From Paraburkholderia bryophila (GTDB taxonomy: Bacteria > Pseudomonadota > Gammaproteobacteria > Burkholderiales > Burkholderiaceae), in the NCBI RefSeq assembly GCF_003269035.1, contig NZ_QLTK01000006.1, positions 248,001 to 312,000 on the forward strand: a stretch of 64,000 nt of DNA, in the 5' to 3' direction. Shown here piece by piece: positions 1-64,000 of the stretch. The notes below the pieces were generated by a model. That model worked only from the letters and a program-made list of their open reading frames with translations. It was not told the DNA's origin and did not search any database. The stretch's first letter is position 1, and the number at the start of each line of letters is the position of its first letter. A program made the position numbers and the translations under genes.

Positions 1-347
1 ACCACGTGTCCGGCGAAATCCATCGCCAGCACGTCGAGACTGCGGCGTCCCACCTTGATGCCGATGGTGTATGCGCCGTCCGCGCGCAACGCGATCGGCA
101 CGGACGGCTGGCCGATCCGTCCGCGCACGCGCGCGTGCTTTTCGAGCAGGCCGTCGTCGATCAGACGGTCGACGATCATCGACACCGTCTGCATCGACAG
201 ACGCGTCAGGCGGCCGACATCGGCCTTCGGCAGCGGTCCGTGCAGGCGGATCGCCTGCAGCACGATCCGCTCGTTGAACTGGCGCATGCCGACCTGGTTC
301 GAGCCGACCGTGCGTTTGAGAGGCGAGCGGGCGCCGGTGGTATCCAT
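1..347 (-). CDS. ROK-family transcriptional repressor (5' part, cut by window edge)
   Basis: Only the first 115 codons are present; the gene runs off the left edge. Residues about 24-75 form the winged helix of NagC/XylR-type repressors (VLQAIRLHGPLPKADV, then QTVSMIVDRLIDDGLL and the wing GRIGQPSVPI), and from about residue 93 the sugar-kinase-like fold begins (TIGIKVGRRSLDVLAMDFAG). Such proteins normally bind a sugar or sugar phosphate and repress a transporter operon. It is the last gene of the frcB-frcC-frcA operon, 31 bp behind the ATPase gene, so it probably autoregulates and controls that operon through the palindrome at 3407-3429. The ATG at 345-347 is the first start in frame with the helix-turn-helix. 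The effector is inferred from context only. Confidence 0.88.
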   Translation of the reverse strand, partial: MDTTGARSPLKRTVGSNQVGMRQFNERIVLQAIRLHGPLPKADVGRLTRLSMQTVSMIVDRLIDDGLLEKHARVRGRIGQPSVPIALRADGAYTIGIKVGRRSLDVLAMDFAGHV

Positions 348-378
348 GGCCGGGACGCCGTTCAGCGGAATGCCGGCA

Positions 379-1194
379 TCATGCGATCGCCTTGACGTCG
401 GCTTCCTTGGCGCCCGTCATGATCGCCACGGCCTCGGACATGTGCACGTCTTTTGTATTGACGAGCGCGGCGCGTCGCCCGAGGCGCTGGATATGGATGC
501 GGTCCGCCACTTCGAACACGTGCGGCATGTTGTGGCTGATCAGGATCACCGGCAGGCCGCGCTCGCGCACGCGGCGGATCAGTTCGAGCACCATGTTGCC
601 TTCCTTCACGCCGAGCGCGGCGGTGGGCTCGTCGAGAATCACCACATGGCGGGCGAACGCCGCGCTGCGCGCCACGGCTACGCCCTGGCGCTGGCCGCCC
701 GACAGCGTTTCGACCGCCTGGCGCATCGAACGGATACCGATCTGCAGGTCCTTCATATGCGCGGTCGCTTCTTCGAGCATGCGGCGCTTGTCGATCATCT
801 TGAAGATCGAGCCGCGCCAGCCCGGTTTCACCAGTTCACGCGCGAGAAACAGGTTTTCGGCGATGCTCATGGCCGGCGCCACCGCGAGTTCCTGATACAC
901 GGTTTCGATGCCTTGCGCGCGCGCATCCAGCGGACTGCGGAATTTGACCGGCTTGCCGTCGAGCAGGATCTCGCCTTCATCCGGCACCGTGGCGCCGGAA
1001 AGCGCCTTGATCAACGACGATTTACCCGCGCCGTTGTCGCCGATCACCGCGAGAATTTCACCGGGCAGCACTTCGAAATCGCAACCGTCGAGCGCGGTCA
1101 CGTTGCCGTAGCGTTTGACGAGACCGCGCGCCTGCAGAACGGGCATGACGGGCATGACGGGTGGCGTGGCGGAAGCAGATGTAGGGGTCGACAT
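379..1194 (-). CDS. frcA: Sugar ABC transporter ATP-binding protein, FrcA-type
   Basis: Energises sugar import at the inner membrane. It is 271 residues with one ABC domain: Walker A GDNGAGKS (about 52-59), signature LSGGQ (164-168), Walker B VVILDEP (184-190). In the CUT2 class most ATPases carry two fused domains (RbsA, XylG); a single-domain protein of this size with this sequence style is typical of FrcA of the fructose system. The ATG at 1194 is chosen because AGGAG lies nine bases upstream; a TTG 24 bases earlier would overlap frcC and has no ribosome site. It lies 20 bp behind the permease gene. Substrate fructose (or ribose/mannose) is an inference. Confidence 0.9.
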   Translation of the reverse strand: MSTPTSASATPPVMPVMPVLQARGLVKRYGNVTALDGCDFEVLPGEILAVIGDNGAGKSSLIKALSGATVPDEGEILLDGKPVKFRSPLDARAQGIETVYQELAVAPAMSIAENLFLARELVKPGWRGSIFKMIDKRRMLEEATAHMKDLQIGIRSMRQAVETLSGGQRQGVAVARSAAFARHVVILDEPTAALGVKEGNMVLELIRRVRERGLPVILISHNMPHVFEVADRIHIQRLGRRAALVNTKDVHMSEAVAIMTGAKEADVKAIA

Positions 1195-1214
1195 GACGAA
1201 TATCTCCTGAGTGC

Positions 1215-2201
1215 TCAACCGCGACGATGAGAAAGTTTGTCCGCGGCCACCGCGAGAATCACCAGCATGCCGGTGATCAGCACCTGGTAGACCGAGGACA
1301 CGCCGATCAACGTCAGACCGTTGCGGAACACGCCGACGATCAACGCGCCCAGCAGCGTGCCGACAATCGAGCCGCGTCCGCCGAACAGACTCGTGCCGCC
1401 GAGCACCACTGCGGTAATGCTGTCGAGGTTCTCGGTTTGCCCCGCCTGCGGATCGCCCACGCCGGTACGCGACACCGACAGCAGCGCGGCGATGCCGTAG
1501 ATCGCGCCCGCCAGCGAATACACGGTCAGCAGGATTTTCTGCGACGACAGGCCCATCAGTCGCGCGGCCTCCGCGTTATTGCCGAGCGCGTACAGATGCC
1601 GGCCCGGCACCGTGTCGCGCAACACGAACCAGGTGGCCACGTACATGAGCAGCGTAAGCACCGTGCCGTACGTGACATCCGCTGGGCCGAGCTTGAAGGT
1701 GTTGCCGAGGAACATGATGGCGTCCGGCAGATTCGACACGCTCTCGGCGTTCGAATAGATCTGCGTGAGCGCGAACGCGATATTCAACGTACCCAACGTG
1801 ACGATGAACGCGGGTAGTTTGATGCGCGTGATCAGCACGCCGTTGAGCGCGCCGAACAGGGCGCTCGCGGCAACGCCGCACACGATCGCCAGAACGGGCG
1901 GCACGCCGAGCGTGACCGCGAACTTGGTCATGATGATCGAGCCGAACGCCATCACCATGCCGCACGACAGGTCGATGCCGCCGGTCAGCACGATCAGCGT
2001 CTGGCCGATCGCGATCACCGCGACGACCATGGTTTGTTGCAGGATCAACGAAAGATTCTGGAACGACAGGAAACGGTTGCTCTGCGAAATGAAGAACGCG
2101 CAGGCGAGCACCAGTGCGATCAGCGGACCGACTTCGGCGAGCGACGGCAAACGGTCGGCGAAGTGTCGCGAGTGACTGGCAGGCGCGGAGGGAGTCGACA
2201 T
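1215..2201 (-). CDS. frcC: Sugar ABC transporter permease, FrcC-type
   Basis: Inner-membrane permease of the CUT2 sugar transporter family (BPD_transp_2), 328 residues from the ATG at 2201, which is preceded by GAGG about ten bases upstream; an upstream in-frame start would add 24 residues that do not look like family N-termini. Hydrophobic segments alternate through the chain, for example LIALVLACAFFI near residue 30 and the conserved loop around TGGIDLSCGMVMAFGSI, with the family motif GGTSLFGGRGSI near the C-terminus. It sits between the binding protein and the ATPase genes and presumably forms the homodimeric channel. Confidence 0.92.
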   Translation of the reverse strand: MSTPSAPASHSRHFADRLPSLAEVGPLIALVLACAFFISQSNRFLSFQNLSLILQQTMVVAVIAIGQTLIVLTGGIDLSCGMVMAFGSIIMTKFAVTLGVPPVLAIVCGVAASALFGALNGVLITRIKLPAFIVTLGTLNIAFALTQIYSNAESVSNLPDAIMFLGNTFKLGPADVTYGTVLTLLMYVATWFVLRDTVPGRHLYALGNNAEAARLMGLSSQKILLTVYSLAGAIYGIAALLSVSRTGVGDPQAGQTENLDSITAVVLGGTSLFGGRGSIVGTLLGALIVGVFRNGLTLIGVSSVYQVLITGMLVILAVAADKLSHRRG

Positions 2202-2297
2202 GATGGAGATCCTCGATGCATGAGCGCGGCACACGGGCCACGCGGCAAATCCGGCGGCGGCTCGCCGGTACAACGGCGAGCCGCCGGTCCGTACGCG

Positions 2298-3302
2298 TTA
2301 CTTGTTGCCCCAGCAGTTGTCGAGGCCGAATCGGGTGTCTTTACTGTCGATGCCGGACATCGGTTTGTCGGTGATCAGCGTCACGCCGGTGTCCTGATAG
2401 CCGGAGACCTTCTTGCCGGTCTTCGCGTAGTCCACGCCCGCGGTCACGCCGAGCGCAGCCATCTTCAGCGGATACTGCTGCGAGGTCGCCGCGATCGCGC
2501 CGGCCTTCACGTTGCGCACGCCTTCACAGCCGCCGTCGATCGACACGATCATCACGCTCTTGTCCTTGCCGGCTGCTTTCAACGCGCGATACGCGCCGGC
2601 CGCCGCCGGTTCGTTGATCGTGTAGACCACGTTGATATCGGGCGATTTCTGCAGGCAGTTTTCCATCGCCGTCTGGCCCTTCGCCTGATCGCCGCGCGTG
2701 TCCTGACTGCAGACGATCGACGCATCGCCTTCCTTCACGCCGAAGCCTTCCAGGAAGCCGTTGTGACGCAGCACGCCGACCGAGACGCCGGGCGCGAGGT
2801 CGAGCGTGGCGATTTTCGCCGGCTTGCCGTTCATCGCGGCTTTCGCGTATTTGCCGATCAGCACGCCGGCCTTGAAGTTGTCGGTGGCGAACAGGGCGTC
2901 GGTGGCATCTTGCGGGTCGGTCGGCGTGTCGAGCGCGACCACCATCACGCCGGCGGCGCGTGCTTTCTTGATGCTCGGCACAATGGCCTTGGTGTCGCTC
3001 GGCGTGATCAGGATTGCTTTCGCGCCGGCCGTGATCATGTTTTCGATCGCGGTGACCTGGCTCGCGTTATCGCCGTCGAACTTGCCGGCGGCGGTGATCA
3101 GCTTCGCGCCGTCTTTGGCGGCGGCCGCTTCGGCGCCTTGCTTCATCTTCACGAAGAACGGATTGGTGTCGGTCTTGGTGATCAGGCCGACCACCGGCTG
3201 ATCGGCCGCGTGGCTCGCGCTTGCACACCACACGGCGGATGCCGCGACGCACATCGAGACGATTTTCCTGGCGACAGGATGCCTGCGGGAATTCAGATTC
3301 AT
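2298..3302 (-). CDS. frcB: Periplasmic sugar-binding protein, FrcB-type
   Basis: Periplasmic binding protein of the RbsB/FrcB class (type 1 fold), 334 residues. A basic start and hydrophobic stretch end in a signal-peptidase site around SASHA/AD. The mature protein opens with VVGLITKTDTNPFFVKMKQG, the classic first strand and helix of sugar binders, and contains YTINEPAAAGAYRALKAAG and the hinge region VSIDGGCEGV. A strong ribosome site (GGAGGAGCG) precedes the ATG. It is the first gene of the operon, directly behind the promoter at 3428-3456. Closest in style to fructose binders; other hexoses or pentoses are possible. Confidence 0.93.
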   Translation of the reverse strand: MNLNSRRHPVARKIVSMCVAASAVWCASASHAADQPVVGLITKTDTNPFFVKMKQGAEAAAAKDGAKLITAAGKFDGDNASQVTAIENMITAGAKAILITPSDTKAIVPSIKKARAAGVMVVALDTPTDPQDATDALFATDNFKAGVLIGKYAKAAMNGKPAKIATLDLAPGVSVGVLRHNGFLEGFGVKEGDASIVCSQDTRGDQAKGQTAMENCLQKSPDINVVYTINEPAAAGAYRALKAAGKDKSVMIVSIDGGCEGVRNVKAGAIAATSQQYPLKMAALGVTAGVDYAKTGKKVSGYQDTGVTLITDKPMSGIDSKDTRFGLDNCWGNK

Positions 3303-3406
3303 GGGACGCTCCTCCGGTTATTGGCAACGACGTGATGGACTGCTGGCGGTTGCAGACGCGAACGCTGCGAGCCTGGCAACCTCGTCGGCGGGCCGCTTGG
3401 GCTCGC

Positions 3407-3429
3407 CTAAATCACTTTGGTTGATTTAG
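3407..3429. promoter_or_regulatory. Palindromic operator of the frc-type operon
   Basis: Perfect 8-bp inverted repeat CTAAATCA / TGATTTAG separated by 7 bases. It touches the -10 element of the predicted operon promoter and lies about 105 bp upstream of the binding-protein start. Position and shape fit a repressor site; the ROK protein encoded at the end of the operon is the natural candidate (inference). Confidence 0.6.
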
Positions 3430-3456
3430 TACAGCAGGCGCGATGCAGCGCGTCAA
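3428..3456 (-). promoter_or_regulatory. Sigma-70 promoter of the frc-type operon
   Basis: On the minus strand, TTGACG (3451-3456) and TGTACT (3428-3433) are separated by exactly 17 bases. The -35 matches five of six consensus positions and the -10 four of six. The operator palindrome overlaps the -10 box. Transcription would enter frcB after a leader of roughly 120 bases. Confidence 0.6.
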
Positions 3457-3620
3457 GCGACTAATCCAAACGAGGGATGACGCAACCGAACCGGCGCGAA
3501 GGCTGTGAGCCCGATGCGATAAGGGTTTGAGCAGCGTGGTGCGGTGCAGGATGGAGCGCCGGGGCTTCGGGAAAGTCCTGGCTCGATTGAAAGTGAGTTG
3601 AAGGCTGAGCGAGGATTAAT

Positions 3621-3643
3621 CGGCGCACGCGTGGCGTGCGCCG
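3621..3643 (-). terminator. Hairpin behind ycgR, possible terminator
   Basis: A perfect 10-bp GC-rich stem (CGGCGCACGC / GCGTGCGCCG) with a 3-base loop begins 20 bp past the ycgR stop codon. No T-run follows on the minus strand, so it may be an RNA-stabilising or rho-assisted structure instead of a simple intrinsic terminator. The rest of 3457-3662 shows nothing else I can name. Confidence 0.4.
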
Positions 3644-3662
3644 TGGGGCTCGATTACTTCGA

Positions 3663-4451
3663 CTAGCGCCGCGGCGCGAGCGCTTGCCGCTTCGTTTCAA
3701 GCTGCGTGACGACGCGTTGCAGCGTCCGTTCGGCCGTCCCCGGCAACTGCACGAACCTGCAGCCGATCACATAACGCCGGTCGCCTTTCTGCGTAACCAG
3801 CCGACGCGGCGCGACGATTTCCAGGTCGAGGCGCAGCGTGCCGAAGCCGCCGAGTTGCAGCGTGACGTCGCGCAGAATCGTGCCGGCGTCGAGCGACCCG
3901 AAACGTTCGTCGGCGGTATTCAATGCAATGCCGCCTAGCGACAGATCCTGCAACTCCAACCGGAACGAACCGCCATCCGCGTAAGCGCCGCTTGCCGTGT
4001 ACGGATCGAGCACGGGCGTCTGCACACGGAAGAATTCGCGCCGCTGCACGTAGTGGAGCAGTGCCGGAAAGGCGGCCTCGAAAGCGGGTAGACCGTCGAA
4101 CACGATCGGCGTCGCGTCGAGCGTCGTGAACTCGGTGCGGATGCCGCCAGGCAGGCTGCGGAACGTCAGTTGGCGCGCGCCGGGCAGGGCGCGATTGTCT
4201 TCGGCGACGTTGCCCGCGTCGAAGATAAAACGCGCATTGCGCGAGTCGACGTCGAGCAGCTGCGTGACGATCTGCCGGCCGTCGAACTCCACCGTCACGA
4301 AGTCCTGATGCGCCACCAGGTTGCGCAGACAGACGGCGATCTGCAACGGATGATGTTGCGCGAAATTCGAATCGATGTCCGAAGCCCGAGTGCGTGTCGG
4401 TTCGGCGACGTCGGCGTCCAGTTGAAGATCGGCGATCATGTGGGTGTCCAT
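3663..4451 (-). CDS. ycgR: YcgR-like PilZ-domain c-di-GMP effector (flagellar brake)
   Basis: 262 residues with the two-domain YcgR layout. An N-terminal YcgR_N beta domain (about 35-125) precedes a PilZ domain starting with the c-di-GMP-binding RxxxR motif in QRREFFRVQTP (R138-R142) and followed by DLSLGGIAL (169-177), the second PilZ signature. In enteric bacteria YcgR with bound c-di-GMP slows the flagellar motor. The start at 4451 has AGAGG upstream and gives the usual family length; an earlier in-frame start would add 53 unlikely residues. It stands alone on the minus strand between the LacI gene and the frc operon, with no flagellar gene adjacent. Confidence 0.87.
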   Translation of the reverse strand: MDTHMIADLQLDADVAEPTRTRASDIDSNFAQHHPLQIAVCLRNLVAHQDFVTVEFDGRQIVTQLLDVDSRNARFIFDAGNVAEDNRALPGARQLTFRSLPGGIRTEFTTLDATPIVFDGLPAFEAAFPALLHYVQRREFFRVQTPVLDPYTASGAYADGGSFRLELQDLSLGGIALNTADERFGSLDAGTILRDVTLQLGGFGTLRLDLEIVAPRRLVTQKGDRRYVIGCRFVQLPGTAERTLQRVVTQLETKRQALAPRR

Positions 4452-4594
4452 GTGTTGGGGGGCCTCTGCGTGTCTTACTGCAGAGACCGTGCCAACTACA
4501 TGGAGAGCGGCGAAGATCGCCGTAAAGCCTTGTGCCGCGTGGGCGTGCGACGCATGGACCGGGACGCTGTGACAGCCGTATGCAGCCTTCGCTA

Positions 4595-4618
4595 CGTAAC
4601 GCCCGCTCAAGCGTTACG
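4595..4618 (-). terminator. Hairpin just behind the LacI-family gene
   Basis: Eight-bp perfect stem CGTAACGC / GCGTTACG with an 8-base loop, beginning 7 bp beyond the repressor stop codon. It lacks a T-run on the minus strand, so a terminator role is only plausible. Confidence 0.35.
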
Positions 4619-4624
4619 GCCACA

Positions 4625-5656
4625 TCAGCGCGATCTCGGCGCGCCGGTGGAGGCCCGCACAACCAGTTCCGGCGGCGACGAAATCCGCATCGGCACGCTG
4701 ACCGCGCCGCGTCCGGCTTGCCCATACGACGACTCGATCAACTCGCGCAACAACGACACCGCGAGCTCAGCCACTTCGACGGTGGGTACGGCCACCGTGG
4801 TCAGCGCGGGACGCGATTCGCGCGCGAGCTGAATATCCGTGATGCCGATCACGGACAGGTCGTCCGGCACATGCAGGCCGAGATCGGCTGCGGCATGCAT
4901 CGCGCCGAGCGCGGGCAAGTCGTTGGTCGCGAAAATCGCGGTGAGTTTGGGATCGGCTTCGAGCAGCGCGCGGGCTGCGTCGTAGCCGCCTTGAATCGTA
5001 TCGAGCGCATGTTCGAGGCGGCTTTTCGGCGCGCCTGCGGCATGCAGGGCGTCGACAAAACCCTGGTAACGCGCGGCATGAATACCCGACGCCTTGCTGC
5101 CGACGATCGCGCCGATCCGCCGATGCCCCAGCGTCAGCAGATGCGCGCCGGCCAGTTCGCCCGCCAGACGAAAATCCACCGCGACGCACGGCAATCCGGG
5201 CGGCTCGTTGGGCCGCTCCCACATGCACAGCACGACCGGCGTGCCGCGTGCCTCGGTGGTGTGCAGATCGGCGAAATCGAGGTTCGCGTTCGTCACGAGC
5301 ACGCCCTCGGACAGCGTGCCGGCAATCTGGTCGAGATAAGCGCGGCCGGTCTGCGGATCTTCGTTGGTATTGCAGATAATTACGAAGTGGCCGCTGGTGC
5401 GCGCCGCGCGTTCGACGGCCAGCGCAAACTCCGGATAGAACGGATTGGCAATGCTCGACACCATCAGCGCGAGTGTCGGCGCGCGACCCTCGGCGAGTGC
5501 GCGGGCGGCAAGGTGAGGACGGTAACCGAGGGCCTCGACGGCCGCGAGCACCCGCTGGCGGGTTGGTTCACCGACCCGGCCGCGATTGCGCAGCACGTTG
5601 GACACCGTGGCAGGGGTGACGCCGGCATGACGCGCGACTTCGCTGAGTGTGGGCAT
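4625..5656 (-). CDS. LacI-family repressor of the beta-galactoside operon
   Basis: 343 residues. The N-terminus is a textbook LacI headpiece (LSEVARHAGVTPATVSNVL, then the hinge GYRPHLAARALAEGR), followed by a periplasmic-binding-protein-like sensor domain (LALMVSSIANPFYPEF, LGHRRIGAIVG, FATNDLPALGAM). It is transcribed divergently from the ATPase/GH42/transporter operon, and the intergenic region holds a 16-bp perfect palindrome with a central CG, the usual shape of LacI-family operators. The effector is probably a galactoside or its breakdown product, inferred from the neighbouring beta-galactosidase. Confidence 0.93.
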   Translation of the reverse strand: MPTLSEVARHAGVTPATVSNVLRNRGRVGEPTRQRVLAAVEALGYRPHLAARALAEGRAPTLALMVSSIANPFYPEFALAVERAARTSGHFVIICNTNEDPQTGRAYLDQIAGTLSEGVLVTNANLDFADLHTTEARGTPVVLCMWERPNEPPGLPCVAVDFRLAGELAGAHLLTLGHRRIGAIVGSKASGIHAARYQGFVDALHAAGAPKSRLEHALDTIQGGYDAARALLEADPKLTAIFATNDLPALGAMHAAADLGLHVPDDLSVIGITDIQLARESRPALTTVAVPTVEVAELAVSLLRELIESSYGQAGRGAVSVPMRISSPPELVVRASTGAPRSR

Positions 5657-5793
5657 GGTTTTTCAATATATGGGATGGGTGTCCGGCATTTGCATCGAGG
5701 CAAAAGGCGCGGCACCATCTGTCTCATAAACAAACGATATCGGAGACAGGCAAGACCCAACGATCGCACGCGATCGATTTTTTCGGGTTTGCT

Positions 5794-5809
5794 GATTAAG
5801 CGCTTAATC
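5794..5809. promoter_or_regulatory. LacI-type operator
   Basis: Perfect 16-bp palindrome GATTAAGCGCTTAATC, with the central CG step that LacI-family proteins recognise, 38 bp upstream of the ATPase start. A related half-site, GATTAAATC, occurs at about 5824-5832. A 7-bp inverted repeat, CTGTCTC / GAGACAG (5719-5725, 5743-5749), lies nearer to the repressor start and may be a second site. Confidence 0.68.
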
Positions 5810-5846
5810 TCCGACTTCGAGCCGATTAAATCACGGAGTCGATGCG

Positions 5847-7001
5847 ATGGCGAGCATTTCGTTAAGAGGCGTGCAGAAGGCGTATGGCGACGGCGCGTTA
5901 GTGATCCGCGACGTCGATCTCGAGATTGGCGAGAACGAGTTCTGCGTGTTTCTCGGCCCGTCCGGCTGCGGCAAGTCGACCTTGTTGCGGATGATCGCGG
6001 GCCTGGAAGACGTCACCGACGGCGACCTCTCGATCGACGGACGCCTCGTCAACGACGTGCCCGCCGCGCAACGCGGCGTGGCGATGGTGTTCCAGAGCTA
6101 TGCGCTGTTTCCGCACATGACCGTGTTCGAGAACATGGCCTTCGGCCTGAAGCTCGCCAAAACCCCACAAGATGAAATCGACCGCAAGGTACGCGAAGCC
6201 GCGCGCATCCTGCAACTGGAGGCGTTGCTCGACCGCCGGCCGAAAGCGTTGTCGGGCGGTCAACGGCAACGGGTGGCGATTGGCCGCGCGATCGTGCGGC
6301 AGCCCGGCGTGTTTCTGTTCGACGAACCCTTGTCCAATCTTGACGCCACGCTGCGCGGGCAGACCCGCATCGAGATCGCGCGGCTCCATAAGCAGTTCGC
6401 CAAAGCCAGCGTGGTCTACGTGACGCACGATCAGATCGAAGCGATGACGCTCGCCGACAAGATCGTGCTGCTGCACGCCGGTCAGGACACGGAGCGCTAC
6501 GGCAGCATCGCGCAGATCGGCGCGCCGCTCGAGTTGTATCACCGCCCGAAGAGCCGCTTTGTCGCGGGCTTCATCGGCTCGCCACGCATGAATTTTCTGC
6601 CGGGACGCGTGCAGTCGGTGGCGGCGCGAGGTGTGCTCGTGACGCTCGACCACACCGGCGAAACCGTTCACGTGCCCGTGAGCGGCGAGGGCCTGCAAGC
6701 CGCGCAACCGGTCACGCTCGGCGTGCGTCCCGAGCATCTGGAATTGCTCGACGCATCCTCATCCGCTAACGACGACGCTGTCCTGAGCCGTACCGTCTCG
6801 CTCATCGAGCAGCTTGGCGAACACAGCTACGTCCACCTCGATCAACCCGGCGGTGCCGCGCTGATCGCCAAGGCGCCGGGCGATACGCGCCTCGCGCCAG
6901 GCGACGAGGCGCGCTTGCGGGTGCCCCGCGCCGCTTGCCATTTGTTTACCGAAGACGGCTTTGCCGCCGCTTCGCTCGAATCCGTCGAACACTACGCATA
7001 G
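5847..7001 (+). CDS. Sugar ABC transporter ATP-binding protein (MalK/UgpC/MsmK type)
   Basis: 384-residue CUT1-class ATPase. Walker [10 protein letters not shown] (37-45), signature [14 protein letters not shown], Walker [13 protein letters not shown] and the H-loop VYVTHDQ are all present; the C-terminal third is the TOBE/MalK regulatory domain ([21 protein letters not shown]). It is the first gene of the operon controlled by the divergent LacI protein. The ATG at 5847 follows GGAG; another ATG five bases earlier is out of frame. With the two permeases and the binding protein further on it should import a galactoside or related oligosaccharide. Confidence 0.94.
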
Positions 7002-7012
7002 AGGACATTCGG

Positions 7013-9025
7013 ATGCGCCTAGGAGTCTGTTATTACCCGGAACACTGGCCGGAGTCGATGTGGGAAGACGACGCTCGCCGGATGAAAGCCCTCGGCATCG
7101 AACAGGTGCGGATCGCCGAATTCGCGTGGAGCCGCATCGAGCCCACGCCCGGCGAATACGATTGGGGCTGGCTGGATCGCGCGATCGACGTGCTCGGCGC
7201 GGCCGGTCTGCAGGTCGTCATGTGTACGCCGACCGCGACGCCGCCCAAGTGGCTGATCGACCGTCATCCGGATATCTTGCCGATCGGCGCGGATGGCCGA
7301 CCGCGTGCGTTCGGCTCGCGCCGTCATTACGACTTCTCGTCGCCGTCGTATTTCGTTGCATCCGAGAAGATCTGCACGGCGGTGGCGCAGCGTTACGGCA
7401 AGCATCCGGCGGTCGCGTACTGGCAAACGGATAACGAGTTCGGTTGCCATCACACGGTCGTGAGTTATTCGCCGGCGGCGGTGGAGCGCTTTCGCGAATG
7501 GCTGAAGGCGCGTTATCGCACCGTCGACGCGCTGAATCGCGCGTGGGGCACGGTGTTCTGGAGCATGGAGTACCGCAGTTTCGACGAGATCGACGCGCCG
7601 GTCGCGACCGTGACCGAAGCGCATCCGTCGCATCGCCTCGATTACCGGCGTTTCGCGTCGGACGAAGTCGCGCGCTATAACCGCATGCAGGTCGAGATCA
7701 TTCGCGCGCATTCGCCGGGGCGGCCGGTCGCGCACAACTTCATGCAGCTCTTCACCGAGTTCGATCACTACAAGGTCGCCGCCGACCTCGACGTCGCGTC
7801 GTGGGACAGCTATCCGCTCGGCGCGCTCGAGGAACAATGGTTCGCGCCGGAGGTGAAGGCGCGTTGGCTGCGCAGCGGTCATCCCGACTTCGCGTCGTTC
7901 AATCACGACGTGTATCGCGGCATGTCGAAGCTGCCGTTCTGGGTGATGGAACAGCAGCCGGGTCCGGTGAACTGGGCGCTGTGGAATCCGGCGCCGCTGC
8001 CGGGCATGGTGCGCCTGTGGAGCTGGGAGGCATTTGCGCACGGTGCCGGTTGCGTGTCGTATTTCCGCTGGCGTCAGGCGCCGTTCGCGCAGGAACAGAT
8101 GCATGCCGGGCTGAACACGCCGGACAACCGGCTCGACGTGGGCGGTAACGAGGCGGCGCGGGTGGCCGACGAAATTCGCACGGTGCTCGCGGCGGATGCC
8201 GACGCCAACGCCGCGATTCGCTCGACTGTCGCGCTGGTCTACGACTACGAGGCGAAGTGGCTGTTCGAGATTCATCCGCAGGGGGCGGACTTTCACTATC
8301 CGCGCTTTGCTTTCGAGTATTACTCGGCGCTGCGCGCGCTCGGGCTCGACGTCGATGTCGTGCCGGCCGACGCGCCGCTCGACGGCTACCGGATGATCGT
8401 CGTGCCGCCGCTGCCGGTGGTGCCGGACGATCTGGCCGCGCGGCTGGCAAGCTCGGGAGCGCAGGTGGTGTTCGGGCCGCGTACCGGCTCGAAGACCGCG
8501 GACTTGCAGATTCCCGCCAATTTGCCGCCGGGTGCGCTGGCGCCGGTGTTGCCGCTGCGAGTCTGGCGCGTCGAATCGATGCGGCCGAACGTGACCGAGG
8601 CGGTGCACGTCGGCGATAGCGGCACAGCGAACCACGAGGCGAGCCGCGCCGATGGCTTCGCGCGGCATTGGCGCGATTTCATCGAAGCGGGCACCGACGC
8701 CCGCGCTTCGCTCGACGTGCTCGCGCGGTTTGCCGACGGCCAGCCCGCCTATGTGCGAAGCGGCGCGTTTCACTACCTCGCGAGTCTGTTCGACGATGCG
8801 CTGACCACCCGGCTGTTCTCGCGCATCGCCCAGCAGGCAGGCCTCGAAACGACATGGCTCGGCGACAACGTGCGCATTAGCCGGCGTGGCGCGCTGACCT
8901 ACGTGTTCAACTATGGCGACGACGCGTACACGCTCGCCGATATCGACGAACCATCCATCGTGGTCGGCGCACGTGAAATAGAACCGCAAGGCGTGACCGT
9001 CTACCGCTCGAACCTCAAGACGTAA
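7013..9025 (+). CDS. Beta-galactosidase, glycoside hydrolase family 42
   Basis: 670 residues from the ATG at 7013 (AGAGGA upstream, 11 bp after the ATPase stop). GH42 features are clear: the first strand [13 protein letters not shown], the acid/base glutamate in WQTDNEFG (E142) and the nucleophile in [13 protein letters not shown] (E313), then the trimerisation domain and a small C-terminal beta domain. No signal peptide, so it acts in the cytoplasm on imported substrate. Being inside a transporter operon, it likely hydrolyses terminal beta-galactosyl residues of plant-derived oligosaccharides; some GH42 enzymes prefer arabinosides. Confidence 0.94.
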
Positions 9026-9108
9026 CACGCACGCGTGCCGCTGACCGGCAGGATTCCACGCAGTAAATACAACGACGCAAAATCAAGGCATAAAAGGAGA
9101 CAGGCAAC

Positions 9109-10362
9109 ATGAAGCTGAAACCACGCAAGATTCTGTTGGCACTCGCGCTGGCCGCGGCGGCTGCGGGGACCTCGGCCGTCAGCACGGCGCAGGCGGGCAC
9201 ACTGACGGCCAATATCGCGTTCAAGGGCGCGAGCCAGCGCGCGGTATGGCAGTCGGTGATCGACGACTTCAAGAAAGCGCATCCCGGCATCGACGTGAAG
9301 GTGTCGTTCGTCGACGAGGAAGCGTACAAGGTCCAGTTGCCGGGCTGGCTCTCGACCGTCGCCCCCGATATCGTCAACTGGCATGACGGCGAACGCATGG
9401 CGTACTACGCGCAGCGCGGCCTGTTCGAAGACCTGAGCGGCGACTGGGCAAAGAATGGCTGGAACGACATGTACGCGTCGACCAAAGAGGCGTCGTCGTA
9501 TAAGGGCAAGCAGTACGCCGCGCCGACCGTGTACTACTCGTGGGGCATGTTCTATCGCAAGGACCTGTTCCAGAAGGTCGGCATTGCCGCGGAACCGAAA
9601 ACCTGGGACCAGTTTCTCGACGACTGCAAGAAGCTGAAGGCGGCGGGCATCACGCCGATCGCCGTGGCGGGCCGCGATTCGTGGACGCTCGCGGGCTGGT
9701 TCGATTATCTCGACCTGCGTCTGAACGGCAATGCGTTTCATCAGAAGCTGATGGCGGGCGACATTGCGTACACCGATCCGCGTGTGAAGAAGGTCTACAC
9801 GACGTGGAAGCAATTGATCGACGCCGGCTATTTCATCGACAACTCGCTCTCGTACGATCTGGATTCGGTGCAGCCGTTCCTGTTCCAGGGCAAGGCCGCG
9901 ATGATGCTGATGGGCACGTTCATCACTGCGGGTTTCCCGCCGAACGTGAAGCAGGATATGGGCTATTTCCAGTTCCCGATCATCGACGCGAAGGTGCCGA
10001 CCGCCGAAGACGGCCCGGTCGAATCGCTGCATATTCCGTCGAAAGCGAAGAACAAGGCCGACGCACACACCTTCCTGGCGTTCGTCGAATCGCCTGAGAT
10101 CGGCGCGAAACTGGCGACCGGGCTCGGCTCGTTGTCGGCGAACAGCAAGTCGCCGGAACCGGAAGATCCCATCTCGAAGATTGGCTTCCAGATTCTCGCG
10201 AATACGAAGGGCGGCATTGCCCAGTTCTACGATCGCGATATGACCAAGGAAATGGCCGACGAAGGCATGAAGGGGATGCAGCAATTCATCTCCGATCCTT
10301 CGAAACTCGACGACGTTCTCGCGCAACTCGAGCAGACGCGTAAGCGGATCTACAAGAAGTGA
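9109..10362 (+). CDS. Periplasmic oligosaccharide-binding protein (CUT1)
   Basis: 417-residue extracellular solute-binding protein family 1. The signal peptide (KLKPRKILLALALAAAAAG and on to an STAQA/G cleavage site) precedes a mature protein with the typical family stretches: VDEEAYKVQLPGWLS, PDIVNWHDGERMAYYA, YYSWGMFYRKDLF, AAMMLMGTFITAGFP. A very good ribosome site (AAAAGGAGA) suggests high expression. It is followed by two RNA hairpins before the permease genes, as is usual where the binding protein must be made in excess. Predicted ligand: a beta-galactoside. Confidence 0.93.
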   Translation: MKLKPRKILLALALAAAAAGTSAVSTAQAGTLTANIAFKGASQRAVWQSVIDDFKKAHPGIDVKVSFVDEEAYKVQLPGWLSTVAPDIVNWHDGERMAYYAQRGLFEDLSGDWAKNGWNDMYASTKEASSYKGKQYAAPTVYYSWGMFYRKDLFQKVGIAAEPKTWDQFLDDCKKLKAAGITPIAVAGRDSWTLAGWFDYLDLRLNGNAFHQKLMAGDIAYTDPRVKKVYTTWKQLIDAGYFIDNSLSYDLDSVQPFLFQGKAAMMLMGTFITAGFPPNVKQDMGYFQFPIIDAKVPTAEDGPVESLHIPSKAKNKADAHTFLAFVESPEIGAKLATGLGSLSANSKSPEPEDPISKIGFQILANTKGGIAQFYDRDMTKEMADEGMKGMQQFISDPSKLDDVLAQLEQTRKRIYKK

Positions 10363-10368
10363 GCGGTG

Positions 10369-10449
10369 GCGGCCGGAAGGCCGCTGTTTGTCGTGATCGA
10401 ACGCATAAGTGCGTGGGACCGGAGGAAGCACCCAGGTGCTCACTCCGGT
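10369..10449 (+). other. Two intercistronic hairpins between binding protein and permease
   Basis: Hairpin one is GCGGCC-GGAA-GGCCGC at 10369-10384, seven bases past the stop codon; GGAA is a stable GNRA tetraloop. Hairpin two is ACCGGAG / CTCCGGT (10418-10449) with an inner AGCACC / GGTGCT stem, ending just before the permease ribosome site. Neither has a T-run. Such structures commonly protect the upstream mRNA and lower downstream expression. Confidence 0.6.
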
Positions 10450-10465
10450 CGACAGGAGAATGATC

Positions 10466-11440
10466 GTGTCGCAATCCGTCACCCGCCACACTCTCGGCGG
10501 CTCTACTGAAACCGGCGGCCCGGGCTTGCCCGCAGGCGGCGCGACGCGCGGCGGTTCGCAGGCCGCCAGGCGCCGGCGCCGTCCGTCGCCGACGGCGCGC
10601 CGGCAAAGCCGTGCCGCGTTTCTGTTTCTCGCGCCCGCCTGCGTGATGGTCGCTATCTACGTGGTGTGGCCGATCCTGTCGACCATCCGCCTGAGCTTTT
10701 TCAACTGGGACGGCATGACCGACCCGTCGTTCGTCGGCCTCGCGAATTACGTGGAGTTGTTCCACACGGCGACGTTTTACACGGCGCTGAAAAACAACCT
10801 GATCTGGCTGCTGCTGTTCCTGCTCGCGCCGCCCATGGGTCTCGCCGTCGCGCTGTATCTGAATCAGGCGGTGGCCGGCATCCGCATCGTCAAGTCGCTG
10901 TTCTTCGCGCCGTTCGTGTTGTCGGGCGTGGTGGTGGGCCTGATCTTCTCGTGGTTTTACGACCCAACCTTCGGTTTGCTCGCGGTGATTCTGGGTCACG
11001 GCGTGCCGGTGCTCGGCGACCCCCGCTATGCGACGCTCGGCATCGTGTTCGCGGCACTCTGGCCGCAAACCGCCTATTGCATGATTCTTTACCTGACCGG
11101 CCTGACGTCGCTGAACGCCGAGCAGATCGAAGCCGCGCGAATGGAAGGCGCACGCGGCTGGTCGATGCTGTGGCACGTGATCCTGCCGCAATTGCGGCCC
11201 ACCACGTTCATGGCGATCGTCGTCACCATCATCGGCGCGTTGCGCAGTTTCGATCTGATCTCGGTGATGACGGGCGGCGGCCCGTTCGAAAGCTCGACCG
11301 TGCTCGCTTATTACATGTACGACCAGGCGATCAAGTACTACCGCATCGGTTATTCGGCCGCGGTGGCGGTGGTGCTGTTCGCCATCATGCTGGTGTACAT
11401 CGTTTATCACTTGCGGCGGATGCTGCGCGCCGAGCAATAA
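10466..11440 (+). CDS. Sugar ABC transporter permease 1 (MalF/UgpA type)
   Basis: 324 residues from a GTG at 10466; AGGAGA ends seven bases upstream, which suits this GTG better than the ATG six bases earlier. After a polar, basic N-terminus of about 45 residues comes the first membrane segment (AAFLFLAPACVMVAIYVVWP), with several more and the inner-membrane EAA loop EAARMEGARGWSMLWHVILP typical of binding-protein-dependent permeases. It pairs with the next gene, 10 bp downstream, to form the channel. Confidence 0.92.
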   Translation: MSQSVTRHTLGGSTETGGPGLPAGGATRGGSQAARRRRRPSPTARRQSRAAFLFLAPACVMVAIYVVWPILSTIRLSFFNWDGMTDPSFVGLANYVELFHTATFYTALKNNLIWLLLFLLAPPMGLAVALYLNQAVAGIRIVKSLFFAPFVLSGVVVGLIFSWFYDPTFGLLAVILGHGVPVLGDPRYATLGIVFAALWPQTAYCMILYLTGLTSLNAEQIEAARMEGARGWSMLWHVILPQLRPTTFMAIVVTIIGALRSFDLISVMTGGGPFESSTVLAYYMYDQAIKYYRIGYSAAVAVVLFAIMLVYIVYHLRRMLRAEQ

Positions 11441-11450
11441 GGAGCCGACC

Positions 11451-12302
11451 ATGTTTCCGATCCCCATCGACAAATGGAAGCCGGCCACACGCCGCGTCTA
11501 CAAACTCACGTTGCCGTTCGCGCTGCTGATCTGGCTGCTGCCGATGATCGCCGTGCTCGTCACCTCGGTGCGTTCAACCGAAGAGTTGAGCGAAGGCAAC
11601 TACTGGGGCTGGCCGAAGCACTTCGCGATGCTCGACAACTATCGCGAGGCGTTGACCACCTCGCCGATGCTGCATTACTTCTGGAATAGCGTGCTGATTA
11701 CGGTGCCCGCCGTGGTGGGCTCGATCGCGTTGGCGGCCATGGCGGGATTCGCGCTGGCGATCTACCGGTTTCGCGGCAATTCGACCCTGTTCGCGACCTT
11801 CGTCGCGGGGAATTTCGTGCCGGTGCAGGTGCTGATGATTCCGGTGCGGGATCTGTCGCTACAGCTCGGCCTGTTCAACACCGTCGGCGCGCTGATTCTG
11901 TTTCATGTGTCGTTTCAGACCGGCTTCTGCGCGCTGTTCCTGCGCAATTTCATCAAGCAGTTGCCGTTCGAACTGGTCGAGGCGGCGCGGATCGAGGGCG
12001 CCAACGAGTGGACGGTGTTCTTCAGAATCGTGCTGCCGTTGATCCGGCCGGCGCTGGCGGCGTTGGCGATTCTGGTTTTCACGTTCGTGTGGAACGACTA
12101 CTTCTGGGCCCTTTGCCTGACCCAGGGCGACGACGCCGCGCCGATTACCGTCGGCGTCGCCGCGCTGAAAGGACAATGGACCACGGCCTGGAATCTGGTG
12201 TCGGCGGGTTCGATACTGGCGGCGCTGCCGTCGGTCGCGATGTTTTTTGCCATGCAGAAGCATTTCGTGGCGGGTTTGACATTTGGCGCGACGAAAGGAT
12301 GA
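11451..12302 (+). CDS. Sugar ABC transporter permease 2 (MalG/UgpE type)
   Basis: 283 residues, last gene of the operon. It has the MalG-type pattern: a membrane segment near residue 20 (LPFALLIWLLPMIAVLVTSV), a large periplasmic loop (STEELSEGNYWGWPKHF) and the EAA loop EAARIEGANEWTVFFRIVLP, ending with LTFGATKG. The ATG follows AAGGAG. An intrinsic terminator lies 60 bp downstream. Confidence 0.93.
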   Translation: MFPIPIDKWKPATRRVYKLTLPFALLIWLLPMIAVLVTSVRSTEELSEGNYWGWPKHFAMLDNYREALTTSPMLHYFWNSVLITVPAVVGSIALAAMAGFALAIYRFRGNSTLFATFVAGNFVPVQVLMIPVRDLSLQLGLFNTVGALILFHVSFQTGFCALFLRNFIKQLPFELVEAARIEGANEWTVFFRIVLPLIRPALAALAILVFTFVWNDYFWALCLTQGDDAAPITVGVAALKGQWTTAWNLVSAGSILAALPSVAMFFAMQKHFVAGLTFGATKG

Positions 12303-12362
12303 CCCGGGCTCAACCGGGCTAACGCGCCTCTGGCTGGATTCCTGGTGAGGGATGAGAAGGTT

Positions 12363-12385
12363 GCCCGCGAAAGCGGGCTTTTTTT
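12363..12385 (+). terminator. Intrinsic terminator of the beta-galactoside operon
   Basis: Six-bp GC stem GCCCGC / GCGGGC with a GAAA loop followed by seven T residues, 60 bp after the last permease gene. It is a textbook rho-independent terminator on the plus strand. Confidence 0.92.
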
Positions 12386-12545
12386 CGTGCAGAAAAAGCG
12401 AGCTTCGCGGCTTGCGGTGGACTCGTTAGTTGACCCACGGTGCAACGCGGGGACAGAGTGGTATGCTCGGATGGCAGCGCCAGCCTGTCATTCAACGTTA
12501 GCAGCTTCGAATTCCGGGGCTGAAAAGATCAAGATAAAGAGCAAC

Positions 12546-15119
12546 ATGAGAGCCATTTCAGGGGGCATCCGCTATCTCAACCGGTTGGTGACCGACTCCG
12601 CCAGGGTGTCGGACTACAGCATGTTGGCGGTAGGTGTGATCGGCACGATCGGACATCCGGTTTACTGGCTGTGGTGGACCTTCGTGGATCCTCAGCCCAA
12701 CGAAAGCCTGCTGATGCGGGCTTTTGGCACCGTCTCCTGTGCGTTGCTGCTGTTGCGCCGCTTCTGGCCGGCTTCGACGGTGCGTTTTCTGCCGTGGTAT
12801 TACTTTGTAACGGTTGCCTACTCGCTGCCGTTCTTTTTCACGTATTACCTGCTGACCAGCCATTATTCGGTGATCTGGTCCATGGCCGAATTGGGGATGA
12901 TGTTTTTCCTGATTGCCATCTTTCCGTCATTCGTTGCGTTGGCCATCAATCTGCTTGCCGGCCTCGGGCTGGCCGTTCTGTGCGCCAGAATCTTCGTGCC
13001 GCAAGACGTTTATGTCGACGCGCATCTGTTTATCTATACGTATCTGCCGGTTTATCTATTCGGTATTGTCGCCGGCATCACGTTCAGTTATTGCAGTGCG
13101 AAAGGGGTCGTCACGCACGCCAGGCATGGCGCGCGGCGGGCGCTTGCCGGCTCCATCGCCCAAGAAATGCGCAATCCGCTCAGCCAGTTGAGACATGTGC
13201 TGGACCGCGTGGAAGAAACGCTGCCTGCCGCCACGGACGCGGATCCGGCACCGGCTTTATCGCCCGACAAGGCGGCGGTGTTGTACCGGCATCTGGCGCA
13301 CGGTCAGTCGTCGGTCGATCGCGGCCTGCGCATTATCGACACGACGTCCGACGACGTCGGCGCGTGGCCCATCGGCCCGGACCAGTTCACTTACGTGAGC
13401 GCCGCGGTGGCGACGCGCAAAGCGCTCGACGAGTACGGCTTTACCGATCAGAAGGAGCGCACCAAGGTCCGGCTGGTGGTGCTGGACGATTTCACCATCA
13501 AGGTCGACGAGACGGTCTACCTCTTCACGCTGTTCAATCTGATCAAGAACGCCCTGCATCACATGGGCGCGGATCCGCTCGCCACGCTCACGCTGACGGT
13601 CGACCGGCAAACGGTCATGGTGCACGACACCGGTCCCGGCATTGCGGCCGAGCTTCCGCCGCATCTTTTCGACGCAGTCCCTGCCGAGGGCGATCCGGTG
13701 GGCGCGGGGCTTGGTCTGGCGTACTGTCAGCGGGCCATGCGCGCGTTCGGCGGCACCATCGGCTGCCGTTCGGAAGTGGGTAAATTCACGCAGTTCACGC
13801 TGCAGTTTCCAGCCGTCTCGGAGCGCGAACTCGCGGACCACGAGCGGCGCATTTTCGAGCGCGCCACGCCGTTTTTCAACGGCAAGCGCGTTCTCATCGT
13901 CGACGACGACGCCACGCAGCGCGACAGAGTGCGCCGCGCGTTGCTGAAGGTCGGCGCGCACGTGAGCGAAGCGGCGGACGGCGCAACGTCGCTGACGCTG
14001 CTGGCTCAGTCAACGCCCTTCGACCTCGTGCTGATGGACATCAACATGCCGGTGCTGGACGGTTACACGACGACCGAAAAGATCCGCGCCGACCCCCAGA
14101 GTCCGAACGCCAACGTCCTGATCGCCGCGTACACCGTGGAACCCGGCAACCTCGCGCGCGTGCTGGCGCGGCGCGCCGGGATGGACGAGCTGGTCAATAA
14201 AGCCAGCAGCATGGTGGAACTGATCGGCGTGCTGCAGAAGCTGTTCGAGAGCGGCAGCCAGCATCATCCGAACCAGAGCTTCGACGGGTTTGTCGGCAAG
14301 ACGATTCTGGTGGCCGACGACGACGTCTACAGCCGGTCGCTGGTCAAGGGCTATCTGAAGCGATGCGGCGCGAGCGTCGTCGAGGCGGATCATGGGCGCG
14401 CGGTGCTGGCGCGTCTGCATGAAGGCGTCGCGATCGACGCCATCGTGATGGACATGAACATGCCGGGCATGGGCGGCGTGGAAACCACGGCGTTGATTCG
14501 CGTGCGCACCGACCCCTATGCCAGTGTGCCGATCGTGGCCCTGACCAGCCACTCCGATATGGAAGCCGTGCAGCGCTGTCTCGCCGCGGGTATGAACGAG
14601 GTAATGATCAAGCCGGTGCAGATCGGCTCCCTGTACGCGTCGCTGTCGCGACAGTTCGCTCAGCACCGCGTCGCGAATGCGCCGGGCCGCGTGGAGCCTG
14701 CGCCCGCGCAGGAGGCGCCGGCCGCCCGGCCCGCGCCGCTCAAGGAAGGACCGTTGCTCGACGAAAAGCACCTGCAGGAACTGGTGGCGCTCGATCTGCT
14801 GGATCAGACGTTCCTCAACGGGATCGATCAGATCAGTTTGACGGTGGCGCGGCTGGCCGTCAGCGTCGCGGCCCACGACCTCGCTTCCACGCATGGCGCG
14901 TTGCATATTCTGCTTGGGGTCAGCGGCAATATCGGCGCGAAGGCGCTGCACCAGTTCGTGAGGCAGATTTATCCGCGCGTGGTGGAGGGCGAATGGCCCG
15001 TGGAGGCGGACTGGTTGGCGCGTATCTGCTCGTTGAGCAATCGTTCGGCGCCGGCGTTGCAGGCGTATTTTGCTGCGGTGAAAGCACCCCGCGATCATCG
15101 GGATGCGATAAACGATTGA
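12546..15119 (+). CDS. Membrane hybrid sensor kinase-like protein with degenerate H-box, two receivers and HPt
   Basis: 857 residues. Several membrane segments fill residues about 25-185, as in CqsS/PhcS-type quorum-sensing kinases. The kinase core follows: H-box SIAQEMRNPLSQL, where the expected phospho-acceptor His is Gln (Q206); N-box LFNLIKNALHH; G1 DTGPGIA; G2 GAGLGLAYC. Receiver 1 (about 448-565) carries DDD at 453-455 and D498; receiver 2 (about 586-703) carries DDD at 591-593, D636, T667 and K689. The C-terminal HPt-like domain has ALHILLGVSGNIGA with H787. The ATP-binding motifs look intact, so the protein may act through its receivers and HPt while the H-box is dead, or another His (H217) may serve. 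The ribosome site is weak (AAGAG). The gene is alone between convergent terminators. Ligand unknown. Confidence 0.87.
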   Translation: MRAISGGIRYLNRLVTDSARVSDYSMLAVGVIGTIGHPVYWLWWTFVDPQPNESLLMRAFGTVSCALLLLRRFWPASTVRFLPWYYFVTVAYSLPFFFTYYLLTSHYSVIWSMAELGMMFFLIAIFPSFVALAINLLAGLGLAVLCARIFVPQDVYVDAHLFIYTYLPVYLFGIVAGITFSYCSAKGVVTHARHGARRALAGSIAQEMRNPLSQLRHVLDRVEETLPAATDADPAPALSPDKAAVLYRHLAHGQSSVDRGLRIIDTTSDDVGAWPIGPDQFTYVSAAVATRKALDEYGFTDQKERTKVRLVVLDDFTIKVDETVYLFTLFNLIKNALHHMGADPLATLTLTVDRQTVMVHDTGPGIAAELPPHLFDAVPAEGDPVGAGLGLAYCQRAMRAFGGTIGCRSEVGKFTQFTLQFPAVSERELADHERRIFERATPFFNGKRVLIVDDDATQRDRVRRALLKVGAHVSEAADGATSLTLLAQSTPFDLVLMDINMPVLDGYTTTEKIRADPQSPNANVLIAAYTVEPGNLARVLARRAGMDELVNKASSMVELIGVLQKLFESGSQHHPNQSFDGFVGKTILVADDDVYSRSLVKGYLKRCGASVVEADHGRAVLARLHEGVAIDAIVMDMNMPGMGGVETTALIRVRTDPYASVPIVALTSHSDMEAVQRCLAAGMNEVMIKPVQIGSLYASLSRQFAQHRVANAPGRVEPAPAQEAPAARPAPLKEGPLLDEKHLQELVALDLLDQTFLNGIDQISLTVARLAVSVAAHDLASTHGALHILLGVSGNIGAKALHQFVRQIYPRVVEGEWPVEADWLARICSLSNRSAPALQAYFAAVKAPRDHRDAIND

Positions 15120-15131
15120 TCGATCGATTTT

Positions 15132-15173
15132 GCGTTGCAGCATGATGACTGTCCGGTCGTCATGCTGCAACGC
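15132..15173. repeat. 18-bp inverted repeat between convergent genes
   Basis: Arms 15132-15149 and 15156-15173 (GCGTTGCAGCATGATGAC against its complement) pair over 18 positions with one T:G wobble and a 6-base loop. It starts 12 bp after the hybrid kinase stop and faces msrA. No T-run follows on either strand, so it is not a standard intrinsic terminator, though it may still end or protect both transcripts. Confidence 0.7.
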
Positions 15174-15273
15174 GACGCCGGATCGGCGCCGGGGCTGCGC
15201 GCGACGCCGCAGGCCGGTGGTGCCAACTGACAGCACGCGCATAAAAAACGCGCGCCGTCAGCCGACCGGCACG

Positions 15274-15783
15274 CTAAGCCGTCGCCGTGGGCAGCTTCCA
15301 GCCCGCCCGGATGAAGTGACACGTGTAACCGCCCGGATTGCGTTCCAGGTAGTCCTGGTGTTCCGGTTCGGCTTCCCAGAACGGGCCGGCCGGCACGATT
15401 TCGGTGACGGCTTTGCCGGGCCACAGATCGGAAGCGTCGACATCCGCCACCGTTTTCAACGCCACCTGCTTCTGCTCGTCGCTGAGATAGAAGATCGCCG
15501 AGCGGTAGCTCGTGCCGACGTCGTTGCCCTGACGGTTCTTCGTGGTCGGATCGTGAATCTGGAAGAAAAATTCGAGGATCTGCCGATAGCTGATCCGGCT
15601 CGGATCGAACACGACCTCGATGCCTTCCGCGTGCGTGCCATGGTTGCGGTAGGTTGCGTTCGGCACATCGCCGCCGGTGTAGCCCACGCGCGTCGACAGC
15701 ACGCCGGGGTAGCGGCGCAGCAGTTCCTGCATGCCCCAGAAGCAGCCGCCGGCCAGCAGGGCGGTTTCGGTTTGCGTCGTCAT
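15274..15783 (-). CDS. msrA: Peptide methionine-S-sulfoxide reductase MsrA
   Basis: 169 residues from the ATG at 15783, preceded by AAGGAGAG. Reduces methionine-S-sulfoxide in oxidised proteins, using thioredoxin. The catalytic motif GCFWG (C14 nucleophile) is at the usual place, followed by the family signatures [24 protein letters not shown] and SYRSAIFY. MsrB is not fused or adjacent. It lies on the minus strand in a neighbourhood rich in oxidative-stress genes (bfr, katG). Confidence 0.96.
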
Positions 15784-15963
15784 TTCAATCTCTCCTTGAG
15801 TGGCGTCGCGCCACGCGGCGCGCAACGCGTCGGCGAACCGGTTCGCCGTCTATCGGACAGTACGATACCGGAATGACGCCGTGCTCGCAGCGGGCCTTTA
15901 GCTTCGCCTCGACTCGACCTCGACTCCGCCGCGGTTCCGTCTTGGCTCCCCGTCAGTTCGACC

Positions 15964-17013
15964 TCAGTTCGACCTCAGCGGACGCAGCGGCAGAATGCAT
16001 AACGCGGCGAACAGACCGAGCGCGCCGCCGAGCAGCGTTTCCCACGCGCGCGCGGCAAGCAGCGGGACCGAGTGCACGCCGCCGGCGGCCAGCGTGACGA
16101 TCAGCGTGAACGCGAACGCCGCGCAGGCGACGTCGTAGCGATTGGGCAAGGCCATCGCGTAGACGATCATGGCAAGGGCGGCGGCGCCCCAAAGCAGCAG
16201 TGGCGCGTGCACGGCGAGCGGCAGGCAGGCGAGCCCGAGCGGCACGCCGATCAAAGTGCCGACGATCCGTCGGCGCACCCGCGCTATCGTGCCGCTCGCA
16301 GACCCCGCCACCACGTAGGTACACGCGGTAATCGCCCACGCCGATTCCCTGAGCCCGACCGCCTCGTTCAGGGCAACGACGACGAGCGAGCCGCTGGCCG
16401 CCTGCAGACCCATCACGAGTTCGGGCGAGAGCCCCCAGCGGCCCGCCACGTCGACGGAAGACAGCGCGGCCGGCGCGGGATGTTCAGCCGGACCGCTCAG
16501 CAGGCGGGGCACGATCGACGCCAGCATCGCGATCAATCCGGCGACGGCGACCGCGGTGAGATCGAGCGGCGTGAGGCGGGCACCGTAGGCCAGCAGTTGC
16601 CCGATATAGATTTGCGAGCCCACCCCCGCGCCGAGCAAGCCGAAGCGCTTGAGATAGCTGACGAGGAACGCGCCCGTCACCAGAGTCAATTCGGGTCCCG
16701 CCGTGGCGACTGCCCGCAGCGCTGGGGAAAGCGCGACGAATAGCGACGCGCCAAACGCCGCGGCTGCACAGAGCACGATCAGATCCCGGCTGGATTCGGC
16801 GCGCGTGGCGCGCGCCTCCGAGACGCTTGCCCATAGCGCAAAGCCGCCGGCGAGCGATCCCACCGACACCGCGCTGGGCAGGCCATGCGTAACGTCCTGC
16901 AACGTGCCGAGCGCGGCCGCGATTCCATACGCGGTGACGAGCCGCAAGCCTTTGATCCGGCGGTGCGTGCCCGGATCGATCTGCTCCAGCCAGCGGAGGG
17001 CGGACTTGACCAA
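15964..17013 (-). CDS. FUSC-family inner-membrane protein
   Basis: 349 residues with many hydrophobic segments arranged in two halves separated by a loop around residues 165-185 (RLLSGPAEHPAPAALSS), resembling the fusaric-acid-resistance/YccS-like FUSC family of putative exporters. The N-terminus (LEQIDPGTHRRIKGLRLVTA) matches short stand-alone FUSC proteins. The start is a TTG only 5 bp after the bfr stop codon, so the two are co-transcribed and probably coupled. The stop codon lies at the junction of an 11-bp tandem repeat (CAGTTCGACCT twice, 15954-15975). Substrate unknown. Confidence 0.75.
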   Translation of the reverse strand: MVKSALRWLEQIDPGTHRRIKGLRLVTAYGIAAALGTLQDVTHGLPSAVSVGSLAGGFALWASVSEARATRAESSRDLIVLCAAAAFGASLFVALSPALRAVATAGPELTLVTGAFLVSYLKRFGLLGAGVGSQIYIGQLLAYGARLTPLDLTAVAVAGLIAMLASIVPRLLSGPAEHPAPAALSSVDVAGRWGLSPELVMGLQAASGSLVVVALNEAVGLRESAWAITACTYVVAGSASGTIARVRRRIVGTLIGVPLGLACLPLAVHAPLLLWGAAALAMIVYAMALPNRYDVACAAFAFTLIVTLAAGGVHSVPLLAARAWETLLGGALGLFAALCILPLRPLRSN

Positions 17014-17018
17014 CGAGC

Positions 17019-17495
17019 TCAGCTCGGCGAATCCATGCCCGATTGCTGGTAATTCTGAATGCCGACCTTGTCGATCAGATCGAGATTCGTTTCGAGCCAG
17101 TCGATGTGCTCTTCGGTCTCATCGAGAATGTGGACGAGAATTTCGCGCGAAATGAAATCCCGCACCGATTCGCAATAAGCAATGCCTTCCTTGCAGGTCG
17201 ACTGCGAGATCCGTTCGAGCTTCAGATCGCATTCGAGAATCTCCTTCGTTTCCTCGCCGATCAGCAGCTTATGCAGGTCCTGCAGATTGGGTAAGCCGTC
17301 GAGCATGAAGATACGGTTGATCAGCAGATCGGCGTGCTTCATCTCGCCGATCGATTCGTCGTACTCGTGCTTGCCCAGTTTTTCCAGTCCCCAGTGCCGA
17401 TACATGCGTGCGTGCAGGAAATACTGATTGATCACGGTCAGCTCGTTCTTGAGTTGCGAGTTCAGATATTCGAGGACCTTTGGATCGCTTTGCAT
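17019..17495 (-). CDS. bfr: Bacterioferritin
   Basis: 158 residues, the normal length. Forms a 24-subunit iron store with ferroxidase centres and intersubunit haem. Ferroxidase ligands are recognisable (E18 in KNELTVINQYF; E51 and H54 in GEMKHADLLINR; DETEEHIDWLE later) and the haem-binding Met is M52. The ATG is preceded by GGGAGG. It is the first gene of a pair with the FUSC protein. No bacterioferritin-associated ferredoxin gene is seen nearby; a Fur-like box lies about 180 bp upstream. Confidence 0.96.
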   Translation of the reverse strand: MQSDPKVLEYLNSQLKNELTVINQYFLHARMYRHWGLEKLGKHEYDESIGEMKHADLLINRIFMLDGLPNLQDLHKLLIGEETKEILECDLKLERISQSTCKEGIAYCESVRDFISREILVHILDETEEHIDWLETNLDLIDKVGIQNYQQSGMDSPS

Positions 17496-17671
17496 GAAGC
17501 CTCCCTGGGGGTTCGGGAAACGTTAGGGAAACGCCGCGGCGGACCCGGCGCTTTATCGGGTAAATCGTTCTGACGAGGTGTCGGCGGCTGGTCTGAGGAT
17601 TACCGCGATTCGCGCACATACCCCGGACCTGTTAGACCAGCTTAGTGGATTACGCACTCAATGCTCAGAAT

Positions 17672-17690
17672 GAGAATTGAAATCGTTATC
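17672..17690. promoter_or_regulatory. Fur-like box upstream of bfr
   Basis: On the minus strand the 19-mer GATAACGATTTCAATTCTC agrees with the Fur consensus at 13 of 19 positions. It lies about 180 bp upstream of bfr in the 535-bp gap between bfr and the divergent monooxygenase. Elsewhere the gap holds the palindrome at 17904 and an 8-bp inverted repeat GCTGGTCT / AGACCAGC (17587-17594, 17634-17641); no gene is seen. Confidence 0.4.
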
Positions 17691-17903
17691 GCGATGTAAT
17701 CGATCTGTAGGACACAGCTGTTTCGCTTTTTTGAAGCGGTGCTGTTTGCGCTCCGCGCAGCGCCCTAATGCAAGTCGCGCGGCAGTGCAAAAGCGAGCTT
17801 CCGTTTTAACGCCTTACCGATCGGTCCGATTTCCCCCCGCTCTACCGTGCCAAACGGGCACAGACTCGCCGCCGTCCAGCGCCGCGAAAGCGAGTAGATA
17901 ATG

Positions 17904-17917
17904 TGAGCGATCGCTCA
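17904..17917. promoter_or_regulatory. 14-bp palindrome, TetR-type operator candidate
   Basis: Perfect palindrome TGAGCGATCGCTCA, 113 bp upstream of the flavin monooxygenase start. This layout, TGAGCG with its complement, is common among operators of TetR-family repressors. No TetR gene is adjacent, so the regulator would be encoded elsewhere. Confidence 0.45.
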
Positions 17918-18030
17918 TAAATTAGAGGCATTCACCCTCAACCGGAATTCACACGATTCCGCCCGATGGGTCCGGTGCCGCGGTCGCCGGACTCAGGCAA
18001 CGGGAACCGGCCGCAAGGAGCGACGTATCG

Positions 18031-19137
18031 ATGCGAGTCATCATTGCAGGCGGCGGCATCGTCGGACTGACGGCGGGTATCGCGTTCAAGGCGATCGGCT
18101 GGGACGTGCTGGTATGCGAACAGGCACCGGAGATTCGTGCGGCGGGCGCGGCCATCGGCTTGTGGCGCAACGCGCTGGACGTATTCTCGGAGGTCGGTGT
18201 GGGCGATGCGATCCACGAATTCGGCATGCCCATCGAAACATGGTTCTACGATGCCGCCGGCGCGCGCTTCAGGGCACCCGGCTTCGAGTTGGCCGATCAT
18301 GAATTTCTGCTGGTGCCGCGTCCCGAGTTGAATCGCTTGCTGGCCGCGGCGGTCGGGCTAGAGAACATTCGCGTCGACACCCGTGTCGCGGCGTTCGAGG
18401 AACGCGCGGATCACGTCGCGGTGAGCTTGAGCGACGGCACGCTCGAACACGCCGATCTGCTGCTGGGCGCGGATGGCGCCTACTCGGCGGTGCGTGCGCA
18501 ACTGGTGCCCGGCTATGCCGCTCGCGAGCACATAGGTCACCACGTATGGCGCGGCATGCTAGCCGCGGGCGACGAACCCGCCGAAGGCTCGGTCCTTACC
18601 GTCGGGCATCGACGCACGCGCGGCGGCTACACGCGCACATACGGCGATCAGGTCGTCTGGATGGTGAATCAGTTCGACAGTGCGACGCCCGTCGGCACGA
18701 AGAAGGAAGAGGCCTTGCTGCGCGCCGCGAATCTCAACGACAACGGCTGGAGCGATCCGCTGGTGAAACTGATCGAGCGGACGCCGGAAGCGCAGATCCT
18801 GCACAACCCGATCATGTTCGTGCCCGCGCTGCCGCGCTGGACGTCCGCGCGCGTCGCGCTGATCGGCGATGCGGCGCATGCGCTCTCGCCGCATATCTCG
18901 GCGGGCGGCACGCTAGGCGTGGAGGATGTGCGCGTGCTGATTCAGGCGCTGCGCAAACACGATGCACTCGCAGCGGCTCTCCCGGCGTATGAAAGCAACC
19001 GGATGCCTCACTACGCGCGCGTACACGAACTGGCCTACGCCGTGGAGCTGGCGCAAGACGCCCGCGAATACGCGCGGGAATACGCCCGCTTCAGCCACTG
19101 GATGCTCAACGACGACTACCAGGCGTCGCGCGCATGA
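18031..19137 (+). CDS. FAD-dependent aromatic monooxygenase (salicylate-hydroxylase-like)
   Basis: 368-residue group A flavoprotein hydroxylase. The FAD-binding fingerprint GGGIVG opens the protein (7-12), the DG motif is GADGAYSAVR and the second FAD motif is ALIGDAAHALSPH; an arginine for NADPH contact follows the DG motif. The ribosome site AAGGAG supports the ATG. Family members hydroxylate salicylate-like aromatics, p-hydroxybenzoate or quinolones, or inactivate tetracycline-like drugs; the substrate cannot be told from sequence. Single-gene unit, possibly under a TetR-type repressor (palindrome at 17904). Confidence 0.87.
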   Translation: MRVIIAGGGIVGLTAGIAFKAIGWDVLVCEQAPEIRAAGAAIGLWRNALDVFSEVGVGDAIHEFGMPIETWFYDAAGARFRAPGFELADHEFLLVPRPELNRLLAAAVGLENIRVDTRVAAFEERADHVAVSLSDGTLEHADLLLGADGAYSAVRAQLVPGYAAREHIGHHVWRGMLAAGDEPAEGSVLTVGHRRTRGGYTRTYGDQVVWMVNQFDSATPVGTKKEEALLRAANLNDNGWSDPLVKLIERTPEAQILHNPIMFVPALPRWTSARVALIGDAAHALSPHISAGGTLGVEDVRVLIQALRKHDALAAALPAYESNRMPHYARVHELAYAVELAQDAREYAREYARFSHWMLNDDYQASRA

Positions 19138-19212
19138 ATTCGACCGGTCAGGCCGAACGGCCGCTATTTCACGCAGCGGCTCGTCCGGCTTGTCCGGCTC
19201 AGGCAGCGATTA

Positions 19213-19722
19213 TCAGTACGCGCCCATGTAGTCGCGCTTGCCGATCTCGACACCGTTGTGGCGCAGAATCGCGTACGCCGTGGTGACGTGGAAGAAGAAC
19301 TGCGGCAGACCGTAGTGCTGCAGATAGGCGCTGCCCACCAGCTTCTTCTCTTTCGGCGTGCCGGGACGCAGCACGATTTCCTTGTTCTCGCTGCCTTCGA
19401 ATTGCGCGGCCTCGAGCGTGCCGATGTACGTCAACGCCTTGGCGAGCAGCGCCTGCAGGTCGGCGAACGTGACTTCCGTGTCGGGCCACGACGGCACTTC
19501 CACGCCGGCGAGGCGCGAGCTGACGCCCTTGCTGAAGTCGGCGGCGATCTGTACCTGGCGCACCAGCGGGAACATGTCCGGGAACAGGCGCGCCTGCAGC
19601 AATGCGTTCGGCTCGATGTTGCGTTCGGTCGCGTGGGCTTCGGCTTTCTTCAGCACTTCGGACAACGCGGTCAGCATCTGCTTGAAAACGGGAACGGATG
19701 CGCTGTACATGGAATTCGTCAT
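19213..19722 (-). CDS. DUF1993-family protein
   Basis: 169 residues from the ATG at 19722 (AAAGAG upstream). The family, predicted to be helical and related to DinB-like bundles, is recognised by the N-terminus MYSASVPVFKQMLTALSEVL, the mid-protein ARLFPDMFPLVRQVQIAAD and the C-terminal LQHYGLPQFFFHVTTAYAIL with RHNGVEIGKRDYMG. No function is established. It converges with the monooxygenase gene and is divergent from katG; the 358-bp gap to katG shows no gene. Confidence 0.85.
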   Translation of the reverse strand: MTNSMYSASVPVFKQMLTALSEVLKKAEAHATERNIEPNALLQARLFPDMFPLVRQVQIAADFSKGVSSRLAGVEVPSWPDTEVTFADLQALLAKALTYIGTLEAAQFEGSENKEIVLRPGTPKEKKLVGSAYLQHYGLPQFFFHVTTAYAILRHNGVEIGKRDYMGAY

Positions 19723-20053
19723 GGTTACTCTTTCATTCGAGGTTGGAGGCCGGCGCGGGAAATGCCGCATCGGCCAGGAGTAGGGGCGGGTAAACGAGCG
19801 GGCTCGTGTAGCGCGGCTCGGCCAAGGCTGCATGCGCCGACGATCATGGCACCTCGACGGCGTCTTCCTGGCACCGGACGAGCGCATGAAGCGCCGGAAG
19901 ATTACCATTGTGTGGCCCAACTATGTCATGCGGAACCGGCCTTAGTTTTTATTGATGCGCTGCCATCAAATAAAGCTATTTCCGCCCGGCGTTGCCTGAC
20001 ACTACGATGTGAGCAAGGCGCATTGCCTGTACCCCACACAGGCCGAGTCGTAG

Positions 20054-22264
<2,211 letters not shown>

Positions 22265-22330
22265 AGCGGGCGTTGTGGTGGACTGTTGTGATGGGCATTG
22301 GACCGTAGCGGTTCGATGCTGAAGCAAAAA

Positions 22331-22359
22331 CGGCTGATCGCAAGATCAGCCGTTTTTTT
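22331..22359 (+). terminator. Intrinsic terminator of katG
   Basis: Stem CGGCTGATC / GATCAGCCG with a GCAA loop and a run of seven T residues; the upstream A-run extends the pairing. It starts 67 bp after the katG stop. Confidence 0.93.
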
Positions 22360-22425
22360 ATTGCGCGCCGGGCGGTGTGCCGGTGAGCCGCTATCATCGT
22401 CGTTCGTCCCCCAGGAGAACAAAAG

Positions 22426-22908
22426 ATGCAGCGACCGGAATTCATCAAACACTGGACCGAACTGGAAGAACCCAACGCGCACTCCTATAGCGGCTCCGAC
22501 GAGTTGATGGCAATCGACTCGCCGCTATCCGCCGCGTTGGGCATTACGCGCATTGGTATTCATCATGTACGGCTTTTGCCGGGGCGGCGCTCTTCGTATC
22601 CGCACTGCGAAAGTACCGAGCAGGAATTCGTCTACGTGCTGCACGGCACGCCCGATGTGTGGATCGACGGTGTGCTTCATCCGCTGGTCGAGGGCGACTC
22701 GGTGGGGTTTCCGTCGGGCACCGGGATCTGCCATACGTTCATCAACAATAGCAAAGAAGAAGTCCGGTTGATGGTAATCGGCGAGCGTCCGCGCGCCGAC
22801 AACCTGATTCACTATCCGCTCAATGAGGCGCACCTGAAAACGCGCACGGATCAATGGACGGACTGGCCGAGCCGACCGCTCGGGGACCATGACGGCATGC
22901 CGGATTAG
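22426..22908 (+). CDS. Cupin-domain protein
   Basis: 160 residues with one conserved cupin barrel. Cupin motif 1 is visible around RSSYPHCESTEQEFVYVLHG and motif 2 around SVGFPSGTGICHTFINNS, giving His and Glu residues suited to metal binding. The ending (HYPLNEAHLKTR...WPSRPLGDHDG) resembles a group of uncharacterised proteobacterial cupins. A clear AGGAGA site precedes the ATG. Stand-alone gene between the katG terminator and a convergent LprI-like gene; reaction unknown. Confidence 0.85.
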   Translation: MQRPEFIKHWTELEEPNAHSYSGSDELMAIDSPLSAALGITRIGIHHVRLLPGRRSSYPHCESTEQEFVYVLHGTPDVWIDGVLHPLVEGDSVGFPSGTGICHTFINNSKEEVRLMVIGERPRADNLIHYPLNEAHLKTRTDQWTDWPSRPLGDHDGMPD

Positions 22909-23034
22909 GACGGAAGCTCGCCAACGGCAATTTGCCGGGCGGTGGACGCGATGAAAAGAGTCCGCGGCACGTTTTCGTCTTTGAAGAAGACAGCAATGCG
23001 CGCGTTGCCTTTCGAACCGGTCACGCCGTCTGGT

Positions 23035-23535
23035 TTACTGCGCGCTCGCGGTCGTTGCATTCGCAACCGCCGCGCCCTTCATTTTCCGCACCGCGTCGGC
23101 CGCCGAAGGCGCCAGGTTCTGTTTGGCCAGCGACGCATCGAACGCTTCGCTGCGCGCGCGTTTCGCCTGTTCGTAATCGGCGTCCAGTTCGGCGATCCGC
23201 CGGTCGTACCAGCTTTTCACGCAAGCCTGATCGTTGCAGTGATGTTGCCGCCACAACCATTGCTGGGTGCGTGCGGCTTCGAGCGCGCCGGCGTCGAGTG
23301 TGGTGTCTCGGGCCTGTTGCCATGCCGTGGCGAGACGGTCGTCCAATGCCGACAGAGCGGGGTCCTTGCAGACGATCTTTTCCGATGCCGACGACTTGCC
23401 GTTGCACTTGAAACTCGCCGCCGACGCATCCGCGGCAAGGGTCGCGCCGGCGATCAACAGACCGATCGAGAATAACGCGGACGGTTTCGCGAGGCGTTGA
23501 AGCGTGGAAGAGAAAACAGGTTTGAAAGTGGACAT
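23035..23535 (-). CDS. Exported LprI/DUF1311-like protein
   Basis: 166 residues with an N-terminal export signal (ALFSIGLLIAGATLAADASA) and a mature part of LprI type: SFKCNGKSSASEKIVCKDPALSALD, then QQWLWRQHHCNDQACVKSWYDRRIAEL. The four cysteines are spaced as in this family and probably form disulfides. Mycobacterial LprI inhibits lysozyme, but most proteobacterial members have no proven role. It ends in a low-complexity Ala/Thr tail. Monocistronic; the 250 bp to tonB hold a short GGTGCT-type simple repeat (about 23757-23780) and no gene. Confidence 0.78.
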   Translation of the reverse strand: MSTFKPVFSSTLQRLAKPSALFSIGLLIAGATLAADASAASFKCNGKSSASEKIVCKDPALSALDDRLATAWQQARDTTLDAGALEAARTQQWLWRQHHCNDQACVKSWYDRRIAELDADYEQAKRARSEAFDASLAKQNLAPSAADAVRKMKGAAVANATTASAQ

Positions 23536-23787
23536 GCCGAGCCTCTATTCAGGTAAGTAACCAGGCTGACGCGTGGCGCGAAATAGCCGTACCTGCCGCC
23601 ACGCATTCAGGAATGCGATTGCCGCGTCGGCAGAATAGGGCGAGCGCGAATTTGCGATTGACGGAGAACGCGGCGTGATCCGGAGGTGATTACAAGAAAT
23701 TGCTTTTTGTCTTCGCTGCTACAGGTCGAGGAGCTTGCGCTCGCGTTAGCGTTCGTGCTGGTGATGGTGCTGGTGCTGGTGCGGCGT

Positions 23788-24513
23788 TCAATCCACATTG
23801 AAATGCACGCGAATGTCCTGTCGGCTTTCGACCGGATGGCCCGTCTGCATGGCCGGTGAGAAGCGCCATTTGTGCAGCACTTCAAGCAGGATCTGGTTGA
23901 GACGCGGGTTCGGCGTGGGCCTGATGAGATCGACGTCGATCGAGCCGTCGGAGTGAATCGTGAAGCGTGCGGTCGCAACCGTTTGATAGGCCTGCTCGCG
24001 TAGATCGTCGGGTAGGTCGGGTAAGGGTTGTGCAATGGGGTGTGCAGCCGTGTCGCCCGTCGATGCGTTCTGTTTTTCGTCGGCTGGCGCTGGCGGAGCA
24101 TGCGTAGCCGATTCGGCCGTCGGCCCCGATTCGCTCGTTGCCGACGGCGGACTCGACACGGTGCTCACCGTGTTTTGAGCTGGACGTGCATCGGCAGGCT
24201 TCGGCGCGATGTGTTGCGGCAATGCATCAGGGCGAGGCGCGACCGGTTTCGCCGGCTTGACTACCGGTTGATTCGCCGCGCGCAGGACGTGACTTACCGG
24301 CTCTTTCGGCTGCGGAGCAGGCGGAGGTTCGAGTTCCACCACGCGCATTTCCAAGGGTGGCTCGTGCGGCGGCACCGGCGCCGACGTCCCCAACCAATGG
24401 CCCAGCGCAACGAGAACCGTAAACCAAACCAGCGCCGCAACGACAACCGCCAACACCATTCGCATGGTCGGCGCAGCGTCGATAAAACCCGCCAAACGCA
24501 TCCGGCTACTCAC
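23788..24513 (-). CDS. tonB: Energy transducer TonB
   Basis: 241 residues. A single N-terminal membrane helix (MVLAVVVAALVWFTVLVALG) is followed by a Pro-rich periplasmic spacer (about 45-150: PPPAPQPKEP, VVKPAKPVAPRP) and the C-terminal TonB domain (ATARFTIHSDGSIDVDLIRP, LHKWRFSPAMQTG). It transmits proton-motive force to outer-membrane receptors. The GTG start overlaps the exbD stop by 3 bp (24506-24513 shared), so it is coupled to exbD; an ATG four codons on is an alternative. It is the last gene of the receptor-exbB-exbD-tonB operon, so it is probably dedicated to that receptor. Confidence 0.92.
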   Translation of the reverse strand: MSSRMRLAGFIDAAPTMRMVLAVVVAALVWFTVLVALGHWLGTSAPVPPHEPPLEMRVVELEPPPAPQPKEPVSHVLRAANQPVVKPAKPVAPRPDALPQHIAPKPADARPAQNTVSTVSSPPSATSESGPTAESATHAPPAPADEKQNASTGDTAAHPIAQPLPDLPDDLREQAYQTVATARFTIHSDGSIDVDLIRPTPNPRLNQILLEVLHKWRFSPAMQTGHPVESRQDIRVHFNVD

Positions 24514-24904
24514 GATGAACCGCTACCAGAAAATGCGCCGCCCCGGCCCGGCGCGCGGCCAGCATCGCCTGAACGACCACGCCATGACCCGCGGCATCGT
24601 CGGCGGCGATTATGACATCGCCATCGGCTTGCAGCAGACGTTTGACGGTCGGCTCGACCTGATCCTCCGACACGCGCTGACGATTGACGAACACGTCGTT
24701 GTGGCTGTCCACCGAAATAGTCAGCGGCTCATGCGCACTCATCTTCTGCGCTTGCCCGACCGGCAGCGTGATCTTGACCGCGTCGAGCCGCTGCATTGCC
24801 AGCGAAGCCAGCATGAACGTGGCCAGCAGAAAGAACATCACATCGATCATCGGAATGATTTCGATGCGACCGCGCCTGGCCGCGCGCGAGCGCTTGAATT
24901 TCAC
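24506..24904 (-). CDS. exbD: ExbD biopolymer transport protein
   Basis: 132 residues. The single membrane helix contains the essential Asp in EIIPMIDVMFFLLATFML, and the periplasmic part has the ExbD/TolR style (PLTISVDSHNDVFVNRQRVS, GDVIIAADDAAGHGVVVQAM). The start is a GTG whose last bases overlap the exbB stop (GTGA), a classic coupling arrangement. A much longer open frame runs upstream of it but is only antisense-like composition; the ExbD family start is here. Works with ExbB as the proton channel powering TonB. Confidence 0.93.
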   Translation of the reverse strand: MKFKRSRAARRGRIEIIPMIDVMFFLLATFMLASLAMQRLDAVKITLPVGQAQKMSAHEPLTISVDSHNDVFVNRQRVSEDQVEPTVKRLLQADGDVIIAADDAAGHGVVVQAMLAARRAGAAHFLVAVHRE

Positions 24905-25548
24905 GGCTGCGCTCCTGCGTCCGTGGCGGTAAGACGCACTTCGCTGAGCCGCGCATTCGCGAACGATTCGAGTTCGTCCATCAGACGCTCGAGCCGGCGC
25001 GAAAAATAGTTGAACGCAAACAGCGCGAACAGCGCAACCACGAGCCCGATCGCGGTCGCCACCAGCGACTGCGCGACGCCGCCGGTCACACCGCCCGGAT
25101 CGACGAGTCCTGAGCCGCCGAACAACTGGAACGAATGCATCATGCCGACGATCGTGCCGAGCAAACCCAGCAAAGGCGCCGCGGTCACAATGGTTTCGAG
25201 CACCCAGAAGCCCTTGCTCATCTCGCGCTCGATCTGCGAGGCCAAGGCTTCCGCCCTGGCCTCGCGCAACCAGAGCGGCGCCGACGGATCGGGCGTCCAC
25301 GGTGAGTTCATGCGCCTGAACGCGTTCTGCCTGGCGGCTTCCTTCAGGCGCTCTTCCCAATCGATACGCGAACCCGGCATGCCGATTTCGTCGGCGTTGC
25401 GTATTGCCGTGGGCAAACGTCCAAAGCGCAAAAATACATAGGCACGATCGAGCACGATCGCCACCGCCAGCACGGCCAGGATCGTGAGCGGATAGATGAC
25501 CCATCCGCCCACGCGTACCGCCGCCAGGATATTCGTCCAATCTTGCAT
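24901..25548 (-). CDS. exbB: ExbB/TolQ-family proton channel
   Basis: 215 residues with the MotA/TolQ/ExbB topology: one helix near residue 20-35 (GWVIYPLTILAVLAVAIVLD), a cytoplasmic loop, and two helices near the C-terminus (TIVTAAPLLGLLGTIVGMMH and LVATAIGLVVALFALFAFNY). The conserved GLLGTVxGM-like turn is present. It begins 27 bp after the receptor stop and overlaps exbD. With ExbD and TonB it forms the inner-membrane motor for the receptor. Confidence 0.93.
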   Translation of the reverse strand: MQDWTNILAAVRVGGWVIYPLTILAVLAVAIVLDRAYVFLRFGRLPTAIRNADEIGMPGSRIDWEERLKEAARQNAFRRMNSPWTPDPSAPLWLREARAEALASQIEREMSKGFWVLETIVTAAPLLGLLGTIVGMMHSFQLFGGSGLVDPGGVTGGVAQSLVATAIGLVVALFALFAFNYFSRRLERLMDELESFANARLSEVRLTATDAGAQP

Positions 25549-25575
25549 GACCGACCTCTTCGCTCCCTGACCGTT

Positions 25576-27732
25576 TTAGAAATGCTTGGTGATGCCGGCA
25601 TAGACGGCGAAATGCGGACCGTACTGCGGCGCACCGACGCCGATGCCCGAGCCGTCGCGCAACTCGTACACGCGGTTGAAGGCGTTGATCAGCATCAGGC
25701 GTGCATCGAATTTGCCGACCAGCGGCTGGTTGAAATGCTGGATCACGCCGAGATTGACCTGCGCGTAGACCGGCAGGCGATCGGTGTTGGCAAAGCCGCT
25801 GCGCAGGCCGGTGCCGACGAGGCCGTCGAACGTGAAGGTGGTTCGGCCGAGATCGTAGGTGCCACCGAACGACGCGGTGATGCGCTGATCGTGGTCCAGG
25901 TACACCCAGTGGCTGTTGATGTAGGCCAACTCGGTCGGGTCGAAATTGAATTGCGCGGAATCGATCTGCGTGCCCTGCGCGCGGCTGTAAGCGAGATTCA
26001 GATACGCGGACGCGTTGTCCTGTTTGTAGTTCGCCGTGAACTCGAGACCGTACACGCGCCCGAGCCGATAGTTGAACGGCGTATAGATGAGCGCGGAACC
26101 GAATTGCCCTTCGTCGAGCAGGTTGGTGGATTTCTTGTAGTACGCGTCGAGGCCGATCGTCACGTTCGAACCGAGCCGCTGCGTCACGCCGAGATCGAAA
26201 TAGTGGCTGCGTTCGGGCTGCACCGGATCGTTCAGACTCGACGGACTCTGGTTGGTCGTCCCATTGAAGCGGCTGATGGTCGAGCCGGATACCAGTTCGA
26301 AAGCGGGCGGCGTGAAATAGCGCGCGTAGCCGGCGTGAAACGTCGTGGTCGGTGTGAGTGCGTAGACCAGTCCGATGCGCGGGCTCAACTGACTCGCGCT
26401 CACATACTCGTCCATCTTGTCGTAACGCAGGCCGTAATTGAGCGTGAGCTTGCTGGTGAGTTTCCACTCGTCCTGAACGTAAGCGCTATACAGGTAGCCG
26501 GTTTTGCTGCTCGAGTCCGGAATATTGAAAGGCTGGTCGGAGGCCTGGGTGCCGGTGCTGTCGGTGGCGAATACGTTCACGCTGTCGTTGAACACCGCAT
26601 GTTCCTGCTGGAAGAACACGCCGGCGCGGATCGTATGTTTGTCGTTCAGCCGCCATGTGGTGTCCACCTGCGCGCCATTCGCCGAGTTGCTGTGAAAGTC
26701 CTGCGACGCCACGCCGTTGAACAGCAGATCGCCCACCGGATCCGGATTGAACTGGGTGCGCGTGTAGCGGGTGAACAGCGCGACCTGATAGTCCAGCGCG
26801 CCGCCGTTGGTGCCCTGCAACGCGACCACCGCGAAGTTGTTCAGCTCGGATTGCGTTTCGTTCAATTGACTCGAATTGAACGTGTTGTTGCCGTTCAACG
26901 TGAAGTTGGTGGCCAGCCCCGGCGTGTTGGGAATTTCGAACTGGTTGCTGGTGGTGCCGAACATCAGGCTCACGCGCGTGAGCGGGTTGATGATGTACGA
27001 CATGTAGCCGAACGCGTCGCCCTGACGCGTGTGGTCGTGAATGGCGTTCGCGCTGGAAGTCGGATTCTCGATGCCGAGATTGTTGACGCCGAGCGAGCCG
27101 CTGAAGTAGTAGCTGAACGGACCTTGCGTGCCGAACACGTCGGCGCTGGTCTTGAGCGTTTGATGGCTACCGCCGAACACGCTGACGGAGCCGCCGTCGC
27201 CGGCGTCGCCCGACTTCGTGCGAATGTCCACTACGCCCGCGGTGCGATAGCCGTACTGCGCCGGCAGCGCGCCGGTCAGCAGATTCACCTGATCGATGAT
27301 GCGCGTATCGAGCGCCTGCCCGAAGCCGCTGATCGGCTCGGGAATGATGATGCCGTTGATCCGGTATTGCAGATTGGCGTGGTCGCCGCGTACGTGCAAC
27401 TGCCCGTACGAGTCGCTGGCCACGCCGGGCGCTTGCAGCAGCACCTGATTCAACGGCGTGTCCTGGCCTGCGGGCAGCGCGTCGATGTCGGCCTGGCTGA
27501 AGCGATACACGCTGCTGCCGGTCTCCGGCAACAAGCCGTTGCGCGCGCGATCGAGCCGCCTGGCGTTCACCTGCACGTCGAGCGTGTCGCTCTTCGCGAG
27601 CTTGCCGACGGGTTTGTCCGCCTTGTCGGTAACAGCGCCGGTCGCTGGGCTTTCATCGGTTGCGGCATGGGCATGAGCGGCGATAGCGAACAGCAGCAAA
27701 GCTGCATGAGAGACACGCGTGCGGTTTTTCAT
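25576..27732 (-). CDS. TonB-dependent outer-membrane receptor
   Basis: 718 residues from the ATG at 27732, the first start giving a signal peptide (HAALLLFAIAAHAHA). A plug domain (about 60-190: LNQVLLQAPGV, LHVRGDHANLQYRINGIIIP, QYGYRTAGVVDIRTKSG) is followed by a 22-strand type barrel (DEWKLTSKLTLNYGLRYD, LSPRIGLVYALTPTTTFHAG) ending in the terminal Phe that outer-membrane proteins need. First gene of its own exbB-exbD-tonB operon. The promoter carries a Zur-like box, so zinc (or a zinc chelate) is the most likely ligand, by inference; the barrel lacks obvious His-rich loops. No clear Shine-Dalgarno precedes the start. Confidence 0.92.
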   Translation of the reverse strand: MKNRTRVSHAALLLFAIAAHAHAATDESPATGAVTDKADKPVGKLAKSDTLDVQVNARRLDRARNGLLPETGSSVYRFSQADIDALPAGQDTPLNQVLLQAPGVASDSYGQLHVRGDHANLQYRINGIIIPEPISGFGQALDTRIIDQVNLLTGALPAQYGYRTAGVVDIRTKSGDAGDGGSVSVFGGSHQTLKTSADVFGTQGPFSYYFSGSLGVNNLGIENPTSSANAIHDHTRQGDAFGYMSYIINPLTRVSLMFGTTSNQFEIPNTPGLATNFTLNGNNTFNSSQLNETQSELNNFAVVALQGTNGGALDYQVALFTRYTRTQFNPDPVGDLLFNGVASQDFHSNSANGAQVDTTWRLNDKHTIRAGVFFQQEHAVFNDSVNVFATDSTGTQASDQPFNIPDSSSKTGYLYSAYVQDEWKLTSKLTLNYGLRYDKMDEYVSASQLSPRIGLVYALTPTTTFHAGYARYFTPPAFELVSGSTISRFNGTTNQSPSSLNDPVQPERSHYFDLGVTQRLGSNVTIGLDAYYKKSTNLLDEGQFGSALIYTPFNYRLGRVYGLEFTANYKQDNASAYLNLAYSRAQGTQIDSAQFNFDPTELAYINSHWVYLDHDQRITASFGGTYDLGRTTFTFDGLVGTGLRSGFANTDRLPVYAQVNLGVIQHFNQPLVGKFDARLMLINAFNRVYELRDGSGIGVGAPQYGPHFAVYAGITKHF

Positions 27733-27871
27733 CGTTATGGAGGTGGTGTTGGCGACCAGGTGGAAGCGTTGTCCGTCTCGTCGACGGTCGTCCTGGTTTT
27801 TTGCGGACGAACGCGATCGGCGTGATTGGTCTGGATCACGTGACGTCCCGGCTGGCGTCCGGGGCAAATAA

Positions 27872-27886
27872 TGTTATAACATTACA
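27872..27886. promoter_or_regulatory. Zur-like box at the receptor promoter
   Basis: TGTTATAACATTACA differs at one position from the zinc-uptake-regulator consensus I know from Neisseria (TGTTATDNHATAACA). It sits within a 16-bp perfect palindrome TAATGTTATAACATTA (27869-27884) covering the -10 element of the receptor operon. Binding would repress when zinc is plentiful. Assignment to Zur is an inference. Confidence 0.55.
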
Positions 27887-27900
27887 TTGAAAATTAACAA
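27873..27900 (-). promoter_or_regulatory. Sigma-70 promoter of the receptor-exbBD-tonB operon
   Basis: Minus strand: TTGTTA (27895-27900), 16-base spacer, TATAAC (27873-27878). The -10 element lies inside the palindrome, giving a leader of about 130 bases to the receptor ATG. Confidence 0.55.
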
Positions 27901-27979
27901 CGAAAACTTAAGCGGTGTTGTTTCGGCGGGAAGAGCACGGAGGGGAACGGGAGGGCGGCGCGACGAGCGTGTGCGGCGA

Positions 27980-28410
27980 GGTGTGAAATTGTCCGTGCCG
28001 CCGAGTTTCGCCGCCAAGTGGTTCGCCCCGCGCATGGCGAGCTTTCTGAAGCGCTATCCGGATGTGGCGCTGGATCTGACCACGTCGACTGCGTTTGTGG
28101 ATTTCGAGCTCGACGGCGTCGACCTGGCGATCCGCTATTTCAACGGCGAGGATCCGACGCTCACGGTAGAAAACTGTGCACGGACGAAGCGCACGTGTAT
28201 GGCGCGCCGGATTACATGAAGCGTCTGAAGATACGGCATCCTGACGATGTGAGGAAGGCGACGCTGCTGCATAACACGCTGCATCCGCACTGGTCGCCGT
28301 GGCTCGGTAAGTTCTCGCGTTTGTCCGCTGAACAGATCGCGTCGATTCCCGGGATTCAGTTCGATCGATCGCTGATCGCGATCGACGCTGCCGTGCGCGG
28401 ACAGGGGCTT
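27980..28410 (+). pseudogene. LysR-family regulator remnant (no HTH, frameshifted)
   Basis: The effector-binding half of a GcvA-like LysR protein is readable in two frames: VKLSVPPSFAAKWFAPRM to NGEDPTLTV in one, then KLCTDEAHVYGAPDYMKRL to IAIDAAVRGQGL in the other. Adding a single A to the short A-run at about 28169-28174 restores one continuous frame (TLTV-E-K-LCTDEA). The DNA-binding N-terminus is missing, its place taken by the receptor promoter region, and beyond 28410 the LysR similarity stops. It is therefore a truncated, frameshifted relic. It may once have been the divergent regulator of the neighbouring receptor operon, or debris of a rearrangement. Confidence 0.8.
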
Positions 28411-28570
28411 ATCGATGAAGCGCATACCGCGCTGCGCCGAGCTTCTTCGACTTCCCGCAAAGCCTTGTACAGCAAGGCTGCCAAACGTTTGCGATATTTC
28501 CTCGGACAAACCCGGATATTAAAGAAATGCGGCATGCATGTCGTTATCCCATGAAATAAGTCAGGACCAT

Positions 28571-28607
28571 CGGGCACCCGCGCAGCCGGCCGCGCATGGG
28601 TTGCCCG
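28571..28607. other. Imperfect hairpin upstream of the cNMP-FliG gene
   Basis: CGGGCA-CCC-GCGC pairs with GCGC-GGG-TGCCCG with small bulges across 37 bases. It ends 28 bp before the TTG start of the next gene and has no T-run. It could be a 5' leader structure or a weak terminator of upstream transcription. Confidence 0.35.
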
Positions 28608-28635
28608 AGGAATCAGCTCTACGGGGGAATGAATC

Positions 28636-29874
28636 TTGAATCACCAACGATCGCCATGGTCGCGTACAGCGGCTCCGGGCGAGGTCATCTATTCGGAAGG
28701 CTTCGCGGGCGACGCTGTCATCTACGTTATTGCAGATGGCAAAGTCGAAATCTCCACCCAGTGCGATGAAAAGAAGGTGATTCTCGCCACGCTAGGGAAG
28801 GGCGAATTTTTCGGCGAAGCGGCTTTGTTGCCCGCGGAACCGCGCGCGCATACCGCGAAAGCACTCAGCTTCCTGCAACTCACCGTGATCGCGGCGAACA
28901 TCGTGGAAGAAGAGCTCGAACGCGTGTCGCCGCTGCTGCGTCATATCGTTCGCACCATGATTCGCCGCGTGAAGAAGAAGGACGACATCCTCGCCACCAA
29001 TACGCACGCCGATTTTCTGCCGGGTGTCGTTTCGTATGCGCACGTTCTCGCGTTGATGGCCGGTGTCGAAAGTGCCGATCGGGATGCCCGCATGCGCCGC
29101 GCGCAAGGCGAGGAATTCTCGGTGCCGCTGCCCGAAGTGATCAAGAAGTGCCACGCGATTGCCGGCCATTCCCGTCCCCACGTGATGGCCATGCTCAAAC
29201 GCATGGAGAAGCTCAACCTGGTCACGCTCGAACCGGGCCGCTCCGAACGCCTCGGCAACACGTCCGCGCGCTATTCGGCGGAAGGCGCGGCGGGCCGCCA
29301 GCTCGTCACCTTCGATCCGGTGCGAATCACGGAACGCGCGCAGCAGGTCGCGGATCACGATCTCGATCTGTCGATCAGCAGCGAACTGGAGCTGATCGAA
29401 CTCGACGATCTGGAAGCGCTGATCGGCGTCGAGAAGAAGGTCATTCTCAACAAGCTGTCTCACGCGGAAATCGCGGAAGATCTGTTCGCGTTTCGCAAGA
29501 CCCGCGTGTTGAACTACGTCGAGGAAAAAGGCATTACGTATTTTTCGCGTCGCACGGTGCGCGGCGCCAGCGACGTGAATTCGCTCGATGACCTGGAATT
29601 CGTCGACCAACGCACGCTGTTCGAAGCTGTCAGCGCATTCGATACCTACGATCTGGCGAAACTGCTTTCCGCAGCGACCGGGCAACCGGCGGCCGAACGG
29701 TTGATGTCGGTCATGACCGAGGCGAGAAAGAAAGAAGTGTCGTGGGTCATGCGGCGTGAAATCAAAATCGATCCGCTCGAAATCGCCGAGATCGAGCAGC
29801 GCTTTATCGACACGATACGCACGCTTAAAGCGCCTGCGGGCAATGCGATGCCGCACTCCAATCTGAGTGTGTGA
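28636..29874 (+). CDS. Cyclic-nucleotide-binding domain fused to FliG-like C-terminal domain
   Basis: 412 residues. Residues about 10-110 form a Crp-type cNMP-binding jelly roll (GEVIYSEGFAGDAVIYVIADG, then the phosphate-cassette region GEFFGEAALLPAEPRAHTAK). Residues 110-220 are helical, with a possible winged-helix stretch (VIKKCHAIAGHSRPHVMAML). Residues about 245-300 resemble FliG middle-domain repeats, and 318-397 resemble the torque-generating FliG C-terminus (LEFVDQRTLFEAVSAFDTYDLAKLLSAATG; LMSVMTEARKKEVSWVMRRE; IAEIEQRFIDTIRTL). D336 and D339 fall near FliG torque-helix acidic residues, but the usual Arg in that helix is not conserved. The start is TTG with GGGGGA eight bases upstream. 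MotA-like and MotB-like genes follow. I infer a switch- or clutch-like partner for a non-flagellar stator, gated by a nucleotide signal. Domain calls are by eye. Confidence 0.72.
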   Translation: MNHQRSPWSRTAAPGEVIYSEGFAGDAVIYVIADGKVEISTQCDEKKVILATLGKGEFFGEAALLPAEPRAHTAKALSFLQLTVIAANIVEEELERVSPLLRHIVRTMIRRVKKKDDILATNTHADFLPGVVSYAHVLALMAGVESADRDARMRRAQGEEFSVPLPEVIKKCHAIAGHSRPHVMAMLKRMEKLNLVTLEPGRSERLGNTSARYSAEGAAGRQLVTFDPVRITERAQQVADHDLDLSISSELELIELDDLEALIGVEKKVILNKLSHAEIAEDLFAFRKTRVLNYVEEKGITYFSRRTVRGASDVNSLDDLEFVDQRTLFEAVSAFDTYDLAKLLSAATGQPAAERLMSVMTEARKKEVSWVMRREIKIDPLEIAEIEQRFIDTIRTLKAPAGNAMPHSNLSV

Positions 29875-29980
29875 CGCGATTTGCGTGCTGATCTGCGTGC
29901 GGGTTGGCGTGCGGGTTCGTCATCAAGCACGCTGTTTTCATTGCAGGTTCGAAGGCTCGGGCGGCCATTCGAGAGGACGT

Positions 29981-30745
29981 ATGGATCTTTTGACGCTATT
30001 GGGCGCCGTGTTCGGCGTCACGGCGATCGTCGCCGGTTTCTCGCTGGAGGGTGGGCACTTTACGGCCCTGTTTCAGCCGGAGGCATTCGTTATCGTGCTG
30101 GGCGGCACGCTCGGCGCGGTGATGATCCAGAACACGTGGGCGCGATTCTTCGATGGCGTCAAGCAACTGCGCCTGGCCTTCGTGAGGGCGCGGCAGGTCG
30201 ACCGCAAGAGCCTGTCGGTTCTGCTCGAATGGGGCGATCAGGCGAAGCTGAACGGCATGCTGGCGTTCGAGTCGATCGAGGCCGGCGGGATCAATCCGTT
30301 TGCACAACGAGGGCTCGAACTTCTGGCGAACGGTGTAGCCACGGCCGTGCTCGAAGATGCGCTGCAACGGGAGCTGGATGCGTACGAGCGCAATCACGTG
30401 GCGGCTGCGCGAATCTGGCAACAGGCGGGCGGCTACGCACCGACGTTCGGCATTCTCGGCGCGGTGCTCGGCCTGATTCAGGTCACGGGTCATATGCTCG
30501 AACCCGCGCAACTGGGGCAAGGTATCGCCACTGCGTTCGTGGCGACGCTCTACGGTCTCGCGTTCGCGAATCTGGTGTTTCTGCCGCTGTACGGCAAGAT
30601 TCGCGCGCAGGTGGATAGCGAGTTGCGCTTCCGTCGTTTGTATCTCGACGGGTTGCTCGCGATCTCGCGCAAGGAGTCGCCGCATACGATCGAAACGCGT
30701 CTGGCCGGCGACGTGCGGGCGAGATCGGCCGAGTTGCTGGGGTAG
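29981..30745 (+). CDS. MotA/PomA-like stator protein
   Basis: 254 residues from the ATG at 29981 (GAGAGGA upstream), the usual MotA-family length. The N-terminus (MDLLTLLGAVFGVTAIVAGF) and GGTLGAVMIQNT resemble PomA/MotC. A cytoplasmic loop of about 100 residues (RGLELLANGVATAVLEDALQ, ELDAYERNH) precedes two C-terminal membrane helices with the conserved prolines in GYAPTFGILGAVLGLI (P154) and FLPLYGKI (P202), both important for torque in flagellar stators. It lies 106 bp behind the cNMP-FliG gene and 77 bp before the MotB-like gene, with no other flagellar gene in the window. Probably forms an ion channel with the next protein. Confidence 0.88.
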   Translation: MDLLTLLGAVFGVTAIVAGFSLEGGHFTALFQPEAFVIVLGGTLGAVMIQNTWARFFDGVKQLRLAFVRARQVDRKSLSVLLEWGDQAKLNGMLAFESIEAGGINPFAQRGLELLANGVATAVLEDALQRELDAYERNHVAAARIWQQAGGYAPTFGILGAVLGLIQVTGHMLEPAQLGQGIATAFVATLYGLAFANLVFLPLYGKIRAQVDSELRFRRLYLDGLLAISRKESPHTIETRLAGDVRARSAELLG

Positions 30746-30822
30746 CGAGCCGCGCGGATCGCGCGTGTGCAGTCGTTCAGGACGGTTCAATCAAACGTGA
30801 ATTCGAAGCAGGCGTTGCGGGC

Positions 30823-31512
30823 ATGACATTCTCCTCGGGAAACAGACGCTTCAGGGCGGATAAAACCGGCTATCAGGACGCCGACAAGGGCGACGAAGGC
30901 GACGAGCAATCCGGCCGCTGGCTGATTTCCTACGCGGATCTCATCACCTCGCTCATGGTGTTATTCCTCGCGTTATACGCATTAGAGCTGGCGAAGAACC
31001 GCGAGCTGGAGATCAAGGCGCTCGAGCATCGCGCGGAGAAGACGTTGGCGGTATCGAATGCCGGCGGCACGCCCGACACCGCGAAGAAGCAACTGCTCTC
31101 CTTGCTGGAACCACTCAAGAGCAACAGCCAGATTACGATTTCGAACGCGACGCACGGCGTTGAAATCGCGATCAACGCGAAAATCCTTTTTAACTCCGGC
31201 GACGCGCGGCTATTACCCGAATCGTTCGGCGTGCTGAGCCAGATTGCCGGCGTGCTGCGCGACCGTTCGAAAAACACCATTCTCGTCGAAGGACATACGG
31301 ACAGCGTGCCGATCGCCACGGCGAAATTCGAGTCGAACTGGGAGCTGTCATCGGCGAGAGCAGGAGCAGTGGTTCGTTTTTTCGCCGACAAAGGAATCGA
31401 AGCGCACCGAATGGCGGCGATAGGTCGAGCCGATAACTTCCCGTTGATCATCGGCGACGACGCCGCCGCTCGCGCCGCGAATCGGCGCGTGACGATTCTC
31501 GTCGAGTATTGA
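30823..31512 (+). CDS. MotB-like stator protein with OmpA-type peptidoglycan-binding domain
   Basis: 229 residues, shorter than typical flagellar MotB (about 300). One membrane helix, SYADLITSLMVLFLALYALE, contains the ion-carrying Asp (D39) at the position conserved in MotB/PomB. After a linker with a plug-like helix (about 58-75) comes the OmpA C-terminal domain (FNSGDARLLPESFGVLSQIA, ILVEGHTDSVPIA, NWELSSARAGAVVRFF, AIGRADNFPL), which anchors stators to peptidoglycan. The GSS-poor, compact linker suggests a short reach through the periplasm. Third gene of the cNMP-FliG/MotA/MotB set. Confidence 0.88.
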   Translation: MTFSSGNRRFRADKTGYQDADKGDEGDEQSGRWLISYADLITSLMVLFLALYALELAKNRELEIKALEHRAEKTLAVSNAGGTPDTAKKQLLSLLEPLKSNSQITISNATHGVEIAINAKILFNSGDARLLPESFGVLSQIAGVLRDRSKNTILVEGHTDSVPIATAKFESNWELSSARAGAVVRFFADKGIEAHRMAAIGRADNFPLIIGDDAAARAANRRVTILVEY

Positions 31513-31672
31513 AAGCGGAGTACGCGCGTATTGACCGACTGTCGAACACCGCATCGAACAAACCACACAACACAGCCGCTGCTTCTCCCACCCGTTCCAC
31601 CCAGCCTCCCATTCCGCGCTAAAGTATCGGCAGCGATGCGCGCTGCGCGTCGTTCCGGGAGCCCTCTACGTC

Positions 31673-32530
31673 ATGCCAGTCAATACCTTGCCGGATCCGG
31701 TCGCGTCCGCCTGCAGCATCTCGCTAGGCAGCTTTCTGCGCGATCGCCGCTCGCGCCTGCAACCCGGGCCGGAAGCGCAGATCCGCCGCCGCACGCCCGG
31801 CCTCAGACGAGAAGAAGTAGCCACCCGCGCCAACGTCAGCGTCGCGTGGTACACGTGGCTCGAACAGGGGCGCGGCGGTCCGCCGTCGAACGAAGTACTG
31901 GAGCGGCTCGCTCGTGCGCTCGAACTCGACGCGGCCGGCCGCGAGATGTTGTTTCTGCTCGCGCAGCAACGCCCGCCGCCGCTCAGCCCGGTCGAGACCG
32001 CCAGCGTGACGCCGGCTCTGCAACGCGTGCTGGACGGCATGCCCACCAGTGCCGCGATCGTGAAAACGCCGACGTGGGACGTGGTGGCCTGGAATGCGGC
32101 CGCCATCGCGGTGCTGGGCGACTACGCCGCACTGCCGGTCCGCGAGCGCAACGTGCTGCGGCGTCTGTTCGGCGATCCCACCCTGCGCGCCTGCCAGCCG
32201 CATTGGGAAGAGAGCGCACGCGTGGCGGTGGCCGTGTTTCGCTTCGATATCGCCCGCGTCGGCGGTTCTGCCGAAGCGTCGGCGCTAGCCGCCGAACTCC
32301 AGGACAGCAGCGAAGACTTCCGGCGGCTCTGGGCCGAGAACGACGTGCTGAATCATTGGGGCGGCACGAAGCACATGCGCCATTCGGTGGCCGGCTTGCT
32401 CACGCTCGAATACGCCGCGTTTCCCGTGGCCGGCGCGGATGGCCTGAGCATGGTCGTCTTCACGCCGGTATCGCCTGCCGACCTCGAAGCGGTCAAAGCG
32501 CTCGTATCGCGCCAGACCCAACTTGCGTGA
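31673..32530 (+). CDS. XRE-family regulator with MmyB-like ligand domain
   Basis: 285 residues. An N-terminal helix-turn-helix of the XRE type (SLGSFLRDRRSRL, RTPGLRREEVATRANVSVAW, YTWLEQGR) is followed by the MmyB-like ligand-binding domain seen in many actinobacterial and proteobacterial regulators (TSAAIVKTPTWDVVAWNAAA, NVLRRLFGDP, LTLEYAAFPV, MVVFTPVSPAD), thought to bind fatty-acid-like ligands. The target is unknown; it stands before a LysR gene read in the same direction (24 bp gap). The 160-bp gap to the MotB-like gene shows nothing notable. Confidence 0.87.
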   Translation: MPVNTLPDPVASACSISLGSFLRDRRSRLQPGPEAQIRRRTPGLRREEVATRANVSVAWYTWLEQGRGGPPSNEVLERLARALELDAAGREMLFLLAQQRPPPLSPVETASVTPALQRVLDGMPTSAAIVKTPTWDVVAWNAAAIAVLGDYAALPVRERNVLRRLFGDPTLRACQPHWEESARVAVAVFRFDIARVGGSAEASALAAELQDSSEDFRRLWAENDVLNHWGGTKHMRHSVAGLLTLEYAAFPVAGADGLSMVVFTPVSPADLEAVKALVSRQTQLA

Positions 32531-32554
32531 GCGCACAACCTTTTCTGTCAATCG

Positions 32555-33502
32555 ATGCGTCTGCCTCGTCCGCTACCACCATTACTTTCCCTGCGCGCTT
32601 TCGAAGCCGCCGCCAGGCTGCTGAGTTTCAGCCACGCCGCGCAGGAACTGTTCGTCACGCAGAGCGCTGTCAGTCATCAGATCCAGAAGCTCGAAGCCGA
32701 CCTCGGCGTGGCGCTGTTCGAACGGCGCACGCGCGCCGTCGAATTGACCCCGGCGGGCGTCGCTTTTTACGCGCGCGTTCATGACGCATTCGAATTATTG
32801 CGGCTCGGCACGCAGGAGGTTCGCGCGCCGTCCGTCGAGCGGACCCGCTTGACCGTCGGCATTCTGGCTTCGTTCGCGACCCGCTGGCTGGCGCCGCGCT
32901 TGCAGGATTTTTCGGCCGCGTGTCCGCGTATCGATCTGCAACTGCGCCCCGAGATCGCACTCGCCGACGTGCCGGGCGGCGAAGTGGACGTGGCGATCCG
33001 CTATGGCCTCGGCGGCTGGCGCGGCGTGCACGCGCAACGGCTGATGACCGAACGCTTGTCGCTGGTGTGCGCGCCGTCGCTGGTGGCCGGCAGGAGGCGT
33101 CCGCGCGAACCTCAGGATCTGTTGCGCTTTCCGCTGCTCACGTCGTATTCGCGGCAGTCGTTCGAATGGGACGCCTGGTGCCGCCGTTTCGGCCTCGATC
33201 TGACGCAATCGCAGCAGGTCCATTTGCACGACTACAACATCGTCGTGGAAGCGGCGCTCGCGGGACAAGGCATCGCAATGGGCCGTCACCGCCTGATCGC
33301 GCGGCAACTGGCGAGCGGCGAACTGGTCGAGGCGTTACCCGACACCCGACTGGACGACGCCCGCATCGGCTGGTGGTTCGTCACGCCCAAGGGCAACCTG
33401 GGCGCGGCGGCGTGCGCGTTCCGCGACTGGCTCGCCGACGCGGCGAAACAGGACGCGTTCGCCGGGGCGGCGAAACAGGACGCGTCGGCGCCGACGCATT
33501 AG
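32555..33502 (+). CDS. LysR-family regulator (GcvA-like)
   Basis: 315 residues. HTH in LSLRAFEAAARLLSFSHAAQ and VTQSAVSHQIQKLEADLGVA; the effector domain follows the GcvA pattern (RLTVGILASFATRWLAPRLQ, VDVAIRYGLGGW, VVEAALAGQGIAMGR). The C-terminus carries a recent-looking 9-residue duplication (AAKQDAFAG / AAKQDASAP) encoded by an exact 18-bp repeat at 33441-33458 and 33468-33485. It precedes the RidA/aminotransferase pair in the same direction and may control it. Confidence 0.92.
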   Translation: MRLPRPLPPLLSLRAFEAAARLLSFSHAAQELFVTQSAVSHQIQKLEADLGVALFERRTRAVELTPAGVAFYARVHDAFELLRLGTQEVRAPSVERTRLTVGILASFATRWLAPRLQDFSAACPRIDLQLRPEIALADVPGGEVDVAIRYGLGGWRGVHAQRLMTERLSLVCAPSLVAGRRRPREPQDLLRFPLLTSYSRQSFEWDAWCRRFGLDLTQSQQVHLHDYNIVVEAALAGQGIAMGRHRLIARQLASGELVEALPDTRLDDARIGWWFVTPKGNLGAAACAFRDWLADAAKQDAFAGAAKQDASAPTH

Positions 33503-33595
33503 TTTCGCTCATCCGTGGCGGGGAAAAATTGATTGGTCACGGTATGGGCCGGGCTAATAGGATCGGACTTCCCCATTTTGCCTGGACAATTCGAC

Positions 33596-34072
33596 ATGAC
33601 CTCTTCGATCTCCGCACGCGTTGCAAGCCTCGGTCTCACGCTCGAGCCCGCCGCACCCGCCGCCGCCAATTACGCGCCGTACGTGCAGGAAGGCCAGCTT
33701 CTGCACGTGTCCGGTCAGATCTCGCGCAAGGCCGGCCAACCGGCCTATCCTGGACGCCTCGGCGACACCGTATCGGACGACGACGGTATCGAGGCAGCGC
33801 GTTCGTCCGCGTTGAGCGTGCTGTCGCAGATCGCCGCCGCGACCGACGACCGCCTGGACCGTGTGGCCCGCGTCGTACGGCTGCGCGTATTCGTTGCCAG
33901 CACACCCGATTTCGAGCGCCACAGCGTGATTGCCAACGGCGCGTCGGACCTGATGGTCCAGGTCTTCGGCGAAGTTGGACGGCATGCGCGCAGCGCCGTC
34001 GGCGTCGCTTCGCTGCCCGCGGGCGTGGCGGTCGAAGTCGAAGCGGTGATCGCACTCACCTCATTGGAATAA
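33596..34072 (+). CDS. RidA-family protein
   Basis: 158 residues from the ATG at 33596. RidA (YjgF/YER057c/UK114) proteins hydrolyse reactive enamine/imine intermediates made by PLP enzymes. The fold is recognisable from YVQEGQLLHVSGQISRKAG, the central RVVRLRVFVASTPDFERHSV and the C-terminal GVASLPAGVAVEVEAVIAL; the usual C-terminal Arg is replaced (typical RVEIE appears as AVEVEAVI-style), suggesting a subgroup member. The stop codon is 2 bp before the aminotransferase start, which fits a functional pair with that PLP enzyme. Confidence 0.88.
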   Translation: MTSSISARVASLGLTLEPAAPAAANYAPYVQEGQLLHVSGQISRKAGQPAYPGRLGDTVSDDDGIEAARSSALSVLSQIAAATDDRLDRVARVVRLRVFVASTPDFERHSVIANGASDLMVQVFGEVGRHARSAVGVASLPAGVAVEVEAVIALTSLE

Positions 34073-34074
34073 CC

Positions 34075-35280
34075 ATGTCCGCTCTTCTTTCGACCGCCGC
34101 CGTGGAGGCACTTCGTGCCCGCACGCCAGGCACGCAGCACACCACGCATTTCAATCACGCGGGCGCTTCGCTGCCGTCTTCGGCGACGCTGGAGGCGATT
34201 CACGCGCACCTCTGGCGCGAAGCCACCATGGGGCCGATGGAAGCCGGCATCGTCGGACGCGAACAGAGCGAACGCGCACGCGGACTGGCCGCGCGGCTGT
34301 TCAATGCGCAGCCCGCCGAGATCGCATTGACCACGGGCAATTCGCCGGGCTGGGGCGCGGCATTTGCCGCGCTGGGTCCGTGGCGAGCGGGCGAACGTAT
34401 TCTTGTCGGTCGTCACGAATGGGGTGGCAATCTGAGCACGATGCGTGCGCTGGCGCAGCGTGCCGGCGTCTCGATCGACGTGATTCCGTGCGACGCCGAC
34501 GGCGCGGCGGACCCGCAAGCGCTGGAGGCCATGCTCGACGAGCGCGTACGTCTGATCGCGCTCACCTGGCTGCCGGCGAATGGCGGCTTGATCAATCCGG
34601 CCGCGACGATCGGGCAGGTGGCGCGCCGTCACGGCATTGCGTATTTCATCGACGCCGCGCAGGCGGCAGGGCAACTGCCGATCGACGTCGCCGAGCTGGG
34701 TTGCGACGTGCTGAGTGCCGCCGGCCGCAAGGCGCTGCGCGGGCCGCGCGGCACGGGTCTGCTGTACGTGCGGCAGACGTTTCTCGCGCGTTTGACGCCG
34801 CCCTATACCGACACGCATTCCGCGCCGCTGAACGCTAACGGCGAGCCCGTCTTGCGCGACGACGCGGGGCGCTTCGAATCGGCGGAGGCTGCGCTCGCGC
34901 TGCACTGCGGACTGGCGAATGCACTGGAAGAGGCGCTGGCAATCGGCATCGACACGATTCGCTCGCGGATCGACAGCGTGGCGCAACGGTTGCGCGTGCA
35001 ACTAGCCGAACTGGCTGGCGTGACGGTGCTCGATCTCGGGGCCGAACGTTCCGGGTTGGTGGCGTTCAACGTTGCCGGTCTCGACGCCGTTTCGGTGCAA
35101 CGCAGGCTGGCCGCGCAGGGCATCGTGATCGGCAGCAACGGCGTCAGCTATACGCCGTTCGACATGACCTCGCGAGGGTTGCAGCAGATCGCGCGCGCGT
35201 CGATCAGCTACCTGACCACGGACGCGGAAATCGAACGCCTGCTGAGCGAGATTCGCGCGCTGACCAAGCAGGCGAACTGA
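34075..35280 (+). CDS. PLP-dependent aminotransferase class V (cysteine-desulfurase/epimerase-like)
   Basis: 401 residues. Fold-type I class V enzyme: THFNHAGASLPSSATLEAIH at the N-terminus, a PLP-stacking region HEWGGNLSTM, the cofactor Asp in YFIDAAQAAGQ (D193) and the Schiff-base Lys in SAAGRKALRGPRGTGLLYV (K219). Family members include SufS/IscS, kynureninase-like and isopenicillin-N-epimerase-like enzymes; the substrate is not evident. The gene starts 2 bp after the RidA gene, so an amino acid eliminating or transaminating reaction that releases enamines is a reasonable inference. Confidence 0.88.
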   Translation: MSALLSTAAVEALRARTPGTQHTTHFNHAGASLPSSATLEAIHAHLWREATMGPMEAGIVGREQSERARGLAARLFNAQPAEIALTTGNSPGWGAAFAALGPWRAGERILVGRHEWGGNLSTMRALAQRAGVSIDVIPCDADGAADPQALEAMLDERVRLIALTWLPANGGLINPAATIGQVARRHGIAYFIDAAQAAGQLPIDVAELGCDVLSAAGRKALRGPRGTGLLYVRQTFLARLTPPYTDTHSAPLNANGEPVLRDDAGRFESAEAALALHCGLANALEEALAIGIDTIRSRIDSVAQRLRVQLAELAGVTVLDLGAERSGLVAFNVAGLDAVSVQRRLAAQGIVIGSNGVSYTPFDMTSRGLQQIARASISYLTTDAEIERLLSEIRALTKQAN

Positions 35281-35299
35281 TCGCAATCAGCCATAAAAA

Positions 35300-35331
35300 A
35301 CGGGGCGGCTCTCGCGCGAGAGCCGCCCCGT
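35300..35331 (-). terminator. Strong terminator between convergent genes
   Basis: A perfectly self-complementary 32-base hairpin (16-bp arms, ACGGGGCGGCTCTCGC and its complement). On the minus strand it is followed by TTTTTT, so it ends the DUF1330 transcript; the same stem could also stop plus-strand transcription from the aminotransferase gene. Confidence 0.9.
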
Positions 35332-35349
35332 GGCATGCGGACGAACGGG

Positions 35350-35643
35350 TTATTCCGCGCCGCGAACAATACGCAGATCGCGTTCCACGCCGTCGCCCAG
35401 CGCTTCGAGCGCCTTCTTGTAGGCGTCGCTTTCGTAAGCGGCGACCGCCTGTTCGTAACTCGGATACTCGATCACGACCGTGCGTTCCTTCAGGCCCTGC
35501 TCGCGAGCCTCTTCAGCCACGCCACGCACGACGAACTTGCCGCCTGCAGCCGCCACGGCCGGCGCTGCGAGTTGCCCATAGGCGGCCAGTTTCGACGCGT
35601 CCTTGATGGCGCGATATGAGGTTACCCAATAGCCCTTGCTCAT
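35350..35643 (-). CDS. DUF1330-family small protein
   Basis: 97 residues, the normal size of this dimeric ferredoxin-like (alpha/beta-barrel superfamily) fold. Recognised from GYWVTSYRAIKDASKLAAYG, the GGKFVVRG strand and RTVVIEYPSYEQAVAAYES followed by ALGDGVERDLRIVRG. CAGGAG precedes the ATG and a strong terminator follows. No biochemical function is established for the family; monocistronic. Confidence 0.9.
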   Translation of the reverse strand: MSKGYWVTSYRAIKDASKLAAYGQLAAPAVAAAGGKFVVRGVAEEAREQGLKERTVVIEYPSYEQAVAAYESDAYKKALEALGDGVERDLRIVRGAE

Positions 35644-35782
35644 TTGAATCTCCTGGTTCGGTGAGAATGCGGTCGCTGCATTGCACAGCAGACAACCGGC
35701 ATTATGTCGCTTTCCGGCAGGGCGGGCGGCGCGGCATGACCATGATGAACCTCAGCCGCGCCTGATGCCGCGCTCAGGCCGT

Positions 35783-36673
35783 TCACGCATGCGCCACCGG
35801 CAGATTGCCGGCAATGGTTTCCGCGATGATGTCCTTGAGGCGAGCCACCGCCGGTTCCAAAGTACGCGTGCCGCCATGCAGCGACACTTGCAGCGTGGGC
35901 GCGCGCACCGTGGGCAGCGCCAGCGCATCGCCCACTACCCGTAGCTTCGCAGGCAATCCGGCGGGCGTGCGCAGCGTCACGCCGAGGCCCGCTTCCACGG
36001 CGGCCCACAAACCGGGCAAGCTCGGACTCGTCAACGCGATTCGCCACGGCAGGCCGGCTTTATCCAATGCTTCCAGCGCGCGTTGCCGGAAGAAACACGG
36101 CGCCTCGAACAGCACGAGCGGAATCGGCTCGCCTCTGGCCCACAACCTTTCCTCCGACGCCGGCCCAATCCAGACCAGATCCACCGCACCGACCGGTTCG
36201 GCGTCGGCGCGGCTCTCCTGACCCAGCGACAGCACGAGATCGAGCTCGCCCTTGTCGAGCCGTTCGAGCAGACGCCGGTTGCCTTCCACCGCCGCTTCGA
36301 TCCGCACCGCCGGATGCGCGCGCTTGAACCGGCCGAGCACCGTAGGCAGCCACGTTTCGGCGAAATCGGCGGGCAAACCGATGCGCACCAGGCCGTCGAT
36401 CGCGAAGCCGCGCACCGCGCTCACCGCCTCGTCGTTGAGTTCCAGAATGCGCCGCGCGTAGGCCAGCATCACGTCGCCGGCGGGCGTTAGCGCGAGGCCG
36501 CGACCCTGCTTCTGAAACAGCGCCTCGCCCACGCTTTCCTCGATCTTGCGCAACTGCTGGCTGACCGCCGACTGCGAGCGCCCGAGGCGGTCGGCCGCGC
36601 GATTGAAGCTGCCGAGTTGCTGCGCGGTGACCAGCGTGCGCAGCACGTCCATGTCGAGATTGATCCGGTTCAT
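35783..36673 (-). CDS. LysR-family regulator, divergent from an MFS transporter
   Basis: 296 residues from the ATG at 36673 (an upstream in-frame TTG would add 13 residues without better support). HTH: VLRTLVTAQQLGSFNRAADR and LGRSQSAVSQQLRKIEESVG; effector domain VRIGLPADFAETWLPTVLGR. The style matches the group typified by regulators of efflux pumps and drug tolerance. It is divergent from the MFS gene across 110 bp of AT-rich DNA (36674-36783) that includes the near-palindrome GAATTATTC and repeated TTCTA motifs, where its binding site should lie. Confidence 0.92.
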   Translation of the reverse strand: MNRINLDMDVLRTLVTAQQLGSFNRAADRLGRSQSAVSQQLRKIEESVGEALFQKQGRGLALTPAGDVMLAYARRILELNDEAVSAVRGFAIDGLVRIGLPADFAETWLPTVLGRFKRAHPAVRIEAAVEGNRRLLERLDKGELDLVLSLGQESRADAEPVGAVDLVWIGPASEERLWARGEPIPLVLFEAPCFFRQRALEALDKAGLPWRIALTSPSLPGLWAAVEAGLGVTLRTPAGLPAKLRVVGDALALPTVRAPTLQVSLHGGTRTLEPAVARLKDIIAETIAGNLPVAHA

Positions 36674-36783
36674 CGTTCGGTTTTGTGAATGTGTCGGATA
36701 AGAATTATTCAATTTTCTAAATATTCTAGGACGTTTAAGGTTCCCGAATCGGAAAACTTCGGGACCCCAGCGTCACCGCCCTC

Positions 36784-38121
36784 ATGACTCCCCACACCAT
36801 TCGGCTCTATGGCGCGACGACCGCCAGTTCGAAAATCGGCACGGGTTTTTTCTTCCTCATCAATACGTGGCTGATCATCGATATCACCGGGCACGCGTCG
36901 AGCGCGGCGCTCAGTCTGATCATGACGGTGCTGCCGGGTTTGCTGTTGTCGCCGGCGATCGGCCTCATGATCGACCGGGGCGACCCCGCCAGACTCGCGT
37001 ATCGCGCCGACCTGTTTCGATGGGCCATGCTGCTCGCCTACGCCGGACTCTATGCCGGCGGACACGCGACGGCGGCGTCGGCCTATGCGATCAGCTTTCT
37101 CGTCGCGCTGGGCAACGAAGTCCAGGTGCTGTCATGGCGCGCGGCGCTCGCGCGCAATGCAAGCGCCGACGACATGCTGCGCCTCAACGCGTTGACGGTG
37201 GTCACGGGTCAAACCGGGCAGGTGCTGGGCGCGGCGGCGTCGGGCATCGTGCTGGCGTCGATCGGTGCGGCCGCAACGGTCTGCGTGGCCGGCGCGACCT
37301 ATTTGCTGGCGGGCGTTTTTGGGTGGCTCACGGCGCGTCGGTTGGCGGCGGCGGGGCACGCGGTGACCTTCTCTCAAGGTGAAGGCAAGCCTAAACACTA
37401 TTGGCGAGATCTTCGCGCGGGCGGCGCGCATATTGTCGAGCGTCCCGAGATCGGCTTTTTCTACGGCCTGTTCGTCGCCAACATGAGCGTGGTGTTCGGC
37501 ATGAATGCGATGCTCGCGCCGTTCGTGCGGGAGGAACTGCATTTGAGCGCGGCCGCATTCGGCAAGATCGATGCGGGCTACGCCTTAGGCGCAATCGTCG
37601 GCGGGTTCTTCGTGGTGCGGCTCGCGAATCGTTTCGGGCGGCGCACGGTCCTGCTGCTCGGTCTCGGCATCGCGGCCGCGTGTCTGCTGGCGTTCTCGGC
37701 ATGCCGGGGACAGTTGGCTGCTTTCGCGATTTACGCCGGGTTGGGGGCGAGCTTTCAGAGCAGCGTGATCGCACTCAGCACGGCGCAACGTGCGACGGAT
37801 TCCGCCTACCAGGGGCGCGTCAGCGCCAGCTTCAATGCGATCAATGGCCTGGCGGGGCTGGTGGTGTACGTGATCGTCGCGGCGAGCGCCGGACATCATC
37901 TTTATCGCCAGCTTTATCTGGCGCAAGCGAGCGCGTTGGCGCTGCTGATTCCGGTCGTTCTGCTCGCCCAGCCGGCAGCGTCGCATCGGCCTGCTTCTGA
38001 CACCGGCGCCTTCGGTTTCCATGCCCGCATCGTCGTTGCCGGCGTCGTCCAATTAACGCGGACGTCATGTCATTTTCGCTGCGCTTTTCCTGCTTCATTT
38101 TGCCCGCTTCATTCACCCTGA
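36784..38121 (+). CDS. Major facilitator superfamily transporter
   Basis: 445 residues with about 12 membrane segments. The N-terminal half opens with IGTGFFFLINTWLIIDITG and has the cytoplasmic loop signature GLMIDRGDPARLAYRADLF; the second half has VVRLANRFGRRTVLLLGLGI, the repeat of that loop. It resembles exporters of the enterobactin-exporter/MFS_3 style. The last 30 residues (after LLAQPAASHRP) are polar and low in similarity. It probably exports a small molecule under control of the divergent LysR protein. The next gene starts 2 bp after its stop. Confidence 0.88.
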   Translation: MTPHTIRLYGATTASSKIGTGFFFLINTWLIIDITGHASSAALSLIMTVLPGLLLSPAIGLMIDRGDPARLAYRADLFRWAMLLAYAGLYAGGHATAASAYAISFLVALGNEVQVLSWRAALARNASADDMLRLNALTVVTGQTGQVLGAAASGIVLASIGAAATVCVAGATYLLAGVFGWLTARRLAAAGHAVTFSQGEGKPKHYWRDLRAGGAHIVERPEIGFFYGLFVANMSVVFGMNAMLAPFVREELHLSAAAFGKIDAGYALGAIVGGFFVVRLANRFGRRTVLLLGLGIAAACLLAFSACRGQLAAFAIYAGLGASFQSSVIALSTAQRATDSAYQGRVSASFNAINGLAGLVVYVIVAASAGHHLYRQLYLAQASALALLIPVVLLAQPAASHRPASDTGAFGFHARIVVAGVVQLTRTSCHFRCAFPASFCPLHSP

Positions 38122-38123
38122 CC

Positions 38124-38645
38124 ATGAACCCAACTACGATGCTCAAGCTCATCTTCCCCGCGCTGTTGTCCTTATCCGCCGCCCTGGTTTCGCCGTCCTC
38201 GCATGCCGCCGACAACACCCCGCCGGCGTCGCCGCTGGCCGGCACCTGGTCGCTCGTGGCCGCGGACGTCATCAAACCCGACGGCGCCCGCGCGCCCGAT
38301 TTCGGCGCCGCGCCGCAAGGCATGTTGCAGATCGACCGCGAAGGCCGTTACACGCTGCAGATTTTCAGAGCCGAGCGGCCACGGTTCGCCTCGGGCGATA
38401 AACAGACCGGCACACCGGCCGAATACACGGCCGCCGTGCTGGGGTCCAGCACGCACTTCGGCACGATCACGGTCGACGCGGTGGCGCATACGCTGACGTT
38501 TCAGATCGACAAGGCGTCGTTTCCGAACTGGGAAGGGCAGACGCAAACCCGCCACTATGAACTGATGGGCGACGAACTCAGCTATCGCGTCGTACCGAGA
38601 CCGAATGGCGACGTGCCGATTTCGGTCTGGCACCGCCTGCGTTGA
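38124..38645 (+). CDS. Exported lipocalin-like protein
   Basis: 173 residues: a signal peptide (LKLIFPALLSLSAALVSPSSHA) and a lipocalin-like domain (SPLAGTWSLVAADVIKPDG, GMLQIDREGRYTLQIFRA, FGTITVDAVAHTLTFQIDKA, RHYELMGDELSYRV). Many proteobacteria have single copies with unknown ligands. It is probably co-transcribed with the MFS gene (2 bp gap). No clear ribosome site; translation may depend on coupling. Confidence 0.82.
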   Translation: MNPTTMLKLIFPALLSLSAALVSPSSHAADNTPPASPLAGTWSLVAADVIKPDGARAPDFGAAPQGMLQIDREGRYTLQIFRAERPRFASGDKQTGTPAEYTAAVLGSSTHFGTITVDAVAHTLTFQIDKASFPNWEGQTQTRHYELMGDELSYRVVPRPNGDVPISVWHRLR

Positions 38646-38684
38646 GCGACGCGCGATGCGCGCCGACCTGAAAGAAGCATGCAT

Positions 38685-38741
38685 CGTTCGAGCGCCGGTG
38701 ACGAGGTTCGACTCACCCCATCATCGGCGCCCGCTCGAACG
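38685..38741. terminator. Inverted repeat between convergent genes
   Basis: CGTTCGAGCG (38685-38694) pairs with CGCTCGAACG (38732-38741), with a further GCGCCGGTGA / TCATCGGCGC pairing inside. It lies between the lipocalin-like gene and the convergent S53 peptidase gene and has no T-run; probably a bidirectional stop or mRNA-end structure. Confidence 0.45.
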
Positions 38742-38782
38742 TTCAGCTCGTCACGAGCACGAGCACGAGTCGGCCCGAGTGC

Positions 38783-40555
38783 TTACTTCTTGAACGAATG
38801 GCTGCTGATATACGAAGCGAGCTTCGCGATATCCACGCTGCCCCATCCCGTGGGATAGTCCCAGCCCGTGCCGGCCTTATAGCCATAACCGCCGTAGCCG
38901 TTATTGCCCGACTTCACGTCATGCACGATGGACGGCGTCGCCTTGATCGCGCTGTACAAACTGGCCGCCGGGAAACCGAGGCTGTTCGAATTGGCGCTCT
39001 GCACGCGCGCCCACAGGCCGACGAAAATCGGCGAAGCGAGACTCGTGCCGCCGATCTGCTGAAGCTGGCCGTAGTTGTAGATCATCGCGCCCGTGCTTTG
39101 CGCCGCGTCGAACGAAATGTCCGGCAACAGACGCTGGCCCGGCGTGCCGGTCACCACCGACTGCCACGACGGCTTGCTCTCGAACGCGCTGAAGCCGCCA
39201 CCGGTCGCCCACAGCTTGCCGTTGCCGTCGAGTCCTTCGTTCCACACGGTCTCGTTCGACCATGCGCCGCCCGAGGTCGTGTAAAGCGTCGTGCCGCCGA
39301 CAGCGATTACGTTCGGCGACGAGGCCGGCCACGACACCGAATACGTGCTGCCGTCCGGATAGCCGCGGTTGTTGCACTCGTACACGCCTTCGTCGCCGGA
39401 CGAAACCGAGAACGTCTGACCTTGCGCGGCGCCGGCCGCGAAGATGCGGTCTTCGGCTTGCAGCGTGCCGTCCGCATTCGCGTCCGCTTCGCACCAGCCG
39501 AGCGACACGTTGATCACCTTGGCGGTGTCGTCGGAGACGGCCTGGTTGAACGCCTGCGTGAGGCCGGTGTTGCCCGACGCGCTGTCGTCGGCCATGTAGA
39601 ACAGCAACTGTTGCACCGCGCCGCCCGCCGAGCCGACGATCGACTGGCTGTCCAGATCCCACTCGCCCTGGCCGTCCTGGTCGTCGCTGTAGTCACCATT
39701 AGGCGAGCCGGTCTGGATGGCCTGCGTGTTGACCGCGGCGAGGTTGTTCGCGCTGGTGAACTGCTGCAAGTCCTGCAGCGTTTGCGACACACCGCCTTGC
39801 GTGATGATGCCGACCGTGGTGTTCGCGGCGGTGGGCAGGCTGGTGGCGTCGTAGATCGCCGGGAATTCGGTCGGGTAGTGCGCCTTCGCGGTGCCCGAGG
39901 CCAGCGTCTTCACGGCCGTGCGGTTGCCGATCTTCAGCAGCGGATGCGCACGCGCGACGTTCTGCAGGCCCAGCACCGAGCCGACGATCTCGCCCAGGTT
40001 CTGCGGCACTTGCGCCGCCGCGATATTCGCGTAGCCGCTCTTGCCGTTCAACTGATAGCGCACCAGCGGCGTATTGAAGGCCGATTTGACCGCGCCGGCG
40101 CTGCCGTCGGCGGAGATCAGCAGGCGGTTCGCCGCGACCCGGATATTGACGAAGCCGTTCTTGCGCAGATGCGCGACGACCTGCTGCACCTGCGCCTCGG
40201 TCGGCGCGTACTGATCGACGAACTGCTGCCGCTTGAGGAACTTGCCGAACTGCGCGTTGCCCGGTTGATTGACCGACTGCGCGAACGCCTTCAGCTTCGC
40301 CTCATCGCGTAGCTTCAGGCTGACCACGATATGCGTGCTCTCGCCGGCGGCGAGTTCGAGCAGGGGCGTAGCGCTGAGCGAGCGCGTCTGCACCTGGCTG
40401 GGGGTGACGAACGCCTTCGTGTCGGTCGCCGTCCACAAGGTGGACGACGACGCCGACGCCGCGAACACGGCGCACGAAGCCATGGCGAGAGGCAAGGCAA
40501 CGGCCGCGTGACGCTTTAGGCCGAAAGCCGTTCGATTTGCGATTGACGATTTCAT
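38783..40555 (-). CDS. Secreted S53-family (sedolisin/pseudomonalisin) serine-carboxyl peptidase
   Basis: 590 residues. A signal peptide (residues 1-33) leads into an activation prodomain (about 55-205: QFGKFLKRQQFVDQYAPTEA), then the catalytic domain. The triad Glu/Asp/Ser is visible in GEWDLDSQSIVG (E298, D302) and IGGTSLASPIFVGLWARV (S505), with the probable oxyanion Asp in SSGDEG (D388). The C-terminal calcium site is suggested by SIVHDVKSGNNGYGGY and GTGWDYPTGWGS. Family enzymes work at acid pH outside the cell. AGGAGG precedes the ATG. Single gene, facing the AT-rich island. Confidence 0.95.
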   Translation of the reverse strand: MKSSIANRTAFGLKRHAAVALPLAMASCAVFAASASSSTLWTATDTKAFVTPSQVQTRSLSATPLLELAAGESTHIVVSLKLRDEAKLKAFAQSVNQPGNAQFGKFLKRQQFVDQYAPTEAQVQQVVAHLRKNGFVNIRVAANRLLISADGSAGAVKSAFNTPLVRYQLNGKSGYANIAAAQVPQNLGEIVGSVLGLQNVARAHPLLKIGNRTAVKTLASGTAKAHYPTEFPAIYDATSLPTAANTTVGIITQGGVSQTLQDLQQFTSANNLAAVNTQAIQTGSPNGDYSDDQDGQGEWDLDSQSIVGSAGGAVQQLLFYMADDSASGNTGLTQAFNQAVSDDTAKVINVSLGWCEADANADGTLQAEDRIFAAGAAQGQTFSVSSGDEGVYECNNRGYPDGSTYSVSWPASSPNVIAVGGTTLYTTSGGAWSNETVWNEGLDGNGKLWATGGGFSAFESKPSWQSVVTGTPGQRLLPDISFDAAQSTGAMIYNYGQLQQIGGTSLASPIFVGLWARVQSANSNSLGFPAASLYSAIKATPSIVHDVKSGNNGYGGYGYKAGTGWDYPTGWGSVDIAKLASYISSHSFKK

Positions 40556-41258
40556 GTGACCTCCTGAGACAACAGCGCGAGGAGACGCCGGAATCTACCT
40601 TGTGGGTAATTCAGGTCGAATTTGTATAAAGATGAAATACCGTCTCGCGGCGCAGTTATGGGTGGTAATTAAGGGGCGCTCGGTTAAATATCGTGAGCGA
40701 CGCAAAATTACCGTTCATTACACGGAGTCGGTACCTATCAGAATGGATAGTTGATGCGCAGGCGGGTTATCCGTCTTTAAATTTTCGTTTCGATTGAAGC
40801 GGCTGTTTTATTTCGCTTTTCCGATGCCGATTGCATGCCGGTAGCCTCTTCTGGCTTGTCCTGACGAAAAATGGAGGCGAAATTCTAATTAACTATTTTG
40901 ATCTCAACATTCTATTTTAATTACAATTTCATTTCGGTTTTATAATTCGAATATCGCTTATTGATGAAAGTAAAAAGCTTATTATGCGATTCGCAACCCA
41001 TTCTTACCGCAATCGGAGGCGGGTAATGTGACTATTGCCGGATTTTGCGAATGGCCTTGCGCTCTTCGCGCTGAAGCGCGCTATTCGCGCAGATCGCAGC
41101 GCGCATTGACGGCGCGGTGACGCGGTGACGTGATTTCCCCTGCATGTCGGCCGCCTTGGCGCGCAACTCATCCGTTATTTTTTCCTCAGACGATTGAATA
41201 TTTTTTCCTATCTGACGTTGTACATTGGCAAGGAGATAGTGTTCGGAGCGCGTTACGC
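40556..41258. other. AT-rich intergenic island
   Basis: About 700 bp without a convincing gene, divergent between two secreted-protein genes. The central part (about 40860-41000) is strikingly AT-rich compared with the GC-rich surroundings, with many TAATT and ATTTT tracts. It probably carries both promoters and could be a silencing or nucleation site for an H-NS-like protein. Confidence 0.6.
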
Positions 41259-43184
41259 ATGGTCAGGCATCGGTTTCACCCCGTACTTTTTTGCGCGATG
41301 TTCGCCGCGCTCACGTTGTTCTCACCGACCGGCCGCGCGCAATACACCACCGACTGGCTGGCGAACACCTTCGGCACGCTCGCCACGCACGTGGGCAACG
41401 GCGCGCGCTCGCTGTGGGTCGCGCCGGAGGGCGTGATCTATACCGCCTCGCTGTGGGACGAAAACGAAGGCGGCGTCGCGATCTATCAGAACGGCCAGAG
41501 CGCCGGTTCGATCGGCACGCATGCCGATTTCCAGGGCAGTGCGATCACCGGCAACGCCACCTCGATCTTCGCGGCCTTGCAGTACAACCGCTCGTTCGGC
41601 AGCGGCTCGGTAGGGCGTTACAACCGGACCACCCAGACACGCGATCTGGTGATTCCCGTCAGCGTATGGACGGCCGTGCCGCATGCCGATGTCATCACCG
41701 GCCTCGCGACCGCCGGCTCGCTGCTGTATGCGAGCGACTTCTTCGGCAATCGCGTGCGCGTTTTCACGACCGACGGCGTCTTGCAGCGCGACATCACGGT
41801 GACGAGCCCCGGCGCGCTGGCGCTGGATAGCGCGGGCAATCTGTGGGTCGCGCAACAGAGCACGGGCGCGATCGTCGAGTTCAGCCCGGCCGGCGCGACG
41901 TTGAACACGATCCAGATGGCCGCCACGTCGCGGCCCTCGGCGTTGTATTTCGACGCCACGTCGGGGCAACTGCTGGTGGGGGACCAGGGCCCGGATATGA
42001 ACATCAAGCGGTACAGCATCGCGGGCGCGCCGACGCTGGTCGGCACGTTCGGCATTCAGGGCGGTTATCTCGACACCACCAGCGGCGTCAAGGGCCAGGT
42101 GGGCGACAAGCGCTTTACGCGCGTCGCGGGCATCGGCAAGGACGCGGCGGGCAATCTTTATGTGCTCAACAATCCGTGGGGCGGCAGTTGGGACATGGGC
42201 CGCAACGGCGTGACCGATCTGCACGCGTACGACAGCAACGGCAATCTGCAATGGAAACTGCAGGCGTTGAACTTCGAGGCGGTCGCGGCGCCGGATCCGT
42301 CCACGGACGGCGCCTACTTCTACAGCGGCGCGCACATCTACACCGGCACGGCGGGCGGCACCTTCGTCGCGAATACGGTCGATCCGTTTACCTATCCGTC
42401 CGACCCGCGTCTGAACATGAACGACACGCAACGCGACGAGCATTTCGGGCAGCTCGTCACGGTAGGCGGCAACCGGATTCTGGTGGCGTCCGGGCAGAAC
42501 CCCGGGATCTTCTACTTCTATCATTTCAACGCGGCGAGCGGCTATATCGCGATTCCCGACGCGTCGATTCCGGGCACGACGTTCAATACGACCCGTCAGG
42601 TCACGGGCGGATTTTGTATCGATAGCAAGGGAGATGTGTGGGCGGGTCTGGACCGCACGAATCAGATCTATCACTACCCGCTGACCGGTTTCGACGGCAC
42701 GGGCAAGCCGCTGTGGGGACCGGGCGTGACGATCTCCATACCGCAGAGCATCCGGCCGTTGACGCGCATTCTCTACCTGCCCGAAAGCGACACGATGATT
42801 CTCGCGCAGGGCATTGCCGGCAGTTGGGACTGGACCGCAATGCTGTCGCGCATCGAGATTTATCACGGCTGGAGCGCGGGCAACACGACGCGGCCCAATC
42901 CGGTGATCAACCTCACCAGCGCGAATCCAAAGTCGATCGCGGCAGCCGGCAATTATCTGTTCGTCGGCTACGTCCACACGGTGCCCAATATCGACGCCTT
43001 CAATCTGACTACGGGGCAACTCGACACCACGTTGATCAACGCGAGTCCGGCGACCGTGGACGTGGGCAACGACGTCGATTCGATGTACGGGCTGCGGGCG
43101 TTTCTGCGCGCCTCGGGCGAATACGTGATCACGAAAGACAACTACAACGGTTCGAGTATCGTGGTGCATCGCTGGACGCCGTGA
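41259..43184 (+). CDS. Secreted beta-propeller (NHL/SMP-30-like) protein
   Basis: 641 residues from the ATG at 41259 (GGAG ten bases upstream). A signal peptide (FHPVLFCAMFAALTLFSPTG, cleavage near RAQ) precedes repeated blades of about 45-60 residues with the pattern ALALDSAGNLWVAQQSTGAI, GIGKDAAGNLYVLNNPWGG and FCIDSKGDVWAGLDRTNQIY, as in NHL and gluconolactonase-type propellers. No enzymatic residues can be assigned. Probably extracellular or periplasmic, acting in binding or as a lactonase-like enzyme. Divergent from the S53 peptidase across the AT-rich island. Confidence 0.8.
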   Translation: MVRHRFHPVLFCAMFAALTLFSPTGRAQYTTDWLANTFGTLATHVGNGARSLWVAPEGVIYTASLWDENEGGVAIYQNGQSAGSIGTHADFQGSAITGNATSIFAALQYNRSFGSGSVGRYNRTTQTRDLVIPVSVWTAVPHADVITGLATAGSLLYASDFFGNRVRVFTTDGVLQRDITVTSPGALALDSAGNLWVAQQSTGAIVEFSPAGATLNTIQMAATSRPSALYFDATSGQLLVGDQGPDMNIKRYSIAGAPTLVGTFGIQGGYLDTTSGVKGQVGDKRFTRVAGIGKDAAGNLYVLNNPWGGSWDMGRNGVTDLHAYDSNGNLQWKLQALNFEAVAAPDPSTDGAYFYSGAHIYTGTAGGTFVANTVDPFTYPSDPRLNMNDTQRDEHFGQLVTVGGNRILVASGQNPGIFYFYHFNAASGYIAIPDASIPGTTFNTTRQVTGGFCIDSKGDVWAGLDRTNQIYHYPLTGFDGTGKPLWGPGVTISIPQSIRPLTRILYLPESDTMILAQGIAGSWDWTAMLSRIEIYHGWSAGNTTRPNPVINLTSANPKSIAAAGNYLFVGYVHTVPNIDAFNLTTGQLDTTLINASPATVDVGNDVDSMYGLRAFLRASGEYVITKDNYNGSSIVVHRWTP

Positions 43185-43258
43185 CGGCGTGGGCGGCGCA
43201 GGCTATCGGCTAAGATACGGCCCGCGATGCAATTTTCCGAACAGAAGGAGTGGTTTCA

Positions 43259-43591
43259 GTGATTCAACCGAGCAACGTATTCAAGGACAACCTCGCGCAA
43301 ATGCCCGCTATCGACGGCGTTGCGCGTATCGATCTGCTCGACGGCAACGGCGCCGTGGTGGCGAGCATCGAGAACAAGCCGGGCAAGCAGGGTTCGCTCG
43401 CGGTGTACCACTACCTGCAGCAGACGTTCGGCACGCTGGACGCCAACGCGGCCCAGCAGGGTCTCGCGCTGTTCGCGGAGCACACCGCCGACGCACGCAA
43501 TCGCCCCGGCGCACATCCGAACGTCGACCTTCTGCTCGCGATCGTGGCGGGCGGCCCGGCATTGCGGATTCACGTCGTCGCGGCGGGTTAA
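43259..43591 (+). CDS. DUF2322-family small protein
   Basis: 110 residues, starting at the GTG at 43259, eight bases behind AAGGAG; a GTG three codons earlier overlaps the ribosome site. The sequence IQPSNVFKDNLAQMPAIDGV, ARIDLLDGNGAVVASIENKP and HPNVDLLLAIVAGG matches the short DUF2322 family found across beta- and gammaproteobacteria. No role is known. A branched terminator follows. Confidence 0.82.
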   Translation: MIQPSNVFKDNLAQMPAIDGVARIDLLDGNGAVVASIENKPGKQGSLAVYHYLQQTFGTLDANAAQQGLALFAEHTADARNRPGAHPNVDLLLAIVAGGPALRIHVVAAG

Positions 43592-43625
43592 ATCCGTCTT
43601 CGCATTCATGGCGAAATAGAAATCG

Positions 43626-43684
43626 CCCGGCTTGATCGTTAAATAATGAGCATTTCATTATGCGCGGCCCAAGCCGGGATTTTC
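43626..43684 (+). terminator. Branched hairpin terminator
   Basis: Outer stem CCCGGCTTG / CAAGCCGGG (43626-43634, 43670-43678) followed by ATTTTC; inside it sits a second hairpin ATAATGA / TCATTAT (43643-43649, 43655-43661) with a 5-base loop. The structure lies 34 bp after the DUF2322 stop. Confidence 0.6.
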
Positions 43685-43920
43685 TCCCGTGCCGCCCACG
43701 GCGGCATCGGCAAACCTATCCGCAGTACACCTGCTCAATACCGTTGATGGATTCCGCATAAGCTGCGAAGAAAGCCCACACAGCGGGCGGCAATACTCTT
43801 ATCATCTGCGGCAGTCGAAAAAGAACTCCTGCTATGGGAACGCACTTTTCGCTTGCCATTCCCTTGCATGTTCAAAGCGTCCATCGCGATGAAATCGGAA
43901 ACGAGATAGGAGTGTTTGCA

Positions 43921-44973
43921 GTGCATCAAAGTGAACGATTAATCGGCCACGCTGCCACTGTCGCCGCTAAAACCGCCCTGGTACTGGAAACCAATAATTT
44001 GCGCGGTGGCGATTCGGCGGCCAACGCGTTGTCGAGCCTGAAACGGCTGATCGAGCGGCTGACGCGGCAAACGCTCCCGCCGCAAGCGTTCGCTCAGTGG
44101 ATCATCACGCACGACGGTCTCGACGCTCGCGCGCGCGAGGACCTCGTCGAACTGGCGGGCCGGCCCGTCGACTTCGTCGAAATCGGCGCGCAAACCGGCT
44201 ATTACGACGCGAAGAACCTCGGCTTCGAGCAGGTCGACGCGACCCGCTGCGACTACGTCGCGTTCGGCGACGCCGACTGCCAGCCCGCCGCGGACTGGCT
44301 CGAGCGTCTGCTTGCCCCGTTCGGTGAAGCCGGCGCCGCCGCGCTGTCGGCGATCGCCGGGCGCACCACGTACAGCGCCAGCATGAGCGGCGCGGCGCTG
44401 ACCACCATCGACTTCATGTATTTCCCGAGTCCATTGCGCGCGGGCGCGACGCGGAACTTCTATGCGAACAACGTCGCGTTTCGCCGCGAGGTGTTCGAGC
44501 AATACCGTTACGGCAAACTCGCGGGCGTGTATCGCGCGCATTGCCAGGTGATGGGCTTGCGTCTGCAGGACGCGGGCATGGTCGTGCATTACGCGCACGA
44601 CGCGCATACCGAGCACCGTCTGCCGGACAGTTGGCGCGAAGCGGTGAAGCTGCGCTGGATGCGCGGCGAGGACAGCGTGGCGCTCACGCCGTACATTGTC
44701 CGTGCGTATTTGCCCGCGTCGCTGCACTGGTTCGCGCGCAGCGGGCCGTTGGCGCCGTTTTGCGTGATGGCGGGGCGCCTCGGCTTCAGTCTGCGCGCGC
44801 TCAATCATCAAGGTCTGCCGCCGCTGCGCGGCTGGCGGCGCGTCGCGACGGCCGGCTTGCTGATCGGCATTTCGTCGGTGGACACGCTGGGCGCGCTCGT
44901 GCGCGGCGCCGGTTTCGGCGCGCGGCGTGCGGCCGGCCGCGATGCCCAGGCGCTGTCCTATCACCGCCACTGA
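43921..44973 (+). CDS. Glycosyltransferase family 2 protein
   Basis: 350 residues from a GTG at 43921, chosen because AGGAG lies about eight bases upstream; an ATG 87 bases earlier has no ribosome site. GT-A fold: LVLETNNLRGGDSAANALSS near the start, the donor/metal motif VAFGDADCQPAADWLERLLA, acceptor region RNFYANNVAFRREVFEQYRY, and hydrophobic C-terminal stretches that could attach it to the membrane. First gene of the six-gene set at 43.9-49.7 kb. Donor and acceptor unknown. Confidence 0.82.
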   Translation: MHQSERLIGHAATVAAKTALVLETNNLRGGDSAANALSSLKRLIERLTRQTLPPQAFAQWIITHDGLDARAREDLVELAGRPVDFVEIGAQTGYYDAKNLGFEQVDATRCDYVAFGDADCQPAADWLERLLAPFGEAGAAALSAIAGRTTYSASMSGAALTTIDFMYFPSPLRAGATRNFYANNVAFRREVFEQYRYGKLAGVYRAHCQVMGLRLQDAGMVVHYAHDAHTEHRLPDSWREAVKLRWMRGEDSVALTPYIVRAYLPASLHWFARSGPLAPFCVMAGRLGFSLRALNHQGLPPLRGWRRVATAGLLIGISSVDTLGALVRGAGFGARRAAGRDAQALSYHRH

Positions 44974-45047
44974 GGCGGGGTGAGATCCGCTCACGCAGGC
45001 GTTGTGCCTTCGCTTCTTCGCTTACTCCAGCTTCCACCTTCCCGATC

Positions 45048-46139
45048 ATGAACGACTCTTCTCTGCGTGCGCTCGGCTATCGCGCGACCGGTATTGCGCT
45101 TCTGTTGCTGAGCACGGCGGCCCAGGCCGCGCCTGTCGAGTTCGCCGGTCGTGGCGTGTACGACTTTGCATCGGCGAGCGGTTGCCCGTTCGATTTCACC
45201 GGTGCCGCTACGGCCGGTGCCGCTACGGCCGCCGGCAAGGACGCAACGCACGCCGCCTGCAATCGCGTGGCGCTCGATATCCAGGACGCGCGCGCCAGTG
45301 TCGACCCGGACGGACACACCATCCTGCTGTCGAGCGACACCGCCCACGAAAGCAGAACGCTGATCGGCGACGTGCTGCTGCAGGGCAGCGGCGTGGCGTC
45401 GAATGGCCGACGGGTGCCGTTGAGTCTGCAGGTGCTGTTGCGTCGCACCGGCCGCACATGGAGCCCCGACATTTACGTGCATGCGCCGGTGCCGGGCAAG
45501 TTCGCCGAGGTGCGCATGGACCCGTACCGGATCGTCGTGCGCGAGGGCACGGAACAGCGCGTCGTGTTCACGCCGGAGCAGGCGTACGACCTGCTCGCGC
45601 ATCCGTCGCTGGCGGCGCGCGTGGCGCGTCATCTGGTCGAGGTCCGGCCGACTGCGCAGGGCGAGGCCAACGCGAACGACATCACGATCGCGCTCGGGAT
45701 TGGTCAGGTGGCGAAGGCGGTGGCACGCGCGCGCTTCAGCACCGATCAACCGGACGACACGGATCTGAATCAGGTACTCGCCACGCGCAACTGGACCGTC
45801 GACGTGGAAGCGTTGAGTAGCCAGATTCCGGCGTGGGCGGTCAAGCGCGAACTGTTTCTGTTCGGCCTCGAAGCCAGCCCGCTGTTGCAGGATGTGCGTG
45901 AACGCGGTTTCGACCAACACGACAAGCTGTCGTTCGGTGTGGCGAACGGCGCGGGCTTCCTGCGTTTCAACGGTCGCGAAGAACCGTTCGCGGGCGCGGT
46001 CGCGTCGGGGCGCGCGTTCATGCAGGACAGCTTCATCGGTCTGATTCTCGCGTGGCGCCACGATGCCGGCGAGCGCACGGCAGCGGCGGGCGCATCCGCC
46101 ACGCGTGCGGCGAAACGGCTGGGCGGAGCGCCGGCGTGA
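45048..46139 (+). CDS. Exported protein of unknown function
   Basis: 363 residues with a signal peptide (GYRATGIALLLLSTAAQAA). I do not recognise a domain. The mature part starts PVEFAGRGVYDFASASGCPF and is predicted mostly beta in the first half (RRVPLSLQVLLRRTGRTWSP) and mixed later (ILAWRHDAGERTAAAG at the end). A 15-bp exact tandem duplication at 45201-45230 codes for GAATA twice. The stop codon overlaps the GTG of the next gene, so it belongs to the same operon and may handle a cell-envelope product made by its neighbours. Confidence 0.75.
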   Translation: MNDSSLRALGYRATGIALLLLSTAAQAAPVEFAGRGVYDFASASGCPFDFTGAATAGAATAAGKDATHAACNRVALDIQDARASVDPDGHTILLSSDTAHESRTLIGDVLLQGSGVASNGRRVPLSLQVLLRRTGRTWSPDIYVHAPVPGKFAEVRMDPYRIVVREGTEQRVVFTPEQAYDLLAHPSLAARVARHLVEVRPTAQGEANANDITIALGIGQVAKAVARARFSTDQPDDTDLNQVLATRNWTVDVEALSSQIPAWAVKRELFLFGLEASPLLQDVRERGFDQHDKLSFGVANGAGFLRFNGREEPFAGAVASGRAFMQDSFIGLILAWRHDAGERTAAAGASATRAAKRLGGAPA

Positions 46140-46897
46140 GTCGGCTCGCCTACGCTTGTCTCGCACCCGCCGAACCACGCGGGTTGGCGGCGTTGCGCGC
46201 GTGGCTGGTCGACCGCATCAAACGCAAGGCGCTGCGGCGGCTGCATGCCGATCCGCGCGGCGAGCGGTTGGTGTTGCGCATGTATCTCGCCGCCGAAGAC
46301 GCTACCGAACGCGCGCTGCAGGAAGAATTGCTGCCGCGGTCGCCCGCCTGGCTCACCCGGCAATTGAACCAGCATCTTGCGGACGAGCGCCGTCACGTGG
46401 CGTTGTTCGTCGACGCGCTGCAGGCCGTCGGCGATAGCGCGGAGCAGCGCCTCGCGCCGGACTGGCTGAGCCGCCGCAAGATCGCTCGATGGGACCGTCT
46501 CGCGCGCCGCTATGCGTCGCATTTCGCGCAGGGCGTGCTGGTGCCCGTCTACGCCACGGGGTTGTGCGCCGAACAGATGGCGACGCGCGTGCTCACGCGC
46601 CACTGCGACGTGCTCGGCGGCGCGCATGCGTTGTTTCCGCTGTTCGCGTCGGTGCTGGCGGACGAGCGCCGCCATGTGCGCCTTTGCGAGACCACGCTGC
46701 GGCGTATGGTGGCGCCCGCCGAAGTGGCTGCGCTCGCGGCGCTGATGCGCGAGATTCGCGCGATCGAAGCCGGCTACGCGCTGACCGGCGCGATCGCGAT
46801 CTATCTGGCGAGCTGGGCGATCCGGCCGCTCAAGCGCAGACCTGAAAGCACGCGTCCTGGCCCGCAGCAGAACCGCCACACGCACGGCACATCATGA
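46136..46897 (+). CDS. Ferritin-like (di-iron) protein
   Basis: 253 residues from a GTG overlapping the upstream stop (GTGA). Two internally similar helix pairs carry candidate metal ligands: YLAAEDATERALQEELLPR with HLADERRHVALFVDAL, and ATGLCAEQMATRVL with FASVLADERRHVRLCE. The repeated ADERRHV (ExxH) pattern is that of ferritin-like di-iron carboxylate proteins, which include oxygenases, desaturases and hydroxylases. It is not a bacterioferritin. In this operon it may oxidise a lipid intermediate (inference). The C-terminal tail is basic. Confidence 0.78.
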   Translation: MSRLAYACLAPAEPRGLAALRAWLVDRIKRKALRRLHADPRGERLVLRMYLAAEDATERALQEELLPRSPAWLTRQLNQHLADERRHVALFVDALQAVGDSAEQRLAPDWLSRRKIARWDRLARRYASHFAQGVLVPVYATGLCAEQMATRVLTRHCDVLGGAHALFPLFASVLADERRHVRLCETTLRRMVAPAEVAALAALMREIRAIEAGYALTGAIAIYLASWAIRPLKRRPESTRPGPQQNRHTHGTS

Positions 46898-48009
46898 CCC
46901 CTCACATCATCTACCTCGCGACGGCGGACGCGCGCGGCCATCTGATGCGCGCGCAACTATTGGTGCACGCATTGCGCAAAGCCGGCGCGCAGGTCGAAGT
47001 GCTGACCACGTCGGAGGCCGGGCGGCGCTTTCTGGCGAGCTTCGGCATCGACGCGCCGGTGCTGTCGCAGCACTACGCGGTGCAGTTCGACGAGCGCCAG
47101 AACATGCTGCGCCGCGCGACCAATCGCAACGTCGCGCACTACGTGTTCCGGCCGACGCGCATGCTGTACGACATCGACCGTTTGCGGCTGGTGGCGCGCA
47201 ATGCCGATCTGCTGGTCAACGATTCGTTTCATCCGGCGCTGCTGTTCATGGGCATGTTGCCGGGTTGGCGGCGCAAGATCCTGCATGTGTACGGCGCGAG
47301 CCTGAAGACCGCGCTGCTCGCCAATTTCGACGGTGTGTTGCCGCGCGTGCTGGGCCGCATGTTCGCGCGCATCGTCGGCTGGCAGATCGATGCGGCGTGG
47401 TCGTGTATCGAGCACGATTTCGCTTATGAAGCGGACGGCGCCCCGGACACCCGCCGCTTTCAACTGCCGACCCCGGTCGCGCTAGCCGCGCCGCTTTCGC
47501 CGGAGCGTCACCATGACGCCGCGGTCTACCTGAACCCCCATTTCCGCGATGCGAATCTTGCCGATGCATTGAGCGCCGGTCTCGACGACGCGAGGCTCAC
47601 CTCGCACCGCGTTGGCGAAGGCTATGCGGGACGGCCGGGCTGGCAGGGTGTCGATCCGAACTGGGCGAGTTGCGCCGCGCATGCGCGGCTGATCGTGTCG
47701 GCGCCGGGTATGGCGGCGCTAGCGATCGCGCAGGTCTATCGGCGTCCCATCGTGCTGGTCCTCACCGATCAGCCGGAGCAGGCGAGCAACGTGGCGCGCG
47801 CGAAGCGGCTGGGACTGTTGCATCGGGTCGTGACGTGGCGCGGCGACGCCGGCGATTTTCGTCGTCAGGTCGCCGACGCGGCGCATGAGCTTGCGCATTC
47901 CGATACCGCGCAGGTGAGCGGCGCGGCCGGCCGGCAGAGCGCGCAGGCGCGCGTCGATGCGTGGACCGAACGGCTGATCGCGCTGTGCGCGAGCGGCGCG
48001 CGGACCTGA
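46894..48009 (+). CDS. Glycosyltransferase-like protein (GT-B type)
   Basis: 371 residues, start overlapping the previous stop (ATGA). It has a UDP-glycosyltransferase/MurG-like layout: an N-terminal Rossmann half (IIYLATADARGHLMRAQLLV, HALRKAGAQVEVLTTSEAGR) and a C-terminal half with ARLIVSAPGMAALAIAQVYR and RPIVLVLTDQPEQASNVARA, the donor-binding region. The family is that of uncharacterised proteins with a glycosyltransferase fold; sugar donor unknown. Together with the GT2 enzyme it suggests a two-sugar head group. Confidence 0.75.
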   Translation: MTPHIIYLATADARGHLMRAQLLVHALRKAGAQVEVLTTSEAGRRFLASFGIDAPVLSQHYAVQFDERQNMLRRATNRNVAHYVFRPTRMLYDIDRLRLVARNADLLVNDSFHPALLFMGMLPGWRRKILHVYGASLKTALLANFDGVLPRVLGRMFARIVGWQIDAAWSCIEHDFAYEADGAPDTRRFQLPTPVALAAPLSPERHHDAAVYLNPHFRDANLADALSAGLDDARLTSHRVGEGYAGRPGWQGVDPNWASCAAHARLIVSAPGMAALAIAQVYRRPIVLVLTDQPEQASNVARAKRLGLLHRVVTWRGDAGDFRRQVADAAHELAHSDTAQVSGAAGRQSAQARVDAWTERLIALCASGART

Positions 48010-48023
48010 TCGCCAGGCCCCGC

Positions 48024-48680
48024 ATGATGCGAAATCATCGGCTCAAGAGCGCTCGTCCCAGCATGCCTCGCGAGATGCAACGACTGGATTACCGGCAAGC
48101 GCTCGTCGCATCGCTCGGCATGGTGTTGGGCCTGGTGGTGTTTGTCGCGGTCGAGCGCTTCGTCGTGCCGCGTTATCACTTCGTCACGTTCGCGGACGAT
48201 TCGATTCCGTTTATCCCGTGGTCGTGGTGCGTCTATGTGCTGTTCTTTCCGTTCGTGGTGAGCGCGTCGGCCTACGCATCGGCGGAGGACTTCCGGTTGT
48301 TCAAGTCGGCGGCGCTGCTGGCGTTCGTCGCCGGGCTCGTGTGTTTCATGCTGTTGACCGAAACCGTGCCGCGGCCCGATCCGGGTCTGATCGGCAATCT
48401 GTTTCTGCGGCAGCGGATCAGCCGTTTGTGGGGACTCGATCTGCCCACCAACGGCTTTCCGAGTCTGCATGTCGCCATGACCTGTCTCGCTTGCCGGATG
48501 CTGTGGCGCACGCGCGCCAAATGGCTCGCGGCGGCCACCGGTGCGCTGATCTGTCTGTCCACGTTGACGATCAAGCAGCACACGCTGATCGATGTGGCAG
48601 GCGGTGCGCTGTTGGCGTTGCTCTGCGGCGGGTGGGTGGCGAAGTGGCGGACGACCGTCGGGGTACGCGGCAATGCATAA
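48024..48680 (+). CDS. PAP2-family membrane phosphatase-like protein
   Basis: 218 residues from the ATG at 48024 (14 bp after the glycosyltransferase stop; an ATG 13 codons later is possible). Five or six membrane segments (MVLGLVVFVAVERFVV, WCVYVLFFPFVVSASAYASA, AALLAFVAGLVCFMLLTE). PAP2 motifs are recognisable: PSLHVAMTCL and STLTIKQHTLIDVAGGALLA (the usual SRxxxxxHxxxD with Lys in place of Arg), plus the more divergent RQRISRLWGLDLPTNGFPS. Likely dephosphorylates a lipid phosphate, or is a sphingomyelin-synthase-like transferase. The stop overlaps the desaturase start. Confidence 0.82.
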   Translation: MMRNHRLKSARPSMPREMQRLDYRQALVASLGMVLGLVVFVAVERFVVPRYHFVTFADDSIPFIPWSWCVYVLFFPFVVSASAYASAEDFRLFKSAALLAFVAGLVCFMLLTETVPRPDPGLIGNLFLRQRISRLWGLDLPTNGFPSLHVAMTCLACRMLWRTRAKWLAAATGALICLSTLTIKQHTLIDVAGGALLALLCGGWVAKWRTTVGVRGNA

Positions 48681-49749
48681 GGTTGCCGAAGATTCGCCGA
48701 CGGCAATCGCGGGGGCGATGGAGTCCGCGCGCGCTGACATGGCCGAGGCTGCGGCGTGTTCACGTGCGGCCATGCCTCAGACGACGCAGTCGTCGCGCGC
48801 CGGCGCCAACGCGGCGTTGAGCGGCTTCGCGCCGCATCCCGAACTCTTCGTGCTGACGCCGTGGCGCGCGCTTGTCGCCCTGGCTGCGGACTGGGCGCTG
48901 ATTGCGGTCTGCCTGGCGCTCGCGGCACGCTGGCCTCATCCGCTGACTTACGTGGCGGTGGCGGTGGTGATCGCGCGCACGCAACTCGCGCTGGCGGTGA
49001 TGATGCATGAAAGCGCGCACGGCACGCTGCTGCCCAACCGGCGCCTGAACGACGCGCTCGGCCAGGCCTGGGCGGCCGGCCCGTTATTTCTGTCGCTCGC
49101 AAGCTATCGCGCCGGACATATCAAACACCATCTCGCACCGATGCAGGCCGACGATCCGGTGGCCGCCGTGTTCGGCATCGCCGATTATCCGGTGTCGCGA
49201 ATGCGCCTGGTCGCGCGTCTGCTCGCGGATGGGTGCGGCGTGTCGTACTTCGTCGGCGCGTGGCGAGTGGTGCGTGGCGATTTTCGCGAGATATTGCCGA
49301 AGGCGTCGAAGTCGCGTGTGTATCTCGCGTGGGAACTGGTTTCGATTCTGGCGACCAATGGCCTGCTGTTCGCGGTGCTCGCGCTGTGCGGGCATGCGTG
49401 GTTGTATGCGGGCTTGTGGCTGCTGCCGGCGATCACGCTGCTGCCGCTGATGGGGCGCATCAGGGCGATTCTCGAGCACGCGGGCTTGCCGGCCGGCGAC
49501 GATCAAAGCCTCAACGCCAGAACGATCGTCGCGCCGTCGTGGCAGACCTTTCTGTTCGGGCCGCACGGTATTCACTATCACATCGAACATCACCTGTACG
49601 TACGTATGCCGTTTTATCGTCTCGGCAAGGTGCATGCGCAACTATCGGCGGCGCAATTGCTGCCGTGTGGCAATCTGTTTACGAGCTATCTTGACGTGTT
49701 GCGCGCGGTTAGCGGCAGCGCTAAAGATGCGGCCGTGGTGCGGCGGTGA
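48673..49749 (+). CDS. Membrane fatty acid desaturase
   Basis: 358 residues, starting at the ATG inside the 3' end of the PAP2 gene (8-bp overlap). Three His boxes of the membrane di-iron desaturase family are present: HESAH, HIKHH and HIEHH, with two hydrophobic pairs between (ALVALAADWALIAVCLALAA; WLYAGLWLLPAITLLPLM). The catalytic part starts after a variable N-terminus of about 45 residues. Acts on acyl chains or a lipid; homologues also desaturate sphingolipid-type bases. It ends the six-gene set. Confidence 0.9.
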   Translation: MHKVAEDSPTAIAGAMESARADMAEAAACSRAAMPQTTQSSRAGANAALSGFAPHPELFVLTPWRALVALAADWALIAVCLALAARWPHPLTYVAVAVVIARTQLALAVMMHESAHGTLLPNRRLNDALGQAWAAGPLFLSLASYRAGHIKHHLAPMQADDPVAAVFGIADYPVSRMRLVARLLADGCGVSYFVGAWRVVRGDFREILPKASKSRVYLAWELVSILATNGLLFAVLALCGHAWLYAGLWLLPAITLLPLMGRIRAILEHAGLPAGDDQSLNARTIVAPSWQTFLFGPHGIHYHIEHHLYVRMPFYRLGKVHAQLSAAQLLPCGNLFTSYLDVLRAVSGSAKDAAVVRR

Positions 49750-49830
49750 ATCGGCGCGCCACGCGGCTTTTACGGCGGTTGCCGTGGCAAACTGACTGTC
49801 TTGCCGAGTCGTATTACGGAGGCCGCGCGA

Positions 49831-50835
49831 ATGCCCTTACTTGCTACGGTCGCGATGGCGGCCGCGATTCAGTCGGCCGCGTTTGTGCCGTTTGTTCAAA
49901 GTGACATCGACGCGCCGGGGCCGCATGGTCCGTTGCGCGGCACGCTGCTGTCGGCCGCCGCGCACGATGCGTCGGCTTCGGCTTCGGCTTCGGCTTCGGC
50001 TTCGGCCTCTGCCTCTGCTACCGTGCCGGTCGTGCTGATCGTGCCGGTTTCCGGTCCGACGGACCGCAATGGCAATGGCCCGCTGGTTCGCACGTCGGCG
50101 TATCGACTGCTGGCCGAGGGCCTGGCTAGCCGCGGCATCGCGAGCGTGCGGATCGACAAGCGCGGCATGTTCGGCAGCGCGTCGGCGATCGCCGACGCCG
50201 ACGACGTGAGCATCGACGACTACGCGAGCGACGTACACGCATGGGTGACGAGTATCCGCCAACGGACCGGCGCGTCGTGCGTGTGGGTGCTGGGCCATAG
50301 CGAGGGCGGCCTGGTCGCGCTCGCGGCGGCGCGCGAAACCGTGGACATTTGCGGTCTGATCCTGGTCTCCACGGCGGGGCGTCCGCTCGCGCAGGTCTTG
50401 AAGGCGCAGCTAAAGGCGAATCCCGCCAACGCGCCGGTTCTCGATAACGCAATGTCGGTGCTGGCGTCGCTCGAAGCGGGAACAAGCGTGCCGGCCGGGC
50501 AGATCGATCCCGCCTTGCTGCCGCTGTTCCGACCGTCGGTGCAACGGTTTCTGATGAGCGAACTGTCGCTCGATCCGGCTGCGCTGCTGAGCGGTTACGC
50601 GAAGCCGGTCTTGATCCTGCAAGGACTGCGGGATCTTCAGGTCGCGCGCGAGGACGCCGAACGGCTCCAGCGCGCCGATCCACGCGCCGCGCTGGCGCTG
50701 GTGGCGAACGCTAACCATGTGCTGAAAACCGTTCGCACGGACGACCCGAGCGAAAATATCGCGACCTACACGAACCCTGATCTACCGTTGGCCGATTCCA
50801 TCGTCGGTGTGATTTCGGCATTCGTGCGGCGCTAG
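49831..50835 (+). CDS. Exported alpha/beta hydrolase
   Basis: 334 residues from the ATG at 49831, eight bases behind GGAGG; a TTG ten codons earlier is a weaker choice. Signal peptide (LLATVAMAAAIQSAAFVPF). A linker of repeated Ser-Ala dipeptides precedes the catalytic domain. The nucleophile elbow is LGHSEGGLVALAA, with a candidate acid in GLRDLQV and His in NANHVLKTV; IVPVSGPTDRNGNG resembles the oxyanion strand of serine-aminopeptidase-like S33/S9 hydrolases. Probably periplasmic; substrate unknown. Confidence 0.86.
   Translation: MPLLATVAMAAAIQSAAFVPFVQSDIDAPGPHGPLRGTLLSAAAHDASASASASASASASASATVPVVLIVPVSGPTDRNGNGPLVRTSAYRLLAEGLASRGIASVRIDKRGMFGSASAIADADDVSIDDYASDVHAWVTSIRQRTGASCVWVLGHSEGGLVALAAARETVDICGLILVSTAGRPLAQVLKAQLKANPANAPVLDNAMSVLASLEAGTSVPAGQIDPALLPLFRPSVQRFLMSELSLDPAALLSGYAKPVLILQGLRDLQVAREDAERLQRADPRAALALVANANHVLKTVRTDDPSENIATYTNPDLPLADSIVGVISAFVRR
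49969..50016 (+). repeat. GCTTCG hexanucleotide tandem repeat
   Basis: Five perfect GCTTCG units (49975-50004), preceded by the variant GCGTCG and followed by two GCCTCT units. Each unit adds Ala-Ser to the hydrolase linker, so copy-number change would vary linker length without shifting the frame. Confidence 0.9.
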
Positions 50836-50883
50836 CGACGCGGCGGCGCGCACGCATGAGCAAGCGCATGCGCGCAGCGCCCA

Positions 50884-52023
50884 TCAATGCGTCTTGTTCT
50901 GCGCCCAGCGCAACTGTCGCTCCCGGATTCGCAGATTGATCCGGTCCGACGCGAGCGAGCCGAGCGTGGTCAGCATGGCCCGCTGCGTGGCATCGAAATG
51001 CCTCGGCGCACGATCGAGCACGCACAGCGAACCGAGCGGATAGCCTTGCACGTCCCGCACCGGCGTACCCGCATAGAAGCGGATATGCGGCTCGCCGGTC
51101 ACGAAAGGATTGCGCGCGAAGCGGGCGTCGGTGGCCGCATCTTCGACGACCAGTACGTGGTTCTCCAGAACCGTGAAATTGCAGAATGCCCACGAGCGCG
51201 GCGTCTCCGTGCGTTCGAGCCCAAAGTGCGACTTGAACCATTGCCGGTCCGGCGTCAGCAGCGTGAGCAACGCGATCGGCGCGTCGAACCATTGCGCGGC
51301 GAGTTGCGTGATCTCGTCGAAGGCCTCTTCTTCCGGCGTGTCGAGCAAACCGGCGGCGGCGACGGCCTGGAGCCGCCGCGTTTCGTTAGCCGGGAGCGGG
51401 GTCTCCCGCGCACCGCCCGGCGCACCTTCCGACGCACCGTCCACCGCGACCAGCTGCCGCGCCGCTTCGTCCACCTGACCGAGCAGGCCCCGCACGCGCG
51501 CCTGCAACTCCGCTTCGGTCCACTCCGCGCCCAGCACGTGCAGCCGTTCGCCGAGTTCCGTTTCCGCCGCGAGATGCGCCGCGCCGAGCGGGCTGATCAC
51601 CAGCAACTGGGTATGACCGAGCGCCGGATGCTGACCGATGCGCCGGATCATGGTCAGGCGATCGCGATCCATCCGGTTGAGTTCGACGATCACGATCGAC
51701 GGCATCAGCACGCCGATCGACAGCAACGCGGCATAAGCGTCGCCGTCGGCCACCACCGCGCATTCCGGCGTGGCCGCGAGGGCGTCGCAATAGTGGCCGA
51801 GCCGGTGCTCGGACGCATGAATCACGGCGAACGTGGAAGGTTGCGCGGTGTGCGGCTTGAGCCGTCCCATCAGTTCAGTCACGGCGCTGCGGCGCACGCG
51901 CCGATGGCCGCCGGGCGTTTTCCACGACTCGATCGCGTTCTGTTCGATCCACACCTGCGCGGTGCGGATCGAGACGCCAAGCAACTTGGCCGCCGCGCGG
52001 GTGGTGATGATGGGATCGTCCAT
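50884..52023 (-). CDS. HTH (excisionase-type) - receiver-like - GAF regulatory protein
   Basis: 379 residues. The N-terminus is an excisionase/MerR-like DNA-binding motif (ITTRAAAKLLGVSIRTAQVW, KTPGGHRRVRRSAV; residues 5-50). Residues about 65-185 resemble a receiver-like domain (FAVIHASEHRLGHYCDALAA, LMPSIVIVELNRMDRDRLTM) with no clear phospho-Asp triad. Residues about 215-370 form a GAF domain (LLDTPEEEAFDEITQLAAQW, IRFYAGTPVRDVQGYPLGSL, CVLDRAPRHFD). I infer a one-component sensor regulator. No Shine-Dalgarno precedes the ATG. It is divergent from the chemoreceptor and the candidate small RNA. Confidence 0.84.
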   Translation of the reverse strand: MDDPIITTRAAAKLLGVSIRTAQVWIEQNAIESWKTPGGHRRVRRSAVTELMGRLKPHTAQPSTFAVIHASEHRLGHYCDALAATPECAVVADGDAYAALLSIGVLMPSIVIVELNRMDRDRLTMIRRIGQHPALGHTQLLVISPLGAAHLAAETELGERLHVLGAEWTEAELQARVRGLLGQVDEAARQLVAVDGASEGAPGGARETPLPANETRRLQAVAAAGLLDTPEEEAFDEITQLAAQWFDAPIALLTLLTPDRQWFKSHFGLERTETPRSWAFCNFTVLENHVLVVEDAATDARFARNPFVTGEPHIRFYAGTPVRDVQGYPLGSLCVLDRAPRHFDATQRAMLTTLGSLASDRINLRIRERQLRWAQNKTH

Positions 52024-52135
52024 ATTGGTATGAATTTTGGCTGCCTGCCACGATAGGCGATTCTCAGGCTATCGACAAGAACCCGGCAAACCTGAGCAAT
52101 ATGGAAAATATGAAACTTGGTGATACACTCTAAAA

Positions 52136-52212
52136 CGAATCAACCGATTCAACGCCTTCGCGGTACCCCGACTACGAAGGACTTGCATGCCGGCTCCTGC
52201 CGGCATTTTTTT
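52136..52212 (+). ncRNA. Candidate small RNA
   Basis: A plus-strand stretch folding into CCTTCG / CGAAGG (52155-52160, 52175-52180) and then a perfect terminator hairpin, with no open frame of note. A weak -10-like TACACT precedes it at about 52124. It lies in the 370-bp gap before the chemoreceptor gene. The start and existence of the RNA are guesses; the terminator is solid. Confidence 0.3.
52187..52212 (+). terminator. Intrinsic terminator upstream of the chemoreceptor gene
   Basis: Stem ATGCCGGC / GCCGGCAT with a TCCT loop and a seven-T run. It faces the plus strand, yet no plus-strand gene lies upstream within 1.3 kb (the preceding gene is on the minus strand), so it must end a short transcript or shield the next gene. 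Confidence 0.88.
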
Positions 52213-52393
52213 GGCCTGCCGCCCGGTAGACAGACCTTTCTGGCGCAATCGCCGCTTCGCAGCCGGTACCCTTCGATTCGCTAACACTCCCTTTTTATTA
52301 GCTTGCAAAGTGGAAAATATGGAAGTCCTCCACTCAAGATGCATTGCGCCAGGCCGTTAAGGAGTTCAATGCGCCGCCCAAAGGGGACTTCAC

Positions 52394-54016
52394 ATGAATG
52401 GTTTTTTCCAAACGATCCGCTTCAAAATTCTGTTGGCGATGGCAGTCTGCTTCGTCCTGATGGCGGCGATCAGCGTTTTCAGCCTGTCGGCGATTTCGCG
52501 ACTCAAGTCGAACGTGACGAGTTCGTATTCGGGCGTGACCGTGCCGATCGTGGACCTGGCGAATTTCCGCGCGGCCCAGTTGCGGATTCGCCTGAAGCTG
52601 CGGCGCATTCAGGTGTTTCACGATCCTGCGATGACGAAACAGACGACCGACGCCCTGCATGCCGACTTCGACGCCATGAACAGCGCGTGGACCGACTACT
52701 ATCCGGGCCGCGTCAGCGCCGCTGACGAAAAAGCCGTCGCCGACAAGGTTCAGGACGCGTTGCCGCAGCTCAAGCAGCTCACCGACCAGGCGAGCGATCT
52801 GCTGCTGGCCGGCAATTACGACGGCGCCACCAAGGCGGTGAACGACCAGGCGGCGTTGTCCGACACGCTGCTCGCGCTGGTCGGCGACGATCTGAAGATC
52901 AACGTCGATCAGGCCAAACAGTTCAACGCCGACAGCGAATCGACCGCCAACACCGCGTTGATGATCGCGATCGGGCTGGTGGCAGCCGGTCTTGTCGTGA
53001 TGGCCGGGACCGCGGTGTTCCTGCTGCGCGCCATCGGCGTGCCGCTCAATCGCGCGATCGGCGTGGCCAATGAGATCGCCGCCGGCAATCTGGACAACCG
53101 CATCGTGCTGGATGTGAAGGGCGAGTTCGGCCAACTGCTGCAGGCGCTCGACACGATGGACCGCCAGATCACCCAGACGGTGCGCGGCATACAGACCTCG
53201 ACGGAATCGGTGACGGTCGCTTCGCGCGAAATCGCGGCCGGCAATATGGATCTGTCGGCGCGTACCGAAGAACAGGCCGCCTCGCTCGAAGAAACCGCCG
53301 CGAGCATGACGCAACTCACCGAGACGGTGAAGCAGAACGCCGACAACGCGCGTCAGGCAAGCAGCCTCGCCACCGGCGCGACCGGTCTTGCCGACACGGG
53401 CGACGACGCGGTACGCGCGATGGTCGGCACGATCGAACAGATCAGCGGCAGTTCGAGCAAGATTTCGGAGATCACCGGCGTGATCGAAGGTATTGCTTTC
53501 CAGACCAATATCCTCGCGCTGAACGCGGCGGTGGAAGCGGCACGCGCCGGCGAACAGGGCCGTGGTTTCGCCGTGGTCGCCAGCGAAGTGCGCAGCCTCG
53601 CGCAGCGTTCGGCGTCGGCGGCGAAGGAGATCAAGGAACTGATCACGTCGTCGGTCGCGATTATCGACGGCGGCACGCGTCAGGCGGCGGGTGTCGGCGA
53701 AACGATGGGACAGGTCAAGCAGGCGATCAAGCGCGTCTCCGACATCGTCAACGAGATCGCGGCGGCTTCGGAAGAGCAAAGCCGCGGGATCGAGCAGGTC
53801 AATCAGGCCGTCTCGCAGATGGACGAGGTCACGCAGCAGAATGCCGCGCTCGTCGAGCAAGCCGCGGCCGCCGCGCAGTCGCTGGAAGAGCAGGCAGGCA
53901 ACCTCAAGCAGGCGACCTCGGTGTTCCGGCTGGGACAGGGCGGGGCACGGGCGGTGTCGACGGGTTGGGCCGCGGAGCTGCGGCATGCACCGATGCTGGT
54001 CGAAGCCGGCGCTTGA
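52394..54016 (+). CDS. Methyl-accepting chemotaxis protein
   Basis: 540 residues. Membrane segment 1 (about 12-33, [20 protein letters not shown]), a periplasmic four-helix-bundle sensor domain (34-185), membrane segment 2 (about 188-212, [20 protein letters not shown]), HAMP domain ([20 protein letters not shown]), then the coiled-coil signalling domain with the kinase-contact hairpin [20 protein letters not shown] and methylation-helix glutamines and glutamates. Ligand unknown. Ribosome site AAGGGGA. Probably modulates CheA elsewhere; no che gene is in the window. Confidence 0.96.
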
Positions 54017-55084
54017 AACAGGGCGTGACGCGCCGGCCGGGCACCCCGTGCGCGCGTTCTCACCTGATACGCATGCAGCTTTGAGCTAACCCGGACACCA
54101 GGCGTTTCGGGCGGATTTCAAACGCTGCATCACCGGTTCCTCGCGATCTTTTTGAATGCCTGCGGGTTTCGTTCTGCCGCCCGAACAACTCCTTCCTTTT
54201 GTCGAAACGCGCAGCCTGCAATGCGCTGCGCGCGATCGGGTGTGCTTCACCCGCCTTGCCCGGCTGGCTCGCATCGCGCAAAATTTTTTTTCCCTGATGC
54301 CTCGATGCAGCGCAGCCCCTCGGCACGCGCAGCGATTTATTGAGCCCCGGTCAATCGCGCAATGCGAGCCAGCGCACATAACGAAGCAGCCCGTTGCCGC
54401 GTCCGGGCCCGCCACAGCGGCTTGCGCCGCGATTCCCTCGTCTCATCCTTGCGACATTCCGGTCCGCGCTGGGTAAAAGCTACTTCGCCGTATTTCGGGT
54501 AAGCATATTTGACCGAGACATTCATCAAACCATTGCCAGTCAACGCGCCGACGGTTTTAAGGCCGCTTGATCAATGCATTAAGCATCTCCTCAAAGCACT
54601 TTTCCAGCCGCTAAACCACGTCTCAAATTCGACGCATCGCTCGCCGCAGTCCCCCTTCCGCAACGCCCTGTACATCCAACATCCTTACCCAGCAAGGCTT
54701 TGAGGCCTCATGGCACAGCCGTTGCAATAAGTCGATCACAAAGCGAAACACGCTGCAGCCGGGAAGCAGGAAAAGCAGAAGCAGGCATCACACGCTACAC
54801 GCAGAAAAAAACCGGCAGCAGCAACAGTCTTCGTAAGTCGCGTTCGGGGAATTCAACGCGTTTTACGAGGTGCGGCGGGGCCAACGAAAAACGGATGTCA
54901 ACGAACAACGACACGGGCGCTCGATACGCGGTATCGGCCACTCGTGATCGTGATGACGTGAAGCGCTGACCCCGCCACTTTTTTCCGTCCGATGGACGGA
55001 CCTGAACGCCGCTTCGGCGAGCCTGTTTTCAGGCAGCCGCAGGGGCACCAACCGCAGTCAACTTTCACTCTTACGGGGGTTAGC
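54017..55084. other. Long intergenic region upstream of the tad locus
   Basis: About 1.07 kb. No open frame reads like a protein. It contains the sigma-54 promoter at 54711 and a leader of about 350 bases, including a CCGTCC / GGACGG hairpin (54985-54999). A run of T residues (about 54283-54291) follows the MCP gene but without a clear stem. Activator sites would be expected upstream of 54700. Confidence 0.6.
54711..54726 (+). promoter_or_regulatory. Sigma-54 promoter of the tad pilus operon
   Basis: TGGCAC-N5-TTGCA: the -24 element at 54711-54716 and the -12 element at 54722-54726, with the exact GG to GC spacing required. It points at flp, whose start is about 350 bases downstream. Transcription would need a sigma-54 activator encoded elsewhere. 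Confidence 0.72.
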
Positions 55085-55270
55085 ATGAAGAACACGATCC
55101 AGCAATTTCTGCGCGAAGAAGACGGTGTGGCAGCGATCGAATACGGCCTGCTGGCCGGGTTGATCGCAGTGGGGATCATTACCACGGTCTCGTTGCTCGG
55201 CACCAAACTGAACGCCGTGTTCACGTACGTGGAAACGGCGCTGGCAGGCGTGGCCAACCCGGCTGCGTGA
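55085..55270 (+). CDS. flp: Flp-type pilin subunit
   Basis: 61 residues, the classic size of Flp/Fap pilins. The prepilin site is EDG/VAAIEYGLLAG, with Glu at +5 and Tyr at +6 of the mature protein and a hydrophobic helix behind (LIAVGIITTVSLLG). It is the major subunit of the tight-adherence pilus, cut by the peptidase encoded next. It follows the sigma-54 promoter after a long leader; ACGGGGG serves as the ribosome site. Confidence 0.94.
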   Translation: MKNTIQQFLREEDGVAAIEYGLLAGLIAVGIITTVSLLGTKLNAVFTYVETALAGVANPAA

Positions 55271-55410
55271 TTCAAGCCGCTTCAGGCGGCGCAAAGCCGA
55301 TCGCTCGCCCTGTCCCGACGGTCCTTCGAGACAGGGTAGCGACGGCCCTCGCACTGAACGCCGCGACAGCGGAACAGGTAGGCAACTCGATCCCAAGAAC
55401 GGAGCAGGCG

Positions 55411-55947
55411 ATGAACGGCGTTCCTTTTCCGGTGGGTCCGTGCGTGATGACGCTGGCGATGCTGGCAGCAGTGTGGGACATCCAGACACGCCGGATTCCT
55501 AACTGGCTGGTGGCGACAGGTTTGCTCGTGGCGATACCCGTGCAGTGGTTCACGCACGGCGGAGTCGACGCGATGGTGATGTGGTTCGGCGGCATGCTGG
55601 CGGGCGGTGCGATCTTCCTGCCCGGCTACGCGATGCGGCTGATGGGTGCCGGCGACGTGAAGCTGATGGCCGCGATCGGCGCCTTCTGCGGCGCTTACGG
55701 TGCACTTGAAATTGGATTGGCGACCTGTGCGGTGGGCGGCATCGGGTCGCTGGCAATCATGATCCGGCGACGCCAGATGCGCGCCGGACTGAGCGGGGTA
55801 GCCGCGTTGCTGGTCAGTTGCACGACGCCGGGAAACGGCGCGGCGCGACGCGCCGGCAGCGTCGCCGGTAGTAGTGCCATGGGGACCATGCCGTACGGAG
55901 TGGCCATAGCAATAGGCAGCGCGCTCGTGTTGTTCGCCAGCGTGTGA
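55411..55947 (+). CDS. cpaA: Prepilin peptidase CpaA/TadV
   Basis: 178 residues from the ATG at 55411 (GGAG six bases upstream). Aspartic membrane protease that cleaves Flp prepilin. The two catalytic Asp residues are in WDIQTRRIPNWL (D23) and GAGDVKLMAAIGAFCGAYGA (D82, the GxGD motif). Several membrane segments. It lies 140 bp behind flp; the spacer may let flp be expressed more strongly than the assembly genes. Confidence 0.92.
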   Translation: MNGVPFPVGPCVMTLAMLAAVWDIQTRRIPNWLVATGLLVAIPVQWFTHGGVDAMVMWFGGMLAGGAIFLPGYAMRLMGAGDVKLMAAIGAFCGAYGALEIGLATCAVGGIGSLAIMIRRRQMRAGLSGVAALLVSCTTPGNGAARRAGSVAGSSAMGTMPYGVAIAIGSALVLFASV

Positions 55948-55983
55948 CGCGTGCCGGGTGGGACAACAATTCGGGGGTTGAAA

Positions 55984-56823
55984 ATGAAAAACGCGCGCGC
56001 TGTAACGATGTTGCTGATCGCGACGCTGGCCGGGCTCACCGCCGTGGTGTTCGCCTCGCGCTGGATGGTCTCGCAGTCGTCGAGCGCCACCACCAAAGTC
56101 GTGGTGGCCGCAACCGATATCAATCTCGGCCAGCGGATCGGACCGGACTTCCTCAAAGTCACCGACTGGCCTTCCAATAGCGTGCCGCCCGGCGCGTACA
56201 CCGACATTCAGAAACTCGACGGCCGCGTGCTGAAGGACAGCCTGTTGCACGGCGAGCCGGTGGTCGACGCGAAGCTCACGCCCGTCGGCACGCTCGGCGG
56301 CCTCTCGGCGGTGATCGGCGAAGGCCAGCGCGCCATCACGGTACGAGTGAACGACGTGATCGGCGTGGCGGGCTTCGCGCTGCCGGGCAACTACGTCGAC
56401 ATCATCGTCAATACGCAGAAAGACGGCAGCGCCGCCGCCGGCCAGCACGACCAGAACATCTCGAAGATCGTGCTCGAAAAAATTCTCGTCCTCGCGGTCG
56501 CCCAGCAGGTGGGTCGCGACGAAACCAAACCGAAAGTGGTCGACGCGGTGACGCTCGAAGTGTCGCCGGAACAGGCCGAGAAAATCGATCTGGCGCGCAG
56601 CATCGGCACGCTTTCCCTGGTGTTGCGCAACCAGATCGATCCGCAGGCGATCGACACCGCCGGCGCGACCAAGTCCTCGCTGCTGAAGACGCCGGTCGTG
56701 GCGGTCGCGGTCGCCGCGTCCGAACCGAAGCCGGCGCGGATCGTGCGCAAGGTGGCACTGCGTGCGCCGGGTAACTGCGTGCGAGTACTCGACGGCGCCG
56801 ACGCAAGACAAGAATGTTTTTGA
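55984..56823 (+). CDS. cpaB: Flp pilus assembly protein CpaB/RcpC
   Basis: 279 residues from the ATG at 55984. An N-terminal membrane anchor (VTMLLIATLAGLTAVVFA) is followed by an SAF/beta-clip domain (VVVAATDINLGQRIGPDFLK; GRVLKDSLLHGEPVVDAKLT) and a second conserved part (ITVRVNDVIGVAGFALPGNY; VDIIVNTQKDG). CpaB proteins sit in the periplasm near the secretin and may contact peptidoglycan. Same order as in other tad loci. Confidence 0.92.
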   Translation: MKNARAVTMLLIATLAGLTAVVFASRWMVSQSSSATTKVVVAATDINLGQRIGPDFLKVTDWPSNSVPPGAYTDIQKLDGRVLKDSLLHGEPVVDAKLTPVGTLGGLSAVIGEGQRAITVRVNDVIGVAGFALPGNYVDIIVNTQKDGSAAAGQHDQNISKIVLEKILVLAVAQQVGRDETKPKVVDAVTLEVSPEQAEKIDLARSIGTLSLVLRNQIDPQAIDTAGATKSSLLKTPVVAVAVAASEPKPARIVRKVALRAPGNCVRVLDGADARQECF

Positions 56824-56908
56824 CAGGTTTAAGCCTGCAAGCCGTGACCGATACGCGACTGAGTTCGACCGGCAGCGCGTGAAAAACGGCACTCAACGGG
56901 GGTAGGAC

Positions 56909-58690
56909 ATGAACGCCAGAACGACACAGCGCGCTTGCGCGCCGCAGCACCCGCACGGCCCGCGCGAAGCGAAATCGCTTGCACCACGCAGCCGTACCCG
57001 GATCGCCGACGCCTGCACCTGCGTGCTGCTCGGTTTGTCTCTGGCGATGCTGCCGGTGGCCCAGGCCAGCGCCCAGGACGTGCCGGGTTTGCCGGGCACG
57101 CCGATCGCGGTGGCCCCCAACGGCACCGTGCATCTGACCATCGCCGCCAGCGGCATGAGCGGCGGCGCCACCTCGCGCGGCATGCAACAAACCGGCCGCG
57201 GACCGAATTGCAGCGGCCCGATCGCCGACCATACCGAAGTGACGATTCCGGTCGGCAAGTCGGCCATGGTCGACATCCGCGAGCCGGTCCGCTCGCGCAC
57301 CGTCGGTAATCCGTCGATCGTGCAGGCCATGCTCGTATCGCCGCAAACGCTCTACCTGCTCGGCTCGGACGTCGGCACCACCAACATGATCGTGCAAGGC
57401 CGCAGCGGCTCCTGCACGATCATCGACGTGAGTGTCGGCGCCGATCCGGGCGGCCTGCAACACACGCTCGCCACGCTGATGCCCGAGGAAACCGGCATCC
57501 AGGTGCGGGCCGCCGCCGACACGCTGGTGCTCACCGGCACCGTCACCGACGCGGTCAAGGCCGAACGCGTGATGGAACTCGCGCGGGCCTTCGTGGCCCG
57601 TCCCACCGCCGCGCTGCAAAGCGGCGCGCCGATGGGCAGCGGTCCGCTGCCGGTGGGCGCCGCGCCGCGCGCCATGGGCGCGCCGACGCCCGCGCTCGGC
57701 GGCGGAAGCGGCGAACGCATCATCAACATGATGCAGGTGGCCGCGCCGCAGCAGGTCATGCTCGAAGTGAAGGTCGCCGAAGTCTCGAAGACGCTGATCG
57801 ACCAGCTCGGCGTGCAAGCGAATCTGAACGGCGGCATTGGCAGCTGGAGCTTCGGGCTGCTGGCGAATTTCCTGTCCGGCGGGCTCGGCGCGCTGACCGC
57901 GTCGAAAGCGAATAACTCGCCGCTCGGATTGACCGTCGACGCGCAGAAAACCGATCAGCTCGTGAAGATTCTCGCCGAACCGAACCTGATGGCGATCAGC
58001 GGTCAGGAAGCGAGCTTCCTCGCCGGCGGCAAGGTGTATATCCCGGTGCCGCAAAGCAACGGTTCGGGCGGCACGACCATCGTGCTGCAGGAAGAGCAAT
58101 ACGGCGTGGGCCTGACCTTCACGCCGACCGTGCTCGAAGGCGGCCGCATCAACCTGAAAGTGTCGCCGGAGGTGTCGGAGCTGTCGTCCACCGGCGTGGT
58201 GGTGAGCGCCGGCAACTCGAATTCGACGACGATCCTGCCGCTGATCACCACACGGCGCGCCTCGACCACGCTGCAGGTGTTCGACGGTCAGAGCTTCGCG
58301 ATCGGCGGTCTGATGAAGAGCAACGTGACCGGCACGCTGAAGGGCTTGCCCGGCGTCGGCGAACTGCCGGTGCTCGGTGCGCTGTTCCGCAGCACCAGCT
58401 ACGAGCAGGACAAGACCGAACTGGTGTTCGTCGTGACGCCGCGCCTCGCGAAGCCGCTGCCGCAGCACTACCCGCTGCCCACCGATCATTTCGGCGATGC
58501 CGGCGAAGCGAACGTGTACCTGACCGGCCACATGGAAGGCACGAAGCGCGCGGCACCCGGCGCGGACGGCTCGGCGCCGGCGCAGCTTCCTCCGCCGAAG
58601 CCGGTACCCGCGCCGGCACAGTCGTCGGCGGCCGACGTGGCGCTGATTCCGCCCACGCCCGACAGCCACGACGCCCCCGCCGTCCATTGA
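56909..58690 (+). CDS. cpaC: Tad secretin CpaC/RcpA
   Basis: 593 residues. Outer-membrane secretin through which the Flp pilus emerges. After a signal-like region (LLGLSLAMLPVAQASA) come the N-domains (VGKSAMVDIREPVRSRTVGN; TTNMIVQGRSGSCTIIDVSV, a BON-like stretch from about 190) and the secretin core (QQVMLEVKVAEVSKTLIDQL, VLEGGRINLKVSPEVSELSS, FAIGGLMKSNVTGTLKGLPG, LVFVVTPRLAKPLP). The C-terminus is Pro/Ala-rich. The gene starts 85 bp after cpaB. Confidence 0.95.
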   Translation: MNARTTQRACAPQHPHGPREAKSLAPRSRTRIADACTCVLLGLSLAMLPVAQASAQDVPGLPGTPIAVAPNGTVHLTIAASGMSGGATSRGMQQTGRGPNCSGPIADHTEVTIPVGKSAMVDIREPVRSRTVGNPSIVQAMLVSPQTLYLLGSDVGTTNMIVQGRSGSCTIIDVSVGADPGGLQHTLATLMPEETGIQVRAAADTLVLTGTVTDAVKAERVMELARAFVARPTAALQSGAPMGSGPLPVGAAPRAMGAPTPALGGGSGERIINMMQVAAPQQVMLEVKVAEVSKTLIDQLGVQANLNGGIGSWSFGLLANFLSGGLGALTASKANNSPLGLTVDAQKTDQLVKILAEPNLMAISGQEASFLAGGKVYIPVPQSNGSGGTTIVLQEEQYGVGLTFTPTVLEGGRINLKVSPEVSELSSTGVVVSAGNSNSTTILPLITTRRASTTLQVFDGQSFAIGGLMKSNVTGTLKGLPGVGELPVLGALFRSTSYEQDKTELVFVVTPRLAKPLPQHYPLPTDHFGDAGEANVYLTGHMEGTKRAAPGADGSAPAQLPPPKPVPAPAQSSAADVALIPPTPDSHDAPAVH

Positions 58691-58713
58691 TGCGCGACCC
58701 ACTGGAGATCGAC

Positions 58714-59007
58714 ATGACATCCATCCACACATTGATCCGGGCCGCGCTGTGCGCGGGATTCTGCGCCGCGCTGGCCGGCTGCATGACCTCGACGCCGCAC
58801 TGGGACGCCGCCTTCGGCGACTCGGTCCGGCAACTGCGCGAAATGCAGACGCTCAATCCGCAAGGCTCGGCCAACACCGATCCGGTGGCGGGCATCGATG
58901 GCGCGGCGGCGGCATCGGCGCAGAAGAGCTACGCCAAATCGTTCACGGCGCCGCCCGCGCCGACCAACAGCTTCACGATCGGCATCGGCTCGTCGAGCAA
59001 CTACTGA
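58714..59007 (+). CDS. Small lipoprotein of the tad locus
   Basis: 97 residues from the ATG at 58714 (GGAG upstream). The signal peptide ends in a lipobox, ALAGC, so it is lipidated, probably to the outer membrane. Mature part: TPHWDAAFGDSVRQLREMQT, then an Ala/Ser-rich tail. Located between secretin and TadZ genes, where other tad loci have a small lipoprotein (pilotin or RcpB-like). The family is common in Burkholderia-type tad loci; the exact role (secretin pilotin) is an inference. Confidence 0.78.
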   Translation: MTSIHTLIRAALCAGFCAALAGCMTSTPHWDAAFGDSVRQLREMQTLNPQGSANTDPVAGIDGAAAASAQKSYAKSFTAPPAPTNSFTIGIGSSSNY

Positions 59008-59051
59008 AGTGCTTGCGCGCGACGATCCGGATTCACGCCTGGAGACACACC

Positions 59052-60257
59052 ATGATCGACACCCTTCTGATTTCGTCCAGCGCCGAGCGCGCGCCCCGCA
59101 TCGCGGCGCGTCTCGAAGCGAGCGGCATGGCGTTCCGTCTGCGCACGCTGCACGGCACCGCGAAACAGTTGCGGGTACACGCCGCGGCGATCCGCAGCGC
59201 CGATCTGCTGATCGTCGACGACGCCGACCTGACGCCGCGCGACCTGAGCGGCGTCGAAGAGGCGCTGTCCCACACGCCGCATCTGCACTGCATGCTGGTG
59301 ACGCCGTCGCCGTCCACCACGCTGCTGATGGCGGCGATGCGCGTCGGCGTGCGCCACGTGCTGTCCTGGCCGCTCGACGAAGCCGAGTTCGCCGACGCGC
59401 TCGCGCATGTGTCGGCCAAAAAACACGCCGGCATGCGCCGCGAAGGCCGGGTCGTGTCGTTCACCTCCTGCAAGGGCGGCAGCGGCACCACGCTGATCGC
59501 CGTGAATCTCGCCTATGCGCTGGCCGCGCAGCGCGACAAACGCGTGCTGCTGATCGATCTGAACCAGCAGTTCGCCGACGCCAGCCTGCTGGTGGCCGAC
59601 ACAACCCCGCCCGCCACGCTCGCCGACCTGTGCTCGCAGATCGACCGGCTCGACGCCGCGTTCTTCGAAGCCTGCGTGATGCACGTACATCCGAATCTCG
59701 ATGTGCTGGCAGGCGCGGGCGATCCGGTCAAATCGGGTGAACTGCGCGCCACGCATCTGGAGCGGATTCTGACGCTGGTGCGCGAGCAATACGACGCGGT
59801 GTTGATCGACGTCGGCCAGAACATCAATCCGCTCGCGATCCACTCGCTCGATCACAGCGACTCGATCTGCATGATCGTGCGGCAGAACGTGCTGTATCTG
59901 CACGCGGGGCGCCGCATGCTGGATATTTTCCGCGAGCTGGGCTATTCGGCGAGCAAGGTGAAACTGATCGTCAACCAGTACGAGAAGAACGCCCGCATCG
60001 ACCTGACCACGCTCGAAGAGACCTTCGGCGCGAAGGTCGCGCATCACCTGCCGCGCGACGAAAAGCAGGCCACCGAAGCGCTCAATCACGGCGTGCCGCT
60101 GGTCACCGCCGCGAAGGGCGGGGCGCTGGCACAAGGCATCGTGCAACTGGCCGACCTGTTGTGGCCGCCGTTGCCGGCGGGGCCGCGCAAGAGCGTGTTC
60201 GGCCGTTTGTTGCAGGGCCGGCCGGGTGCGGCGCCGCGCCTGAAGACCGGACACTGA
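59052..60257 (+). CDS. tadZ: TadZ/CpaE pilus-localisation ATPase
   Basis: 401 residues. A receiver-like N-terminal domain (ADLLIVDDADLTPRDLSG; VGVRHVLSWPLDEAEFADAL) precedes a ParA/MinD-like domain with the deviant Walker A CKGGSGTTLIAVNLAYA and Walker B-like VLLIDLNQQF and DAVLIDVG. TadZ homologues place the pilus machine at the cell pole. Good ribosome site (GGAGACACACC). Conserved tad order: secretin, lipoprotein, tadZ, tadA. Confidence 0.93.
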   Translation: MIDTLLISSSAERAPRIAARLEASGMAFRLRTLHGTAKQLRVHAAAIRSADLLIVDDADLTPRDLSGVEEALSHTPHLHCMLVTPSPSTTLLMAAMRVGVRHVLSWPLDEAEFADALAHVSAKKHAGMRREGRVVSFTSCKGGSGTTLIAVNLAYALAAQRDKRVLLIDLNQQFADASLLVADTTPPATLADLCSQIDRLDAAFFEACVMHVHPNLDVLAGAGDPVKSGELRATHLERILTLVREQYDAVLIDVGQNINPLAIHSLDHSDSICMIVRQNVLYLHAGRRMLDIFRELGYSASKVKLIVNQYEKNARIDLTTLEETFGAKVAHHLPRDEKQATEALNHGVPLVTAAKGGALAQGIVQLADLLWPPLPAGPRKSVFGRLLQGRPGAAPRLKTGH

Positions 60258-60310
60258 GCGGCATGAGCCGGTTCAAACCGGCGGCCCGATAAAACCAAGC
60301 GGAGAGCACC

Positions 60311-61690
60311 ATGTCATTGCGCGAACAGTTGATGATGCAGAACGGCGGCATGCCGTTCGATGCGGCCGGCGGCGCGGCGGCGGCCGGTGTCGCGGCTGAA
60401 AGCCTGGCGGCGCGGCGCGCGTATCAGGAACTCAAGATGAACATCCACCAGGCGATCATCGACCGGGTGGAACTCGACAAGCTGCAACGCCTGTCGCCCG
60501 AGCAGATCAAGCGCGAGCTCGCGCAACTGGTTGAAAAGATCGTCGACGAAGACAAGATCGCGCTGAACGAACTCGAGCGCCGCCGTCTCGCGCAGGACGT
60601 CCACGACGAAATGGTCGGTCTCGGTCCGCTCGAACCCTTGCTCAACGATCCGACCATCTCCGACATTCTGGTCAACACGTCGCAGCACGTGTACGTGGAA
60701 CGGCGCGGCCGCCTCGAACACACCGACGTGACCTTCTACGACGACGCGCATCTGATGAAGATCATCGAGCGGATTGTGTCGCGGGTCGGCCGCCGGATCG
60801 ACGAATCCACGCCGATGGTCGACGCGCGGTTGCCCGACGGCTCGCGCGTCAACGCGATCATTCCGCCCTCCGCGATCGACGGCCCGCTGGTGTCGATTCG
60901 CCGCTTCGCGGTGAATCCGCTCACGGTCGCCGACATGGTCAACAACCAGAGCTTCACGCCCGCCATGGCGCAACTGCTCGAAGCGCTGATCAAGGCCAAG
61001 CTGAACGTGCTGATTTCCGGCGGCACGGGCAGCGGCAAAACCACCTTGCTCAACCTGCTGTCCGGTTTCATTCCGGAAGACGAACGGGTCGTGACGATCG
61101 AAGACGCGGCCGAATTGCAGATGCGCCAGCAACACGTGCTGCGGCTCGAAACCCGGCCGCCGAACATTGAAGGCAAGGGCGAAATCTCGCAGCGTTCGCT
61201 GGTACGCAACGCGCTGCGGATGCGGCCCGACCGCATCGTGCTCGGCGAAGTGCGCGGCGCGGAAGCGCTCGACATGCTGCACGCCATGAACACCGGCCAC
61301 GAAGGCTCGATGGCGACGCTGCACGCGAACACGCCGCGCGACGCGCTGACGCGTCTGGAGAACATGGTCGGCATGGCCGGCCTGACGATGCCGATCAAGG
61401 CGATCCGCCAGCAGATCGCCTCGGCGATCACGGTGGTGGTGCAGGCCTCGCGGTTGACCGACGGCCGCCGCAAGCTGATGAGCATTCAGGAAATCACCGG
61501 CATGGAAGGCGACGTCATCAACATGCAGGAAATTTTTTCGTTCAAGCGGACCGGCGTCGACGAAAACGGCATGATCAAAGGCTATTTCGGCGCAACCGGC
61601 GTGCGGCCGATTTTCAGCGAACGGCTGGCCAGCTTCGGTATCGCGCTGCCCGATCAGATGTTCGATCCGTCGCGGCGCTTCGAAGTATGA
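60311..61690 (+). CDS. tadA: TadA/CpaF pilus assembly ATPase
   Basis: 459 residues, hexameric type II/IV secretion ATPase driving Flp pilus assembly. Walker [17 protein letters not shown], Asp box ([12 protein letters not shown]), Walker B region [20 protein letters not shown] and His box ([20 protein letters not shown]) are all present. The N-terminal domain (about 25-150) matches CpaF. Standard tad position and length. Confidence 0.97.
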
Positions 61691-61726
61691 ACGGCGCCAC
61701 GTTCAAACGGCCTGAAGGAGCGTGAC

Positions 61727-62704
61727 ATGAACACATCGTTTATCGCTTTCGCGGTGCTCGCGTTTCTCGCGGTCGTGCTGCTGATCGAAGGCGTCTATCT
61801 GTTCTGGAGCAGCCACCATGGGCCGGCCGTCAAACGCATGGACGAGCGGTTGCGCGCGCTCTCGGCGTCGGGCAACGTTAGCAACGAGCCGTTGTCGATT
61901 CTCAAGCAGCGTCTCTTGAGCGAGTCGCCGTTCGTCACGCGGCTGTTGCTGCGCATTCCGCGCGTTCATGCACTCGACCGGCAATTGCAGCAGTCGGGGT
62001 TGAAGTGGTCGGTGGCGCGCTTTGTCGCCTATACGCTGTTGTGCGCGCTCGTCGGCGCTTTCATCGCATGGCTGACCGGCTTGCCCTCGCTCGTGATCGT
62101 CGCCACGGCGCTGGTGCCGAGCCTGTTGCCCGCGCTGATTCTGCGCCGCAAGCGCGCCAAACGGGTGCTGCGGCTCGAACGCCAATTGCCCGATGCCGCC
62201 GATCTGATCGCCCGCGCGCTGCGCGCCGGACACTCGTTTCCCGCCGCGCTCGGCATGGTCGGCGACGAATTGCCGAACCCGCTCGGCGGCGAGTTCGCCC
62301 TCGTGTTCGACGAGATCAATTACGGCGTGTCGTTGAACGATGCGCTGCTGAACATGGTGGACCGCGTGCCAGTCGACGATCTGCGCTACTTCGTGATCGC
62401 CGTGTTGATCCAGCGCGAAGCGGGCGGCAACCTCGCAGAGATTCTCGGCTGCATCAGCGGGATCATTCGCGAACGGATGAAGCTGCTCGGCAAAGTCCGC
62501 GTGCTGTCGGCGGAAGGGCGCCTGTCGGCCTGGATACTCGGCGCGCTGCCGTTCGTGATCATCGGGCTTCTGACGGTGCTCAATCCGGACTACATCACCG
62601 TGTTCTGGAAAGACCCGGCCGGCATGCAGATCGCGGGCGTGTCGCTGACCATGATGCTGTTCGGCATTCTGTGGATGCGCAAGATCGTGCGCATCCACAT
62701 CTAG
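61727..62704 (+). CDS. tadB: Tad inner-membrane platform protein TadB
   Basis: 325 residues. T2SF (GspF) domain in the middle (AADLIARALRAGHSFPAALG, NPLGGEFALVFDEINYGVSL, LREAGG-type FFVIAVLIQREAGGNLAEIL), flanked by N-terminal membrane segments (VLAFLAVVLLIEGVYLFW) and two at the C-terminus (ILGALPFVIIGLLTVL, VSLTMMLFGILWM). Together with TadC it forms the platform contacted by TadA. 36 bp behind tadA. Confidence 0.94.
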   Translation: MNTSFIAFAVLAFLAVVLLIEGVYLFWSSHHGPAVKRMDERLRALSASGNVSNEPLSILKQRLLSESPFVTRLLLRIPRVHALDRQLQQSGLKWSVARFVAYTLLCALVGAFIAWLTGLPSLVIVATALVPSLLPALILRRKRAKRVLRLERQLPDAADLIARALRAGHSFPAALGMVGDELPNPLGGEFALVFDEINYGVSLNDALLNMVDRVPVDDLRYFVIAVLIQREAGGNLAEILGCISGIIRERMKLLGKVRVLSAEGRLSAWILGALPFVIIGLLTVLNPDYITVFWKDPAGMQIAGVSLTMMLFGILWMRKIVRIHI

Positions 62705-62748
62705 ACCACGGATTTCATCACGAGGAGCGCGGGCCCGGCCCGCAGACC

Positions 62749-63723
62749 ATGAAAACAGAACAGATCGTCTTGCTCGGGGTGATGTTCCTGATCGTGTTCG
62801 GCGCGGCGCTGAAGGCAATGGTGTTGCTGCGGCCCGATCCGGTGCAACGGCGTATCGAGGGGCTTGGACAGACGGGCTCGACGGGCGGCATCGACCTCGA
62901 CGGCGCGGCGGGTTCCGGCGCGCAGAAGAACTGGGTCGAAACCGTCACGAAGGTCTCGGAGCGCGTCGCCCGGCTGTCGCTGCCGAAAGACGATTGGGAC
63001 AAGTCGGCATTGCGTCTGCGCTTCGCGAATGCGGGCATTCGCAACCCCTCCGCGCCGGCCATCTACTTCGCGGCCAAGACGGTGTTGGCGCTGGTGCTGC
63101 CGGCGATCGCGCTGATCTTTCTCGGCAACGTCTTCGACGCCGACCAGCGCATGCTGTTGCTGATGGCAGTGCTGGTGGCGTCGGCGCTCGGCTTCTATCT
63201 GCCGAACCTGGTGCTGACCCGGATGATCGAGCGCCGTCAGCGCACGCTGTTCGAAGACTTGCCCGACGCGCTCGACCTGATGACCGTCTGCGTGGAAGCA
63301 GGCCTCGGCCTCGACGCGGCGATGATGCGGGTCACCCAGGAAATCGGCGTGAAAAGCCTCGCGCTGAAGGACGAGTTCGACATGGTGCTGCTGGAATTGC
63401 GGGCCGGTTCAGGTCGCGACAAGGCGCTGCGCAACCTGTCGCTGCGCACGGGCGTCGAGGATATCGACACGCTCGCCGCCATGCTGATCCAGGCGGAGCG
63501 CTTCGGTACCAGCGTGGGCGATTCGCTCCGTGTTTATACCGACAACCTGCGCACCAAACGGCGCTTGCGTGCCGAAGAGCAGGCTGCCAAGATCGCACTA
63601 AAGCTGCTGTTTCCTCTGATGTTTTTTATTTTCCCGACGCTGATGGCTGTGCTGGTCGGTCCGTCGGCGATCCGACTGGTCCGCCAGCTGTTCCCGATCA
63701 TGAACAGCATGGCGGGCGGCTGA
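62749..63723 (+). CDS. tadC: Tad inner-membrane platform protein TadC
   Basis: 324 residues from the ATG at 62749 (GAGGAG upstream, then a GC-rich spacer). Same family as TadB: N-terminal membrane segment (IVLLGVMFLIVFGAALKAMV), central pair (VLALVLPAIALIFLG, LMAVLVASALGFYLP) and the T2SF core (LFEDLPDALDLMTVCVEAGL, MLIQAERFGTSVGDSLRVY) with C-terminal membrane segments (LLFPLMFFIFPTLMAVLVG). Last recognised tad gene; TadD, E, F and G are not seen in the window. Confidence 0.94.
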   Translation: MKTEQIVLLGVMFLIVFGAALKAMVLLRPDPVQRRIEGLGQTGSTGGIDLDGAAGSGAQKNWVETVTKVSERVARLSLPKDDWDKSALRLRFANAGIRNPSAPAIYFAAKTVLALVLPAIALIFLGNVFDADQRMLLLMAVLVASALGFYLPNLVLTRMIERRQRTLFEDLPDALDLMTVCVEAGLGLDAAMMRVTQEIGVKSLALKDEFDMVLLELRAGSGRDKALRNLSLRTGVEDIDTLAAMLIQAERFGTSVGDSLRVYTDNLRTKRRLRAEEQAAKIALKLLFPLMFFIFPTLMAVLVGPSAIRLVRQLFPIMNSMAGG

Positions 63724-63768
63724 GCGACGGGTGCGCCGTTGATGCACAAGTACTTACCGGGGAATTCC

Positions 63769-64000
63769 ATGTTTGCGTCGAGCGCGTTTGCCGATCTGCT
63801 GCACCACGCCGGCCAGTGGCTGCGCGGCTACCTGCTCGTGCTGGCGATCATGGCCATCGGCGCGGTGCTGGAGCGGCGCTGGCCGGCCGACCTGCTGCAA
63901 TCGCGCGCCGGGCAGCGTTTCAACATGATGTATGCCGGGTTGTACCTGGTGTTGGCCGAGGCGGTAAAGCCGCTGCTGGCGGCCGCCAGCGTGGCGATCG
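63769..64000 (+). CDS. Membrane protein, possible sterol-desaturase/fatty-acid-hydroxylase family (5' part)
   Basis: Cut by the right edge; 77 codons visible. The N-terminus has a membrane segment (GYLLVLAIMAIGAVLERRWP) and QRFNMMYAGLYLVLAEAVKP leading into another. The ERRWPA...RFN-YA-LYL pattern resembles sterol-desaturase-family (fatty acid hydroxylase) proteins, but the His clusters that would prove it lie beyond the edge. An ATG nine codons earlier (63742) is possible. It follows tadC by 45 bp and may be co-transcribed. Confidence 0.5.
   Translation, partial: MFASSAFADLLHHAGQWLRGYLLVLAIMAIGAVLERRWPADLLQSRAGQRFNMMYAGLYLVLAEAVKPLLAAASVAI

Follow-up and report, generated by a model that had tools for sequence, protein, structure and literature searches.

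A conserved three-gene set in Paraburkholderia bryophila encoding a candidate cyclic-nucleotide-binding FliG_C fusion next to a MotA/MotB stator

The three genes and their products

A three-gene set on the plus strand at 28636-31512 of the window (the whole 64,000-nucleotide stretch of P. bryophila DNA analyzed here) was confirmed as real. The first gene (28636..29874, plus strand) starts at TTG and encodes a 412-aa protein, here called the fusion, in which a cyclic-nucleotide-binding (CNB) domain is followed by a predicted CRP-like winged helix, a linker, and a FliG_C-like C-terminus. A 106-nt gap separates it from the gene for a MotA-like A subunit (29981..30745, plus strand; 254 aa from ATG), and a further 77 nt lie before the gene for a MotB-like B subunit (30823..31512, plus strand; 229 aa). 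The longest listed version of the MotA frame begins at a GTG at 29867, versus the ATG at 29981 used here. The proteins closest to those of the window are from Paraburkholderia (98% identity). Promoter and terminator scans of the locus gave no signal exceeding that of shuffled sequences, and a phage origin was rejected, as the fusion had no match in PHROGs. In the ORF list, the region upstream of this triad (24506-28554) holds an ExbD-like stretch and a TonB-dependent-receptor-like ORF on the minus strand and short, apparently broken LysR-like frames on the plus strand.

The front end of the fusion matches Pfam cNMP_binding with an E value of 7.2e-17 over residues 11-95 (28666..28920, plus strand), in agreement with the Crp-type nucleotide-binding N-terminus proposed in an earlier note on this DNA. 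This span contains the pocket residues E61 and R70, and R111 falls just outside it; E61 and R111 are present in 60/60 aligned fusion rows and R70 in 59/60, such that the predicted nucleotide pocket is near-invariant among fusions. A phosphate-binding cassette is present in the CNB domain, as in the CRP/Fnr family. A CRP model covers residues 21-197 (27.3 bits, far below its own cut-off of 266), and the predicted structure has the helices and strand expected of a winged-helix region. No PilZ domain was found in the fusion (Pfam, E <= 1). A fold search with the fusion model matched cAMP-bound Bd1971 of Bdellovibrio, which shares the CNB fold with the fusion, as does Bd2879, a protein that also has winged helices after its CNB domain and in which T65/S66 and D54/Q55 take the places of the phosphate and ribose residues of Bd1971. 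Unlike the fusion, neither Bdellovibrio protein is reported to have a FliG_C domain in the available parts of their descriptions.

The C-terminus of the window fusion (residues 316-398; 29581..29829, plus strand) scores below the FliG_C cut-off (20.1 to 22.2 versus 23.3 bits; Pfam E value = 7.8e-4), and several comparisons indicate that this weak match exceeds chance. A profile of 11 fusion C-termini searched against the PDB found 10 sequences at E <= 1, all of them FliG (best, 2.7e-10). The cut-off is reached by the fusions of 27/47 loci on their own scores, with 5 falling below it and the remaining 15, the window's own among them, having no score in that listing; all eight listed relatives of the fusion of G116, a genome from outside the family, carry precomputed PF01706 (P0125-P0132, its own entry included). 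In an alignment with 40 FliGs, some rows differ over the domain by a single one-residue gap, and hhalign of the fusion against canonical FliG aligned the expected 82 to 84 residues, at modest probabilities of 56 and 64%. Residues 311-400 form a mostly helical block in the AlphaFold model (pLDDT 72-90), whose pTM of 0.41 means that domain placement carries little information; a fold search with the whole model returned 50 rows filled by CNB chains and no FliG, a list that barely probes the C-terminus. Across 45 Burkholderiaceae rows, the alignment segments equivalent to the torque helix rank 30th and 46th in conservation among 400, and R364, E367, W370, R373, and R374 are invariant. The FliG-like C-terminus suggested earlier is thus supported, at the level of sequence, by the PDB profile search and by relatives that pass the Pfam cut-off. 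What the fusion shares with FliG is the fold and alignment of the C-terminal torque domain. FliG also has FliG_N, FliG_M, an EHPQ motif, and the residues R281/D288/D289/R297; neither of the two domains was found in the window fusion (Pfam), the FliM-binding EHPQ motif occurs in 0/60 fusion rows versus 10/10 canonical FliGs, the MF.F motif occurs in 1/60 fusion rows, and the residue pattern is changed.

Other FliG_C proteins came to light in the same searches. A Methylococcales genome encodes two more on the minus strand, of 534 aa (L153:3146-4747) and 954 aa (L154:3-2864), the latter with two FliG_C stretches. Long proteins of 586 to 789 aa with FliG_M, FliG_C, and a weak FliF-like stretch occur at L286:1955-3712 (minus strand), L287:7416-9539 (minus strand), and L285:3965-6331 (plus strand), two of them near MotA/MotB genes. 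G020 and G097, among the genomes that carry these proteins, have no other FliG_C match, and the proteins possibly belong to a separate FliF-FliG-type motor.

The stator genes have the domains (MotA_N and MotA_ExbB in MotA; MotB_plug and a peptidoglycan-binding OmpA domain in MotB; Pfam) and the channel proline and aspartate residues of a MotA/MotB stator. Residues such as R90, E98, and D289 were placed in alignments by motif, following what we take to be the E. coli numbering. The window MotA has K89 at the place of R90 and E97 at that of E98 and keeps P154 and P202; these two prolines and D39 of MotB had been numbered exactly in the earlier note. G93, E98, P173, and P222 (E. coli numbering) are kept in 55/55 MotA rows of one alignment, and the channel Asp is kept in 42/42 MotB rows. 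The window MotA passes the NCBIfam model PRK09109 (flagellar motor protein; 250.2 versus a cut-off of 237 bits), and most of its best matches in the class are flagellar-type MotAs at 40 to 44% identity. MotB had been called short, and its 229 aa are real, yet they are near the length of the MotS/MotD models that match it. The remark that the window holds no flagellar gene likewise needs qualification: elsewhere, the genome has a canonical FliG and two other MotAs. Zorya defense was considered and rejected, since MotA had no match in PADLOC and the matches of MotB (best, 1.3e-18) were to generic ZorB models, which MotB-like proteins may match generally; these were the only defense matches.

Distribution and gene neighborhoods

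A search of 200 genomes of the family with the C-terminal profile matched 43, of which 42 encode a full-length fusion and one (G320) a partial one. We examined 38 of the 41 full-length loci besides the window's (leaving out G421, G435, and G379), and all 38 have the order fusion-MotA-MotB; at L088, a hydrolase-like frame, read by eye, separates MotA from MotB. The G320 fusion has no stator match in the surrounding 13 kb. Among 274 genomes of the class, four outside the family encode full-length relatives at 27 to 33% identity in one comparison, three of them (G116, G232, and G104; fusions 26 to 31% identical) with MotA and MotB downstream. A Desulfovibrio MAG (G850) has one contig with a complete triad and a second with two stator-less fusions in tandem. 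For the fusions of two further MAGs, one of the Thiotrichales and one of the Methylococcales, the DNA examined gave no stator match. A draw of 398 genomes from the phylum gave relatives at E <= 1e-10 in two, both from the window's family. Within the Burkholderiaceae, the triad is common in four genera, and outside these it is rare; the three genes are neighbors well beyond one strain, across Burkholderiaceae genera, other Gammaproteobacteria, and a second phylum.

Class III cyclase genes occur near some of the remote fusions: immediately before the fusion in G116, three genes after it in the Thiotrichales MAG, and at the far end of a same-strand cluster, about 10 kb away, in G232. Such a gene is thus found nearby in 3/6 remote genomes with FliG_C fusions, few or no neighbors having been scanned in the other three; in a Rubrivivax MAG, a related protein without FliG_C is encoded beside such a gene. 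The window's own genome has no class III cyclase by a PF00211 search, and a cyclase of this kind dedicated to the window's system was therefore rejected. In G232 (L157:4342-18009), the triad heads the same-strand cluster, which includes genes for a TPS exoprotein, a CHAT-TPR protein, a DUF928 protein, a ShlB-type protein, and a CHASE2-cyclase, and a second small CNB protein is encoded between the fusion and MotA.

In the Burkholderiaceae, 15/38 loci have a chemoreceptor-like gene, named from its sequence, on the triad's strand no more than 4 kb downstream, 11 of them with a distance of 46 to 89 bp from the MotB frame; none is among the ORFs listed for the window. No other conserved structural gene was recognized in the Burkholderiaceae neighborhoods by a coarse comparison short of full annotation, and upstream neighbors share matches in at most 8/38 loci. 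In G428, the gene for a second full FliG (L155:10134-11159, minus strand) follows that for the triad MotB at a distance of about 650 bp; when the surrounding 60 kb were compared with ORFs near the fliG of the window's genome (20 kb), only that gene and overlapping frames matched.

Contact residues and two stator lineages

In E. coli, according to the available part of one study, MotA R90 pairs with FliG D289 and E98 with R281, and the arginine positions stators on FliG (PMC4030992); the FliG partner of R90 is given as D288-D289 in the part seen of a MotAB survey (PMC12505986). We found Arg at the R90 position in 63/64 non-triad MotA rows (26/26, from 25 distinct sequences; 29/29 of the MotC type; and 8/9 further rows, the ninth with Lys) versus 0/20 triad rows, which have Lys in 16 and Ile, Met, Leu, and Ser in one each. 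The triad rows represent 18 genomes, two of which appear twice, and 14 of these genomes are Burkholderiaceae (drawn from the 38 loci and the window). All 16 Burkholderiaceae triad rows have Lys, a conservative replacement that counts against private pairing. The E98 position is Glu in 20/20 triad rows, the exceptions among non-triad rows being one Asp and one Gln. The other four MotAs of the Desulfovibrio MAG have R, R, R, and K at the R90 position.

On the FliG side, K264, R281, and D289 are present in 38/38 canonical rows; two divergent second FliGs, both without D289, were kept apart from these. Asp was found at the D289 position in 0/11 fusion rows of a first alignment. In the 60-row alignment, this position is V or I in 45/45 Burkholderiaceae rows, whereas the 13 remote rows that include the domain have T in nine and I, A, E, and D in one each. 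E and D belong to the two tandem fusions of Desulfovibrio, and the Desulfovibrio triad fusion is also acidic (E); loss of D289 in every fusion is ruled out by these three proteins, and, as aligned, the loss applies to the Burkholderiaceae and gammaproteobacterial fusions. The R297 position is acidic in 57/58 fusion rows with the domain and Asn in one. The window fusion has A363 at R281, W370/V371 at D288/D289, and D379 at R297. Judged from these alignments, both sides of the contact are changed in Burkholderiaceae and gammaproteobacterial triads and the MotA side only in the Desulfovibrio triad. Fusions that have no stator linked to them (Thiotrichales, Methylococcales, and G320) lack D289 too, and its loss alone is therefore no proof of pairing. 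All triads checked have a changed contact residue in MotA, a pattern that favors a dedicated pair over a decoy directed at flagellar stators.

The triad MotAs needed two placements in each of three trees. In the last, six Burkholderiaceae triads fell on the MotC-type side, and the triad MotAs of G850, G104, G116, and G232 formed a clade (99/94) elsewhere; constraining all ten to one clade was rejected (p-AU = 2.1e-7), which suggests that the pairing arose twice. Neither group has kept R90. The first two trees contained flagged long branches, and the last contained one, a non-triad row. The triad stators share their domain make-up and channel residues with stators of the MotC/MotD kind, from which they differ in the replaced R90 and in being encoded with a putative nucleotide-binding FliG_C protein. 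Non-flagellar 5:2 motors, such as TolQR, ExbBD, ZorAB, and GldLM, are also ion-driven A/B pairs. The part seen of the survey (PMC12505986) places such pairs in a separate group from the flagellar stators, unlike the triad MotAs, which group with flagellar-type MotAs in our trees, built without TolQ or ExbB rows.

Candidate roles of the fusion and its stator

We give a probability of about one-half to the reading that flagellar-type stators were twice retargeted to a private FliG_C partner under cyclic-nucleotide control. Starting from the parts, the conserved pocket, the kept channel residues, the conserved order, and the changed contact residues, all visible in the sequences, we infer docking, nucleotide binding, and an output of the fusion. 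A proton-driven MotA/MotB stator of MotC/MotD-like descent would have exchanged the flagellar rotor for a private partner in the cytoplasm, whose FliG_C domain would dock on the MotA ring. The CRP-like front end may take up a cyclic nucleotide, and the resulting change in the protein would engage or release the stator. The cyclase genes near the fusion in G116, G232, and the Thiotrichales MAG speak for this reading; the lack of a class III cyclase in the window's genome and the flagellar NCBIfam match of its MotA speak against it. The output might be the gating or loading of the stator or the holding and releasing of a CRP-type regulator. A regulatory output appears most likely, over the turning of a filament, as the partner lacks the FliF- and FliM-binding part and appears to have kept a CRP-type winged helix. 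A bolder version, which we regard as rather doubtful, is that the wall-anchored, proton-driven MotA/MotB ring tethers, through FliG_C, a putative DNA-binding transcription regulator of the CRP type that is under cyclic-nucleotide control.

Several rivals have to be weighed against a retargeted stator. MotA/MotB could serve the flagellum as an auxiliary stator, with the fusion acting as a cyclic-nucleotide-controlled FliG decoy that, as a clutch, keeps stators away from the rotor or alters the choice among them. YcgR, a c-di-GMP clutch, offers a precedent, being a second-messenger protein that binds MotA at the FliG-contacting residues in the part seen of its description (PMC12713396); unlike YcgR, the fusion gave no PilZ match and has its own stator alongside. 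The MotA groupings and its flagellar NCBIfam score, the downstream chemoreceptor-like genes, and the existence of stator-less fusions fit this explanation, as does the canonical FliG found in 47/47 fusion-bearing genomes, versus a class base rate of 146/274 genomes with any FliG_C match. A further set gave 5/5, two being assemblies already among the 47 and one (G849) having no FliG_C fusion. Within the window's genus, however, FliG is present in 22/22 sampled genomes and the triad in 11/22, so that co-occurrence there is uninformative, and the 4/4 class carriers outside the family that have canonical FliG are too few to decide; co-occurrence with flagella was therefore dropped as a discriminator. 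As the stator-positioning Arg is missing from all triad MotAs and D289 from the Burkholderiaceae and gammaproteobacterial fusions, we consider a flagellar regulator unlikely.

Less probable still is a force-generating machine in its own right, in which several copies of the fusion would build a rotor-like structure that the stator turns for a non-flagellar purpose, for example surface movement or envelope work. Intact channel residues, the peptidoglycan-binding domain of MotB, and the E98 kept in all triad rows are compatible with such a machine, which would nevertheless have to do without the ring-forming FliG_N and FliG_M, without the EHPQ motif, almost entirely without the MF.F motif, and without any further conserved structural gene recognized in our coarse comparison of Burkholderiaceae neighborhoods. 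The earlier note had offered a nucleotide-gated machine or a FliG-displacing regulator. A dedicated pair is favored by our results, and a purely separate machine is opposed by the canonical FliG of all 47 genomes together with a MotA that passes a flagellar cut-off. The least probable explanation, in our estimate, is an ordinary CRP-type regulator with a vestigial FliG_C and a bystander stator. The CRP-like front end, the below-cut-off FliG_C score in the window, and related proteins that end before FliG_C (P0154, P0155, and L166) would suit it; it is at odds with a gene order that persists in different genera and in another phylum and with a torque-helix equivalent that is among the more conserved segments and has five invariant residues.

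The gene set is real and conserved and was matched to no described system in these comparisons, and a private stator partnership is the favored reading. Among the open-licence papers listed in our searches (subscription journals and bioRxiv aside), none described a FliG that binds cyclic nucleotides or such a gene set; the part seen of the MotAB survey (PMC12505986) names FliG once and Burkholderia or "cyclic" never.

Flagellar stators are usually thought to serve one rotor. Here, stators of two lineages appear to be paired with a second FliG_C protein, and the contact residue is gone in both, so that the triads offer a natural experiment on the specificity between stator and rotor and on the ways in which ion motors acquire new outputs. 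With its predicted nucleotide-binding front end, the partner of the stator would itself contain a second-messenger receptor. If the stator does tether a CRP-type regulator, gene expression would directly report the state of the motor, the proton-motive force, or the load on the wall, and the use of a motor as a sensor would have arisen at least twice from flagellar-type stators.
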